54,105 nucleotides of DNA, from the NCBI GenBank assembly GCA_021371795.1, contig JAJFVK010000018.1, positions 1-54,105 on the forward strand, in the 5' to 3' direction. This DNA is from Planctomycetaceae bacterium. Lineage in GTDB: Bacteria > Planctomycetota > Phycisphaerae > Sedimentisphaerales > UBA12454. Below are positions 1 to 54,105 of this stretch, in pieces. A program made the position numbers and the translations under genes. Under the pieces are notes generated by a model. It saw only the letters and a program-made list of their open reading frames with translations, was not told where the DNA came from and ran no database searches. Each line of letters opens with the position of its first letter. Positions within the stretch are counted from its first letter, which is position 1.

Positions 1-1
1 T

Positions 2-103
2 GAGATATTAAAACACCGAGCCGAATTAAAACATAAAACAATGGTTGAAAGAAAAAAAGTTAATAGTAGAATGAGCGTTGTTGAGCCGAAAAAGCTCTCT
101 TAG
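2..103 (+). CDS. possible C-terminal tail of an upstream gene (partial)
   Basis: This frame is open from the left edge and ends with TAG at 101-103, giving 33 residues rich in Lys and Arg. It lies just ahead of the E1-like gene in the same orientation, so it may be the end of the preceding gene of the integrative element. No family can be recognised from so short a piece, and chance openness is possible. Confidence 0.25.
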   Translation, partial: EILKHRAELKHKTMVERKKVNSRMSVVEPKKLS

Positions 104-272
104 AAAAGAGCTTCTTTTGTGCCATTCTTGCTGACGACATAAAGTAAGGTGATTTGTTAACAACGCTCTTTTAGAACTGCCAGTAGAGATAATCTATGCG
201 TCCAGATGCTATGAGAGAACGCCATTCGACAAAACAGAGGTAAAAGTACTTTGGAACAAGAAGGTTATTATA

Positions 273-1055
273 TTGGGCTGTGGCACTGGCGGCAGTTTAA
301 TTTCACTTGAGATGGCAAGAGCGGGAGTAGGCAGCATAACACTATGCGATCCTGAAAGACTTGAGTTGGCTAATATTTCACGGCATGAAGGCGATTTGTT
401 GGATGTCGGCAAACTAAAGACGCAGATAGTCGCAGAAAGAATCAGCCGGATCAATCCTGCTATAAAAATCACGACGTATCCAGAAGATATATTCGATAAG
501 TCCCAAGAAAAGGTAACCGAAATCGTATCTGGCCATGACCTTGCCATAGCCGCGACCGACAATACCGCCATTCAACTGGTTATCAATGAAATTATGCACA
601 AGCTTGGTATTGCCTGTGTGTTTGGTGGCTGCTATGAAGAGGCACGAGGTGGAGAGATATTCTTTACCTTGCCAAGTGAAAATATGCCATGTCTGGCCTG
701 TCTTCGAGGCGGCTTGAAACAGCCGCAAAGGAATAAAGATATAGATTACAGTACCGCCAAAGGACCGGAAGATTATCATGGTCAGCCCGGTCTACATTCA
801 GCGGTTAATTTTATAACATCGATTGAAGTGCAGATATGCCTGGGTATTCTCCTTAGAGGAAGTACAAGTTCTGAACTTGCCAGGATGATTGATGTTAAGA
901 GAAATTTTCTGCTTATAGGCGGTATGATGTCGGAAGGATTTTATCGATTTAGAAAACCGTTTGACATTTATTATCAACCATTGAGCGGGCCACGGGAAAA
1001 TTGTCCTGTTTGCGGGAATGTTGAAATATCAGTTGAAATTGGAGGAAAATCATAA
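273..1055 (+). CDS. ThiF/MoeB/E1-like adenylating enzyme, 5' end uncertain
   Basis: This is an E1-like (ThiF/HesA/MoeB) enzyme, a family that adenylates the C-terminus of ubiquitin-like or sulfur-carrier proteins. Counted from the TTG at 273 it shows the nucleotide-binding Gly loop (GCGTGGS, residues 2-8), the following acidic strand end (CDPERLE), the Arg of NISRH and Lys of GKLKT, and the ATDN motif near 94-97. Two CxxC pairs, at about 140/143 and 244/247, probably bind zinc. The TTG start would remove the first beta strand: the frame stays open upstream to 153 and encodes KVIIL directly before the Gly loop, yet it contains no ATG, GTG or TTG. The gene is therefore either truncated or frameshifted, or starts at a non-standard codon. 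Its stop overlaps the next start (TAATG). Its partner substrate is not visible; it lies in an integrase-linked element, where such enzymes occur in ubiquitin-like conjugation or PRTRC-type plasmid clusters. Confidence 0.75.
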   Translation: MGCGTGGSLISLEMARAGVGSITLCDPERLELANISRHEGDLLDVGKLKTQIVAERISRINPAIKITTYPEDIFDKSQEKVTEIVSGHDLAIAATDNTAIQLVINEIMHKLGIACVFGGCYEEARGGEIFFTLPSENMPCLACLRGGLKQPQRNKDIDYSTAKGPEDYHGQPGLHSAVNFITSIEVQICLGILLRGSTSSELARMIDVKRNFLLIGGMMSEGFYRFRKPFDIYYQPLSGPRENCPVCGNVEISVEIGGKS

Positions 1056-1252
1056 TGAGTTTTTTAGATATATTTAAATCAATTATCTTATCCTCAGCAA
1101 ATAACCAGAGCGATAACTGCAACGACGACTATAGATACAGTTTGTTCTCACATAAACGACCATCAAAGCAGGATAAATATGTTAAGGTAAAAAGCAAAGG
1201 TGCTGAAAAACAATATCGCATTAACAAATATGGTGAAGTCTTTGAAGAGTGA
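1055..1252 (+). CDS. small protein of unknown function
   Basis: This codes for a 65-residue protein starting at ATG 1055, overlapping the stop of the E1-like gene by one base (TAATG), which suggests translational coupling; GGAGG lies about 10 bases upstream. The N-terminus is mildly hydrophobic (MSFLDIFKSIIL). The C-terminal half is basic and ends in YRINKYGEVFEE. I do not recognise a family. The tight coupling makes it likely to belong to the same functional unit as the E1-like enzyme, but no conjugation motif such as a terminal Gly-Gly is present. Confidence 0.6.
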   Translation: MSFLDIFKSIILSSANNQSDNCNDDYRYSLFSHKRPSKQDKYVKVKSKGAEKQYRINKYGEVFEE

Positions 1253-1271
1253 GACTAAAAATTTTGATTCA

Positions 1272-1526
1272 ATGAATATGGAAACACGACCATCTAATTT
1301 CTGTTTTGCTGAAAAACCAAGCATTTTCGCCGACTTAATGACAGAGGAAGAATTAATAATATTTTTAAGAATTCCAGAAATTAGTAATTCGGAAGATTAT
1401 CACAATGTTATTGAAAATCTCAAACGTATGCACGGGCTGCCAAGAATTCATATATGTGGAAAAGTAATTTATCCGAGAGAGGCTATTTTGGAATGGGTCA
1501 GAGCCAAAACAATTACCGAAAAATAA
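1272..1526 (+). CDS. excisionase-like helix-turn-helix DNA-binding protein
   Basis: This is a small protein of about 84 residues just before the integrase. The C-terminal part reads like a winged-helix excisionase/MerR-type domain: TEEELIIFLRI, then GLPRIHICGKVIYPREAILEWV, the usual pattern in which a recognition helix is followed by a beta wing and a final Trp-containing helix. Directionality factors of this kind help integrases excise mobile elements. The start is uncertain: ATG 1230 would overlap the previous gene, while 1272 and 1278 are alternatives, and none has a good ribosome site. Placement between the element cargo and the integrase supports the call. Confidence 0.6.
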   Translation: MNMETRPSNFCFAEKPSIFADLMTEEELIIFLRIPEISNSEDYHNVIENLKRMHGLPRIHICGKVIYPREAILEWVRAKTITEK

Positions 1527-1529
1527 TAC

Positions 1530-1580
1530 TTGCGCTGATTCAGACAATGCGGTATAATCCGGCTTGGGTTAATCCGAGCC
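1530..1580 (+). promoter_or_regulatory. promoter and leader hairpin of the integrase gene
   Basis: TTGCGC at 1530-1535 and TATAAT at 1553-1558 are separated by 17 bases, a good sigma-70 promoter pair. It is followed at 1561-1580 by an inverted repeat (GGCTTGG/CCGAGCC with one G-U pair). The pair lies directly before the integrase and would let it be transcribed separately from the upstream genes. Confidence 0.5.
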
Positions 1581-1614
1581 TAACCAGCATCATAAGTCGG
1601 AAAGGAATGACAAT

Positions 1615-2790
1615 ATGAAAAAGCTGGTAACGCTCTGGCAGAGGCCATCTTCCGATGGCCGCTCTTTCACATATTATATGATTTATTTTGACTCTAACGG
1701 CAAAAGAAAACAAAAATCTTTGGGTCATGCCGACAAGCGAAAAGCTTTAAAACAATGTGTCGAACTGGAAAATGAACTTACAAATAATTATGTTCGAATA
1801 GAAACAATGAAATTGAGTCAGCTTATCGAGGATTATACCAAGAGAACAAAGCATCAAGTCAGACAAAGCACTCTTCGAGAAGCCGCTATTGCTATGAGAG
1901 ATTTTATTAAGTGCATCGGCGACATTGATTATTTGAAAGTCAAACATCAGGATGGCGAATGCTTTTTACAGCATTTTTTGGAAAAAGGAAATTCGCCAGC
2001 AACTGTTGGCAAAAAACTACGACATCTTAAGAGGATATTTCAGTTAGCATTAGAACGTAGACAACTTGAAGAAAATCCATTGCATTTTGTCAAGCAGCCT
2101 AAAGTAGCTAAAAAACTGGTGCGTATTCTAAGTCCGAAAGATTGTGAAATGCTGATAAAAGCGGCAACACAGTATCAGGCAACTAAAAATTATCTGCAAT
2201 GGGACTTACTCATCCGATTGGCTTTGTGTACCGCAATGCGACGAGGCGAACTTCTGAATATCACATGGTGTGATATCGATTTTGATAAAAAGACAATTGA
2301 AGTTTCCCCGAAACCAGATTCTGATTTTACCTGGTTATGGCAAATCAAGGATACAGACAGGCGAAAGCTACCTTTGACTGATCAGGTTGTAACAATGTTG
2401 GCTGAATTGCAAAGTATCGCACCCGAAGGTTATCCTTATGTATTCGTTCCTGCTGAAAGGTATGACCATATTCAAATCAAACGCAAGGCAGGCGAATGGT
2501 CTGAAGAACATGGTAAATGTCCAATAAATAATTTTACTCGCCAGTTCAAGGACATATTAAGAATGGCTAGCCTTAAAGATTTTGAATTTCATGACATTAG
2601 AAGAACTTGTTTAAGCAGGTGGCTTGAACGAGGGCTTAGCGAATTTGAGGTTATGAATTTGGCGGGGCATTCAACATTTGAAACCACAAGGAAGTTTTAT
2701 CTGGCTGTCAATAATAACCTTGTTGACCGTGCCCGAGCAACTTTTGATAAGATGCCAAAGTCAGATTCTGTTGCAGTTTTGTTGCAGTAA
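1615..2790 (+). CDS. int: tyrosine recombinase / phage-type integrase
   Basis: This 391-residue site-specific recombinase catalyses integration and excision of the element. It has an N-terminal arm-binding-like region (1-60), a SAM-like core-binding domain (about 65-160) and a C-terminal catalytic domain. Catalytic residues are visible: Arg209 in TAMRRGE, His326 and Arg329 in FHDIRRT, His352 in AGHST and the nucleophile Tyr362 in RKFYLAV. A start at ATG 1615 is supported by GGAATGACAAT just upstream. The gene points at, and ends 66 bp from, the 3' end of tRNA-Arg, the classic position for an element integrated into a tRNA gene. All catalytic residues are intact, so activity is plausible. Confidence 0.92.
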   Translation: MKKLVTLWQRPSSDGRSFTYYMIYFDSNGKRKQKSLGHADKRKALKQCVELENELTNNYVRIETMKLSQLIEDYTKRTKHQVRQSTLREAAIAMRDFIKCIGDIDYLKVKHQDGECFLQHFLEKGNSPATVGKKLRHLKRIFQLALERRQLEENPLHFVKQPKVAKKLVRILSPKDCEMLIKAATQYQATKNYLQWDLLIRLALCTAMRRGELLNITWCDIDFDKKTIEVSPKPDSDFTWLWQIKDTDRRKLPLTDQVVTMLAELQSIAPEGYPYVFVPAERYDHIQIKRKAGEWSEEHGKCPINNFTRQFKDILRMASLKDFEFHDIRRTCLSRWLERGLSEFEVMNLAGHSTFETTRKFYLAVNNNLVDRARATFDKMPKSDSVAVLLQ

Positions 2791-2856
2791 CCCTCTTTCG
2801 AGTAGTAAGCAAAAAATGGACAACCATAACTGCCTACTAATTATGATTTTACAAAC

Positions 2857-2929
2857 GCACCCGACAGGACTCGAACCTGTAACCTTCGGATTCGAAGTCC
2901 GTGACTCTATCCAATTGAGCTACGGGTGC
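2857..2929 (-). tRNA. tRNA-Arg (anticodon TCG)
   Basis: This 73-nt cloverleaf is on the minus strand. The acceptor stem GCACCCG pairs with CGGGTGC, the D stem is GCTC/GAGT, the anticodon loop is CTTCGAA with anticodon TCG, and the T arm is ACAGG-TTCGAGT-CCTGT. The outermost pair of the anticodon stem is an A-A mismatch. CCA is not encoded. The 3' end faces the integrase gene, so this tRNA is the probable integration target, with the attachment core inside its T-arm/acceptor half. Confidence 0.95.
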
Positions 2930-2937
2930 TTGAAGGT

Positions 2938-3165
2938 CTAAGTCTTTGTAGTATAACCACTTGATGCAATTATTGTCAAGCCTTTTAAGAAAATGCACTG
3001 AAACGCCGTTTCCAACAGAAAACAGGCCGCAAGATAATTTCCCGCTGCCTGTGCAGCCAAAACTGCCGGCGTAAAAACATTTACCCCAGCGAAAAGACCT
3101 GCCGCGGCTCCCAAAGAATCGCTGATAAGGCCGCGTCGCGAAATTTTCATATCATTACCAGACAT
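2938..3165 (-). CDS. small protein with Tat-like signal, possibly a remnant
   Basis: This frame of about 75 residues follows the metallophosphoesterase on the same strand (start ATG 3165, with GTG 3180 and ATG 3150 as alternatives). Its N-terminus resembles a twin-arginine signal: KISRRGLISDSLGAAAGLFAG. After the signal only about 40 residues remain, without recognisable domains, and the promoter of tRNA-Arg lies inside the 3' part of the frame. It may be a truncated Tat-exported protein whose body is lost, or a chance frame; I favour a remnant. Confidence 0.35.
   Translation of the reverse strand: MSGNDMKISRRGLISDSLGAAAGLFAGVNVFTPAVLAAQAAGNYLAACFLLETAFQCIFLKGLTIIASSGYTTKT
2950..2979 (-). 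promoter_or_regulatory. sigma-70 promoter of tRNA-Arg
   Basis: On the minus strand a perfect TTGACA (2974-2979) is followed after 18 bases by TATACT (2950-2955), with the tRNA beginning about 20 bases downstream. This explains transcription of tRNA-Arg independently of upstream genes. Confidence 0.75.
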
Positions 3166-3179
3166 TTCACTAACCTTCA

Positions 3180-4166
3180 CTAATCAGATTCGTTTATATT
3201 CCAGCCGTAATCTATGTATTGATGTTCGAAAGTGCCGTCATCATATAAATCGAAAAGACCGTAGCCTTCCTGTGTTTCCTGATGTGGCCCCTTCCACCAT
3301 CGGCCGCAGACTGCGCCGTCAGAAATATAATGTACGTCATTATATACTATATGCTCTAGAAGATGTATATGGCCGCTAACGCAAAGCTTTACATTTTTAT
3401 GCTGCCAGAATAAGTCTTTGAGCTGCCTTGCGTTGATAATCATTCTCGAACCGGGAACAATCCAGTCGCCAGTCTTTTCATTATTGCCACCGTAAAAATA
3501 TGCGCCGACGGAAACGATTGGTATGTGAGTAAAAATCGCAATGTATTTTTCACCGGCTGATTTAATCTGGTCTTCAAGCCAGGCAAATTGATCAGCCTCG
3601 ATTTTGCCAATGCAATATGTATCAGTAGGAACAATACTATCGAGCACAATCAATCGCCAGTTGCCTTTGTCAAAACTGTAATATCTGTCGGTTATATCAA
3701 GCTCCTGGAGCATTCGCTTAACGCCCCAATTGGGCTCATTACCTGTTGTTCCGCTTTTCTTTTTATTTATTCCCCAGTAATCATGGTTGCCAACGCAATA
3801 CTTGACTGGCAGCCTGCATTCTTTTTTCATTATGTCTTTGAAGAGTGTCCAATACATCTCGGTCGTCTGGTCATTCTCGCCGATAGTATCTATTAGATGG
3901 TCGCCGCCGGTAATAATCATTTCAGGCATATCTTTATGCGAGTGTATATGCTTCAGCGCAAGAGCAAAACCTTCAGGAGCATTTTTGTCCGACCTCAAAT
4001 GAATATCGGTCATATGTGCAAATCGCAGGCTTCTCTTTCCTCTGGCCGCCCCTGTTTCACCGTTTTTATTAAACTCGAATCCGTTGCACGAAGACAGGCC
4101 GGCTATAGCGGCAATTGAACCGCCGAGAAATGACCTTCGTGTAATCTTACCAAAGCCCTGAAACAT
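3180..4166 (-). CDS. Tat-exported calcineurin-like metallophosphoesterase
   Basis: This dinuclear-metal phosphoesterase of the calcineurin-like superfamily is likely exported folded and lipid-anchored. The start at 4166 places the twin-arginine motif (ITRRSFLGG) at residues 10-11; a lipobox LSSC follows near residue 27. Metal-binding motifs appear in order: MTDIH (about 52-56), GGDHLID, GNHDYWG, FTHIP and SGHIHL. The substrate cannot be told; the architecture fits extracytoplasmic phosphodiesterases or phosphatases. A longer start at 4199 would place an extra 11 residues before the Tat signal and is less likely. Confidence 0.85.
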   Translation of the reverse strand: MFQGFGKITRRSFLGGSIAAIAGLSSCNGFEFNKNGETGAARGKRSLRFAHMTDIHLRSDKNAPEGFALALKHIHSHKDMPEMIITGGDHLIDTIGENDQTTEMYWTLFKDIMKKECRLPVKYCVGNHDYWGINKKKSGTTGNEPNWGVKRMLQELDITDRYYSFDKGNWRLIVLDSIVPTDTYCIGKIEADQFAWLEDQIKSAGEKYIAIFTHIPIVSVGAYFYGGNNEKTGDWIVPGSRMIINARQLKDLFWQHKNVKLCVSGHIHLLEHIVYNDVHYISDGAVCGRWWKGPHQETQEGYGLFDLYDDGTFEHQYIDYGWNINESD

Positions 4167-4290
4167 TGCAAAATATCCTTTACGCAAACCATTGTGCATA
4201 CTAAATTAAATAAGAAAAACAATCAATCTTTTTCTCTTGAAGTCTATTAAGGTGTTTTTAGAATCATATTATATTTTTAAGGTATTGCTA

Positions 4291-4512
4291 ATGTTTTTTT
4301 TGAATCCAAAGCATCCTAAAATTGTATTTTTTCTATCCTTTATTACCACATCTTGTCTGGGCAGCAATCTGGCGATGGACTGGAAGAAAATGAACATCTT
4401 CGGCGAACTTGGCGACAGATGGTACAAAGGTGTGATACTTTGGTGGGGACTTTTTGCCGCGTGTATAATCTCGCTGGTTATTACCTTTTCGCAAATTGTC
4501 TTCGGAAATTAA
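4291..4512 (+). CDS. small membrane protein of unknown function
   Basis: This codes for a protein of about 73 residues from ATG 4291 (AAGG eight bases upstream); a TTG at 4237 would add 18 residues. There is a hydrophobic N-terminal segment (IVFFLSFIT) and a stronger C-terminal one (ILWWGLFAACIISLVITF), suggesting two membrane spans. It is divergent from the metallophosphoesterase. No family is recognised. Confidence 0.5.
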   Translation: MFFLNPKHPKIVFFLSFITTSCLGSNLAMDWKKMNIFGELGDRWYKGVILWWGLFAACIISLVITFSQIVFGN

Positions 4513-4575
4513 TTTAAAAATGCCGCCAAAAAATATCCGAGCAATTAAACCAAACCCTTTTTTATTGCGATGATT

Positions 4576-5529
4576 TTACAAATTATCGAAAGACTCACGC
4601 ATTCTTTCATAAAATTCTGCGTATTTATCTTTGTCTGGTGTTTTACGAACGCTGATCGCCGATTCCGGATGCCTGTTCAGAATACCTGTAACCATAAACG
4701 GAATTAAATAGCCCCATTCCAGTTCTTTGCACATTGGAATCATATAATCTTCGATAACTTTCAAAATTGGCGTCAGGCTGAATTTGGGATTTTTCAAAAA
4801 GCCCATAATCAGCTCCAGCGGACAGTTGCCTGCACCTCTGCCGATGCCGTAGAGTGATGCGTCGACATAGTTGGCATTATGAATTATCGCTTCGATTGTG
4901 TTGGAAAATGCAAGCTGTTGATTATTATGACAGTGAATACCTATTTCCATTTTTGCCGGCAAATGCTGCCTGTACAGATTCACCATATATTCGATTTGCT
5001 CGCAGTAAAAATAACCGTAACTGTCCACAACATAAACAACATTTACCGGCGTTTCCGCAAGCTGGTCGAGAGCTTCAATTAAATCTTTTTCAATTTCTAT
5101 CGAAGCCGCCATAATATTTACTGTTGTTTCATACCCCAGGTCGCTTGCGATTTTTACCATCGCGATTGCCTTGTCGATATCCTTGACATAAGTTGCCATA
5201 CGAATCATATCGACCGGACTTTTTTCCTTCGGCTGAAATTCCTGTTCCTTGACTCGATGAGCGTCAACCATTATGGAAATTTTCGTTTTGGATTCGATGC
5301 CGTCGATGATTCTGCTGATTTTATCGTCGTCGCAATATTTCCACGGCCCATATTTCGCTTCAGGGGAAAGTGTTCTGCTTGAACGATAGCCCATCTCCAT
5401 ATAATCAATGCCTGCGTCTGAAATCGCCTTGTAAGCCGCACGCACAAACTCATCTGTGAAATAATGATTATTGATTAATCCGCCGTCGCGTATCGTACAA
5501 TCCAGCACTTTGATTTTTTCTCTGAACAT
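4576..5529 (-). CDS. HMGL-like DRE-TIM metallolyase (aldolase)
   Basis: This 317-residue TIM-barrel enzyme belongs to the HMG-CoA lyase/homocitrate synthase/4-hydroxy-2-oxovalerate aldolase superfamily, which makes or breaks C-C bonds through a divalent metal. The N-terminal motif DCTIRDGG (residues 10-17) holds the catalytic Arg and metal Asp, and HCHNN (199-203) supplies two metal-binding histidines. GIGRGAGNCPLELI follows as in aldolase-type members. It lies seven bases downstream of 3-dehydroquinate synthase on the same strand, suggesting cotranscription. The exact substrate is unknown; proteins of this kind are often labelled aldolase catalytic domain proteins and occur near sugar clusters. 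Confidence 0.8.
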   Translation of the reverse strand: MFREKIKVLDCTIRDGGLINNHYFTDEFVRAAYKAISDAGIDYMEMGYRSSRTLSPEAKYGPWKYCDDDKISRIIDGIESKTKISIMVDAHRVKEQEFQPKEKSPVDMIRMATYVKDIDKAIAMVKIASDLGYETTVNIMAASIEIEKDLIEALDQLAETPVNVVYVVDSYGYFYCEQIEYMVNLYRQHLPAKMEIGIHCHNNQQLAFSNTIEAIIHNANYVDASLYGIGRGAGNCPLELIMGFLKNPKFSLTPILKVIEDYMIPMCKELEWGYLIPFMVTGILNRHPESAISVRKTPDKDKYAEFYERMRESFDNL

Positions 5530-5536
5530 TTTTCCC

Positions 5537-6646
5537 TCAATATTTCTTCTTCAACAAAATATCAATCGCATCCTCAACAATTTTGCGTTCTACTTTATGC
5601 GCATACTCTCCATTGCGGCATAAAACTTTCCCTGTCTTTTCGAGCAGCACAAATCTCGGCCATTTCTGCACAGCCTTTTTATCTCTGCTGACAATATCAA
5701 GAATTTTTTTCTTAGTAATTGATTTCGGAATATTTAAATCTATTTCCAGCCTGGCGAATATATCTTTCATCGCCTGAATTCTTTTTTCACCGCCGAGCCC
5801 GAGTTTTTGCTCGATGATATTCGCAGCTATAATCCCAATCGCAACAGCCTGTCCGTGCAGAATTTTATAGTTGCTGGCCGATTCCACTGCGTGCCCGATT
5901 GTATGACCGTAATTTAAAATTCTGCGTTTGTTTTTCTCATAAGGGTCTGTCTCGACAACATCCGCTTTTATTTTACAATTTCTTAATGCGATGTATTCCA
6001 GCGGTTTGGTCTTGCGGGCAAGTATGTCTTTTAGATTTTTGTTCAGAAATTTGAAATATGTTTCATCAGCTATCAGCGAGTGTTTTACTGATTCGACCAT
6101 ACCTGCGTTGAATTGTTTTTTATCAAGTGTTTTCAATGTGCTGACGTCTATAAAAACAGCCGCAGGATTTTTAAACGCTCCGAACGCGTTTTTGCTGATT
6201 AGCGAATCGACTCCTGTTTTGCCGCCTACAGACGAATCCGCCTGCGCGACTGTAGTTGTTGGAATCTGAACAACATTAATGCCGCGTTTGTAAATCGCCG
6301 CGACAAACCCCGCCATATCACCGACAGTTCCCCCGCCGATTGCGATTACAGCGGTGTCTCTGCCCAAAGCGCGTTTTTCCATCGTCTCGATAATTTTAAT
6401 AACGGTATTTATATGTTTGGATTTTTCGCCGGCCGGCCTGATTATGAATCGCGGAATATTTTCTTTGCCAAGCAAAGTTTTGATATGTTTTGCTTTTACG
6501 ACATTCGCGTCTGTGATTACGAACAATTCTTTATTCGGAAAGATTTTTTTAATTTGCGAAAGAACTGTTGCCAAAAAATTTGAGCCGATTGTTATTGTGT
6601 AATTGTCGGCTGATATTGCAGGAATTTTGACTTTAAGCTTTGGCAT
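5537..6646 (-). CDS. aroB: 3-dehydroquinate synthase
   Basis: This enzyme converts DAHP to 3-dehydroquinate in the shikimate pathway. The 369-residue protein has the NAD-binding motif GGGTVGDMAGFVAA (104-117), the PTTTVAQADSSVGGKTGVD segment (129-147), and the zinc ligands Glu185 (AGMVESVKH), His248 (NYGHTIGH) and His264 (LHGQAVA). Length and motifs are typical of genuine AroB, but the adjacent aldolase leaves open a related sugar-phosphate cyclase role. The stop and the next gene are seven bases apart. Confidence 0.9.
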   Translation of the reverse strand: MPKLKVKIPAISADNYTITIGSNFLATVLSQIKKIFPNKELFVITDANVVKAKHIKTLLGKENIPRFIIRPAGEKSKHINTVIKIIETMEKRALGRDTAVIAIGGGTVGDMAGFVAAIYKRGINVVQIPTTTVAQADSSVGGKTGVDSLISKNAFGAFKNPAAVFIDVSTLKTLDKKQFNAGMVESVKHSLIADETYFKFLNKNLKDILARKTKPLEYIALRNCKIKADVVETDPYEKNKRRILNYGHTIGHAVESASNYKILHGQAVAIGIIAANIIEQKLGLGGEKRIQAMKDIFARLEIDLNIPKSITKKKILDIVSRDKKAVQKWPRFVLLEKTGKVLCRNGEYAHKVERKIVEDAIDILLKKKY

Positions 6647-6647
6647 T

Positions 6648-7160
6648 TTAATATATCATTTCGGTGGAAATATTATATTTTTCTATTTTCTTCCTGCCTG
6701 CCAGTTCTTGCAGTTCCATCAGGAAAGCGATAGCCTGAATTTTTCCGCCAAGCTTTTCGATTAATTCACACGCCGTAGCCATAGTCCCGCCGGTCGCGAG
6801 CAAATCGTCGACCATCAAAACCTTTGAGTCTTTTTTTATCGCATCGGCCTGCATTTCAAGAACACTCTGACCATATTCAAGGTCATACGACATAGAATCT
6901 GTCTTGCCCGGCAGTTTGCCTTTTTTCCTGACCGGTACAAAACCTGCGTTCAGTTTTAATGCAACTGCTGCGCCCAAAATAAAACCTCGTGCGTCAATCG
7001 CGACGACATAATCGATTTTTTGATTTTTGTATCTGTTCGAAATGGCTTCGATAGAAGCGGCGAAAGCGTCTTTGTCGGCCAGCAAAGGCATAATATCATA
7101 AAATAAAATACCCTTCTTCGGCCAATCGGGGATTGTGCGAATGTGCTTTTTTAAATCCAT
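6648..7160 (-). CDS. apt: adenine phosphoribosyltransferase
   Basis: This enzyme salvages adenine with PRPP to form AMP. The 170-residue cytosolic protein carries the PRPP-binding motif VLMVDDLLATGGT (114-126), the segment AIDARGFILGAAVA (54-66) typical of APRT and the N-terminal IRTIPDWPKKGILFYDI. The gene ends one base before the aroB start, so apt-aroB-aldolase probably form one operon. There is nothing unusual in the sequence. Confidence 0.93.
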   Translation of the reverse strand: MDLKKHIRTIPDWPKKGILFYDIMPLLADKDAFAASIEAISNRYKNQKIDYVVAIDARGFILGAAVALKLNAGFVPVRKKGKLPGKTDSMSYDLEYGQSVLEMQADAIKKDSKVLMVDDLLATGGTMATACELIEKLGGKIQAIAFLMELQELAGRKKIEKYNISTEMIY

Positions 7161-7188
7161 TTATGTGCCTCAACTAAAATTGTAATTT

Positions 7189-8004
7189 TTATTGGCAATT
7201 CATTAATTCGTTGAGGGCGCCGAGTGCCTGCTGCTGAATTTGTCTTACCCTCTCACGAGTAAGGTTAAGTTTAGCACCAATCTGCTTTAAAGTCAACGGT
7301 TCTCTGCCTTCAATGCCGAACCGCAATTTGAGCACTTCGCCGCATCTGCCGGGTAGTTTATCCAGCATTTTGACGACTTTGCGGAGCTCTTCTGCGTTGG
7401 CAAGTTCGTCTTCCGGTAATTCCTCGCTGACTTGTGGAACTTTTTCCTGAACTGATGTGCTTTCTGAATCGTTATCATTATCCAAAGCCGTGTGAACAGA
7501 ATCCGCGATTTCTTTTATCGCAATTATTTTCTTCACCGGCAGTTTCATTTCGTTTGCAATTTGATTTACGCTCGGCGTCTCCGAAAGTTTTTTCTGTAAT
7601 TCCGTAACAACCTGCCTGTACTGATTTACAAGTTCAACCATATAAGTTGGAATCGACAACGGCCCGCCGTCCATAAGCAAAGCACGTTTAATTGTCTGCT
7701 TAATCCACCACGCCGCGTAAGTGCTGAAGCGAACTCCAACCTCCGGGTCGAAAGAATCAACCGCGCGAATCAGACCGAGATTTCCTTCCTCTATTAAATC
7801 GCCCAGCGATAATTTGCCCGTAGCGAATCGTTTTGCGATACTGACTACAAGACGTAAGTTGCTGCGAACAAGAATATCTCTGGCTTCAGGGTCATCGCAA
7901 TCAATAATGCGATTGGCAAACTCACATTCCTGCTCCCAGGTAAGAAGAGGCGATTCATCAATCTCTGTCAAATACTCTTTTATCGTTGTGTCAAATATAG
8001 TCAT
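7189..8004 (-). CDS. sigma-70 family RNA polymerase sigma factor (primary-like)
   Basis: This 271-residue group 1/2-type sigma factor directs RNA polymerase to promoters. It has region 1.2 (IKEYLTEIDESPLLT), region 2 (LVRSNLRLVVSIAKRFA... FSTYAAWWIKQTIKRALL), region 3 (MVELVNQYRQVV) and region 4 with the helix-turn-helix LTLKQIGAKLNLTRERVRQI near the C-terminus. Region 1.1 and the large non-conserved insert are absent, so it resembles RpoS/HrdB-like alternatives or a compact SigA. A start at 8004 is chosen because AGGAAT sits about eight bases upstream; 8037 would add 11 residues without a ribosome site. An Asp/Glu-rich linker (DNDNDSES) precedes region 4. Confidence 0.9.
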   Translation of the reverse strand: MTIFDTTIKEYLTEIDESPLLTWEQECEFANRIIDCDDPEARDILVRSNLRLVVSIAKRFATGKLSLGDLIEEGNLGLIRAVDSFDPEVGVRFSTYAAWWIKQTIKRALLMDGGPLSIPTYMVELVNQYRQVVTELQKKLSETPSVNQIANEMKLPVKKIIAIKEIADSVHTALDNDNDSESTSVQEKVPQVSEELPEDELANAEELRKVVKMLDKLPGRCGEVLKLRFGIEGREPLTLKQIGAKLNLTRERVRQIQQQALGALNELMNCQ

Positions 8005-8094
8005 TGTAAGATTCCTATTATAGGACTTTAAGTTCATACATCTTTACTGATGACAATATCGACTAAAAATGGGGGGTGGATAACGAACATCGCA

Positions 8095-8132
8095 CAAAAA
8101 AAAGGCCGTTCTCGACATCGAAAACGGCCTTT
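8095..8132 (-). terminator. rho-independent terminator after rpsA
   Basis: On the minus strand AAAGGCCGTT, a 12-base loop and AACGGCCTTT form a perfect 10-bp stem followed by a run of T. It lies about 20 bases after the rpsA stop codon. Confidence 0.85.
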
Positions 8133-8153
8133 GGGTGTTAAAACTTAAACTAT

Positions 8154-9926
8154 TTACTCTTTAGGCTGAATTGGAGGAATCATCAAACCTTCGCCGTCAA
8201 GTCCGCCTCTGCGTGGAGATGCCGTAGAAGATGAAGATGTCGGCTCGTTCATATCTGGTGCTGGAACAGCCTTTGAATCTTCTTCTGCCCATTTTACTCT
8301 TCTCATTGAAAGACCGATTTTTCTCGAGTCGCTGTCAACGCGAAGAATCTTTACTTCGACTTCCTGACCGGCCTTTACAACATCCTGCGGGTTGTCGATT
8401 TTGTGGTCTGCTATTTCAGAGATGTGCAGCAAACCTTCGAGGTCTGATTCGAGTTCGACAAAAACGCCGAAGTTCGTAATCTTTGTAACAACGCCTCTGA
8501 CAATCTGACCCGGCAGATATTTTTCCGGAATCGCGTGAACCCACGGATCTTCTGTCAGTTGTTTGATGCCAAGAGATATTCTCTGTTTGTCTTCATCGAC
8601 TTCCAGAACAACGCATTTAATCTGCTGGTCTCTTGTGAGCGCTTCGCCCGGATGATTGTATTTCTTAGTCCAGCTTATATCTGAAATGTGAATCAGGCCG
8701 TCAATGCCCGGCTCGATTTCAACAAATGAGCCGTAGTTTGTAAGACTTGTAATCTTGACGTTGACAATTGTGCCCTGCGGATATTTCTGTGAAGCGACAG
8801 CCCACGGATTAGCCTCAAGCTGTTTTACGCCGAGAGAAATTTCCTGTTTGTCTTTATTAACATCGAGTACAACAACATCGATTTGGTCGCCGAGCTTGTA
8901 CAGATCGCCCGGATGATTGATTTTCTTTGTCCAGCTCATTTCGCTGATGTGAACAAGGCCTTCTACGCCTTCTTCGAGTCTGACGAAAATGCCGTAGTTC
9001 ATCACGTTGACGACTGTGCCTTTTACTTTCGAGCCGATTGGATAACGTGTTTCGATATTTTCCCACGGACTTGAACTCTTCTGTTTGAGACCGAGAGAAA
9101 CTTTTTCGTTTTCCTTATCGACGCCGATAACGACACATTCGATTTCCTGATCGAGATGAACGACTTCAGATGGATGCGTTACTCTGCCCCAGCTCAAATC
9201 TGATATATGCAGCAGACCGTCTAAGCCGCCCAGGTCAACGAATACACCGAAGTCAGCGATATTCTTGACAATGCCCTTGCGGGTCTGACCGATTTCGATT
9301 TCAGCAAGCAGTTTTTCTTTGCCTGCCGATCTCTGGTCTTCGATAATTTTCCTGCGTGATATAACGATGTTTTTATTTTCCTGGTCAATCTTGAGAATTT
9401 CACAGGTAACATCCTGTCCGATGAATCTGCTGATATCGCCCGGCTTACGGATGTCAACTTGTGACGCAGGCAAAAAGACAGGTACGCCGATATCGACAAG
9501 CAAACCGCCTTTGATTCTGCGGATAACTTTGCCGGTAACCATATCGCCTTCTTTGTGTGATGTGATAAGACGTTCCCAGCCTCTGATTCTGTCTGCTTTG
9601 CGTTTGCTAAGAATGATAAGACCGCCGGAATCAACTTCTTCGAGCAATACTTCGATTTCAAGGCCCGGCTGAATTTCTGACGGGTCGTCAAATTCTGATG
9701 CTTCGACAGCGCCTTCGCTTTTAAGACCGATTTCGAGAATGACATCGTTGCCAATCTGCTGAATAATTCTGCCTTTGAGAATTGTACCAGGGGTTAATGC
9801 GTCAACTTTTTTCTCCAGAGCTTCAGCCAGTAGTTTACTGTCTGCATCGGTGAACAATTCATTGATTTTGCTCTCGATTTCCTCTGGGGTGAATCCTAAT
9901 TTTCTAACTATATTTCTATCTACCAT
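8154..9926 (-). CDS. rpsA: 30S ribosomal protein S1
   Basis: S1 binds mRNA on the small ribosomal subunit and helps initiation. The 590-residue protein has six S1 (OB-fold) repeats at about 46-110, 126-194, 212-282, 297-369, 384-456 and 472-545, as in long S1 proteins. Repeats 3-6 carry the FGVFV/YGIFV and GLVHISE signatures, while the first two are more divergent, as is usual for the ribosome-binding part. The C-terminal tail is Ser/Pro rich. It is the last gene of the cmk-plsC-ispH-rpsA series, an arrangement seen in several phyla, and ends at its own terminator. Confidence 0.95.
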
Positions 9927-10063
9927 TTTTTTCCTTTTTCGTGGAGTATATTAATCCGGCTTTCGCGTCCTCCACATCACGCTTTAAACGCGAAACCTTT
10001 AGTAAAACAAAAACGCATTGACTACATCGCCAACGCGTATCTAAATCCCTGAAAACAAATTGG

Positions 10064-10915
10064 CTATTTTCTTATTTTCTTGTTATCGAATCTCCGTAAG
10101 TTTTCAACAAAGTCGTCAATAACCCATTGCGGCGTAGATGCGCCAGCCGTAATGCCGGCAACATTATTACCGAAAAGGATAGTTTTATCAAGTTCTTTCC
10201 AGTTTTGCAAATGAAAGGTTTTTTTATTGTACTTTTGGCATAATTCCGCCAGCTTCCTCGTGTTAGCACTGTGCAGCCCGCCGAGGATAAACATAATATC
10301 AACCTTCTTGCAAAGCTCTACCGCACAGCTCTGCCGTTTGATTGCCTCTTTGCATAAAGTGTTAATAACTTTAAGCTCCGTAAAGTCAGTTTGCGCAATT
10401 TCAGCCAGCATTTGAGCGAAATGTTCAGGGCTTTGCGTAGTCTGACAAATAACGCCTAACTTCTTCTGTTTGCTTAACTTAGATATATCACTTTTGCTGC
10501 CAATTACTGCGATATCCGGTGCCGAGCCGAGAACCGCTTGCACTTCAGGATGTCCTTTGTCCCCTATTATAACAACTTTATAACCTTGATTGTGAAGCAG
10601 TTTGGCGATTTTTTGTACCCTTTTTACGAGAACACAGGTTGCGTTTACAATTTTAAGACCTTTGTCCTCTATTTTTTGAATTTGTGCGGCGGTTGCACCA
10701 TGTGAACGGATGATAACGGTGCCGGATTTGATTTTTTCGACTTTTTCAGCGATTTTCAAACCTGCGTCAGCCAGTTTTTGAACAACGTCTTTGTTATGGA
10801 TGATTTCGCCGAGGCTGTGAACATTTTTCTCTTTGGCCAGAGTTTTTTCAGCCATATTAATGGCGTTTCTGACTCCGGGACAAAATCCGCTGCTTTTCGC
10901 TACTATTACTTTCAT
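10064..10915 (-). CDS. ispH: 4-hydroxy-3-methylbut-2-enyl diphosphate reductase
   Basis: IspH (LytB) makes IPP and DMAPP in the last step of the MEP isoprenoid pathway, using a [4Fe-4S] cluster. The 283-residue protein carries the three cluster cysteines in GFCPGV (Cys12), NATCVLVKR (about 96) and NTLCKEAIKRQ (about 190), with the substrate histidines of VHSLGEIIHN and RSHGA. The third motif has EA where AT is usual. Four residues near the C-terminus (AGASTP) fit the substrate-binding ASTP segment. It lies between the plsC-like gene and rpsA on one strand. Confidence 0.93.
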   Translation of the reverse strand: MKVIVAKSSGFCPGVRNAINMAEKTLAKEKNVHSLGEIIHNKDVVQKLADAGLKIAEKVEKIKSGTVIIRSHGATAAQIQKIEDKGLKIVNATCVLVKRVQKIAKLLHNQGYKVVIIGDKGHPEVQAVLGSAPDIAVIGSKSDISKLSKQKKLGVICQTTQSPEHFAQMLAEIAQTDFTELKVINTLCKEAIKRQSCAVELCKKVDIMFILGGLHSANTRKLAELCQKYNKKTFHLQNWKELDKTILFGNNVAGITAGASTPQWVIDDFVENLRRFDNKKIRK

Positions 10916-10942
10916 AAAATCTTACCTAAATTAAAAAAGGTG

Positions 10943-12340
10943 TCAGGAGTCATTTCCATAATCAAACGGCTTTCTGCCAACCATCAACCGCAATTCTTTT
11001 TGCATTTCTCTCAAAACCTGCGTCAGATAGTGAGCAAATTCTCTGTCGCCCATTTCTGCAACTTTAGAAGCCGGGATAGGTTCGCCGTAAGTTACATAAA
11101 CTTTTCCATAAGAGAAATATTTGCGATGCCTCGGCCAGGCTTCATAAGCGCCATCAATTACAGAAGGTATAATAGGAACATTTGCTTTTCTTGCAAGCAG
11201 TCCAAAACCGGGTTTCATTTCCGCTATTTTGCCGTCTTCTGTTCGTGTCCCTTCAGGATAAAGCACAAGGCCATAGCCTTTGTTAAGTTTTTCAATAAAC
11301 GCTCTGATTGCCGTCAAGTCTGCCTGGCCTCTTTTAATCGGTATAGCATTAAACGAATGCACAAGTTTGCCGAACACCGGACTCGTAAAGAGCGTATCCC
11401 TTGCCGCAAAGCAGCACTGACGCTTCAGCGGGTCTGCGTTTATCATTGGGTCCAGAAAACTCTGATGATTTGACAAAAGCAAAAACGCTCCTTCATCCGG
11501 AACATAATGTTTATTGAAAGCTGTCGGATTAAAATAAAGTCTACAGACAATTCTGCATCCCTGCCGCCACAGACAATACCAGTAGAAATTAATTTTTCGT
11601 TTCATTGTTTCAATAAATGACTTTGGCGTCTGCACGGCCGGAGCAGTCTCAACGACAGGCGATTTCGCTGCTTCTTCCTGGTTATAAACAAATGGTTTTC
11701 TGCCGACTTTCAAGCGGAGTTCGGTTTGCATTTGCCGCATCTTTTCCGTCAATTCGGACATAAACTCTCTATCCGATTCGGGTGCGATTTTTTCAGGGTC
11801 GATAGGTTCGCCGTATTGAATGCATATCTTTCCGTCCAGCGCGGGAAAACCCTGCGTTCTCGGCCAGCACTCGAATGCGCCGTCAATAACAACTGGAATA
11901 ATTGGCACATTAGCTTTTTTCGCAAGAAGCGTAAAGCCGGGTTTCAGATGTGCGATTTTGCCGTCGCGAGTCCTTGTGCCTTCGGGAAAGAGAACCAGTC
12001 CGCAATTTTGTTTCAATTTCTCGATACATTCCCTTATCGCACCGATATCCGCGTGATTCCTCTTTATGGGAATGCAGTTATATACACGAAACACAAATCC
12101 AACAAACGGAATCCTGAAAAGGTTGTCGCGCGCCGCGAATACACTTCTCCTGTTAACCGGCACAACAACAAACATCGGGTCGAGCCAACTCTGGTGATTA
12201 CACAGCAGAATAAATCCGCCGCGCTTCGGAACATTTTCAACGCCGAAGAAGCGGATTTTGAAAAACAGCATACAGAAAAATCTGCACGGCCAGCCACAGA
12301 TAAAATACCAGATATATTGCAGAAACTTTAATATTTTCAT
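10943..12340 (-). CDS. tandem two-domain PlsC-type 1-acylglycerol-3-phosphate acyltransferase
   Basis: This family transfers an acyl chain to lysophosphatidic acid at the membrane. The 465-residue protein is two complete acyltransferase domains in one chain. Domain 1 has the catalytic HxxxxD (NHQSWLD, His49/Asp54) and FPEGTRTRDGK (about 118-128). Domain 2 has NHQSFLD (His292/Asp297) and YPEGTRTEDGK (about 361-371). A linker near 215-245 joins them (KPFVYNQEEAAKSP), and each half ends in a similar MQ(T/K)ELRLxVGRKPF tail, which shows internal duplication. Usual PlsC proteins are 200-250 residues long. The start overlaps the cmk stop by four bases (ATGA), so the two are probably translationally coupled. 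Confidence 0.9.
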   Translation of the reverse strand: MKILKFLQYIWYFICGWPCRFFCMLFFKIRFFGVENVPKRGGFILLCNHQSWLDPMFVVVPVNRRSVFAARDNLFRIPFVGFVFRVYNCIPIKRNHADIGAIRECIEKLKQNCGLVLFPEGTRTRDGKIAHLKPGFTLLAKKANVPIIPVVIDGAFECWPRTQGFPALDGKICIQYGEPIDPEKIAPESDREFMSELTEKMRQMQTELRLKVGRKPFVYNQEEAAKSPVVETAPAVQTPKSFIETMKRKINFYWYCLWRQGCRIVCRLYFNPTAFNKHYVPDEGAFLLLSNHQSFLDPMINADPLKRQCCFAARDTLFTSPVFGKLVHSFNAIPIKRGQADLTAIRAFIEKLNKGYGLVLYPEGTRTEDGKIAEMKPGFGLLARKANVPIIPSVIDGAYEAWPRHRKYFSYGKVYVTYGEPIPASKVAEMGDREFAHYLTQVLREMQKELRLMVGRKPFDYGNDS

Positions 12341-13008
12341 TTCAGTTTTTTCACAAGTCCTAAAATTTCTTCAACCACCTGCTCAAGCGTCAAATTTGTA
12401 GTATCCAATAAAACCGCGTCTTTGGCAGGAGTCAGCGGAGCAACTTTTCTTGAAGTATCCTGTAAATCGCGATTTTCTATTTCCTTCTGCAAGCTGCCTA
12501 TATCTACTTTATAACCGTTTTGAGCAAGTTCCAGTGCCCTTCTTTTTGTGCGTTGGGTGTTATCAGCAGTTAAAAATATTTTCAAATTCGCATCCGGAAA
12601 AACTACCGTGCCCTGGTCTCGTCCTTCTGTTACGATTTTTTCGCTGCACGCGGCAAACTCTCTTTGAAGCTTAACGAGCCGCCCGCGAAGACTTGCCTGC
12701 GAAGCAATATAATGAACGTTAGCAGTTACTTTCGGGTCGCGTATTTTTTCTGTCGCGCCAATGCCGTTTATCTTTACGACCATCACGCCGTCTTGGATTT
12801 TAAACTCGAAGTTGGTACTGTCGATGATATTTTCAAGTTGAGCGACATCATTGAAATCGCAGTTGCTCTGCATTGCCGCAAGCGTTACCGCCCGATACAT
12901 CGCGCCGGTATCGAGAAACAAGGCGTTAAGTTTTGCTGCAAGGAGTTTCGCCGTCGAGCTTTTCCCGCTGCCCGCCGGCCCATCGATTGTTATTATAAGT
13001 CGATTCAT
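12337..13008 (-). CDS. cmk: cytidylate kinase
   Basis: This enzyme phosphorylates CMP and dCMP with ATP. The 223-residue protein has the P-loop GPAGSGKSST (10-19), the NMP-binding DTGAMYRAVT, and the GRDQGTVVFPDA segment (normally GRDIGTVVFPDA) followed by the LID-like KRRALE region. It heads the cmk-plsC-ispH-rpsA cluster. All functional segments are present. Confidence 0.93.
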   Translation of the reverse strand: MNRLIITIDGPAGSGKSSTAKLLAAKLNALFLDTGAMYRAVTLAAMQSNCDFNDVAQLENIIDSTNFEFKIQDGVMVVKINGIGATEKIRDPKVTANVHYIASQASLRGRLVKLQREFAACSEKIVTEGRDQGTVVFPDANLKIFLTADNTQRTKRRALELAQNGYKVDIGSLQKEIENRDLQDTSRKVAPLTPAKDAVLLDTTNLTLEQVVEEILGLVKKLK

Positions 13009-13121
13009 TAAATGGTAATCTTTTGAAAACTATATAGAATCATAAAGTTGATTTTTTTATTAAAACAATTTCGGCATTTAGCCGAATCCATAATTTTGAT
13101 TTTTGATTTTTAATTTTTGAT

Positions 13122-14384
13122 TTAATTTCTATCCGATACTCTGACGGCAACAATACTCGTATCGTCAGTCTGACGTGCAAGGCCGATAAATCTTCTTCGC
13201 AGCGTCAGCGTATTATTTACAATATCCGCCGCTGTACCGGAAACACACTGCTTAAAAGTTTTAAACAGATTTTCGATACCCCAGATTTTCCCATCGAAGT
13301 TCACCGCGTCAATCAAACCATCGGTATAAAAAAGAATTCTGTCTTCGTCTTTGAGTGCGATTTTTTCAATTTCGTATTCGGCATCTTTCATCACACCCAG
13401 AACCAGACCGCCTTTAGACAACTCACGAATTTTTCCGCCGCGATAAAGCAGTGTCGGTTCGTGCCCGCAGCTGCAGTAGGTCATTGTCATATCTTTGGCG
13501 TTTAAAATCGCGTAGAACAGCGTAATAAATTCGCCATCCCTGCATTCGTCGCAGGCGTTGTTATTTAGTTTGCGAATAATTTCCGTCATTGAATGACGCA
13601 TGTGTCCGCCATCGGCATAAGCGCGTATCATACCGCGAAACGAACTCATCATAATCGCCGCCGGAATACCTTTGCCGATAACGTCAGCGATAGCGATTGC
13701 AAGACAATCATTATCGAGTCTGATAAAATCATAAAGGTCGCCGCCGACGCCGAAGCATGGTTTGTATGCCGCCGCAATCTCAAGTCCCTTGATTTTCGGC
13801 GCCGCATCGGGAATCATTCGCCGCTGAATAATACTCGCAAGCCGAACCTGCTGCGCAACCTGCTCGCCGGCCAAAGCTCTGGAATAATATTTTGCGTTTG
13901 TGATAGCAACTGCGCACTGCGAAGCAACCGAACGTGCCAGTGAAATATCATCTTCAGTAAATCCGCCGACTCTTGGCCGATAAAGCCGCAGTACGCCGAC
14001 AGGTGTATTCTTGAATAGCATCGCAACTGTAAGTTGGCTGATAATGCCTTCTTTTTCAGAAGCGTCTTTATATTTAACTCGTTCATCTTTGCTCATATCA
14101 TCGATGATGACCGCTTCGCCCGCAAATGCCGCCTGAATTACAGGGTCTTCGCGCGTAACCGGCCCTTTATTCCTGTATTCTTCGCTAAGGCCGAAAGTGC
14201 TGCGCATTTTCAAGTCGCCGGCATCATCATCCAATAATCTTAGTGAGCAGGCCGATGCGCCGGTAATTTCCACCGCCGCCCGTGCCAGTTTATCGAGCAC
14301 TTCGCCGAGCGCAAAACCACCCGCTACCAGTGTGATTAACTGATATAACTGCTCTTCACGCTTATTCTTTCCAAGTATTTTCAT
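13122..14384 (-). CDS. GAF domain PP2C/SpoIIE-type serine phosphatase
   Basis: This 420-residue signalling phosphatase resembles RsbU/RsbP proteins that dephosphorylate anti-anti-sigma factors. An N-terminal GAF domain (about 25-175) contains FGLSEEYRNKGPV and IIDDMSKDERV. The C-terminal SpoIIE/PP2C domain (about 200-415) contains the metal-binding segments GVGGDLYDFIRL, IAIADVIGKGIPAA and RILFYTDGLIDA, with the conserved aspartates intact. No kinase or anti-sigma gene is adjacent. It is separated from cmk by 113 bases of repeat-like AT-rich DNA. Confidence 0.88.
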   Translation of the reverse strand: MKILGKNKREEQLYQLITLVAGGFALGEVLDKLARAAVEITGASACSLRLLDDDAGDLKMRSTFGLSEEYRNKGPVTREDPVIQAAFAGEAVIIDDMSKDERVKYKDASEKEGIISQLTVAMLFKNTPVGVLRLYRPRVGGFTEDDISLARSVASQCAVAITNAKYYSRALAGEQVAQQVRLASIIQRRMIPDAAPKIKGLEIAAAYKPCFGVGGDLYDFIRLDNDCLAIAIADVIGKGIPAAIMMSSFRGMIRAYADGGHMRHSMTEIIRKLNNNACDECRDGEFITLFYAILNAKDMTMTYCSCGHEPTLLYRGGKIRELSKGGLVLGVMKDAEYEIEKIALKDEDRILFYTDGLIDAVNFDGKIWGIENLFKTFKQCVSGTAADIVNNTLTLRRRFIGLARQTDDTSIVAVRVSDRN

Positions 14385-14540
14385 ATCTTTATTTTAACTG
14401 GGTATTATAACACCCTTTATATTAATTTTAAATTAAGAATATCTTTTTTTTATTATTGTATTTTTCCCCCTTTAAGGTAAAAATTCCTACAATTGCCAAA
14501 TTGGCTGGGATATATTATACTTACAAGCAGGGTAATTTCA

Positions 14541-14807
14541 ATGACAATCGCAAAGTACATAATTTTCAGTGGTTACGTTCAGGGCGTCGGCTTTCGCTTC
14601 ACCGCCAAGAACATCGCTCGCCGTTACGAGTTGACCGGCTATGTCCGCAACCTCGAAGAAAGCAAAGTTGAAATGCACCTGCAGGGCGAGCCGGAAGATA
14701 TTGAAGATTGCATTGAAGATTTGAAGCAGTCCTTTACAATCAGAGATGTGGAAATCAAAGACGCCGACGTGAACACATCGTATGAGGATTTCGGCATCGC
14801 ACTCTAA
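14541..14807 (+). CDS. acyP: acylphosphatase
   Basis: This small enzyme of 88 residues hydrolyses carboxyl-phosphate bonds. Starting at ATG 14541 (CAGGG seven bases upstream), it shows the signature GYVQGVGFR with catalytic Arg19 and GYVRN with catalytic Asn37. The ABC transporter begins six bases after its stop, so the two are likely cotranscribed. Confidence 0.93.
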   Translation: MTIAKYIIFSGYVQGVGFRFTAKNIARRYELTGYVRNLEESKVEMHLQGEPEDIEDCIEDLKQSFTIRDVEIKDADVNTSYEDFGIAL

Positions 14808-14813
14808 AATTAA

Positions 14814-16556
14814 ATGAAGACAACTCCAAAACGAAATTTGTTTCAAAGTTACAAAATTCTTCTTTCACACCAATGGGGAAAACTTGCGCTTACATTTTTT
14901 TTCAATTTGATAAAAGCAAGTCCCGCCTGGCTCATGCCTATTGTTACCGCGATGATGATTGACCTGGCCACCGGCGATGACCCAAAAAAAATCAGGAAAC
15001 TTGCGTATTATACTATTTTTATGCTCGTGCTCATCGCGCAAAACGTCCCGACGCATACTATTTATGCCAGAATGTTAAGCGATGTAATGCGAGGCATCAG
15101 TCTTTATCTTCGCAGAGAACTTTGCCGCCAGCTTCAGCGGTTGAGTATTTTGTATCATCACAAATCTAACATCGGCAAACTGCACTCGAAGATTATCCGT
15201 GACATCGAGATAGTCGAGCAAACGCCTCGAATCCTTACCGAACAGGTATTCAACTTTATATGTCAGGTAACAATCGCTGTCGTCGCGATATCGATTCGCA
15301 AACCAATTGCGTTATTATTCTTTTTAATTGCCGTACCGATTGCAGTATTTATGAAAAAAATATTTGAAAACAGGGTCAGAAAAAGCGCAAAGAGTTATCG
15401 CTATGCGATGGAGAATATGAGTTCATCGATAAATGATATGCTGAATATGATTCCCATTACCAGAGCGCACGGCCTTGAGGAATACGAAGTAAAAGAAATC
15501 GACGCCAAAATTTCCGCTGTGTTCCGCAGAGGCAAACAGTTCGATACACTCGTCGCGATTTTCGGTTCTTCCGCATGGGCGGCAATGACAATGCTGCATA
15601 TCCTGTTTATCGCAGGTTCTGTTTACGCCACAATGAAAGGACACATCAGTATTGGAGACGTTGTGCTTTTCAATTCGATGTTCCTCGTGTTAACCGGCCA
15701 GACACTTATGATTATCAGCACGCTTCCGCAGTTGAGCCAGGCCGGAGAGTCCGTCAATTCGATTTACGAAGTGCTGACGTCGCCGGATTTGGAAGAAAAC
15801 AGCAGCAAAAAACCTTTCGATAAGATTGATGGAAAATTTGAATTCACAAACGTAACTTATCGATATCCTGAAACAACCCGCCACGCACTGAAAGATTTTT
15901 CGCTTACAATCGAACCCGGCCAATCCGTCGCGTTTGTCGGTCCAAGCGGAAGCGGAAAATCTACCGTACTTTCGCTCGTACTCGGCTTTATTCGTCCAAA
16001 CAGCGGTAAAATGCTAATCGACGGCAGAGACGTTATGGAAATGGATTTACGAACATACCGAAAATTTGTCGGCGTTGTTACACAGGAAAGCATTTTCTTT
16101 TCCGGCAGCCTTTATGAAAACGTCGCGTACGGCGACAAAAACACAACTCCAGACGAAGTAATCGAAGCATTAAAAGCCGCCGATGCGTGGGATTTCGTGG
16201 AGAATTTGCCGGAAGGCATTTACACAAACATCGGTTCTGACGGCTTGAAACTCTCCGGCGGACAAATGCAGAGACTCGCGATTGCCCGTGCGATTATCAG
16301 AGACCCAAAAATTGTGATTCTCGATGAAGCCACCAGTTCACTCGACGTCGAATCAGAAGAACGAGTCAGATTAGCGTTAGATAAGCTCGTAAAAAATAGA
16401 ACAACATTTGTCGTCGCGCACAGGGTTTCAACGACCAGAAATGTTGACAAAGTTATAATCCTAAAGAATGGCAAAATTACCGAACAAGGCTCGCCGGCAG
16501 AATTACTTACAAGAGAGAATTTTTATTCCAACGCTGTCACCCAAAACAAAAAGTGA
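14814..16556 (+). CDS. ABC transporter, fused permease and ATPase (exporter type)
   Basis: This 580-residue half-transporter of the MsbA/MDR type probably acts as a homodimer in the inner membrane. Six membrane spans lie in residues 20-310; the C-terminal ATPase has Walker A GPSGSGKST (about 370-378), the signature LSGGQMQRLAIARA, Walker B IVILDEATSSLD and the H-loop VAHR. There is no peptidase domain. The substrate is unknown; lipids, peptides or drugs are possible. It follows acyP closely on the same strand and ends facing arfB, with a palindromic repeat between the two stops. Confidence 0.92.
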   Translation: MKTTPKRNLFQSYKILLSHQWGKLALTFFFNLIKASPAWLMPIVTAMMIDLATGDDPKKIRKLAYYTIFMLVLIAQNVPTHTIYARMLSDVMRGISLYLRRELCRQLQRLSILYHHKSNIGKLHSKIIRDIEIVEQTPRILTEQVFNFICQVTIAVVAISIRKPIALLFFLIAVPIAVFMKKIFENRVRKSAKSYRYAMENMSSSINDMLNMIPITRAHGLEEYEVKEIDAKISAVFRRGKQFDTLVAIFGSSAWAAMTMLHILFIAGSVYATMKGHISIGDVVLFNSMFLVLTGQTLMIISTLPQLSQAGESVNSIYEVLTSPDLEENSSKKPFDKIDGKFEFTNVTYRYPETTRHALKDFSLTIEPGQSVAFVGPSGSGKSTVLSLVLGFIRPNSGKMLIDGRDVMEMDLRTYRKFVGVVTQESIFFSGSLYENVAYGDKNTTPDEVIEALKAADAWDFVENLPEGIYTNIGSDGLKLSGGQMQRLAIARAIIRDPKIVILDEATSSLDVESEERVRLALDKLVKNRTTFVVAHRVSTTRNVDKVIILKNGKITEQGSPAELLTRENFYSNAVTQNKK

Positions 16557-16565
16557 CACATCTTG

Positions 16566-16591
16566 TGTCATTCCCGCGCAGGCGGGAATCT
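16566..16591. repeat. palindromic dispersed repeat between convergent genes
   Basis: ATTCCCGC-GCAG-GCGGGAAT is an 8-bp perfect stem-loop lying between the stops of the ABC transporter (+) and arfB (-). The same element in reverse orientation lies at 47611-47634 between der and mscS. Such hairpins can end transcription from both sides. Confidence 0.6.
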
Positions 16592-16607
16592 ATACATTTA
16601 AGTAAAA

Positions 16608-17021
16608 TCATTCACTTGTAAAATTCTTCTCTCTGTGTTTCTTAATATCGCTTCTCATCTTCTTGTGTTTCAATCGTTTTTGAACCGCAGAATAAGTTGG
16701 CTTTGTTGGTTTTCGTTTTTTAGGCACACGCAACGCAGCTTCGATTACATCTGTTAATTTCTCGATTGCAAAATCACGATTAGCCCTTTGTGTCCTGAAC
16801 CGCTGGCTTTCGACAATCAGCCTGTTATCCTTTGTGAGTCTTGATGAAAGTTTTTTAAGTATGATTTCTTTTTGTGCATCCGTCAAAAAGCTGCAAGTCG
16901 GAATATTGATTATAACCGCGACTTTGGTATTAAGTTTATTTACATTCTGTCCGCCCGGCCCGGAACTTCTGGACGTTTGAAACTCAAGTTCATTTTCTAA
17001 TATTTGAATTTTATTCAACAT
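16608..17021 (-). CDS. arfB: peptidyl-tRNA hydrolase ArfB (ribosome rescue)
   Basis: ArfB (YaeJ) enters stalled ribosomes without a codon in the A site and releases the peptide. The 137-residue protein from ATG 17021 carries the catalytic GGQ in SSGPGGQNVNK (about 19-29) and a basic C-terminal tail (KKRKPTKPTYSAVQKRLKHK), the part that occupies the mRNA channel. The short length and the tail separate it from full release factors RF1 and RF2. A GTG at 17042 is an alternative start. Confidence 0.9.
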   Translation of the reverse strand: MLNKIQILENELEFQTSRSSGPGGQNVNKLNTKVAVIINIPTCSFLTDAQKEIILKKLSSRLTKDNRLIVESQRFRTQRANRDFAIEKLTDVIEAALRVPKKRKPTKPTYSAVQKRLKHKKMRSDIKKHREKNFTSE

Positions 17022-17046
17022 CCTATTTTTGCTCTTTTGCACACTT

Positions 17047-17177
17047 TGTCATTTCGACCGGAGTCTTGCGAAAGCAAGACAGAGCGGAGAAATCTTTTAA
17101 AAACAGAAAATTCCACAAATCTTCATTCTGCAATCTTCAATCTTCAATCATTCGTGTCTTAGTGTCTTCGTGGCTAT
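17047..17177. repeat. composite dispersed repeat
   Basis: This gap is built from three modules: TGTCATTTCGACCG...GAAATCT, then TTCCACAAATCTTCATTCTGC with repeats of CAATCTT, then TTCGTGTCTTAGTGTCTTCG. The first two modules recur in the same order at 26651-26741. The last two recur in order at 21552-21627. They are non-coding. Confidence 0.7.
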
Positions 17178-17187
17178 CGTTTAAAAT

Positions 17188-17613
17188 CTAATGGGATGAA
17201 TTATCATTGACAGGCGGCCTTTGTGCCAAAATACAAACTAACCTTCTCGACGAAACCAATTGTCCTGCCGCAAAAAGCTGAAAATAATATTCACCCGGCT
17301 GATGAAACGCCAGCCCCTCGAAAACAAGCACAACTGAAACATTGCTTTTAACATCAGGAAAATTAATCTTCGCTTTTTGAGCGAGAAGTACTTTTTCATC
17401 GTTTTGCGAATCTACTAACCGAACCTCTACTTCAGTAACATCGTGCCCGTTAGTCATTTCAGCAAAAAAGAAAAGACGCGGAAAACGAATCGGATACTGC
17501 GGTGCAATAATCCTGTCGATAATTCCTATCAGACTCGACGTCTTGGTTGGAGCATCGAACAATACTCGTTCGCATACGACCGTCGAAATAACTACCGGCG
17601 GAACATTTCCCAT
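17188..17613 (-). CDS. conserved hypothetical protein (DUF6941-like)
   Basis: This 141-residue protein without signal or membrane segments begins VPPVVISTVVCERVLFDAPTKTSSLIGIID and ends in a predicted beta-rich half (FQLFAAGQLVSSRRLVCI). The pattern resembles the DUF6941 family, small proteins of unknown function with an immunoglobulin-like second half. It lies eight bases downstream of the PAP2 gene on the same strand, so cotranscription is likely, but no role can be inferred. Confidence 0.65.
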   Translation of the reverse strand: MGNVPPVVISTVVCERVLFDAPTKTSSLIGIIDRIIAPQYPIRFPRLFFFAEMTNGHDVTEVEVRLVDSQNDEKVLLAQKAKINFPDVKSNVSVVLVFEGLAFHQPGEYYFQLFAAGQLVSSRRLVCILAQRPPVNDNSSH

Positions 17614-17621
17614 AACTTACC

Positions 17622-18458
17622 TCACAATAATTTTGTACTTTTATTCAGCATTTGCTGAATTGCCATTGCCAGACAAAAGCATCCTGCCAAAAGAACGCTG
17701 CTTAATGAAAAGATGTATAAATCTTTAAACCCTTTGGACATCACATCCAATGAAGGAATCAGAAAAATACCGACGACAGCAATACTACGCCATCCCGCAC
17801 CCAAAGGGAACTTATTTTTTTCAAGCCATTTTTCACAAATCAATATCGCGATTCTGCCGCAAATAATCCCCAAAGCCGCGCCCACCAAAACATCCGAAGG
17901 ATAATGAGCCAGCCCGATTACACGCAAAAAACCAACCGCAAATGCCGCAAGCAGCAAAACCACAAATGGAAATCCAGGAACAAACGACGTCGCAGCCGCG
18001 ACAACTGCAAAAATTGTCGCCGTATCGCCTGAAGGAAAAGACTGATTGAGAGGTTTGTGCAGGCCAAAGAAATAAGATTTAGCCTTTTCTGTTTTTTCTC
18101 CAAGCTGCGATTTTGTCTGATTTGCAAAATATAAATTCGGGCGCTGCCTGTCAAAAATCATTTTTTCCGGAGAAACAACGGCAAGCACCAAAAGCAGAGC
18201 GATAGCGCCAATAAGAATAATTTCAATTCTTTTTTTCAGGAATCCCAACACAAACACAAGCCACAGCGGAACATAAGTCTTTCCCAGCGGCTTGATTAGT
18301 TTCGCAACAAAAGATTCATCTAATTCCCTATGAGTATCAAAAATCTTACCTGACACATAGGAATCAAAAAAGAAATAACTGACAATCGCAGCTGTAATCA
18401 AAAAAACGACAGATGCAAAAACAAACCAATTAATCTTATTTATTTTTGCCTGTTTCAT
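17622..18458 (-). CDS. PAP2-family membrane phosphatase
   Basis: This 278-residue integral membrane protein belongs to the phosphatidic acid phosphatase type 2 superfamily, whose members dephosphorylate lipid phosphates such as undecaprenyl diphosphate. The three active-site motifs are KMIFDRQRP (Lys99-Pro107), PSGD (142-145) and RVIGLAHYPSD (Arg179-Asp189). About six hydrophobic spans are present. It overlaps the galactokinase-like gene by four bases (ATGA), suggesting translational coupling. The exact substrate is uncertain. Confidence 0.87.
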   Translation of the reverse strand: MKQAKINKINWFVFASVVFLITAAIVSYFFFDSYVSGKIFDTHRELDESFVAKLIKPLGKTYVPLWLVFVLGFLKKRIEIILIGAIALLLVLAVVSPEKMIFDRQRPNLYFANQTKSQLGEKTEKAKSYFFGLHKPLNQSFPSGDTATIFAVVAAATSFVPGFPFVVLLLAAFAVGFLRVIGLAHYPSDVLVGAALGIICGRIAILICEKWLEKNKFPLGAGWRSIAVVGIFLIPSLDVMSKGFKDLYIFSLSSVLLAGCFCLAMAIQQMLNKSTKLL

Positions 18459-19687
18459 AATTTTAAACTCAAAACTTTAACGCCGTCAACTATTTTGCAT
18501 GTATGCACCGCAAATTTTTTAGCATAATCCGGTTTTGCCTTCGGATAATCCTGTTCAACTGCCTGTTTTAATTTTTCAACACTTGCTGATTTCACTAAAG
18601 CGCCGCTTGCTCCCCTATCGCCGCCGCCGAGCATACGCTCACCAAGCACACCGGGCACTTCCCTGGCGATATCACACATCGCTTCAAGTTCCGGTCCGGA
18701 AATCTTATATTCATCCCGCAGCCCGAGTCCGTCTTCTCTGAAAACAGAACCGACTGTTTCAATATCGCCATTCCGCCAGGCTTCCAGCATTTTATAAAAT
18801 CTTTTCTGCGCTTTATAAATATAGTTTAGCCTGTCGCACATATCAGGATGCGTTGACTTAAACGCCTTTGTAATTTCATTAAAGAGCGTTTCATCTTTCA
18901 CATCGGCAAGATTTTTAATTTTAAATCCCTTTGCCTGCGCAAGCTTGACTAATTCTTCGCATTCAGCTCTTCTAATTTTGTATGTCGATTTATCAAGCCC
19001 CGGCCTGTTCGTGCCGGTATCCATCACAACGATTCGCAAATCTTCGCCGCCTTTGCCAAGCGGTACATAATCTATTTTTCGCTGCGTCGGATTGTAATGC
19101 GTACCCATATTTTCACGAGCAAACAAAATCATAATCTGGTCTAACTGTCCGCACGGCGAACCGATATATTCGTTCTCAACAGCCTGCGCCATATCTACAA
19201 TTTTAAAATCGTCGCCAATCTTAATGCCGTTCACTTCAAGCATTGTTAGAATCAGATTAAGAGTAAGCGAAGCCGACCGGCTCATCCCGCCGCCGGGAAT
19301 ATTGCCGTAAAGTATACCGTCGATGCCCTTGCTTAATTTGTACCCTTGCTTGTTCAATATGTAATCAACGCCGTAAGCAAACCTGCACCATTTGTGCGCG
19401 TTTTTTTCAGATTTAGGACTGGGCACATTTCCGCATTCGAATTCGACAACGCCGTCATCGGGAAAATTCTCGCTGTAAAGTCTGTTCTTATTTGTGCCGT
19501 TCGGCTTGTAAGCGAACCAGATAAATCTGTCCGTGCCGACCCCGAAAAGTTCGGTGCCGTTATAATCGCCGTGCTCAACGCCCAGACAAAAACGCGAAGA
19601 TGTTCGCCTGATTTTTGCGTTGCTTATATTAATGCCGATTTGATTTGAAATCTCTTTTAACTTCTCAATTGCCTGTGTGTCTTGCAT
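18455..19687 (-). CDS. galactokinase-like GHMP sugar kinase (divergent)
   Basis: This 410-residue kinase of the GHMP superfamily is closest in layout to galactokinase. The N-terminal sugar motif reads SRFCLGVEHGDYNG (31-44): Arg32, Glu38, His39 and Asp41 match the usual galactokinase positions, but the surrounding residues differ strongly. The ATP loop is IPGGGMSRSAS (130-140) in place of a PxGxGLSSSAA loop, and the catalytic Asp is probably Asp183 in GQLDQI. The final GHMP C-domain motif ERMLGGGDRGASGALV is present. It overlaps the 3' end of mnmG by 23 bases. It could phosphorylate galactose or a related sugar or sugar acid. Confidence 0.78.
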   Translation of the reverse strand: MQDTQAIEKLKEISNQIGINISNAKIRRTSSRFCLGVEHGDYNGTELFGVGTDRFIWFAYKPNGTNKNRLYSENFPDDGVVEFECGNVPSPKSEKNAHKWCRFAYGVDYILNKQGYKLSKGIDGILYGNIPGGGMSRSASLTLNLILTMLEVNGIKIGDDFKIVDMAQAVENEYIGSPCGQLDQIMILFARENMGTHYNPTQRKIDYVPLGKGGEDLRIVVMDTGTNRPGLDKSTYKIRRAECEELVKLAQAKGFKIKNLADVKDETLFNEITKAFKSTHPDMCDRLNYIYKAQKRFYKMLEAWRNGDIETVGSVFREDGLGLRDEYKISGPELEAMCDIAREVPGVLGERMLGGGDRGASGALVKSASVEKLKQAVEQDYPKAKPDYAKKFAVHTCKIVDGVKVLSLKL

Positions 19688-21500
19688 TTTCTTTTCTCAA
19701 ATGAATTTGAACAATCATAATATCCGCCGGCGTAATACCGCCGAGTCTGCCTGCCTGTCCAAGCGTCGCGGGCTTGAATTTTCTCAATTTCTCTTTCGCC
19801 TCGGCTCGCAGGTGTTCAACCTTATCATAATCAAGGTTTTCAGGCAATTTTAATTTTTCATTTTTCTGATACTGCACAACTTCTTTAGCTTCTTTCGCCA
19901 GATAACCCTCATATTTAGCGTCCGTGAATACGCTTTCGACGACATCCGCCCGAATATTCATCACTGCCAGCTCCGGCATATCCGCAATTTCATGATGAAT
20001 CGGATTCTGCGGCTGCTTCAAATAATCCCAAAGCGATTTACCGCCTTTGCGAGTACTCTGCAAAAATTCCGTCAGAGTTTTAATTTGCTCAACTGTTTGC
20101 AGATACCTGCTCCATCGCAAATCATCGACCAGCCCGATATCTCTGCCGATTTGCGTCAGCCGTTTATCAGCGTTATCGCTCCGCAAACTCATTCGCCATT
20201 CCGCCCGCGATGTAAACATCCTGTAAGGTTCGTCAATTTCACGTGTCAGCAAATCGTCAATCATAACGCCGATATATGCCTGGTCGCGTCCCAAAACTAT
20301 CGGCTCTTTATTATCCAAAAGTCTCGCCGCGTTAATGCCCGCCATAATCCCCTGACCGGCCGCCTCTTCATAACCGCTCGTTCCATTGACCTGACCGGCC
20401 ATAAACAGCCCCTTGATTTTTCGCGTCTCAAGACTCGGTTTGAGTTGTATCGCCGGACAATAATCATATTCAATCGCGTAAGCATAATGAACTATCTTCG
20501 CGTTTTCAGTCCCCGCCATAAGCTTGAGCATTTGTTCCTGCACATCCTCCGGCACAGATGTACTTATTCCGTTGCAGTAAATCGTGCGCTGCTCCTCATC
20601 TTCAGGCTCAAGAAAAACCTGATGCCGCGTCTTATCAGAAAACCGCATAATCTTCGTTTCAATACTCGGACAATACCGCGGCCCAGTTGAAGCAATCTGC
20701 CCCGTGTACATCGGTGCCCGGTCCATATTATCCATCAGAAGTTTATGAATTTTTTCATTAGTATATGTTATCCAGCACGGAATCTGTTGCCGTGTAATGG
20801 AATCAGTTAAAAACGAAAACGGCGATGGCTTTTCATCTCCGTATTGAACCTGCGTCTTGTCATAATCGATTGTCGTTGCATCGAGTCGCGCCGGCGTTCC
20901 GGTTTTCAATCGCTGCACATCGAGTCCAAGTTTTCGCAGACAATCCGAAAGCTCGTTAGATGCCGGCTCACCGAGTCTTCCGCCCGGCCATTGTTTTGTA
21001 CCGGTGTGCATTACGCCCTTGAGAAATGTCCCTGCGGTTACGATTACTGTGCTTGCGTTAAACGTTCTGCCGTCAGTGCAGACAACCCCCCGCACCTGAT
21101 TGTCATCAACGATGATTTCTGCAGCCATTCCATCGATGATTGTAAGATTTTCAGTTTGTTCTAAAAGTTTTATAATACAGGCCGAATATTTATATTTGTC
21201 AATTTGAGCGCGGGGCGATTGAACCGCTGCGCCTTTAGAGCGATTAAGAAGTCTGAATTGAATACCGGTCGCGTCGGTCGCGATTCCCATTATCCCGCCG
21301 AGCGCATCGACTTCTTTTACAATTTGGCCTTTTGCGATTCCGCCGATAGCAGGATTGCAGCTTGCCTTGGCGATGGTTTCTTTGCTAATGGTCAGCAGTA
21401 GAGTTTTCGCTCCGATTTTCGCCGCCGCATGCGCAGCCTCCGCCCCCGCGTGTCCCCCACCAATAACAATACAATCAAAATTATTAATATCACCAGACAT
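19665..21500 (-). CDS. mnmG: tRNA uridine-5-carboxymethylaminomethyl modification enzyme, FAD subunit
   Basis: MnmG (GidA), with MnmE, builds cmnm5U at the wobble position of certain tRNAs. The 611-residue protein has the FAD loop GGGHAGAEAA (14-23), the ASCNPAIGGIAKGQIVKEVDALGG signature, the LKTGTPARLD and GRDQAYIGVMIDDL segments, and the C-terminal helical domain ending in ITPADI. Length is typical. mnmE is not in the window. Confidence 0.95.
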   Translation of the reverse strand: MSGDINNFDCIVIGGGHAGAEAAHAAAKIGAKTLLLTISKETIAKASCNPAIGGIAKGQIVKEVDALGGIMGIATDATGIQFRLLNRSKGAAVQSPRAQIDKYKYSACIIKLLEQTENLTIIDGMAAEIIVDDNQVRGVVCTDGRTFNASTVIVTAGTFLKGVMHTGTKQWPGGRLGEPASNELSDCLRKLGLDVQRLKTGTPARLDATTIDYDKTQVQYGDEKPSPFSFLTDSITRQQIPCWITYTNEKIHKLLMDNMDRAPMYTGQIASTGPRYCPSIETKIMRFSDKTRHQVFLEPEDEEQRTIYCNGISTSVPEDVQEQMLKLMAGTENAKIVHYAYAIEYDYCPAIQLKPSLETRKIKGLFMAGQVNGTSGYEEAAGQGIMAGINAARLLDNKEPIVLGRDQAYIGVMIDDLLTREIDEPYRMFTSRAEWRMSLRSDNADKRLTQIGRDIGLVDDLRWSRYLQTVEQIKTLTEFLQSTRKGGKSLWDYLKQPQNPIHHEIADMPELAVMNIRADVVESVFTDAKYEGYLAKEAKEVVQYQKNEKLKLPENLDYDKVEHLRAEAKEKLRKFKPATLGQAGRLGGITPADIMIVQIHLRKENARHTGN

Positions 21501-21551
21501 ATTTAATCAGTGTAATCCGCGTAATCAGCGATTAAAAAAATCTGATGCAGT

Positions 21552-21627
21552 ATTCTACAAATCTTCATTCTACAATCTTCAATCTTACATTTTTTGTGTA
21601 TATTCGTGTTCATTCGTGGTTAATTAT
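21552..21627. repeat. dispersed AT-rich repeat
   Basis: ATTCTACAAATCTTCATTCT with CAATCTT repeats is followed by a TTCGTGTTCATTCGTGG module. The first part matches the central module at 17109-17144 at nearly every base, and the second recurs near 29785. Confidence 0.6.
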
Positions 21628-22004
21628 TTTGTCAGTGCCATTGCAGAAGCCATAACGAAATTCGCCGTATGACTGATACTCAAATTTATTTCACCGATTT
21701 TCATTTCGTCGGCGATTCTTTTAACTTCGCCGCTAAGCGTTACTATTGGCTTTCCGAGCGGATTATTTACAATCTCGATATCAGTCCAGGCAATCTTCCC
21801 GCGCCAACCCGTGCCCAATAGTTTCAATACTGCTTCTTTAGCCGCAAATCTGCCGGCAAGTTTTTCGATACGGTTTTTCACTTCGTTCGCCTGCTTCTGT
21901 TCAGCGGGCGTGAAAACTCTATCAAGAAAACGGCTCTCGTGCCGCTCAAGCATCTGCTCGATTCTCGGACAATCAACTAAATCTATACCGTGTAAAATTT
22001 TCAT
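21624..22004 (-). CDS. acpS: holo-[acyl-carrier-protein] synthase
   Basis: AcpS transfers 4'-phosphopantetheine to the serine of acyl carrier protein. The 126-residue protein has the metal-binding Asp8 in GIDLVDCPRI and the signature LAGRFAAKEAVLKLLGTG with Glu57. The C-terminal SISHTANFVMASAMA is typical. It starts six bases after the stop of the upstream foldase gene, so the two are probably cotranscribed. Confidence 0.93.
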   Translation of the reverse strand: MKILHGIDLVDCPRIEQMLERHESRFLDRVFTPAEQKQANEVKNRIEKLAGRFAAKEAVLKLLGTGWRGKIAWTDIEIVNNPLGKPIVTLSGEVKRIADEMKIGEINLSISHTANFVMASAMALTK

Positions 22005-22010
22005 TATAAG

Positions 22011-23153
22011 TTATTGTGCCCTGCAATCGTTGTATGCCTTTTCCAGACAATATTCTACAAACTGGTCTGCGTAGGTCAAATCGACCTGTTTAATAATTTT
22101 ATCCATCATATCATTTACGACTTTCTTGCGTTTTTCAAGCTGCATTCTCGCTTCGACTTCGCCCTGCACCTGTTCGAACGGCTTGTTCATCGATTCTTTT
22201 TTATCTATGAGTTTAACGATAAAAATATGCCCTGAAGATTTAATTGGCTCGCTGACGTCTCCGTCTTTCATATTAGCCGCCGCTTTTTCGATTACATCAT
22301 AAGGCGCCGCCAGCGTCCCCGGCACAACCGGCTTCCACAGTCCGCCGTCTTTAGCAGAATAATCCTGCGAATATTTTTTCGCAAGGTCGTTGAAATCTTC
22401 GCCGTTTTTAATTTTACCAATAATTTCCGCCGCAAGTTGGTCGGCCTTTTGATCACCGCCTACGTTCGGGTCGTTGGCGTCGTATAATTTGTAAGGCAAA
22501 ATATCTATTACACGGAAAGTCAATTGTGCTTTCTGCTCGTAATTGTCAGCTTTTATTTTATTGTAGTAAGCCAGCAGTTCAGAGTGCGTAATTGGCTTTT
22601 CATCTTTAAGTTCTTCAGAAATGAAAGACTGAATTAGTATCGCTCTTCGCTGTTCTCTATAAAATTCTTTCCAGTTGGTTCCCATCTTGGCCAGCAGTTT
22701 TTCTACTTCCGAATAATTCCCGCCGCATCGCGCGATAAACTTCTGCACTTCTTCTTCGACGATTTTATCGATTACTTCATCGCTAACGCCTTCCGGCAGC
22801 GCAGCCTTTGCTTTTTGATATAACTTAATATCCGCAACTCTCTGCAAAAGCATATTCGCGACCATAGGTCGTGCGCTGATTTTGAAATGTTCAAAATCCT
22901 GTTCTTTCGCAAGCTGTCTGAAGTTCGCGATAACAGGCTCTACAAGTTCGTCCGCGGTAACAGCCGTCGATTCAACCGAAAGCACCAATCCTCCCGTTGG
23001 CACCGGCATATCCGGCATTTCCTTCGGCGGAGTAATGGAATCTAACCGTGCCGGGTCAACCGCCGGCCCTTTGGCAGCCTCTTCACAGCCATAAAAGAAC
23101 ATCATCCCGAAAACCGCTATAAGCGAAACTATAAGTATTTTTTTCATGTCCAT
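22011..23153 (-). CDS. lipoprotein peptidyl-prolyl isomerase of the PpiC/SurA type
   Basis: This is a 380-residue extracytoplasmic foldase. An N-terminal signal ends in a lipoprotein-like FFYGC (Cys23). A helical SurA_N-like region (about 60-200) is followed by a parvulin domain (about 210-335) with KKYSQDYSAKDGGLWKPV and DGDVSEPIKSSGHIFIVKL. A start at 23153 is supported by GGAAATAAAATG. Such proteins help outer-membrane or secreted proteins fold. Confidence 0.87.
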   Translation of the reverse strand: MDMKKILIVSLIAVFGMMFFYGCEEAAKGPAVDPARLDSITPPKEMPDMPVPTGGLVLSVESTAVTADELVEPVIANFRQLAKEQDFEHFKISARPMVANMLLQRVADIKLYQKAKAALPEGVSDEVIDKIVEEEVQKFIARCGGNYSEVEKLLAKMGTNWKEFYREQRRAILIQSFISEELKDEKPITHSELLAYYNKIKADNYEQKAQLTFRVIDILPYKLYDANDPNVGGDQKADQLAAEIIGKIKNGEDFNDLAKKYSQDYSAKDGGLWKPVVPGTLAAPYDVIEKAAANMKDGDVSEPIKSSGHIFIVKLIDKKESMNKPFEQVQGEVEARMQLEKRKKVVNDMMDKIIKQVDLTYADQFVEYCLEKAYNDCRAQ

Positions 23154-23181
23154 TTTATTTCCTTACATCCTTGTATTTTTG

Positions 23182-23222
23182 GTATCATTGCGAGCCCGTT
23201 GGCGAAGCAATCTCAATCGTTC
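23182..23222. repeat. dispersed repeat (TCATTGCGAG...GCGAAGCAATCTC)
   Basis: The gap between mfd and the foldase gene holds a short element TCATTGCGAGCCC-GTTGGCGAAGCAATCTC. Its two halves are partly complementary. Elements of this form are known as dispersed intergenic repeats in many bacterial genomes. Confidence 0.5.
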
Positions 23223-23247
23223 GAATTGTTTTAAAATATAGTCTATT

Positions 23248-26200
23248 TCACACCTTTTTGCGAAGTATTTTTCTCAACACCGCGCATATCGTCTCCGGCT
23301 CAAGATATTTCCTGTCAAACCCTATATATACCGTCAGCGGGTCTGGAATCCGCAAATTCCCCGACACCTTGGCAAAAATATCGATAGCCTTTTTGGGATT
23401 GTCTTTTTCTATGGAGAAAACAACATCGCTTCCGCGTAGCGTAACTGCCCGAATTCCCGCCGCCGAAGCCAAAATCCGTATTTCCGACAGTTCCAGCAGC
23501 TTTTGCACTTCCGGACAAATCCGTCCGAACAGGTCGTTGAGTTCATCTTCGAGCATCTTCAAATCTTTATCGTTCCGCGCCGCCGCGATTCGCCGATAAA
23601 CATTCATCCTCTGCGAATCCGCCTGAATATAACTTCGCGGAATATAAACTGAAAATCCCAAATCGATGACCGCTGTCGGCTCTTTTTCCACAGGCTCATT
23701 TTTAAGTCTCCGTACCGCATCAGACAGCAGCTTACAGAACAACTCGAACCCGATGGTATTGATATGCCCAGACTGCTCCGGCCCCAGAATATTTCCCGCG
23801 CCTCGGATTTCCAAATCCCGCAGCGCAATTTTGAATCCCGCCCCAAGCTGTGAATATTCCTCAATCGCCTTGAGTCTCTTAACCGCCACCGGCGTAATCG
23901 GCCGATGCTGCGGCAAAAGCATATAAGCGTAAGCCTTGTGCTTGAACCGCCCCACTCTTCCGCGAAGCTGATGAAGCTGCGCTAGACCGAACCTATCGGC
24001 GTCGTTTATGATAATTGTATTGGCATTCGGAATATCAATTCCCGATTCAATAATCGCAGAGCAAATCAAAACATCAGTTTGCCCAAGCACAAATTTCACC
24101 ATCGCCTTTTCAAGTTCGTGCCTGTGCATTTGTCCGTGCGCAATATCGATTCGCACCTCCGGCACTAATTGCTGAATCTCGTCGGCGAATTTTTTAATCG
24201 TCTGTACCCTGTTATGCACAAGAAAAATCTGCCCCTGCCTGTTCAACTCGAAAAGTATTGCGCGTTTGATTGTTTCCCTGTCGAATTTTTTGACGTGTGT
24301 AACAACCGCGCGTCTGTCCAATGGCGGAGTAGTCAGCGAACTAATATCCCGCAAACCAAGCATCGCGAAATGCAGCGTGCGTGGAATCGGCGTGGCCGTC
24401 ATAGTCAGCACATCGACATTGACGCGAATTTTTTTCAGCTTTTCTTTATGCTCAACGCCGAACCTCTGCTCCTCGTCGATAATCAGCAGCCCCAAATCTT
24501 TAAATCCGACATCATTGCTCAAAAGCCTGTGCGTACCGATTAGAATATCGACATTGCCGCGCTTTGCCCGCTGAACAGTTTCCGCCGCTTCCTTTTTGGT
24601 TTTGAATCGATTAATGGATTCGACAGAAACCGGAAAATCCGCGAACCGCTGCGTAAAGGTGCGCTCGTGCTGAACGCAGAGTACCGTCGTCGGCACAAGC
24701 ACCGCGACTTGTTTGCCCGCCTCGACCGCTTTAAACGCCGCCCTCATCGCAAGCTCCGTTTTGCCGTAACCGACATCGCCGCAAAGCAGCCTGTCCATCG
24801 GCACAGCCTTTTGCATATCGGTCTTGATATATTCGTTCACCGTCTCCTGGTCAGGCGTCGGCTGATAAGGAAATGATTCTTCAAATTCGCGTTGCCAGTT
24901 CGTATCCGGCCCGTAAGTAATCCCCGGCATACTTTGCCGCCGCGCCTGCATATCCAAAAGCTCACTCGCAAGGTCGTTCACCGCCTGTGCGACTTTTTCT
25001 TTCTGCCGTTCCCATTTTTTCGTACCGATTGTACTTAATTTCGGCCGCAGTCCGGTTGTGCCGACATATTTCTGCACGAACCCGATATTCTGCATTGGCA
25101 CATGAATCAAAACATTGTCAGCGTATTGAAGCGTGAGAAATTCTTTTTTGCTTCCGTCTTTCTCAATCGTCTCAATGCCTTTGAATTTCCCGATTCCGTA
25201 ATTTATATGAACGACGTAATCGCCTTTGCTCAAATCCGCTGCGCTGTCGATAGAAACCGCAGTACTGATTGGCCGAACCGTCCGCCGAATAATCGTCTGC
25301 CCGAAAAGCTCGTGATGCGTCGCGATAATCGTTTTCGTATCATCGATTATAAACCCGCGATGAATAAATCCCGTTACAAGATAAAATTTTTGGGGTAATT
25401 TTTTTATCTCGTGCGCAATAATCTCCTGAACTCTTTTTATTTCCGCGCCGGTTTCACAATATAATTTTACATTCCATCCGTCATTGGCAAGTTCTGCCAA
25501 CTGCTGCAAAGACTGCCTGTGTCCCGTCCACCCCGGCACACCTTTGGCTTCAAATTGCTGCGTGCTTTTTATCCGCAGTTCGATATTATCTTCGCCTTGA
25601 GCAAATCTGCTGATGTGTACTTGTTTGAACTCGGAAAGTTTTTTACAAATTTCATCCCACTTATAAAATTTCCCCGGCTCGACAACTCTGCGAATAAAAA
25701 CATCCGCGACATCCTGCACATCGCTCGGCTCTTCGATAAAAATAATCGTGTCCGGCTCAAGAATATTTAAAAACAGCGTTTGATTTTCTTTAGTTTCTTC
25801 CGCGTTGCCGGATGTGATTGTGATGTTGTCAATATTTGTCGCCGAACGCTGCGAGTCGAGGTCGATTGTGCGAATGCTTTCGATTTCATCGCCGAAAAAT
25901 TCGACCCTTATCGCGATTGGCTGATTGGAATGCGCAGCCTGCCCTGAGCTTGTCGAATGGGACACCGGCGCGAAAATATCGATGATGCCGCCTCGCCGCA
26001 CAAACTGCCCCGGCATATCAATTCGCTCGACAGTTTCAAAACCATTGTCCGCAAGCCACTGGCAAATTTCGTCCATATCAACGACTTGCCCTTTAACCAG
26101 TGTTAACCCCTGCTCTAATAATTTCTCCGGCTTCGGCACCGGCTCCATCAATGCCTGAATCGATGTGGAAATTATCCTACAAGTTTGTTTAGCCCCGCCA

Positions 26201-26559
26201 TCATTACAATCCCCCTTGCGGGGACTTTGGCGGGGTTCTTTATCCGACACGATTTTCAAAACTAATCTTGCTCGTGCGGATGACGTTTCCTCTGTCGCGT
26301 CGACTATTTCCTCGCCCGCCCAGCCCGGCAGAGTCTCAATATTTTTGCCGCCAAATGCGATAATATCATCGACTGCATTATCTGCATCGTCGAGATGTCT
26401 GCTTATGTATAGGATAGGTTTATTGGTTTGCTGATGAATATGCAGGGCTAATAAAGGCGCAAAGGATCCCCACGTCCCGGCAATTTTTACCACCCCTGTC
26501 TGGGCGGCATTTAACTGCGAGATTATCTCGTGAGCATTCTTTAAATTTTCCAAATACAC
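23248..26559 (-). CDS. mfd: transcription-repair coupling factor
   Basis: Mfd removes RNA polymerase stalled at DNA lesions and recruits UvrA. The 1103-residue protein has a UvrB-homology N-terminal part (1-340), the polymerase-interacting domain (SKGDYVVHINYGIGKFKGIE), and a RecG-like translocase with Walker A GDVGYGKTE, DEEQ Walker B, TATPIPRT and the QLRGRVGR motif VI, then the C-terminal TRCF domain. Two short segments are foreign to the family and match dispersed DNA repeats: residues 107-126 (KEPRQSPRKGDCNDGGAKQ) and about 199-212 (SHSTSSGQAAHSN). Both keep the frame open and lie in the UvrB-like part, so the enzyme may still work. Confidence 0.95.
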   Translation of the reverse strand: MYLENLKNAHEIISQLNAAQTGVVKIAGTWGSFAPLLALHIHQQTNKPILYISRHLDDADNAVDDIIAFGGKNIETLPGWAGEEIVDATEETSSARARLVLKIVSDKEPRQSPRKGDCNDGGAKQTCRIISTSIQALMEPVPKPEKLLEQGLTLVKGQVVDMDEICQWLADNGFETVERIDMPGQFVRRGGIIDIFAPVSHSTSSGQAAHSNQPIAIRVEFFGDEIESIRTIDLDSQRSATNIDNITITSGNAEETKENQTLFLNILEPDTIIFIEEPSDVQDVADVFIRRVVEPGKFYKWDEICKKLSEFKQVHISRFAQGEDNIELRIKSTQQFEAKGVPGWTGHRQSLQQLAELANDGWNVKLYCETGAEIKRVQEIIAHEIKKLPQKFYLVTGFIHRGFIIDDTKTIIATHHELFGQTIIRRTVRPISTAVSIDSAADLSKGDYVVHINYGIGKFKGIETIEKDGSKKEFLTLQYADNVLIHVPMQNIGFVQKYVGTTGLRPKLSTIGTKKWERQKEKVAQAVNDLASELLDMQARRQSMPGITYGPDTNWQREFEESFPYQPTPDQETVNEYIKTDMQKAVPMDRLLCGDVGYGKTELAMRAAFKAVEAGKQVAVLVPTTVLCVQHERTFTQRFADFPVSVESINRFKTKKEAAETVQRAKRGNVDILIGTHRLLSNDVGFKDLGLLIIDEEQRFGVEHKEKLKKIRVNVDVLTMTATPIPRTLHFAMLGLRDISSLTTPPLDRRAVVTHVKKFDRETIKRAILFELNRQGQIFLVHNRVQTIKKFADEIQQLVPEVRIDIAHGQMHRHELEKAMVKFVLGQTDVLICSAIIESGIDIPNANTIIINDADRFGLAQLHQLRGRVGRFKHKAYAYMLLPQHRPITPVAVKRLKAIEEYSQLGAGFKIALRDLEIRGAGNILGPEQSGHINTIGFELFCKLLSDAVRRLKNEPVEKEPTAVIDLGFSVYIPRSYIQADSQRMNVYRRIAAARNDKDLKMLEDELNDLFGRICPEVQKLLELSEIRILASAAGIRAVTLRGSDVVFSIEKDNPKKAIDIFAKVSGNLRIPDPLTVYIGFDRKYLEPETICAVLRKILRKKV
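25925..25960. repeat. dispersed repeat inserted in frame in mfd
   Basis: GCCTGCCCTGAGCTTGTCGA is a copy of a widespread bacterial dispersed repeat unit. It codes for the odd SHSTSSGQA stretch of Mfd. Confidence 0.6.
26187..26241. repeat. 55-bp palindromic repeat, copy 1 (inside mfd)
   Basis: The segment from GTTTAGCCCCGCCA through AATCCCCCTTG to TGGCGGGGTT matches 27863-27918 with about four mismatches. The ends AGCCCCGCC and GGCGGGG are complementary, and CCCCC/GGGG forms an inner hairpin. It encodes residues 107-126 of Mfd. Confidence 0.8.
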
Positions 26560-26568
26560 TTTTACTTA

Positions 26569-26744
26569 TATAAAGATTGAAAATCTTCATTCTTCAATCT
26601 TCAATTTTCAATCGTTCTGGCAATCTCTAAAAATTAAAAAAAACAGACATTGTCATTTCGACCGAAGCGAAGCGCAGCAGGGAAATCTATTAAAACAGGA
26701 AATTCCACAAATCTTCAATCTTCAATCTTCAATTTTCAATCGTA
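26569..26744. repeat. gap filled by dispersed repeats
   Basis: The 5' flank of mfd holds two runs of CTTCAATCTTCAATTTTCAATCG and, at 26651-26741, the composite module TGTCATTTCGACCG...GAAATCTATTAAAACAGGAAATTCC shared with 17047-17150. No gene is seen. Confidence 0.65.
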
Positions 26745-27839
26745 TCAGTCTCCGAAGCACGTATTAACTTCGCGAGCGGCCTGAATCAATTGCGAATTGA
26801 CAGGCACTTTACGAACCTTTCCTGCAACCTGCGAAAGTGGAACACTCGATATTTTATTATTTTTCAATACGACGAGTCGATTCCTCGCGCCGCTCATAAC
26901 TAATTCCAGAGCCGCGTGTCCAAAACTTGTCGCTAATACTCTATCGTGAGCCGTCGGCCTTCCGCCACGCTGAATATAACCAAGCGTTACGCTGCGAGCT
27001 TCGAGCCCGAGCCCCATTTCAATTTGCCCCGCCAGTTTATTCGCAATTCCGCCAAGTCGAACACTCTCCGGACTGTACGCTACAGTTCTGCGAACTACCA
27101 TTTCGCCGCCGAGCTCTTTTGCGCCTTCAGCAACTGTGATAAGAGTATAAGTCTTGCCCCATTTGTTTCGTTCATTGATGAAGTCGCAGACATTTTTCAA
27201 TTTGTACGGAATTTCCGGAATCAAAATCACATCGCTTCCGCCCGCAACGCCTGCATACAGAGCAATCCATCCTGCGTATCTGCCCATCACTTCGACAACC
27301 ATAATCCGATGATGAGCGCTTGCGGTAGTTCGTAATTTATCGATTGCGTCTGTTGCCGTCGCAACCGCGGTATCGAATCCGAAAGTAAAATCCGTTCCCC
27401 AAAGGTCATTATCGATTGTTTTCGGCACGCCGATAATCGAAAGATTCCTGCCGGCAAGTTTTTCGGCGCTGGTCATTGTCCCATCGCCGCCTATACAGAT
27501 TAACGCATCGATTTTTTTCTGCCGCAGCGTACGATAGCAAAACGCCGACATATCTTTGAATACAACTTCGCCATTTTTATTTTTCACAGGGTACTTCGTA
27601 GGATTTGTCGTATTGTTCGAGCCGAGGATTGTGCCGCCGACTTCGAGAATATGGCTGACATCCCTATAGCTCAACGGCCTGATTCTATTTTCAATCAAGC
27701 CGAGAAAGCCGTCTTCGACACCCCAGACATTAATACCATATTTATTGATTGCCGTTTTCGTTACCGCCCTGATAACCGCGTTGAGTCCCGGACAATCTCC
27801 GCCGCCTGTCATTACCGCTATCGTCTTGATGTTACCCAT
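26745..27839 (-). CDS. pfkA: 6-phosphofructokinase
   Basis: This enzyme phosphorylates fructose 6-phosphate in glycolysis. The 364-residue protein has the donor loop TGGGDCPGLNAVIR (11-24), GGDGT (117-121) and PKTIDND (139-145) with the catalytic Asp, then MGRYAGWIA and the AEGAKE segment. It combines Gly120 (the residue associated with ATP use) with Lys140 (shared with pyrophosphate-dependent enzymes), a combination typical of the so-called group X ATP enzymes. The phosphoryl donor is therefore probably ATP but not proven. Confidence 0.92.
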   Translation of the reverse strand: MGNIKTIAVMTGGGDCPGLNAVIRAVTKTAINKYGINVWGVEDGFLGLIENRIRPLSYRDVSHILEVGGTILGSNNTTNPTKYPVKNKNGEVVFKDMSAFCYRTLRQKKIDALICIGGDGTMTSAEKLAGRNLSIIGVPKTIDNDLWGTDFTFGFDTAVATATDAIDKLRTTASAHHRIMVVEVMGRYAGWIALYAGVAGGSDVILIPEIPYKLKNVCDFINERNKWGKTYTLITVAEGAKELGGEMVVRRTVAYSPESVRLGGIANKLAGQIEMGLGLEARSVTLGYIQRGGRPTAHDRVLATSFGHAALELVMSGARNRLVVLKNNKISSVPLSQVAGKVRKVPVNSQLIQAAREVNTCFGD

Positions 27840-27862
27840 TTATTCACCCTTCACAAATAATT

Positions 27863-27918
27863 GTTTAGCCCCGCCAACATTACAATCCCCCTTGTGGGGA
27901 CTATGGCGGGGTTGTTTA
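27863..27918. repeat. 55-bp palindromic repeat, copy 2 (intergenic)
   Basis: This is the second copy of the AGCCCCGCC...GGCGGGG element, between pfkA and pepF. It is followed by an AATCAGTGTAATCTGCGATTA segment that also occurs at 21507-21534. Confidence 0.75.
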
Positions 27919-27952
27919 ATCAGTGTAATCTGCGATTATAAAAATGCAACAA

Positions 27953-29713
27953 CTATGCCAATTTTACTTTTTCCCATTCTTCCATTATCGCCGCAACCAG
28001 CGGTTCAACCGTCCGCACTGAAAAATCAAAATTCAACCCCGCTGCTTTGAACAATTCCGGCAGCGGCCTTGACCCGCCCAGCGACAGAGCCTTGTGATAA
28101 TTATTAACCGCCAGATTTATATCTTTTCGTGATTGCAGCCAAATCCCTATCGCGCCAAGCAGTGAAATCCCATATTCTATATAATATAACGGACACTGAA
28201 ACAAGTGCGATTGCTTGTGCCACATCATTTCACGATATTCGGCCAGCCCCGACCAGTCGTACAGCTCGCCAAAGAATCGCCTGTTAATTTCCAGCCACGC
28301 TTTTCTCCGTCCCTGTTTGCTCTCCGCAGGATGTTCATATATCCAGTGCTGAAATGCGTCGATGTTCGCGATCCAGGCAAAAATATAAATAACACCTTCC
28401 AACTGTTCGCGCCATGCCCGTTTGGCATCCGCTTCGCTGTAAAATTCCGTCAGGTATCTGCTGCCTATCAGTTCCATCGTCTGCGAAGCCACCTCACAGA
28501 ATTCAATCGGCGGATTCCTGTACATCACAATTTTTTCATTCTTGCACGCCTCGGAATGAAAAGCGTGCCCGCCCTCGTGCAGCAGCAGATAAATATCGCC
28601 GTTGCTTCCGACAGTATTTCCGAAAATAAATTGCGTTCGCCGCTCGTGTAGTGTCGATTGATAACCGCCCGGCGCTTTGCCTTTTCTGCTGACCAAATCC
28701 AGCAGTCCCGCTGCATCCATTCCAGCGATTATCTTATCAAAATCTGGACAAACCCGCCCAACCATTTTGCGTATGCCGCGAACAAGTTCTGCCGCAGTTT
28801 TGTAAGGAGCCAGCGCCTTTCTGCCATAAGGGTCTGCCGGCTGATGCACATCGAAATCCCACGGCCGAATCGTATCAAGCTTCATAATTTCGCGCCGCGA
28901 TTTAAAAATATTTTCCATCGCAGGTCGTACCGTCTGCGTTACCGCTTCATGATATTTGAAACAATCCGCCGGCGTATAATCAAATCGATACCATTCCTTA
29001 AATCTAAAATCGCGGAAATTTTTGAATCCCGCGTTGATTGCGATATTGTGCCGCAGCGAAATCATTTTATCATAAATATCGTCGAGCTTTTCAGCGTCCT
29101 GCTTGCGCCGTTCCATCATTGCCCGCCACGCTTTTTCGCGAATGGCCCTGTCCTGCTCGGAAAGTTTCCGCCCGATTTGCGGCATCGTCAGTTGTTGACC
29201 ATCAAATTCAACAGTCATCGCTCCGCATACAGTCTGATATTCCTGAATCGCAAGATTTTCCTGCTTTTCGAGTTCTACATTTTCCTGCCGGAACAGTTCG
29301 ACATCCGCCCGCATATTCCTGATATACACAAAATAATAATCGTTCTTCGGTTTGATTGAATTGTAAGCCGCGACAAGTTTTTTCTTTAATTCGAAATCTA
29401 ACGGCTTGATTGCCGGAAGAATTTCCTGTGTGAAATGTTTGTATGCTTCGCTTCGTGATTTGTCGTCGGTCTGACAGGTCATTCGAATATAAAGCACTGA
29501 ACTGTATTCGCCGATTGCGCTTTCAAGTTCAGACCATTGCGAAATGAATACTTCCATTGCCTCCCATGAATCGATGGAGAATTTTAAAAGCGTCTGATAC
29601 AAAGCACAAACTTCCTGTGCTTTGGAAAAATCTGTATTGGCCGGCACGAATTTCCTCGGCTGATAAAGAGGTATCTTGCTTAAATCCAGTTCAGCGGCTT
29701 TCGTTAATTCCAT
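27953..29713 (-). CDS. M3-family oligoendopeptidase (PepF-like)
   Basis: This cytosolic zinc metallopeptidase of 586 residues cleaves short peptides. The HExxH motif is LLHEGGHAFH (His379, Glu380, His383), and the third zinc ligand lies in PPIEFCEVASQ about 25 residues later, as in family M3. The long helical N-terminal part (residues 1-350) is typical of M3 enzymes. It is not clustered with transport genes. Specificity cannot be read from sequence. Confidence 0.88.
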   Translation of the reverse strand: MELTKAAELDLSKIPLYQPRKFVPANTDFSKAQEVCALYQTLLKFSIDSWEAMEVFISQWSELESAIGEYSSVLYIRMTCQTDDKSRSEAYKHFTQEILPAIKPLDFELKKKLVAAYNSIKPKNDYYFVYIRNMRADVELFRQENVELEKQENLAIQEYQTVCGAMTVEFDGQQLTMPQIGRKLSEQDRAIREKAWRAMMERRKQDAEKLDDIYDKMISLRHNIAINAGFKNFRDFRFKEWYRFDYTPADCFKYHEAVTQTVRPAMENIFKSRREIMKLDTIRPWDFDVHQPADPYGRKALAPYKTAAELVRGIRKMVGRVCPDFDKIIAGMDAAGLLDLVSRKGKAPGGYQSTLHERRTQFIFGNTVGSNGDIYLLLHEGGHAFHSEACKNEKIVMYRNPPIEFCEVASQTMELIGSRYLTEFYSEADAKRAWREQLEGVIYIFAWIANIDAFQHWIYEHPAESKQGRRKAWLEINRRFFGELYDWSGLAEYREMMWHKQSHLFQCPLYYIEYGISLLGAIGIWLQSRKDINLAVNNYHKALSLGGSRPLPELFKAAGLNFDFSVRTVEPLVAAIMEEWEKVKLA

Positions 29714-29731
29714 TGCAACTCCTAATTACAT

Positions 29732-29760
29732 AAAAAAAGCCCCGACTCACATCGGGGCCT
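29732..29760 (-). terminator. rho-independent terminator after transketolase
   Basis: On the minus strand GGCCCCGA-TGTGAG-TCGGGGC forms a GC-rich hairpin followed by seven T. It lies about 55 bases after the tkt stop and before pepF. Confidence 0.85.
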
Positions 29761-29815
29761 ATTTACATATCAAATTTTAATCAATTCGAGTTCATTCGTG
29801 TCAATTCGTGGTTAA

Positions 29816-31822
29816 TTATCGTTTCGCCGCTGCGATTGACTTTTTCGCCGCCGCAACTGTCGCATCAGGCGTAATGCCGAATTTTTCGTAGCATATCTTA
29901 TATGGTGCCGAAATGCCGAATCCGGTCATACCGATAAATTCGCCGCAATCGCCGATGTATCTTTCCCAGCCCATTTTAATACCGGCTTCAACCGCGACTC
30001 TCGCCTTAACGCTCGGCGGAAGAACTGAATCTTTGTATGCCTTGTCCTGCTTTTCGAACAGTTCCCAGCTCACGATATTCACAACTTGCGCCTTAATATT
30101 TTCAGCGGCGAGTTTCTCCGCGGCATTCATCGCGATTTCAAGTTCCGAACCAACGCCGATAAGGATGACATCAGGCTTATCCTGTTTTACAACAGCATAG
30201 CCGCCCTTTGCGATGCTCGATGCCGCCGGATATTTTGTTCTGTCGAGAGTCGGCAGATTCTGTCTTGTCAGCAGCAGAGCGGAAGGCCCGTTATGTTCGA
30301 GTGCGATTTTCCAGCAATATGCTGTTTCGTTCGCGTCAGCGGGACGCAGCACAAGCATATTCGGGATTGCGCGAAGAGCAGCGATATGTTCTACAGGCTG
30401 ATGTGTCGGCCCATCTTCGCCAAGACCGATTGTATCGTGCGTGAAAACAAATATTGATTTATAACCGCTCATCGCCGCAACGCGAACAGATGGTTTCATA
30501 TAATCAAAGAAGCAGAAGAACGTTCCGCCGTAAGCGCGAAGTAGATCGCTCGTTGCGATACCGTTCATAATTGCCGCCATCGCGTGCTCACGAACTCCGT
30601 AGCGAATATATCGGCCTGCTGGTTTATCTTTCTGGAAGTCTTCAGCGCCTTTGAATTTCGTATTATTCGAAGGTGTCAAATCTGCTGAACCGCCCAGAAT
30701 CAGCGACATATTCGGCATAAGCGCATCGAGCGTTTTCCCTGATGCCGACCTTGTCGCCATTGGCTCTGCGCCGAACGTCGGCAGATTCGTAATTTCCGGA
30801 TACGGATTTTCAATCAGTTTCGCAAGGTCAGGATACTGCTGTGAATACTTCTTGAACATCTCGTTCCATTTCTTCTCAAGCTCTGCGCCTTTTGTTTTTT
30901 CTTTCTGCATATGAGCAAGAGCTTCAGCCGGAACGTGGAATGTCTTTTCAGTATCCCATCCGAAATTTTTCTTTATCAGTTTAATTTCATCATCGCCCAG
31001 CGGTGCGCCGTGTGCAGTGTGCGTATCCTGAAAATGTGGACTGCCGAAACCGATGTGTGTGCGAAGATTGATAATGCACGGCCTGTTCTTTTCCGCCTGT
31101 GCGTTTTCGAGAGCTTTCTCAAATGAAAGCATATCATTGCCATCTCCGCCAACAACCTGAACATACCAGTTATATGCTTCGAATCTTTTCGCTCTGTCTT
31201 CACTGAACGAAAGACTTGTGTTGCCATCGATTGAAATGTGGTTATCATCATATATAACGATGAGTTTATTTAAGCCAAGATGTCCCGCAAGTGAACAAGC
31301 TTCGGACGAAACGCCTTCCTGCAAACATCCGTCGCCTGCGACAACGTAAATATTGTAATCGAACAGATTATAATTTTCTTTATTGAAATACGCAGCCAGA
31401 TATTTCTGAGCGATTGCCATACCAACACCGTTACTGATACCCTGACCTAATGGCCCTGTCGTCGCTTCAACACCTGCTGTATGACCATATTCCGGATGCC
31501 CCGGCGTTTTGCTGCCGAACTGCCTGAAGTTTTTCAAATCCTCAAGACTTAAATCATATCCGGTCAAATAGAGCATAGAATACAGAAGCATACTTCCATG
31601 CCCTGCGCTCAAGACGAACCTGTCTCTGCCGAGCCATTTCGGATTAGTCGGATTGTGCTTCATATATTTCGTCCACAGCGTATATGCTGCCGGAGCCATA
31701 CCCATCGGCATACCCGGATGGCCGGACTTGGCTTTTTGAACACCGTCCATTGAAAGGAATCTTATCGTTTGAACGCAAAGTTCATCTAACTCATTTAAAC
31801 CTGGATTTACCTTATTCTGCAT
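29816..31822 (-). CDS. tkt: transketolase
   Basis: This thiamine diphosphate enzyme of the pentose phosphate pathway moves two-carbon units between sugar phosphates. The 668-residue protein has the N-terminal Pyr/PP domain with MDGVQKAKSGHPGMPMG, the ThDP motif GDGCLQEGVSSEACSLAGHLGLNKL, the GIREHAM-type segment YGVREHAMAAI and the C-terminal domain. Its length matches bacterial TktA. The mRNA ends at its own terminator before pepF. Confidence 0.95.
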   Translation of the reverse strand: MQNKVNPGLNELDELCVQTIRFLSMDGVQKAKSGHPGMPMGMAPAAYTLWTKYMKHNPTNPKWLGRDRFVLSAGHGSMLLYSMLYLTGYDLSLEDLKNFRQFGSKTPGHPEYGHTAGVEATTGPLGQGISNGVGMAIAQKYLAAYFNKENYNLFDYNIYVVAGDGCLQEGVSSEACSLAGHLGLNKLIVIYDDNHISIDGNTSLSFSEDRAKRFEAYNWYVQVVGGDGNDMLSFEKALENAQAEKNRPCIINLRTHIGFGSPHFQDTHTAHGAPLGDDEIKLIKKNFGWDTEKTFHVPAEALAHMQKEKTKGAELEKKWNEMFKKYSQQYPDLAKLIENPYPEITNLPTFGAEPMATRSASGKTLDALMPNMSLILGGSADLTPSNNTKFKGAEDFQKDKPAGRYIRYGVREHAMAAIMNGIATSDLLRAYGGTFFCFFDYMKPSVRVAAMSGYKSIFVFTHDTIGLGEDGPTHQPVEHIAALRAIPNMLVLRPADANETAYCWKIALEHNGPSALLLTRQNLPTLDRTKYPAASSIAKGGYAVVKQDKPDVILIGVGSELEIAMNAAEKLAAENIKAQVVNIVSWELFEKQDKAYKDSVLPPSVKARVAVEAGIKMGWERYIGDCGEFIGMTGFGISAPYKICYEKFGITPDATVAAAKKSIAAAKR

Positions 31823-32143
31823 TTTCTTTCCTTCTAAATATCACGTAATTAATATTAACCGCCGAATAGTAATTTAAAACCATTCTTCTGTCAATGAATT
31901 GGAACACAAATTAGACAACCCTTTGTTGCGTCCCATAACACAAAGAACAGAATCGAAAATTAATTTTTAAAAAAATCGGTAAACCGACACACCCCCTCTA
32001 ACCCATTATTATTACACAAGTTATACAATCAGCCCGTTTTGCTTTTTATTTATTGCCCCTTTAAAATAAGTTACCTTTATTCATTGTCGATAAGGGGTTA
32101 TGGACAAGAATTGCCGGTTGTGCAGTTTATTGGAGTTTTGAAA
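31823..32143. other. gene-free stretch between divergent tkt and histidine kinase
   Basis: These 321 bases separate two divergent genes and must hold both promoters. The DNA is AT-rich with no obvious hairpins, repeats or reading frame that looks coding. I see nothing that can be named with confidence. Confidence 0.4.
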
Positions 32144-34108
32144 ATGTACCAAATATCAAAAAAGTCTTCGAACATCATTACGATAGTTACTATCGTATTG
32201 GGGTTGGGCGGTATGTTTGTTCTGTGGATGTTTACAAACGGAGCAAAGAACCCGAACGTTGACTTATCTGTCCTGATAGTTTTATTCGTATGCCTCATTT
32301 CTATCGGCCTTACGATATTCCAGATTGTATCCGGCCATATTAAATCGCAGTTCACACAATTTAAGGGTTACATTTCAAATTTAAGTTCCGAGCTTGAGAC
32401 TTCGCAGATTCAGGCCGACCAGATTAACCGACAGCTCCAGCTTTCGGTAAAATACGCAAACTCAATGTCGCAGCAGGCCGCCGATGCCAACAAAGCCAAA
32501 GGCGAGTTCCTTGCCGGCATGAGCCATCATATCCGAACGCCGATGAATGCGATTATCGGTTTCAGCGAAATTCTGGTCGAGGACGATTTAACGCCGGTTC
32601 AGCAAAATCAGGTCAAAATCATTCGAGACAGCAGCAAAGCGCTGCTTCGCCTCATTAACGACCTGTTTGATTTCTCAAAAATCGAATCAGGCAGACTTGA
32701 AGTTGATAACAACGCCATTGTAAACATTGACAATGCGCTTTCGTCAATCGACTCTATTATGCGTCAGGCCGCCAATGAAAAAGGCCTGCTCTTTGAAATC
32801 GTCCGTTCGTCGGACTTTATAAGCGATGACGCATGTATAAACGTTGATGCTTCAAGATTCAAACAATGCCTTATGAACCTCGTCGGCAACGCCATTAAAT
32901 TCACACGTAAGGGGTTTGTCAGAATCAGCGTTCTGAATCACCATGAAAACAATAAACATTTCATCAGGTTTAACATTGAAGACAGCGGAATTGGAGTAGC
33001 GACGGAAAACCTGACTCGCATATTCGAGCCGTTCTCACAAATTGAAAAATCTGACGGCCTGATTAACCATCAGTTTTCAAGCACTGGCCTCGGCCTTGCG
33101 GTAACGCACCACATCGCTGAAAAGCTCGGCGGCAAACTGACTGTAACAAGCGTTTACGGCAAAGGTTCTACGTTTTCATTATTTGTGCCTGCTGCACAGA
33201 CAGAAAGCACCGCTGCCGAACAGCAAAATAAGCAAGATTCTGCAAACTCGGCCAATGCAAAGCCCGCTTCTGACAATACAAAGCTGACCGGAAATATTCT
33301 TGTCGCAGAGGACAGCCCGACAAATCAGACGCTCATTGAGCTTATTCTGAAAAAGGCAGGCCTGAAAGCCAAAATCGTTGACAACGGTTATGAAGCAGTG
33401 CAGTGCGTAGAGACTCAAAAGTTCGACGCGATTCTTATGGACATTCAAATGCCCGTCATGAACGGCTACGAAGCGACGAAGCTTATTAAAGCAAAGCATC
33501 CGGAAATACCGGTTCTCGCTCTGACTGCCTGCGCAATGAAAGGCGATGATGATAAATGTTTTGCTGCCGGCTGTGATGATTACCTCACAAAACCGGTTGA
33601 CAGAAAGAAGCTTCTTGCTGCTTTAACCAAACATATCTCTGCCAAACTCAAGCAGAGCGAGCAAACAGATAACACTACTAATACACAGGGAACAAGAATG
33701 AATTTAGCTGAAACAAACGTACAAACAAGTGAATGTGAGGTTGATTGGTCGCTTCTTATGGAACGAATTGGAGATGAGGAGCTGGTCGATGAAATCATAC
33801 CGGTCTTTATCAAGGACAACGAGGGAAGAGTACAACTGCTCGCCGAGGCTGTGAGGAAACAGGATTCACCAGAAGTCAAATTTTACGCTCACTCAATAAA
33901 AGGCGCCTGCGGAACAGTCGGTTCCCCAATACTATTCGAACTGGGCAAACAGCTCGAAAACGCCGCACGGCTCGAAGAAAAGGACAAATACACTGCTCTT
34001 TACCAGCAGATTCAGACTCATTTTGACAAATTGCTGGCCTTTTTGAGACGCAGCGACTGGAAGCAGATTGCCAAACAAGCCGCTTCGGCCGCAAATTCCA
34101 AGTCCTAA
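32144..34108 (+). CDS. membrane hybrid histidine kinase with receiver and Hpt domains
   Basis: This 654-residue phosphorelay protein has two N-terminal membrane spans (about 12-30 and 42-62), a coiled linker, a HisKA/HATPase kinase core, a receiver domain and a C-terminal Hpt domain. The H-box is [13 protein letters not shown] with the phospho-His at 128. The ATPase has [17 protein letters not shown] and GLGLAV. The receiver has [10 protein letters not shown], the phospho-acceptor in ILMDIQMPV and YLTKPV; the Hpt histidine lies in [10 protein letters not shown]. The residue after the H-box His is His rather than the usual Glu. ATG 32144 is chosen because TGGAG lies eight bases upstream. No partner response regulator is adjacent. 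Confidence 0.92.
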
Positions 34109-34138
34109 CATACAGAATCGCCAATTTTACTTCTTTAG

Positions 34139-34167
34139 TTGACTTTTCGCCTTTTTACCACTAAAAT
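34139..34167 (+). promoter_or_regulatory. sigma-70 promoter of tRNA-Leu
   Basis: TTGACT (34139-34144) and TAAAAT (34162-34167) are separated by 17 bases. The tRNA begins about 95 bases downstream. Confidence 0.65.
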
Positions 34168-34260
34168 CAAGGTTCGTAAATATTTGTACTGTTAGCCCGC
34201 TGATTCATTCGGTGGGTTGGTATTGGATATTTGCATTTTGATATTTGATTTGAGTTGGTA

Positions 34261-34344
<84 letters not shown>

Positions 34345-34365
34345 GTATTTAGCGTTGAGCTTGTA

Positions 34366-34410
34366 GCGTATAGCGTATAGTTCTAAACGCTCTACGCTGT
34401 ACGCTTTTTT
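34366..34410 (+). terminator. terminator after tRNA-Leu
   Basis: GCGTATAGCGTATAG and CTCTACGCTGTACGC form a 15-bp stem with two mismatches, followed by TTTTTT. Its position fits termination of the tRNA-Leu transcript. Confidence 0.65.
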
Positions 34411-34479
34411 CCGCTTCACGCTTCACGAATAACGAGATACAAAAACCGAATTATACTTTCTAACGGTGAGCATTTTAAA

Positions 34480-35229
34480 TTGGCGGAATTCAAAATCAAA
34501 GCGGTTCTCTTCGACCTGGGCGATACACTTCTCAACTACGGGAAAATCGACCCGCACGAGCCGTTTTTCAAAGCCGCCGCCAAAACCTGGCAATGGCTCA
34601 AGGAACAGGGACAGGTTACTGGCTTCCAGTGGTTATATACAGTTCGAAGTCTGCTGGCTATTCATTCAAGAATTGTATGGTCGCACTTCACCGGCCATGA
34701 TTTCGATTCTATGCAGGTCATGAAGAACCTCGGCAAAAGTATGGGACACCAGCTCACCGACCAGCAGTACGAAGACCTCGTCTGGTTATGGTACGAACCG
34801 CTGGCCGACATGGTTACAATCGAGCACGACATCCATCAAACGCTGACAACACTTCGCAGCAGAGGTTTAAAATTGGCGATAGTATCAAACACTTTCGTTT
34901 CCGCTGCGGTTTTGAACAAGCATCTTTGCCGGCTTGATATGTTCAAGTTTTTCGATTTCATTTATTATTCGTATCTGTTTAATAAACGAAAGCCGAATCC
35001 TGAAATGTTTCTGGCGGCCGCAAAGCAGTTGAATCTTCCGCCGAACGAAATTATTTATGTCGGCGATAGGATTGATAATGATGTTAAGGGAAGCATTGGT
35101 GCAGGAATGATTCCGGTACTCAAACGCACACGCGCTAACAGACATCAAACTCCCCCGCCCGGCGTTACAACAATCTCCGCAATATCAGAATTGCCCGGCG
35201 TTATCGAAAAAATCAACATCACCGCATAA
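34480..35229 (+). CDS. HAD-superfamily hydrolase
   Basis: This haloacid-dehalogenase-type phosphatase has 249 residues. Motif I is LFDLGDT (first Asp as nucleophile), motif II AIVSNT, motif III the Lys of FNKRKPNPEMF, and motif IV VGDRIDNDV. A helical cap lies between motifs I and II. A start at TTG 34480 is chosen because no ATG precedes motif I in this frame; GGTGAG lies about nine bases upstream. The physiological substrate is unknown. Confidence 0.87.
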   Translation: MAEFKIKAVLFDLGDTLLNYGKIDPHEPFFKAAAKTWQWLKEQGQVTGFQWLYTVRSLLAIHSRIVWSHFTGHDFDSMQVMKNLGKSMGHQLTDQQYEDLVWLWYEPLADMVTIEHDIHQTLTTLRSRGLKLAIVSNTFVSAAVLNKHLCRLDMFKFFDFIYYSYLFNKRKPNPEMFLAAAKQLNLPPNEIIYVGDRIDNDVKGSIGAGMIPVLKRTRANRHQTPPPGVTTISAISELPGVIEKINITA

Positions 35230-35239
35230 AAAAGATTTA

Positions 35240-35334
35240 ATATTTAATATTGAAGAAGGAACGCCTGCGGCGTGATATTTATAAAAATCTACAATATTCA
35301 ATATTCAATTTCTTTGTGTCTTAGTGGCTAATTT
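35240..35334. repeat. AT-rich dispersed repeats between convergent genes
   Basis: The gap between the HAD gene (+) and the PPC gene (-) holds ATTTAATATTGAAGAAGGAA, CAATATTCAATATTCAATTT and a TTTGTGTCTTAGTGGCTAA module related to the one at 17150-17177. Confidence 0.5.
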
Positions 35335-35772
35335 TTATCGTACTCGTAAAAGCTTCAGTCCAGTTTCCGGGTCAGCCTCTCTGCTTGCGTTGATGCCGAC
35401 GATTTCGATTATGGTAACTTCAAGGATAAGGAAAATCGAAGCCCCGCCTCTTGGACAGCCGACAATATGCGTATCACCCCTGCCGATACCCGCGTGCAGA
35501 TGAAGTTTTGGCTTATCACCATCGCAATAGATAGTGCCGACGCCAAGCGTTTCGCCGGGGCCGACAAAGTTGAAAAAGTTCGGCTCGATTTTCGGCTTTT
35601 CAGTTTTCGGCCCGACAACAACATCAGCTTTTCTGATACCGCCGGTGATTAGAACAGCCGCGCATTTGATTTGCTCTTTTGTAGCGATGGATTCAATGCA
35701 ATCGTATAGATTTTCACCTTCAAACAATCTCGCCGCAACTACCCTTCCAGTTTTGCCTACTGCATATTCCAT
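35335..35772 (-). CDS. PPC (DUF296) domain protein
   Basis: This 145-residue single-domain protein belongs to the plants-and-prokaryotes-conserved (PPC) family, whose members form trimers and in some cases bind DNA or metal. Characteristic stretches are GENLYDCIESIA near the N-terminus and KLHLHAGIGRGDTHIVGC with the conserved His-x-His. It starts only three bases after the PIN gene stop, on the same strand, but its composition is like that of the rest of the chromosome. Function is unknown. Confidence 0.82.
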   Translation of the reverse strand: MEYAVGKTGRVVAARLFEGENLYDCIESIATKEQIKCAAVLITGGIRKADVVVGPKTEKPKIEPNFFNFVGPGETLGVGTIYCDGDKPKLHLHAGIGRGDTHIVGCPRGGASIFLILEVTIIEIVGINASREADPETGLKLLRVR

Positions 35773-35775
35773 TTT

Positions 35776-36249
35776 TTATGCCCATATTTCATATTTAAGT
35801 TCTTTAGAGGTTATACTAAAAATCTTCTGCATTTTGTCATTTGTTATCAATGTCAGATTATAGGCGATGGCCTGCGATACTATCCACAAATCATTTTCAT
35901 CGATTCCAATCTCTGTCGCAGTTGCAGTATCTATTAGTTGTTCAGGATGTTTTTTATTTTTCCCATTAGGAGGGTACTTTTTATATAGAGATGCTCGTAA
36001 TTCTCCATACACCTCTGAAACACTTTTATCAAGTGGTAATATAACCGGTTTGGATTGATCTATAAAATCTCTATACAATTTAAAATCAAACTTTTTACTG
36101 GCTTTAGCACCATATATGACTTCACCCCAAACTATAACAGAGAGATATATCGGTGAATTTTGATCTATCTGGCATATTTTGTTTAATATAAAAGGTTCAG
36201 ACCTAAACCATTTAGACCATATATTTGTATCAAAAAGATATGCCTGCAT
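35776..36249 (-). CDS. PIN-domain ribonuclease (VapC-like)
   Basis: This 157-residue PIN-fold nuclease has the four acidic positions expected for Mg-dependent RNA cleavage: Asp7 in YLFDTNIW, Glu43 in VWGEVIYG, Asp in ENDLWIVSQA (about 119) and Asp in LITNDK (about 137). PIN proteins are commonly toxins paired with a small antitoxin, but no antitoxin gene stands next to it. Instead, its ATG directly abuts the stop of the large DNA methyltransferase, with no spacing, so the two are almost certainly cotranscribed and coupled. The gene is AT-rich like the methyltransferase and unlike flanking genes, which suggests joint transfer. Confidence 0.85.
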   Translation of the reverse strand: MQAYLFDTNIWSKWFRSEPFILNKICQIDQNSPIYLSVIVWGEVIYGAKASKKFDFKLYRDFIDQSKPVILPLDKSVSEVYGELRASLYKKYPPNGKNKKHPEQLIDTATATEIGIDENDLWIVSQAIAYNLTLITNDKMQKIFSITSKELKYEIWA

Positions 36250-38793
36250 TTAGTCGTCCTCAAAATCCTCTTCCGCCTTTTTTAAAGCTTCAATTACTTC
36301 AGGAGTTCTATTTTTTTCAACCCATTTCATTACTTTTTCAACAGTAGAGTTTTTAAATTCATCCGAAATATAAATATGCAAGGGTATATACGAACCCAAC
36401 CCCTTTTCATAATATCTGTCAAAATCAAAATCCACCCCTTTTCGTTCAACATCCTCAAAATAGTCCAAAAGTTTTTTTTCCAAACGAGGTGGCAAATCAT
36501 ATAAACGCAAAATTTCTGCATCTATTTCCAAAAGGCATTGTTTTTTAGCCAACCTATGTTCCTCTTCATCCTTTAACTTGAATTCGGCATTATCAAATTC
36601 GAAATAATTTCGCACCAACGACTCAAGTTTGGACAAATCTTGACCTTCAGGTGGGATCGGTATTTCGTTTATAGCACTTTCATCATTATGCTGATTCGCG
36701 CAATGGTCATCAATATATGCATTTGCCATTGGAGAATTAAGAATTGCCCATAAATAATACCATGACATTTTATCTTTTTGAGTCAAAGAAAGAAATGCAT
36801 TTGTACAGTAATATCCTTTGGAGTCAATCCAAGGACTCAACCTCCAAGGGGAACGCGATCTTCTTATGTAATTTAAAAGAATTTTCGGTTTCGTTAAATT
36901 TTTATAACTTTGATTATTTATGTATTTGTCAGAAACATTCAGCCATATCTGTTTTGGCGTTCGCTCGATTAAATCATTATCATCATAAGAATAAAAGCCT
37001 CTTTCAAATCCAGATGTTTTTATAAATTTTCTTTTTTTTTCAATCCCTATACCAGCTTTATACTCAATACCTCTATCGATCGTTATATACTTATTAAGTT
37101 TAGGGAAGCTACTACAGTATTCCCATATTTCCTTTAATGATAATGTCCTAAAATTATAGTATTTTGATTGGTAAAGCTCCCTTTTCGAAACAATCGTTTT
37201 ATTGTTTGACTGATATGTATTCTTAAAACTTTCAAGTTCAGATTTGATTATGTTTAAATATGTAATACCCTTTGTGGATTTAACCTTACGACCTAACAAT
37301 ACCGTAGAGTTTCGCCCAGCTTTGGCGAAAACATTATCTGGTAAATTACATATAACTCTTAATTCAAATTCATCCAAAATGAGTTTTCTTAATTTTGCAA
37401 TATTTTTCCTATGCAACAATCCTTGAGGCAAAATAACCCCAAAAACTGAACCATCCTGCATATATTGTAATGTTTTTGCGAGAACTTCTGCTGCTTTATT
37501 TCCAGTTTCACTGCCGTATATTTTGTTTTCTTCTGGTTTAAAATTTTCAAATGGCGGATTGCAAAATAGTATTGTTGCCTTTTGAGCTACCCTTTTTAAA
37601 ACCTCATCTGCATAAATATCTGAATTTTCAATTTTCCATCCGTTTGAATTCGGGATATCCGCCAAAGTCAGCGACAGTCTGGCAATTTCTTCTGCAAAAC
37701 CATCCCTTTCAATTCCTTGCAAATGGTTTTTAAGATATGCATGACGATTACCATCACTCCCTTTGTATAGAAACCCCAAAAGCCTTGTTGCAGCAGTCAA
37801 AAACGGAGCATGCCCGCATGCTGGCTCAAGAACAAATCTGTCTTCCTGCGGTATTTCTTCGATCCAGTCAATCATTTCCCATATGATATAATTTACAAGC
37901 CATGATGGAGTAGCATGAGTACCAAATAATTTTCTTGTTTCTTTGCTTACAAGTGCATTTTCATAAACGTATGCAAGAGACTCCGTAGTAAGATGTGAAA
38001 AACTTGAAACAGGTTCTACAATTTCCAACGCAGCTTTTGCAAAAGCTTTTCTTTGAATAGGCTTTGAAACGTCCAATGTTTCAGATGCGTTATAATGTCT
38101 TTGCACTCGCTCAATCAAATCCTCAACATCTGAGATTTTGAGACTTTTAAATCGCTCTACTTGTTTATCCTTTAATATTTTAGCGCCAATCAGCCAAAAT
38201 GCCGATTGAAAAAGCCACCTGCCATACTTCTCATCCTCTTTTACTCCTTTACAGGATGTCTTCAAAGATTTAATGACCCTTACAGCAAGCTCAGATAAAT
38301 ACAGCCCCTCCTTTTCTTCAATAATTCCCATTAAGCCGCCAATATCAGCAAACGAAAGTTGATAATCTTTTTTGACACGACTGCCTATTTTTGCTCTATA
38401 TATGCTCTCCGGCGAAAACTCTTTTTTGTATTTAGAAAAAAGAACATTTATCTTCTGCGGCTTAATCTTATCTTGAAGTGTTATTTTGATACCTGAATTT
38501 TTCCAGAATTGTATTTCGTTATCGTCATAGACCAACAACACGGGACTGCCAAGCCACCGATAGGGCTGTAATTCTTCTTCAAATTGTGTACTGTGCAGCT
38601 TCGTCCTTTCAATAGCAGCTATGCAGGCCGTTGATGAATTATAATTTGACTGGTAAAAGCCAACAACATCTACTGGTACATTATCTTTTCCATTAAAATA
38701 GCAATAATCTTCCTTTATAAGACCGGCTCCATAACCGCAACCTCTTATTTCCTTGATTATTTGCTTTTTTATTGGGTCATTAAATAATGTCAT
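36250..38793 (-). CDS. large adenine-specific DNA methyltransferase (Eco57I/type IIG-like)
   Basis: This 847-residue N6-adenine methyltransferase has motif I VLEPACGHAPFL (about 322-333), followed by the acidic GIERD, and motif IV NPPFENF (about 412-418), the NPPF catalytic tetrad of the gamma class. The C-terminal third looks like a target-recognition region. The N-terminal 100 residues resemble the nuclease arm of type IIG enzymes (VDVVGFY, then IAAIERTK and LVYDDNEIQFW), but the usual E-x-K is E-R-T, so cleavage activity is doubtful. No separate restriction gene with a PD-ExK motif is nearby. The gene is clearly richer in A+T than its neighbours. The PIN gene follows directly. Confidence 0.85.
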   Translation of the reverse strand: MTLFNDPIKKQIIKEIRGCGYGAGLIKEDYCYFNGKDNVPVDVVGFYQSNYNSSTACIAAIERTKLHSTQFEEELQPYRWLGSPVLLVYDDNEIQFWKNSGIKITLQDKIKPQKINVLFSKYKKEFSPESIYRAKIGSRVKKDYQLSFADIGGLMGIIEEKEGLYLSELAVRVIKSLKTSCKGVKEDEKYGRWLFQSAFWLIGAKILKDKQVERFKSLKISDVEDLIERVQRHYNASETLDVSKPIQRKAFAKAALEIVEPVSSFSHLTTESLAYVYENALVSKETRKLFGTHATPSWLVNYIIWEMIDWIEEIPQEDRFVLEPACGHAPFLTAATRLLGFLYKGSDGNRHAYLKNHLQGIERDGFAEEIARLSLTLADIPNSNGWKIENSDIYADEVLKRVAQKATILFCNPPFENFKPEENKIYGSETGNKAAEVLAKTLQYMQDGSVFGVILPQGLLHRKNIAKLRKLILDEFELRVICNLPDNVFAKAGRNSTVLLGRKVKSTKGITYLNIIKSELESFKNTYQSNNKTIVSKRELYQSKYYNFRTLSLKEIWEYCSSFPKLNKYITIDRGIEYKAGIGIEKKRKFIKTSGFERGFYSYDDNDLIERTPKQIWLNVSDKYINNQSYKNLTKPKILLNYIRRSRSPWRLSPWIDSKGYYCTNAFLSLTQKDKMSWYYLWAILNSPMANAYIDDHCANQHNDESAINEIPIPPEGQDLSKLESLVRNYFEFDNAEFKLKDEEEHRLAKKQCLLEIDAEILRLYDLPPRLEKKLLDYFEDVERKGVDFDFDRYYEKGLGSYIPLHIYISDEFKNSTVEKVMKWVEKNRTPEVIEALKKAEEDFEDD

Positions 38794-39621
38794 GCAGAAG
38801 ATTCATTCCTTTTACAGGTTTTTGAATAGAACATAATTCATAACTACTGTATCGGTTATATGATTGTATTTCCCTGAACAGCACTCAACAGATTGTCTGA
38901 TTATACCTCGCTTCCCTCCAATCACAACCATTTTTATCGCATTAAATGTATCCGTCTTTGGCCGATTTGCGATCTGATTTTTTCTACGAAATAGAGTATA
39001 ATCCCCACATAAAATTTAAGATAAAAAGCCTCGGCTGAAAGCCGAATCATAAACTATTCACTCTTAACTCTTCGTTCTTCACTTTCAAAAACCCGCAGGT
39101 TTTTGAAGAGCCGATTTTCAGCTTTGACGATTTCTGACGATTTCACTTCAATCTACTACCGTTTCAGTTGATTTTACTGCCGTTTACTGTCTTTTTGTGT
39201 CATTTTGTTACCATCAAAACTTGCGCCTTGCGCAAATTTAAAGTAAAAACGCGCATTATCTATTGGCTACTGGCTACTGACTACTATTAGTAGTATATTT
39301 AAAATTTTGCGCAAGCGAAAACCTGCGCCGATTTTGCGAATTTTCGAAAAATTTGATTTTTAGGACGGTTTTGAAAGGTTTTTGGGGTGTTTTCACTGAA
39401 ACGTGCGCACTTTTAAAGCTGTTTTTTGCAAAAAACACGAAAACTGAAAATTCTGATAATCGTTTTTTTGATATGAGGTTATGTCAAAATTTCGCTGAAA
39501 CGTGCGCACTTTGGTTTTCGTGAAAAATTGATATAAGTCTTTATTTTACGTTCGAGCCGAATATTTTTTCTTGCGCATTATTTTTATCGGCAAAAAATTT
39601 CGTGACGGAAAAGTATAGTTA
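38794..39621. other. gene-free region, about 830 bases, with repeated and palindromic motifs
   Basis: No coding frame is convincing here. A TATAAT-TCCCCA-like box (38997-39007, + strand) resembles one before der. CCTCGGCTGAAAGCCGAATC (39033-39052) is palindromic in part. CAAAAACC-CGCA-GGTTTTTG lies near 39087-39106. TGAAACGTGCGCACTTT occurs twice exactly (39397-39413 and 39496-39512), and TTGCGCAA-type words are frequent near 39225-39320. It may hold a non-coding RNA or be decayed DNA. Confidence 0.45.
39396..39512. repeat. 17-bp direct repeat, two copies
   Basis: TGAAACGTGCGCACTTT occurs at 39397-39413 and 39496-39512, 99 bases apart start to start. Each contains the 8-bp palindrome GTGCGCAC. 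Confidence 0.65.
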
Positions 39622-39653
39622 CAAAAAATCCACCGTTGTACGATGGATTTTTC
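39622..39653 (-). terminator. rho-independent terminator of the B12-fold gene
   Basis: On the minus strand AAAATCCATCG-TACAA-CGGTGGATTTT forms an 11-bp stem with one G-U pair, ending in a T run. It lies about 90 bases after the stop codon. Confidence 0.75.
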
Positions 39654-39743
39654 GCCCTATTCAAAGGTACCAGTCTTTCGACCGGCTTGCTCCTCTTTTT
39701 TGCTCTCTCGATATGTTAAACGCAAAAAAGAAATTATCGCTTT

Positions 39744-40463
39744 TTATTTTTTCTTGGCCTTAACCAACTGCTGATATTTGCGTTTCCGGCGGTTGATAGT
39801 TCTTACCGGTTCAGTAGTTTCGCTCTGTGCTGAAGCGGTTTCGACAGCTTTTGCCGGCGTGGGAGCGTAAAGGTCGGCTCCGATTTCTTCCCAGAGTCCG
39901 TCGGCTCTGCCGAAGACTCCGCCGCAAAGCATAATCTTCATATTCGGCCAGGCATTCACTTCTTTAATCCGGTCGATTATATTTCTAACCATTGGCGTAT
40001 CCGATGGTTCGGTTCCGTAAACTACCAGTACATCCGGTGCGAAATCGTTAACGTAAGACAATATATCATCATTAGTTAAGCCGCCGCCGAGGAATCGAAC
40101 GTTCCAGCCGCTGCTCTCGAACATATCGGCAACCATCTGTGCGCCCAGTTCGCCAATTTCATTTGCTGAACTGCATACGACAACCTTTTTCTCAATTGCG
40201 GGCTGCTTGGGCAGTTTGTTCTGTAGCTGGTCAACGATTGTCCGGTTAATACGTGTGGCAAGGTGTTCCTGAATCGATGTTATCGTGTCTGCTCTAAAGA
40301 GTTTATCGATTTCGAGCATCATCGGCCAAATAATATCGCTGTAAACTCCGATAATCGAGGCGTTATTATTATGTAAAACATCCTCTATGACTTGGCGGCA
40401 AATGTGTCTGTCGCCTATAAGTAACGCTTCCATATAACGTTGCATGTAAGTCTCTTTGTTCAT
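39744..40463 (-). CDS. cobalamin-binding-fold protein, B12 histidine missing
   Basis: This 239-residue protein has the two-domain layout of methyltransferase-type cobalamin-binding proteins: a helical cap (about 1-85) and a Rossmann-like domain (about 92-205). The position of the DxHxxG motif reads EIGELG (102-107), so the lower axial His is replaced by Gly. The GGG-LTNDD and GVFGRADG segments match the loops that otherwise hold the nucleotide tail. After residue 205 a basic tail follows (TINRRKRKYQQLVKAKKK). It may bind B12 base-on, or act as a sensor without cobalamin. No methyltransferase gene is adjacent. Confidence 0.75.
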   Translation of the reverse strand: MNKETYMQRYMEALLIGDRHICRQVIEDVLHNNNASIIGVYSDIIWPMMLEIDKLFRADTITSIQEHLATRINRTIVDQLQNKLPKQPAIEKKVVVCSSANEIGELGAQMVADMFESSGWNVRFLGGGLTNDDILSYVNDFAPDVLVVYGTEPSDTPMVRNIIDRIKEVNAWPNMKIMLCGGVFGRADGLWEEIGADLYAPTPAKAVETASAQSETTEPVRTINRRKRKYQQLVKAKKK

Positions 40464-40844
40464 TTTATATTCTCCGTAAAATAAAATATTTAACCATTGT
40501 TTACCAGTATCTTCAGAAATCCGTTTCTATTTCCCCTATCTTAATGTTAATTTGTTAAGATAGTTAAGATATACTATCTATCGGAGCGTCGTTTCTTAAA
40601 ACTTTAGTTAAAATAGGTAAATTTGTGAAAAGTGGTAAAATTTTTTATTCCCCACCCCAGGAAAGGGGACATTCTACTTTATTTAGTATAGTAATAAAGT
40701 AGAATGTCCCCTTTTTTTCTGTAAATCCTTGTTTATTAAAAGTTGCAAATAACTGGTATTGTGGTATATCTTATATACTTTCAGATGAGAGACTACCTGC
40801 GGTGAAAATCAATCTAATCATATAACATTTTAGGAGGATGGATT
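40464..40844. other. gap between divergent genes with a long palindrome
   Basis: This 381-base gap should hold promoters of both flanking genes. The central feature is the perfect 22-bp inverted repeat at 40662-40713. A strong AGGAGG ribosome site stands before the right-hand gene. No small gene is visible. Confidence 0.5.
40662..40713. repeat. perfect 22-bp inverted repeat (REP-like solo element)
   Basis: AAAGGGGACATTCTACTTTA and its exact complement (22 bp each arm) flank a short loop TAGTATAG. The words GGGGACATTCTACTTT resemble the ends of REP elements associated with IS200/RAYT transposases. It is between two divergent genes, so a terminator role is unlikely. Confidence 0.75.
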
Positions 40845-43220
40845 ATGTGGCGCACAATATCTTTATTTTCAATTCTTGTTTTCTGTATTTCCCCAGTATT
40901 CGCAGCGTGGAACATTGATGTCATCGACGGCGGCGGTGAACATTCCAAACTCGCTGTCATCAACGGTCAGCCGGCAATATCATATCAGGGCGATGACGAC
41001 GGTGAACTCAAATACGCCCGCTACAACGGCAGCAGTTGGAATATTGAAATTGTCGATGACAATAACATTTGGGCTCAAAGCACATCGCCGGCTGCGCTTG
41101 CCAACGGCAATCCTGCAATCTCATACTGGGAATATATGGAGGATAATTTAAAATATGCCTGGTACGACGGTGCGGCGTGGCACAACGAAATTCTGGAAAG
41201 CACTGGCGTAACCGGCAGATATACTTCGCTTGCGATTATCGGCGGACAACCTGCGATAAGTTATTACAACAGCACGACTCGAGAACTCAAATACGCAAGA
41301 TTCGATGGAAGCGCGTGGCAATTCACAACTATCGCAACCAACGTATATAATTTGAATACAAGTATGCTCGCTCTGCCCGATGGAAATCCGGCGATTGCGT
41401 ATTATGATAATTACACATTAAGATATGCCTGGTTCAACGGAACTATCTGGCAGACAAGACTCGTGGACTCATCCGCAGCGGTAGTCGGACAATACGCAAG
41501 TTTGGCGATTCTGCCTTCTGGACGGCCGGCGATTTCATATTATGACCTGGCCTACAAGCGTTTGAAATATGCCGCTCTGAACGAGACGGATGCGTGGGAT
41601 ATACAAGTCGTCGATGACGGAACGTACAGCCTGAACGACTTCGGCAAATACAGCAGTCTTGCGATACTGCCGAACGGCAATCCAGCGATTTCATATTATG
41701 ATGGTTACAACGAAAGTCTTAAACTTGCAATCTATGATAACGGAACATGGAAAACTATGGACGTTGACGGCTATTACGGCAGTCAGGCCGGAATGTTTTC
41801 TTCGCTTGCGGTTATGCCGGATAATACGCTGGGCATAAGTTATCATATGGGAGACAATTATGTTTTGAAATTCGCGCAGACAGATACGCCAATGTTATCG
41901 GCATTATTAAATATAGATTATGTCGCGACCGCGTGGACAAATAGACTCGGCGAAGATGTCGGCGTGAACGAATCGGCATACATCAACGAAACATACTGTT
42001 CCGGTGGCGGCGAAACTAAAAACGGCAATAAGGGCGTTTATTCAAATGTATCGCTGACAGCGGCCGAGATGCCGGGGATTTATCAGGGCGTAATCAGCGT
42101 TAGCGGTCAAATTTGCGATACTGAAATATGCGTTGAAGTTAACGAAGTAACGTGGGATTGCGACCAGTGGCAGCATATATACGAAGAGCCGGGCGATGCC
42201 AACGGCAAATTGGAAATGCACATCGAAATCAATCCTTCGCCTGCAAAACCGATTGGTTCAGCATCTTATGTTCATATAGCTGCGGTGCTCGGCGGTACGG
42301 ATTTGGGCGCATCGGAATTGGCGTATGTTAAAGTTTATCGCAACGGCACGCTGGTATCTGACGGCATCGGCAATATGTATATTCGCGCGATGGCGGGCGA
42401 TTATCTTGATATTGACGCTTATTTGTTAGTGGTCAGCGATGGGTATTACGCACGACAGCTTAACGTTGATGTTCAGGTTCTCAACGAAAAATGGGCGGAT
42501 ATTTGCGGAGATTCATTTGCGCAGTCGCCTGACGGTGATGTCGATTTCTTCGACTTCGCGGCTTTGGCGGCAAGATGGCTCGACACCTGTACGGGACCTG
42601 ATTTCTGCGGCGGAACGGATTTGAATAACGATACTGTCGTGGATATTTTCGACCTTGCGATTTTCGCCGAAGACTGGCTGGCGGGTTTTGTTCATCATCC
42701 GTTCGGATGGTCAAAATTCTACGAAGAAACATTAGACACAAATCCGGGCTGGACAACAGAAGGATTGTGGGAATGGGGACAGCCAACGGGCAGCGGCGGC
42801 AGTGAAGCAGGCGTACCAGACCCGACAGCGGGATTTACCGGCGACAACGTTTATGGATATAATCTCGACGGCGATTACACAAACAGTTTGGCGGAAACAA
42901 ATCTGACCAGCACCGCTATCGATTGCAGCGGATGGTACAATGTGCAGCTTACGTTCCGGCGGTGGCTGGGAGTCGAGTCAAATTCTTACGACCACGCAAC
43001 TGTTCAGGTCAGCAGCGACGGCACCGAATGGACGACTGTATGGCAAAATCCGAATGATGAAACCGCTGATTCAGAATGGAAGAAAATTGAAATTGATATT
43101 TCCGCTGTCGCTGATAATCAGCCGACTGTTTATTTGAGATGGCAGATGGGCACAACCGATGACAACAGCGTGTATTGCGGCTGGAATATCGATGATATCC
43201 AACTATACGGTAATCCGTAG
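40845..43220 (+). CDS. secreted seven-repeat propeller-like protein with dockerin-like domain
   Basis: This 791-residue exported protein has a signal peptide (1-21, cut after SPVFA). It then carries seven repeats of about 45 residues between roughly 22 and 345, each with W...VD, SLAI.P.G.PAISYYD and LKYA.F; seven copies fit a beta-propeller. A middle region (about 350-545) follows. Residues 549-614 form a dockerin type I-like pair (DGDVDFFDFAALAARWL and DLNNDTVVDIFDLAIFAEDWL). The last 170 residues are a beta-sandwich ending in GWNIDDIQLYG, as in MAM-like or peptidase-tail domains. AGGAGG precedes ATG 40845. It is probably an extracellular or surface scaffold component; catalytic residues are not recognisable. 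Confidence 0.85.
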   Translation: MWRTISLFSILVFCISPVFAAWNIDVIDGGGEHSKLAVINGQPAISYQGDDDGELKYARYNGSSWNIEIVDDNNIWAQSTSPAALANGNPAISYWEYMEDNLKYAWYDGAAWHNEILESTGVTGRYTSLAIIGGQPAISYYNSTTRELKYARFDGSAWQFTTIATNVYNLNTSMLALPDGNPAIAYYDNYTLRYAWFNGTIWQTRLVDSSAAVVGQYASLAILPSGRPAISYYDLAYKRLKYAALNETDAWDIQVVDDGTYSLNDFGKYSSLAILPNGNPAISYYDGYNESLKLAIYDNGTWKTMDVDGYYGSQAGMFSSLAVMPDNTLGISYHMGDNYVLKFAQTDTPMLSALLNIDYVATAWTNRLGEDVGVNESAYINETYCSGGGETKNGNKGVYSNVSLTAAEMPGIYQGVISVSGQICDTEICVEVNEVTWDCDQWQHIYEEPGDANGKLEMHIEINPSPAKPIGSASYVHIAAVLGGTDLGASELAYVKVYRNGTLVSDGIGNMYIRAMAGDYLDIDAYLLVVSDGYYARQLNVDVQVLNEKWADICGDSFAQSPDGDVDFFDFAALAARWLDTCTGPDFCGGTDLNNDTVVDIFDLAIFAEDWLAGFVHHPFGWSKFYEETLDTNPGWTTEGLWEWGQPTGSGGSEAGVPDPTAGFTGDNVYGYNLDGDYTNSLAETNLTSTAIDCSGWYNVQLTFRRWLGVESNSYDHATVQVSSDGTEWTTVWQNPNDETADSEWKKIEIDISAVADNQPTVYLRWQMGTTDDNSVYCGWNIDDIQLYGNP

Positions 43221-43357
43221 AATTGAAAAATGAAGATAGAAGATTGAAGATTTATTTAATTTTAAATTATTAATGTTTAATTTTTAATTAAAAATTTAAA
43301 ATTCAAAATTAAGAATTCAGCCAATCTAAAATCTTCAATATTCCTTCTTCAATAATT
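43221..43357. repeat. AT-rich repeat gap between convergent genes
   Basis: GAAGATAGAAGATTGAAGAT, runs of TTTAATTTTTAATT, and ATCTTCAATATTCCTTCTTC belong to the same repeat class as at 17109, 21552 and 26583. They are non-coding. Confidence 0.45.
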
Positions 43358-45637
43358 TTAGTTATCGCGTGTTCTTATCGCGATGTTTGTTCGCAGCCAG
43401 ACGTCGCAGGTGTGAATCGCCAATAAAATATATTCGCGGCGTGATGTGCCGAACTGTTCGAGCCTCTTGCTCAACTCCATAAAGACCGGTCTGAAATTTT
43501 TGTCGATAGAATCTTTCTGCAGCGCTTCAAAAATCGGCCACATCAGCTCATCGCTCAAACTCGGTTTTTCAGCGGCAAAGCAGTCCGCACAAATCGTTAC
43601 CAGTTCGAGCAAATCCTCGCTCAAATCTAATTTCTGCATAGGCTTTTTCATCTTCGTCATAGCTTCATATACGGTTGTTGACCAGTCGCTTTGAGCGTTG
43701 CGGTATAATTTTATGTACGTCCGCTCGCTGCCGATGATTTTCGCGACGGCAAGCGCCAGTTCGCCTCTGAATGTCTCATTTTTCGCTTCACTCAACAACG
43801 TAAGGACATCCTGCAGAGCAGGCATATATTTCAAAGTGCCAAGCGCCGAAGCATACGCAGTCTTGAGTGCATGGTCTGATTCTGTTTTCAAAAGCTCGTG
43901 CAGATGCGGCGCGATTTCCTTATCGTCAAGACCTGCAAGCGCGCGTGCGCTTCTTGCTCGCAAAATTCTGTACGGTGCTTCCAACTGATTTCGCAATGCG
44001 GGTATTGCCTCTTTGTCGCCGATTTGACCAAGCGCCCACGAAGCCGTTGCGCTCAATTCTATATCAAAGCCATTGAGCACATCAGTCAGTGCCATAACCG
44101 TTCTATGGCTCGGCTTTCTTGATGCCATCGCGACAATCGCTTCGTATCGCACATCGAAGCTGGGGTCTTTAATCGCTTCGATAAGTTCGTCAGCGTTGAA
44201 GGGACTATCCAATCTGCCGAGGTCGCGGGTTGTTTCGATGCGTTCCTGCTCTTCGCCCGCCCAGCGGTAACGCATAATTGAACTCAACGAACCAAACAAA
44301 CCAAACGGCACACTTTCGAATAACTGGCCGACAAAAGTTTTTGCGGTTGTTTCACTGTCTTGTTTTATTTTGCTGATAACATAAATCGCGATGGCAGGCA
44401 TTATTATGTGAGCTGCAAATATCGGCAAAAATGAATTTACCTTTATGTGCAGCAGCGAAATGTTCGAGGCATCGAGTCCGTGGAAAAATTTCAGAGCCAA
44501 GCCGACAGCCAAAGGTCCCATTCCCGCGAAGAAACCTGTCCATGCGAACCAAACGGAATGATAGGAAGTTTTTTTGTCCGGCGGGAAAATCGTCAGGAAT
44601 AAATATCTGTCGATGCCAATTAAATACGCGACGCAAAGAATGCCGCCGATAAATGAGACGACGACAGCGGAATAAAAACTCGCATTGCCTGCGTTGCGCG
44701 GAATCGCGTACCAGAGGAACGGCATTAAAATATGGAACATCACACCTGTAACGAAAACTGGTTTTCCGCCGAAGCGGTCTGCCGCCCAGCCCCAAAAGTA
44801 AACGGCGATAAGAGTTCCGGCGGTAGTCCACATGGTCAGATAAATAACATCGCCGGCGTCAATGCCGATGATGTCCTTCATATAAAGCGGAATGAAAGAC
44901 GCGACACCTTGAACAATGAAAATAAAAATCGCGATGCCCCAAAGCAGACCGACGAAATCTTTGTCTTTAAAGGCTTTGAGCATATTCAGGAAATGTTCTT
45001 TGCTGTGGCCTTTTCTTTTTATGCTGCCGCCGCCGGGGAAAAAGCCGTGGCAGATGACTGAAAGAATACCAATAATTGAGCCGGTACCGATAAGAAACAT
45101 AAAACCTGACAGATTGTCAGACCGTTTTATCCAAAAGCCGGCAAAACAGGTAGCTGTCAGAACGACAAGGCTGCAAAGGAAAGTATTGAGTGCTATGATT
45201 TTGCTGCGGATGTTTGTTGGCAGAATTTCCTGACTCCATGGGCCCGCAGCGGTCAGGCCGGCAACTAGCGCAAATGAAAACACCAGCATTACAAAGGCAA
45301 CCCATAAAAACGCGCCGCTTGTACCGTGGACGGCTGCAACCGTAGGTGTGAAGAGCAGTCCCAACAAAATAGTAGTTCGCATTCCGAAAAAGATAATGCA
45401 CGAAAGTTTGTAGCCAATTCGCTCAATCATCGGCACAACAAAAATTGCCAATACCTGGAAAAACAGCGGCAAAGCTAATAAGAAACCGATTTGTCCCCTG
45501 CCGAACTGCAGCGCATCCAGAAAAAGGACGAGTACAGGGCCAAAAACGAATGAAATCCTGACATTGTCCAGCATACCGGCTGCCAGCCACCAGGGGAGGC
45601 TTCTTTTTCTCTCCGCATTTGTCGGAATCGCAGTCAT
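43358..45637 (-). CDS. MFS transporter fused to a C-terminal HEAT-repeat domain
   Basis: This 759-residue protein is an N-terminal major facilitator (about 12 spans, residues 15-430, with the loop AADRFGGKPVF between spans) and a soluble C-terminal part (about 470-740) made of HEAT-like repeats: EAIKDPSFDVRYEAIVAMASR, ASWALGQIGDKEAIPALRNQL, ARSARALAGLDDKEIAPHLHELL and further copies. The transported substrate is unknown. The HEAT part probably lies in the cytoplasm and could bind a regulator or partner. A plain MFS protein of this type is about 400-450 residues. Confidence 0.85.
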   Translation of the reverse strand: MTAIPTNAERKRSLPWWLAAGMLDNVRISFVFGPVLVLFLDALQFGRGQIGFLLALPLFFQVLAIFVVPMIERIGYKLSCIIFFGMRTTILLGLLFTPTVAAVHGTSGAFLWVAFVMLVFSFALVAGLTAAGPWSQEILPTNIRSKIIALNTFLCSLVVLTATCFAGFWIKRSDNLSGFMFLIGTGSIIGILSVICHGFFPGGGSIKRKGHSKEHFLNMLKAFKDKDFVGLLWGIAIFIFIVQGVASFIPLYMKDIIGIDAGDVIYLTMWTTAGTLIAVYFWGWAADRFGGKPVFVTGVMFHILMPFLWYAIPRNAGNASFYSAVVVSFIGGILCVAYLIGIDRYLFLTIFPPDKKTSYHSVWFAWTGFFAGMGPLAVGLALKFFHGLDASNISLLHIKVNSFLPIFAAHIIMPAIAIYVISKIKQDSETTAKTFVGQLFESVPFGLFGSLSSIMRYRWAGEEQERIETTRDLGRLDSPFNADELIEAIKDPSFDVRYEAIVAMASRKPSHRTVMALTDVLNGFDIELSATASWALGQIGDKEAIPALRNQLEAPYRILRARSARALAGLDDKEIAPHLHELLKTESDHALKTAYASALGTLKYMPALQDVLTLLSEAKNETFRGELALAVAKIIGSERTYIKLYRNAQSDWSTTVYEAMTKMKKPMQKLDLSEDLLELVTICADCFAAEKPSLSDELMWPIFEALQKDSIDKNFRPVFMELSKRLEQFGTSRREYILLAIHTCDVWLRTNIAIRTRDN

Positions 45638-45739
45638 TTAGTACTTATATTGTCCTTATTTCAACAAAAATAGTATAATATATGTATTATAACAGACAAT
45701 CGTAAAATAGCACCAAAACACTTTAATAAGTATTAAGGG

Positions 45740-45802
45740 TTGACAACGTCCCAGAAAAAGAATAATAATAGGATGTAAATTAAGGTAATTCGTGTGTATA
45801 AT
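45740..45802 (+). promoter_or_regulatory. promoter region of the small lipoprotein gene
   Basis: TTGACA at 45740-45745 is followed after 17 bases by TAATAA at 45763-45768. A separate TATAAT at 45797-45802 lacks a good -35. Either could start the lipoprotein transcript. Confidence 0.5.
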
Positions 45803-45842
45803 GATGGAACAATGAAACATATTTTTTTTAAGGAGATCGGTA

Positions 45843-46046
45843 ATGTTACGCAAAATTCTATTAGTCCTCGTTTTTGTCAGTATGATAGCAATCGTTGGCT
45901 GCAAGAAAGAAGAACCGGCACCAACACCAACATCAATAACCGAACAGGCCAACCAGGCCGCTGATCAGGCCGCAAAAGATGCCGACGCAGCAAAAGAAGA
46001 TGCCGGCAAAGAGTTGGAAAAAGCTGGAAAAGAACTCCAGAAATAA
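45843..46046 (+). CDS. small lipoprotein with Ala/Lys/Glu-rich helix
   Basis: This 67-residue precursor has a lipoprotein signal with lipobox AIVGC (Cys20). The mature 48 residues start with KKEEPAPTPT and then form an amphipathic, probably coiled-coil helix (AANQAADQAAKDADAAKEDAGKEL). AAGGAGAT precedes the ATG, and a strong terminator follows, so it is a one-gene unit. It may be an envelope-spacing or stabilising lipoprotein like Lpp; the C-terminal Lys would suit crosslinking, but this is inference. Confidence 0.8.
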   Translation: MLRKILLVLVFVSMIAIVGCKKEEPAPTPTSITEQANQAADQAAKDADAAKEDAGKELEKAGKELQK

Positions 46047-46060
46047 CGCATAAAGCAGTC

Positions 46061-46095
46061 AAAAGGGCAGGCAAAACCTGCCCTTTTCTTTTTCA
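46061..46095 (+). terminator. rho-independent terminator after small lipoprotein
   Basis: AAAAGGGCAGG-CAAAA-CCTGCCCTTTT is a perfect 11-bp hairpin with a T-rich tail, 15 bases after the stop. Confidence 0.88.
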
Positions 46096-46128
46096 CCAAT
46101 AGTTGTTTAAATGTTTAAGCAATTCTGT

Positions 46129-46134
46129 TATAAT
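46129..46134 (+). promoter_or_regulatory. possible -10 box before der
   Basis: TATAAT stands 85 bases before the der start. A -35 match is weak (TTTAAA at 17 bases, TTGTTT at 20). Confidence 0.4.
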
Positions 46135-46218
46135 CCCCATCTTAAAATTAAAAGTCAAAGTTTAAATATCAAAATTGTTGATTCGGCACGAAGGCCGAGG
46201 TTAGTCGATTAAAATACA

Positions 46219-47550
46219 ATGGCATTACCAGTAGTAGCAATAGTAGGCAGGCCGAATGTCGGCAAAAGTTCGCTTTTTAACGCAATGGCGGGCGAAATGA
46301 TAAGTATCGTTGAGCCGACAGCGGGCGTTACTCGCGACCGTGTAAGCGCAATTATCGAACGAAATGACCGTTTTTTCGAGCTAATCGATACCGGCGGGTA
46401 TGGTATTGTCGATTCCGACGCACTTAAAGACCATATCGAAAATCAGATTTATCAGGCTATCGAAATGGCTTCGCTTGTACTTTTTGTCGTAGATATTCGA
46501 GACGGCCTTGTGCCGCTCGATGAGCAGATAGCCAAACTTTTGAGAAAGAATAATCTTAACGTGATGCTTGTCGCCAACAAGGCTGATGAAGCGCCAATGT
46601 TTCCGCGCGCGGCTGATTTCGGCAAACTCGGATTTGGCGACGCGATGTGCGTTTCGGCGGCAAATAGTCTCAACAGCCAGATTCTTATCGAGAAAGTTAT
46701 TGAGTTTCTAAAAGAAAACGCAGAAGAAAGGCCGCAGGATGTCGAAATGCGTCTTGCGATCGTCGGTAAACGCAACGCCGGCAAAAGCACACTGACCAAC
46801 GCAATCGCAGGAAGCGACCGAGTTATCGTCAGTGAACTTCCCGGTACGACTCGCGACGCGATTGATGTTCGCTTTCAAAAAGATGGAAAAACTTTTATTG
46901 TTATCGATACCGCGGGCATTCGCAAAAAAGGCAGCATGGCCGACAGTATAGAATTTTACAGTTTTGTACGAGCACAAAGATCAGTTACCAGAGCCGATGT
47001 CGTATTATTCTTAATCGACGCATCCGAACCGCTTTCGCAGGTTGACAAAAAATTAAGCGGGTTTATCGCTGATGAATTCAAGGCCTGTATTCTCGTGGTC
47101 AACAAGTGGGACCTTGCCAAGGCCAAAGCGTCAACTGACGATTACACCGAATACCTGGGCAAAATGCTGCCGCAGTTGAGTTACGCTCCGATAGCGTTTA
47201 CAACCGCAAGCGAAGGCAGAAATATTCAGGCTGTCATCGATTTGGCGCAGGAACTTTTCAAACAGGCGGTAACGAAAGTATCAACTCCGAGATTAAACAA
47301 GGCGATTGAAGTGATTACCGAGCAGCGAATGGGCGGCAAATCAAAGGGCGGAAGTCTGCCAAAAATTTATTACGCGACACAGGTTTCTGTAAATCCTATC
47401 ACGATTATTTTATTCGTAAACAAAATAGAATTATTCGACGAGAATTTCAGAAGATTTTTAATAGGAAGACTCCGCGACTATCTGGGTTTTGCGGAAGTGC
47501 CAATCAGACTGCTTGTAAGACCGAGAAGCAGAAAAGACTATAAGGATTAA
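46219..47550 (+). CDS. der: ribosome biogenesis GTPase Der
   Basis: Der (EngA) assists maturation of the 50S subunit. The 443-residue protein has two GTPase domains and a C-terminal KH-like domain. The first G1 is GRPNVGKSS (10-18), the second GKRNAGKST; both are followed by DTGG and DTAG G3 motifs and by NKAD and NKWD G4 motifs. The first G1 ends SS where ST is more usual. The basic C-terminus (RPRSRKDYKD) is typical. It faces mscS across a palindromic repeat. Confidence 0.95.
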   Translation: MALPVVAIVGRPNVGKSSLFNAMAGEMISIVEPTAGVTRDRVSAIIERNDRFFELIDTGGYGIVDSDALKDHIENQIYQAIEMASLVLFVVDIRDGLVPLDEQIAKLLRKNNLNVMLVANKADEAPMFPRAADFGKLGFGDAMCVSAANSLNSQILIEKVIEFLKENAEERPQDVEMRLAIVGKRNAGKSTLTNAIAGSDRVIVSELPGTTRDAIDVRFQKDGKTFIVIDTAGIRKKGSMADSIEFYSFVRAQRSVTRADVVLFLIDASEPLSQVDKKLSGFIADEFKACILVVNKWDLAKAKASTDDYTEYLGKMLPQLSYAPIAFTTASEGRNIQAVIDLAQELFKQAVTKVSTPRLNKAIEVITEQRMGGKSKGGSLPKIYYATQVSVNPITIILFVNKIELFDENFRRFLIGRLRDYLGFAEVPIRLLVRPRSRKDYKD

Positions 47551-47610
47551 TAATAATTTCAGTTAATAAGAGCCGAGAGTACCTGACGCACAGAGCGGCA
47601 CAACAGGATA

Positions 47611-47634
47611 GATTCCCGCCTTCGCGGGAGTGAC
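47611..47634. repeat. palindromic dispersed repeat between convergent genes
   Basis: ATTCCCGC-CTTC-GCGGGAGT is the reverse-oriented partner of the element at 16566-16591. It lies between der and mscS stops and may terminate both. Confidence 0.6.
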
Positions 47635-47654
47635 AAGTGGGCGCAGGAACGACA

Positions 47655-48704
47655 CTACTCGGCGGCTTTTTCCTGCGTGTAATTAATCGCGCGAATTGGA
47701 TATGGAATTGTAATTCCTTCCTGTGCGTAACGCTTTTGCAGTCTCTTTATAAATTCGTGCTTAATCAAATACTGGTCTGTAAATTCCTTCGCCCGCAGAA
47801 TGACGGAAAAGTTAATGCTCGAATCGGCGAAAGTATGAAATCTTATGAACGGCTCAAACTCCGGAACACCGCCGGTTACATTCTTCATCACTTCGCGTCC
47901 GACTTCGCAGGTAACTTTTTCCACCTTTTCCAAATCGCTGCCATAATGCACACCAACCTGCATCAAAACAGACATTTCTTTTTCAGGCAGATAATAATTT
48001 ATGCAGATTGCTTTGGTTAATTTTTCGTTCGGTATCAATATGATGTTGTTCGGCAACGCCTTGATTTTAGTCGTTCGCCAGGTTATGTCGACAATATATC
48101 CTTCTTCGCCGGTATCTAATTTGACGTAATCGCCAATTCTCAACTGCCTGCTTATAGTAATATAAAATCCCGCGAAGACATTGCTCAACGTATCCTGCAG
48201 CGCAAGCGCGACTGCCAGGCCGCCGACACCCAACGTCGCCAGTATTGGAGATATCGGTATGCCAAGCGTGTTTAGAATAATTAAAATGCCAATGCCAAAT
48301 ATCACTATCCTTGCGATGTTCTGCGTGAGCGAAGTCATAGGCATAACGCCTTCTATCGCAGCCGAATGCCTGGCAATAAACGCCGTCGAAATATTTACGG
48401 CAACAAGAGTAAGCGAAAACAAACCAAGCGTAAGCAGAGTTTTTCCCGCAATCTCAACTATGTTCTGCGGCAATTTTGATATTTCCAGCGCAAGATAAAT
48501 GCCGAGCATCAGAAACCATACCAACATCGGGGATTTGATGATATGTATTATACGTTTGCCAATGCCAAATTTACTGTCCGGCCATTTGGCTATTCTCGAA
48601 AATATGATTGCTCGAACAATATAACCGACAAGTAAAACAACCACGACAACTGCTGAGGGAATTATCGCTTCTTTGAAATGCAGAATGATTTTTTCTGGCT
48701 CCAT
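47655..48704 (-). CDS. small-conductance mechanosensitive channel (MscS family)
   Basis: This 349-residue membrane channel opens under osmotic downshock. Several N-terminal spans lead to the pore helix LATLGVGGLAVALALQDTLSNVFAG and the beta domain IGDYVKLDTGEEGYIVDITWRTTKI, then the C-terminal alpha/beta vestibule. It starts 18 bases after the YbbR-like gene on the same strand and so appears to be the last gene of the cdaA-ybbR-mscS unit, a link between c-di-AMP synthesis and osmotic control. Confidence 0.9.
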   Translation of the reverse strand: MEPEKIILHFKEAIIPSAVVVVVLLVGYIVRAIIFSRIAKWPDSKFGIGKRIIHIIKSPMLVWFLMLGIYLALEISKLPQNIVEIAGKTLLTLGLFSLTLVAVNISTAFIARHSAAIEGVMPMTSLTQNIARIVIFGIGILIILNTLGIPISPILATLGVGGLAVALALQDTLSNVFAGFYITISRQLRIGDYVKLDTGEEGYIVDITWRTTKIKALPNNIILIPNEKLTKAICINYYLPEKEMSVLMQVGVHYGSDLEKVEKVTCEVGREVMKNVTGGVPEFEPFIRFHTFADSSINFSVILRAKEFTDQYLIKHEFIKRLQKRYAQEGITIPYPIRAINYTQEKAAE

Positions 48705-48722
48705 AACGATATATTCCTTTAA

Positions 48723-49742
48723 TTACGGGTTGAAAATAAGAGTTGGCTGATTAACATCGGCGGCAACAGGTACAAGTTTGAATTTGGCTTCAGCAGGCTC
48801 GCCCTTGAGACGTATTTTGTCGTCGCGTACATATTGCACAGGGAAATTATAAATGAGCTGCCGGGTAACTTCCGGTTTGCCGATGTCGTCATCCTGAATA
48901 CTCAAAAGCACTTCGAATTGGGTTAGTTCATAAGCGTCCCTGGCCTCGGGAGTCGCAAGTATCGTAATGCTTCCGACTTCAGGCCGTTTAATAAACTCAA
49001 CTTCGTATCTGCCGGCAAGATTCGCACTGAATATAAAGCCGAGCGTTCCGTTAATCGCATAAGGCTTCATATCTTCGCTGACGGCAGGTAATTCAATTTT
49101 GATATTGGCGTCTGAAAACCGTACCTCGGTTTTTGTCAGTTCGATATACGGATTTTTCGTGACCGGTGCGCCTCTGGCCTGTTTACGCTCGGCAATTGAG
49201 GCCAGTTTAACCTTGGCCTCTGTAACGGTATCCGGCGCATATATGGTAATAATATCAGGCATCATTTTCGCACCCGGAATTTCATTGTCGGCTTCGTCAA
49301 CGCATTTAATTGGAAGCGTTTTTTCCGCAAGCGCCACAACTTTTATATTCTGCAGTTTGTCCGGCTTTGCGAATTTAACCTGCAAACCGTAATCGCGTAT
49401 CTTGTCGCTTTCGGTAAGGAATTTTCTGACGTCCGTCAAACTATAATCGCCGGGAGTCGCCATATTTTCCTTAACGGGGTCGAATACGACATCCATTTTT
49501 TCGTCGCCTGCCTGGATTTTTTTGTTCAGGTCGTTAATCTTGACAACGGGTCCTCGCAAATCGACTTTTATAATCGCTTCCGGTTTGCCTTCAATTGTAA
49601 TCCAACGCTTTGGGTCGGCCTTGCTGGCGACAATCGTCATACTCTGGTCTGTCAGGTCTTTGTCCAGAGACAAGTCTGCCCATACCCAGATAAGACAGGT
49701 TATAAAAATTACCAACGCAGCTTTTTTTATCTTCGCTAACAT
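48723..49742 (-). CDS. YbbR-domain-like membrane-anchored protein (CdaR-like)
   Basis: This 339-residue protein has one N-terminal membrane anchor (KKAALVIFITCLIWVWADL) and an extracytoplasmic beta-rich body. Its place directly after the diadenylate cyclase, overlapping it by seven bases, and its anchor-plus-beta layout match CdaR (YbbR), the regulator of CdaA. The YbbR repeats are too divergent to mark with certainty; KVDLRGPVVKINDLNKKI and PIKCVDEADNEIPGAKMMPD are the best candidates. Confidence 0.6.
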   Translation of the reverse strand: MLAKIKKAALVIFITCLIWVWADLSLDKDLTDQSMTIVASKADPKRWITIEGKPEAIIKVDLRGPVVKINDLNKKIQAGDEKMDVVFDPVKENMATPGDYSLTDVRKFLTESDKIRDYGLQVKFAKPDKLQNIKVVALAEKTLPIKCVDEADNEIPGAKMMPDIITIYAPDTVTEAKVKLASIAERKQARGAPVTKNPYIELTKTEVRFSDANIKIELPAVSEDMKPYAINGTLGFIFSANLAGRYEVEFIKRPEVGSITILATPEARDAYELTQFEVLLSIQDDDIGKPEVTRQLIYNFPVQYVRDDKIRLKGEPAEAKFKLVPVAADVNQPTLIFNP

Positions 49743-50599
49743 TTTTCTTTTTTGTTTTCTTCTTTATGTTTTTTTAATCTCGCGGCAATGCCTGCTGCGT
49801 CCACGATAATGTTCGTCAGCCTCTTTCGGAGTTCTTCTTCGGTAATGTGTCGGTCTAAATTCCCCTCCTCGGCAATACTGACTATTCCGGTTTCTTCGCT
49901 AACGACAATCGCGAAAGCATCGCTGCCTGTTGTGATGCCGATAGCGGCTCTGTGTCTTGAGCCGAGTACGCCTTTGACTGTTCCGATTTCAGCAAGCGGC
50001 AGTTGCACCCTTGCGGCGGCGATTCTGTCGCCGTGAATTATCACAGCCAAATCGTGCAGCGCACCGCCGGGATAAAAAATAGATTCGAGCAGCGCAGACT
50101 TCACCTGCGCATCAATTCGCACGCCCGTTTCAATAAATTCGCCCAAAGCGACCTGACGTTCGATTATAATAATCGCGCCGATTTTCTTTTCTGAAAGCTC
50201 ATTAACAGCGGTGATGATTTCTTCGACGGTTTGTGAAAGCTGTCTCTGCCCCGAAGTGCCGAATTTTCCGCCGGTCTCGCCGATACGGATTAACATTCTG
50301 CGAATTTCAGGCTGAAACGCGACCGCAGCCAAAATCAAAACGAGAATCAAAAAACTGCTGTAAAGATACTGAAGCCGTTCGAAACCGAAAGTGTTGACTA
50401 ATAATTTGAGCAGCATTGAGCCGGCAAGCAGCAAAATGATAACGCCTCTGAACAGACGTTCGCCGCGAGTACCTTCGAGGAAATTTACGGCCCAGTACAC
50501 GACTAAGCCGATGAGAAGCAATTCAATAATGACAACAAATGGATTGTACGTCGCGACACGTTGAAGATACTCTATAATCGCATCAATCCACATTTGCAT
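49736..50599 (-). CDS. diadenylate cyclase CdaA-type (c-di-AMP synthase)
   Basis: This enzyme makes cyclic di-AMP from two ATP. The 287-residue protein has three N-terminal membrane spans (about 22-95) and a DAC domain (about 105-270). The RHR motif is intact in LGSRHRAAIG (215-217). The DGA motif, normally LHDGAVII, reads LHDLAVII (183-185 DLA): the Asp and Ala remain but Gly is Leu. The lysine-rich C-terminus overlaps the YbbR-like start. The order cdaA-cdaR is shared with Firmicutes, where glmM follows; here mscS follows. Confidence 0.9.
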   Translation of the reverse strand: MQMWIDAIIEYLQRVATYNPFVVIIELLLIGLVVYWAVNFLEGTRGERLFRGVIILLLAGSMLLKLLVNTFGFERLQYLYSSFLILVLILAAVAFQPEIRRMLIRIGETGGKFGTSGQRQLSQTVEEIITAVNELSEKKIGAIIIIERQVALGEFIETGVRIDAQVKSALLESIFYPGGALHDLAVIIHGDRIAAARVQLPLAEIGTVKGVLGSRHRAAIGITTGSDAFAIVVSEETGIVSIAEEGNLDRHITEEELRKRLTNIIVDAAGIAARLKKHKEENKKEKC

Positions 50600-50639
50600 T
50601 AATCCTTTAAAGCCTGTTGTGTTTAACTACAGTACTGAT

Positions 50640-50752
50640 TTAATAAATTATCTCAATATTCTCCGCGGCGCCAGTCCCCGCAGTGGGGTTAAAGCGAAGC
50701 CGGCAGAGAAGTTACAAACTTCACAACGCGATAGCAATAATACCATTTGGTA
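50640..50752. other. GC-rich palindromic patch after cdaA region
   Basis: Between the two minus-strand genes lie CTCCGCGGCGCCAG, CCCCGCAGTGGGG (50676-50688) and, near 50735-50751, AATACCA-TT-TGGTATT. They look like small dispersed palindromes; one may help end the lipoprotein transcript. Confidence 0.4.
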
Positions 50753-50753
50753 T

Positions 50754-51035
50754 TTATCTTACAGTGAACTCTGTAAGTCTGCTTGTTCTGTCGGTCATCA
50801 TCCAGGCGTCAATATCGTCAATCATCATTGAGCCGTTCAGACGAAGCTGCCTTGTATGGTCGTCGGTTCTTTCATGCTCTGTTTCGCCAAGACCATGACC
50901 GCCGAGTATCGAACTTTCCGCCCGCTGCGTGCCGACTGTCGCCTTGCCGACATGTTCAGAGCAGCCGGAAACCGACACCGCAAACGCAACGAGAACCACC
51001 GCAAGCAATACACTGATTAAAATTCTAACTTTCAT
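50754..51035 (-). CDS. small lipoprotein of unknown function
   Basis: This 93-residue precursor has a signal peptide and lipobox SVSGC (Cys25), AGGTAAGT before the ATG. The mature part is polar (EHVGKATVGTQRAESSILGGHGL, then RTDDHTRQLRLNGSMMIDDIDAW). The last part, NGSMMIDDIDAWMMTDR, resembles short repeats of exported planctomycete proteins, but I recognise no family. Confidence 0.65.
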   Translation of the reverse strand: MKVRILISVLLAVVLVAFAVSVSGCSEHVGKATVGTQRAESSILGGHGLGETEHERTDDHTRQLRLNGSMMIDDIDAWMMTDRTSRLTEFTVR

Positions 51036-51305
51036 ACTTACCTCACAAAGTTTATACTAATAATTCCAGTTCTTAACAACAACTATTTATACGAATCTAA
51101 ATGGTTGTTACACCAATATATTAGCAAATTTCCGGGGAAATGTCAATTTAGGTAATTTTTTTATTTTTTGGTATCTTGTTTATCTTCACATTCGCCAAAA
51201 TGTGTTCGTTCCGTGAATTTACAGGCCGATTTTTTCGGACGCAGTAGATTAATTCCGTGTTCTCACTTGAAATTTTTTTGGATTTTGATAGGCTCTTTTA
51301 CCATT

Positions 51306-51719
51306 ATGGAATATCCGGAAAAACTTACTGTTTTATCGCACAAAATCACGATTGTGCCTCGATACTGCGAGACCGACCAGGCAGGCGTGATTCACCACTG
51401 CGTTTATCCGATTTATTTCGAGATGGGACGTACCGAATTGCTCCGAGCTAACGGTTTGGCGTACAAAGACCTTGAGCGCGATGGCTTTTATATGGTGGTT
51501 GCGGAGCTGCACGTCAAGTACCGCAGGCCGGCACTTTACGATGAGCAGTTGGAGCTTGTTACTGAATGCACGAAGGTAACGGCGGCAAAAATCGAACATA
51601 CGTACAAACTTTACAGGCCGGGCATCGGCCTTTTGCTCTGCGAGGGTTCAAGCATTCTGGCCTGCGTCGATGACAACGGTAAACCAAGACGCGTGCCGGA
51701 ATTTATGTATCCGGGATAG
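51306..51719 (+). CDS. acyl-CoA thioesterase, YbgC/4HBT family
   Basis: This hotdog-fold thioesterase has 137 residues from ATG 51306. The active-site stretch is YCETDQAGVIHHCVYPIYFE, where the Asp of ETDQAG acts in catalysis. YbgC-type proteins hydrolyse short acyl-CoA or acyl-ACP thioesters and often sit next to the Tol-Pal genes; those are not here. An upstream start at 51168 would add a stretch unlike the family. Substrate is not known. Confidence 0.85.
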   Translation: MEYPEKLTVLSHKITIVPRYCETDQAGVIHHCVYPIYFEMGRTELLRANGLAYKDLERDGFYMVVAELHVKYRRPALYDEQLELVTECTKVTAAKIEHTYKLYRPGIGLLLCEGSSILACVDDNGKPRRVPEFMYPG

Positions 51720-51746
51720 AAATAAACTTTTTTTTCAGGAGGTTCT

Positions 51747-52283
51747 ATGGGTATTGAGATTGGTAAGAAACAGTATGAGCCGATAGAAGTAATCAATCAG
51801 GCGAACAGAGCGTGCGGATGGTTTGGGGCCATCGCGATATTTTCAATTATCAATTCAGTGCTGGCTTTTTCCAAAAGCGATACGACTTTTGTAATCGGCC
51901 TTGGTATAACGACCTTTATCGATGCCCTGGCTTCCCACATACGCCAGGAAACCCAAGGTGGTATCGCAAATTTTATTACAATCATCGGCTTTGTGATTAA
52001 TCTTATCTTAATCGGAGTTTTCGTTCTAATCTGGTTCCTTTCCAAAAGGGGCAGCAAAACAGTATATATTATTGGAATGGTATTGTACGCACTGGACACA
52101 CTTATTTTTCTGGTGTTTAAAATATGGATGGGTCTGGCGTTTCATGCGTTCTTCTTGTATTGCCTTATCGGAGGCCTTGGCTTTATCAATGCAAGAGCAC
52201 AAGCTGAAAGTATGCATGCTGCCGCTGCGGTCATTCCTAATCCTGCAACGCCGGAAATTCAGGCTGATAATTTATCAAATTAA
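51747..52283 (+). CDS. four-span membrane protein of unknown function
   Basis: This 178-residue protein starts at ATG 51747, with AGGAGG seven bases upstream. The hydrophobic segments are at about 24-42, 75-95, 103-122 and 125-145. The C-terminal tail is Ala/Pro rich (AAAAVIPNPATPEIQ). No family is recognised. It is in the same direction as the thioesterase and 27 bases from it. Confidence 0.7.
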   Translation: MGIEIGKKQYEPIEVINQANRACGWFGAIAIFSIINSVLAFSKSDTTFVIGLGITTFIDALASHIRQETQGGIANFITIIGFVINLILIGVFVLIWFLSKRGSKTVYIIGMVLYALDTLIFLVFKIWMGLAFHAFFLYCLIGGLGFINARAQAESMHAAAAVIPNPATPEIQADNLSN

Positions 52284-52338
52284 AAAGGATGCCGGCAATG
52301 AGGTCTCCAGAATAAATTCATAACTTTTGGGAAGTTAC

Positions 52339-52962
52339 ATGGCAAATTTCGTTTGGACAGTAAAAAATAAATCTGGAAATACTGTAGTCAAAGAAATATC
52401 GGCTGAAACTATTGGGGAATCAAAGGCGATATTAGAGGCCGAGGGATACACGGATTTACATTTACAAGCGGATGAAATCGTAGATTTTGTTTTTCAAAAA
52501 TCGGACACAAAATTTACGCCTTCCTTATTTAAAAAATATCTAAAACGGCCAAGAACGATATTAGGTGCATTTCTTCGCAGTATAATTCAGGGTTGGTTTA
52601 TTTATTTGATAGGCATTTCAACAACTATAATAAATCACCAGGTTAATGGTAAATTCCCCATCCCAATCATAATATTGATGATAGGCTGGCCGTTTTTCCG
52701 CACATGGATAAGCCTTCCAACTCTTTACTATGACAAGCTAAACAAGGCAAAAGACTGGCATCAGTGGGAAAAAGTTTTGAAAATCGCACACAGATTAAAA
52801 CTGATTAGTAAATTTAATTTTGTAAAATTCCCCCCTGATGTATTGAAACGAGTTCGCGCACAAGCACTGGCAGGATTGGGAAATCTGCCTTTGGCACTGG
52901 AAGAGTATCAGCAAAAAGATTTAAAAATCCCTGATTGGCTTTATACCCAAATTTTAATCTGA
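52339..52962 (+). CDS. membrane protein with GspF-like N-terminus, probably truncated by IS30
   Basis: This codes for a 207-residue protein from ATG 52339 (GGGAAG upstream). The N-terminal 50 residues (FVWTVKNKSGNTVVKEISAET, EAEGYTDLHLQADEIV) resemble the small N-terminal unit of type II secretion F proteins. Two membrane spans follow (about 88-104 and 112-128), then a helical part (AQALAGLGNLPLALEEYQ) like a TPR motif. The TPR-like part is cut short after DWLY: the last five residues (TQILI) and the stop lie within the IS30 end. So the gene is probably an insertion-truncated member of a longer family. Confidence 0.6.
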   Translation: MANFVWTVKNKSGNTVVKEISAETIGESKAILEAEGYTDLHLQADEIVDFVFQKSDTKFTPSLFKKYLKRPRTILGAFLRSIIQGWFIYLIGISTTIINHQVNGKFPIPIIILMIGWPFFRTWISLPTLYYDKLNKAKDWHQWEKVLKIAHRLKLISKFNFVKFPPDVLKRVRAQALAGLGNLPLALEEYQQKDLKIPDWLYTQILI

Positions 52963-54001
52963 AGCGCAACATACAGGTTTGCTCCAGAAGACCTCTGTCG
53001 GGGTCCGATAGTTTAAACATTTCCGTGGTCAATTATTCAATAAGCCTTCCGCTTTGTCAACATCTGAATCGCTAATCACCCGAAAATCCATACCCTTGGG
53101 AAAGAATTGTCGCAACAGGCCGTTGGTATTCTCATTAGTGCCACGCTCCCAGCTATGGTACGGATGGGCAAAATAACTCCGCATTGCCAGTCCGACTTCC
53201 AATTCCTTAAAACCCGCAAACTCTTTGCCGTTATCAAACGTCATTGTCTTAATCTTTTCAGGCGGCAATTTCCGCATCGCCGCGAGCGTCGCATTTGTTA
53301 CTGTGTCGGCTGATTTGTCAGCAACTTTCACCGCAACCGTATATCGCGTCTTGCGTTCGACGTGTGTGGCAATAAATCCGCTGCCTTTGCCGCCCTCGAC
53401 AGTATCGCTTTCCCAATCGCCAATACGCCTGCGTTCATTGACAACTCCGGGACGCTTGTCGATCATACGCCTGTCCGGCATTTGACCCCTGCAATCTTCA
53501 CTGCCTCGTCGCTTACGCCGCCGACGGTGGTTCTGACGCAAATACTTGTAGAACTCGCCGCCTTCGTCGCGATTGCGATATATCCAGTTATAAATGGTTA
53601 TAACGCTTATATCTATCTTGTGGTCATTGCTTATTCTGCCGCTTATCTGCTCTGGAGACCAGTATTGCCGCAGCTTCCTTTCAACATATTTTCGCAGCAG
53701 CGAATCTTCTTCTATACGATATGGCTCTTTGGACGCATCGCGTCTTTTCTCATAGTACCGCTGGGCAAGATGCGGTCTGTAATCGAGCGTCGAACTTACA
53801 TTACGAGACAGCTCACGACTAATCGTACCTTTGCTGCGGCCAAGTCTGTCGCCTATTATCTGCATACTTGCCTGTTGCGCTCTCATTTTTAAGATGACTT
53901 CCCGCTCATCGATGTTAAGATGTCCATATCCCATTGTCCGGCTCCGTATAAAATTTAGTTTTCCAAAATCAAATTCTATCGGATACCCGCGACAATGGGT
54001 A
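52943..54001 (-). mobile_element. IS30-family insertion sequence
   Basis: The transposase and its surroundings make an element of about 1.06 kb. Candidate ends are ATACCCAA at 52943 and its inverse CAATGGGTAT ending at 54001, a 7-bp match, with TTT on both outer sides. The end match is short, and the flanks are low in complexity, so the limits are tentative. It cuts the GspF/TPR-like gene and stands just before the promoter at the right edge. Confidence 0.5.
53029..53934 (-). CDS. IS30-family transposase with premature TGA
   Basis: This transposase has an N-terminal helix-turn-helix (IDEREVILKMRAQQASMQIIGDRLGRSKGTISRELSRN) and a DDE catalytic domain with the expected acids in DWESDTVEG, TFDNGKEF and ERGTNENTNG. 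ATG 53934 is chosen over the longer frame from 54063 because the family begins here. The frame ends at TGA 53029-53031 after GLLNN. Reading through it gives PRKCLNYRTPTEVFW and a stop at 52954, the normal family end, so a CGA to TGA change has removed about 24 residues. Catalytic acids are kept; function is uncertain. Confidence 0.88.
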   Translation of the reverse strand: MGYGHLNIDEREVILKMRAQQASMQIIGDRLGRSKGTISRELSRNVSSTLDYRPHLAQRYYEKRRDASKEPYRIEEDSLLRKYVERKLRQYWSPEQISGRISNDHKIDISVITIYNWIYRNRDEGGEFYKYLRQNHRRRRKRRGSEDCRGQMPDRRMIDKRPGVVNERRRIGDWESDTVEGGKGSGFIATHVERKTRYTVAVKVADKSADTVTNATLAAMRKLPPEKIKTMTFDNGKEFAGFKELEVGLAMRSYFAHPYHSWERGTNENTNGLLRQFFPKGMDFRVISDSDVDKAEGLLNN

Positions 54002-54007
54002 TTTTTT

Positions 54008-54036
54008 TTGCACGACAAACCATATGTCGTTATAAT
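54008..54036 (+). promoter_or_regulatory. strong outward promoter at right edge
   Basis: TTGCAC (54008-54013) and TATAAT (54031-54036) are 17 bases apart. The sequence after about 54043 is GC-rich and could form stems, and no coding frame is obvious, so it may drive a structural RNA beyond the window. Confidence 0.55.
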
Positions 54037-54105
54037 GTACTCGTCTGACGGAGGATAGGGCAACGCTGGGAAGCGACCCGAGCACCGTTAGACACTCGAA
54101 GCACC

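Follow-up and report, generated by a model that had tools for sequence, protein, structure and literature searches.

Palindromic repeats, including a TTAG-tagged REP, stand in frame in loops of the transcription-repair coupling factor Mfd of a planctomycete and its relatives

The closest described counterparts of the locus reported here are REP elements that lie in frame within open reading frames, often those of DNA repair genes (Di Nocera et al, 2013, PMC3733652). In that work, different REPs were found at about the same site of recB in two Xanthomonas species, and the intragenic REPs of the GTAG class were associated with RAYTs. These elements are tagged GTAG or CGTC, whereas those of the planctomycetes carry TTAG or GTTTAG; moreover, mfd is not mentioned in PMC3733652, and the planctomycete case concerns several sites of one gene in about ten species. 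As reviewed in PMC10969869, the Rickettsia palindromic elements (RPE; Ogata et al, 2000, 2002) also enter conserved genes in frame and are read through, and some shorter REPs of R. conorii are RPE-4 and RPE-6 (PMC3733652). The planctomycete REPs could be said, by analogy, to share this behaviour, as they stand in frame in conserved genes (mfd, and a radical SAM gene in three species). RPEs are nevertheless of ~150 bp according to that review, compared with 51 nt for the element described below, and the passages of PMC10969869 consulted state no transposase link for them, in contrast to the RAYT link of the planctomycete REPs. The preliminary description of this DNA had proposed an insertion of the same kind as in Rickettsia, a comparison that may be kept as an analogy but not as membership, since the element is a RAYT-tied REP with a TTAG tag. 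A further point of comparison is provided by the REPIN/REPtron systems and their RAYT, or TnpAREP (Bertels and Rainey, 2011, PMC3116915; PMC6006769; PMC8266576), with which the planctomycete elements have in common a tag directly 5' of the hairpin, Y1 transposase genes bordered by REPs on either side, and inverted pairs (REPIN); some RAYT genes themselves hold frame-keeping REP insertions (PMC6006769). The canonical REPIN tag is however GT[AG]G, TTAG being absent from the texts of PMC6006769 and PMC8266576, and the planctomycete RAYTs score below the NCBIfam cut-off. A literature search for Mfd together with REP elements returned nothing, and the TTAG tag, the planctomycete RAYT groups and the recurrent entry of repeats into the same loops of mfd appear to be new with respect to the REP, RAYT and RPE literature searched.

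The window, that is the whole stretch of 54,105 nucleotides that was analysed, belongs to an assembly that is 98% complete in 28 contigs (hereafter the source genome), and all sequences considered come from metagenome-assembled genomes of uncultured planctomycetes. On its minus strand lies mfd (23248..26559), encoding the transcription-repair coupling factor as an intact open reading frame of 1103 amino acids, which is recognised in a profile search by TIGR00580 (971 bits against a cut-off of 800) and in which the Pfam domains UvrB_inter, CarD_TRCF_RID, DEAD, Helicase_C and TRCF are found. Foldseek confirmed the N-terminal Mfd fold, with 3hjh as the best match, and the matches of the UvrB-interaction domain to solved structures include the UvrA/TRCF complex. 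The gene is under purifying selection, with dN of 0.107-0.177, dS of 1.0-1.84 and dN/dS of ~0.1, and it can be surmised from its sequence that this Mfd would still work.

The first of the two sites of interest, site A (26187..26237, minus strand), is occupied by a TTAG-tagged REP of 51 nt, which stands in frame in mfd and codes for PRQSPRKGDCNDGGAK, at about residues 107-125. Its tag GTTTAG reads on the plus strand and precedes a CCCCGCC...GGCGGGG stem; another small hairpin lies within the loop of this stem. The observation from which this work started, a palindrome in mfd matching an intergenic copy, is borne out: 26185-26242 and 27861-27918 have 58 nt in common at 93% identity, and the elements proper, of 51 nt each (26187-26237 and 27863-27913), are identical at 48/51 positions. 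The element has a fold of -26.5 kcal/mol (z -3.8; 0/200 shuffles as stable), and four of its six frames contain no stop. Compared with the empty site of the relative G004, mfd is 54 nt longer here, a net difference of +18 amino acids. The segment is predicted to form a disordered loop, as the AlphaFold2 model of Mfd (mean pLDDT 83.9) gives a pLDDT <50 to residues 109-125, between a helix and a strand.

The characteristics of a REP, namely a palindrome of 20-60 nt with a short conserved tag 5' of its stem, several dispersed copies above chance and an association with a RAYT, are all found for this element. A similarity search of the source genome yielded eight near-full copies, in addition to shorter matches, and the hairpin pattern has 15 exact matches there vs 0 for the reversed pattern. 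Across 17 copies of the family from five genomes, the outer stem is kept through compensatory two-sided changes (CG, UA, AU and GC at one pair), with 19 two-sided cells vs 7.7 after shuffling (0/500 shuffles); the tag is GTTTAG or GTTAG, and copies of this family (family 1) lie within the RAYT array of the relative G003. The canonical GT[AG]G tetranucleotide is not the tag of the site A family, most copies of which are tagged TTTAG or GTTAG, and since TTAG is not a canonical tag, the element is classed as a variant and not as a canonical REP. When all 6-mers were scanned as tags over ~447 kb of the source genome, GTTTAG ranked only 16th of 3870, a scan that is too weak alone because the copies are few. 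In the sampled part of the same genome, TTAG hairpins are barely above chance (12 vs 5.4; sd 3.3, max 12), while the sample of G009 holds 33 vs 4.5 expected. As a separate observation, the inner hairpin AAGTCCCCGCAAGGGGGATTGTAA also occurs within a different palindrome of ~75 nt (CCCCTCTGATTTT...AAAATC...GGGGAT) at L009, L011, L012 and L013, near 1501, so that repeats are nested.

At site B (25937..25960, minus strand), a 24-nt insert, CCATTCGACAAGCTCAGGGCAGGC, codes in frame for HSTSSGQ in the UvrB-interaction domain, at a beta-hairpin tip where the model has a pLDDT of 58. It is a different repeat from that of site A. The preliminary description of a second, dispersed repeat coding for SHSTSSGQA stands as regards its distinctness, its frame and its position (residues 200-208), but not as regards its dispersal within the source genome, which holds one exact copy, one with 1 mismatch in 16 and weaker ones at 3 mismatches in 19. 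It is in relatives that the repeat is scattered, with up to 12 per genome and a control near 0, and the word repeat is therefore valid across genomes only. No transposase was found for it, and a literature search for its sequence gave no match. Among the Mfds examined, the insert is common only to the source genome and G002, where it occupies the identical nucleotide position with 24/24 letters, whereas third positions elsewhere in the two genes agree only at 50%. The content of the site is different in G037 (GGATTCCCGC...GCGGGAATGACA) and in G018 (two palindromic repeats). It was also seen that some TTAG hairpins (pattern matches in G030; L162, 905-954) carry within their loop a CCTGTCCTGAGC...GTCGAAGG piece of the site B kind, so that the two kinds of repeat are nested.

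That one mfd carries two different in-frame repeat insertions is supported by the empty sites of G004, G005, G007 and G010, and neither segment is shared by all orthologues, both being restricted to lineages. To call these insertions protein-creating, as had been done, is an overstatement, considering that they lie in a low-confidence loop and at a hairpin tip of the AlphaFold2 model. In an alignment of 40 planctomycete Mfds, the site A element is found in no other Mfd. The same four relatives are empty at site A, and five Mfds hold different repeats there, all in frame: in G002 another palindrome with 10 matches in its genome, in G001 several repeats in a row, in G006 GGGAATGACA units, in G009 an inverted pair of TTTAG hairpins, i.e. 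a REPIN, with 17 matches in that genome, and in Zod138 a REP cluster made of a row of CTAAA-ended units with clear TTTAG hairpins at both ends. A third loop, at residue ~390, to which the preliminary description did not refer, contains in-frame TTAG hairpins in 7/11 family Mfds (G001, which has two, G003, G005, G006, G009, G010 and Zod138), those of G005, G006 and G010 having been judged by eye and the others found by a strict scan as well, and in 0/29 Mfds from outside the family; in G002 the hairpin has perhaps decayed. The hairpin of this loop is nearly the same in G009 and Zod138, and its stems differ between G001, G006 and the rest. In a tree built on the C-terminal part of Mfd, the source genome groups with G001, then with G004 and G005, which makes the site A element most simply a gain in the source lineage. 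The same mfd loops have been repeatedly invaded by small in-frame repeats across about ten species. Such a natural series, in which the loops of a conserved repair protein vary at fixed positions with the mobile DNA that codes for them, relatives with empty sites serving as controls, makes it testable whether frame-keeping REP insertions are merely tolerated or become useful. A further TTAG hairpin was seen near the C-terminus of G009 Mfd (L028), at codon ~1083 of 1137, and could represent a fourth site.

Eight matches to Y1 transposases were found in the source genome, and one of them, L072, has the Pfam domain Y1_Tnp above cut-off. The motifs NDHVH and YVNNNP in the RAYT sequence correspond to the HUH motif and the catalytic tyrosine, and the best family for these RAYTs is NCBIfam NF047646 (REP_Tyr_transpos), with 51.7 and 30.9 bits, under its cut-off of 80. 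L072 has GTTTAG hairpins on both flanks, the closely related RAYTs of G006 and G007 have them alongside too, and a RAYT of the L072 type in G009 has copies, directly adjacent on either side, of the REPIN found in the mfd of that genome. A RAYT of another subfamily in G003 (71092-71580) lies within an array of GTTAG hairpins, two family-1 elements among them, and around 19 RAYTs of this subfamily 35 TTAG hairpins are present within 700 bp vs 2.25 with permuted tags. This subfamily, the best linked to family-1 elements, is absent from the source assembly, where only the L072 type was found; it may have been lost, it may fall in an assembly gap, or L072 may be the mover. These planctomycete TTAG REPs, with their candidate transposases, form a group that scans for GTAG tags would miss. 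Another RAYT, L074, with a partial copy ~350 bp away, was considered as the mover of family 1 and rejected, its immediate flanks being GTAG-tagged palindromes of another family. Apart from this, it was noticed that L074 (1456-2067), with these palindromes on both sides, carries the peptide GADLRVCP, which a copy of the same palindrome, inserted in frame in this RAYT gene, apparently encodes.

The frequency of such entries was compared with a background of sampled stretches of three genomes (~1.07 Mb coding), in which there are ~0.009 intragenic TTAG hairpins per kb, against 0.25 per kb in the 11 family Mfds (9 hairpins); with the source genome left aside, 10 Mfds hold 8 intragenic TTAG REPs vs 0.31 expected. 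Mfd is ~25-fold enriched for these elements, with a significance that is nominal, as mfd was picked via the finding, the species are related and the comparison set was hand-picked from the scan list. Elsewhere, a B12-binding/radical SAM gene has an in-frame TTAG hairpin in an inter-domain linker in G000, G001 and G003 (L006 1501-1555, L059 1501-1552, L227 3850-5151), and single in-frame hairpins occur in genes for MnmE (G003), RdgB/XTP diphosphatase (G009) and a LysE-like protein named by eye (G009) (L219 6399-7556, L257 3330-4028, L242 10357-11055).

We propose that the TTAG-tagged REP is a non-autonomous hairpin copied or moved, probably as single-stranded hairpin DNA, by a Y1/HUH tyrosine transposase (RAYT) of this planctomycete family. 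It would have landed in mfd of the source lineage, in the simplest case once this had separated from G001, and with a length that is a multiple of three and most of its frames open, it would have been read through and translated, Mfd thereby gaining ~18 residues in the loop that connects the final helix of its N-terminal part to the UvrB-interaction domain. At site B, a different small repeat would have entered independently and in frame, in a hairpin loop of the latter domain. It can be hypothesised that loops A, B and ~390 are hit repeatedly because insertions are tolerated there and removed by selection elsewhere in Mfd; indeed, the disordered or hairpin-tip location of the sites and the purifying selection on mfd make tolerance and selection for frame enough to explain the sites, and a function gained from the inserts is possible. 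That a RAYT-mobilised REP stands in mfd, retained under selection for frame and for loops that tolerate it, is in our opinion highly probable. We are much more doubtful of a broader proposition, in which Mfd would be a preferred and recurrent landing gene for RAYT-REPs, with three or four loops repeatedly colonised in frame by fast-evolving and possibly functional inserts, on account perhaps of single-stranded DNA at the locus or of an adaptive gain in repair control. The enrichment of Mfd could also be taken as a sign of domestication, selection keeping REP-coded loop peptides that alter UvrA recruitment or Mfd autoinhibition and thus causing the frequent hits in mfd; the location of site B in a domain whose structural matches include the UvrA/TRCF complex would agree with this, as would the filling of residue ~390 in most family Mfds. 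We consider it improbable, given that the insert sequences vary by species and are missing from some, that the site A segment is predicted to be disordered, and that inserts also occur in linkers encoded by other, unrelated genes, the B12/radical SAM gene for example.

The counts on which the idea of a hot spot relies would be inflated if the insert of site B or of residue ~390 were one old insertion, passed on vertically or by recombination and precisely lost several times. The 24 letters that the source genome and G002 share at the same nucleotide of site B, and the nearly identical hairpins of G009 and Zod138, are what such a history would leave; but the source genome groups with G001, G004 and G005, all without site B, and complete identity is unexpected under plain descent when third positions elsewhere have diverged by half. 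As the stems at residue ~390 also differ between G001, G006 and the rest, and the site A inserts come from clearly different repeat families, we find this explanation rather unlikely, though worth keeping in mind. The strong fold of the coding-strand RNA and the twin copy in the probable leader of pfkA could suggest that the hairpin acts as RNA, through mRNA stability, ribosome pausing or bypass, with an incidental peptide. Simple translation is, however, what one would expect from the frame being kept, in the Mfds of the family, through the inserts at A, B and ~390, and the position relative to the start codon is not fixed, which leaves little probability to a role of this type. Still less credible is an artefact of sequencing or assembly, or a pseudogene: the sequences are metagenome-assembled, and near residue 955 the mfd of G001 shows a gap or a break of frame, but independent MAGs agree in the kind of insert and in the loops that hold it, and mfd in the source genome has an intact reading frame and a low dN/dS.

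The intergenic copy of the site A REP (27863..27913, minus strand) is located ~23 nt upstream of the start of pfkA, probably in its 5' leader, and is absent upstream of pfkA in G001, G004 and G005. The downstream gene (26745..27839, minus strand) encodes a phosphofructokinase (Pfam PFK, E 2.9e-102). The possibility that this copy is a decayed fragment of mfd, raised at the outset, was ruled out, the similarity ending at the element and further copies being present elsewhere. The gap between pfkA and mfd contains an imperfect palindrome, TGTCATTTCGACCGAAGCG...GGGAAATCT (26651..26689, plus strand), which by eye looks like the repeat inside G002 mfd at site A. AT-rich AATCTTCAATCTTCAATC repeats are found in intergenic gaps of the window at 17100, 21542, 26564, 26692 and 43233, and a palindrome pair, GTCATTCCCGC...GCGGGAATCTA, is found at 16566-16593 and 47608-47635, the same kind standing at site B of the mfd of G037.
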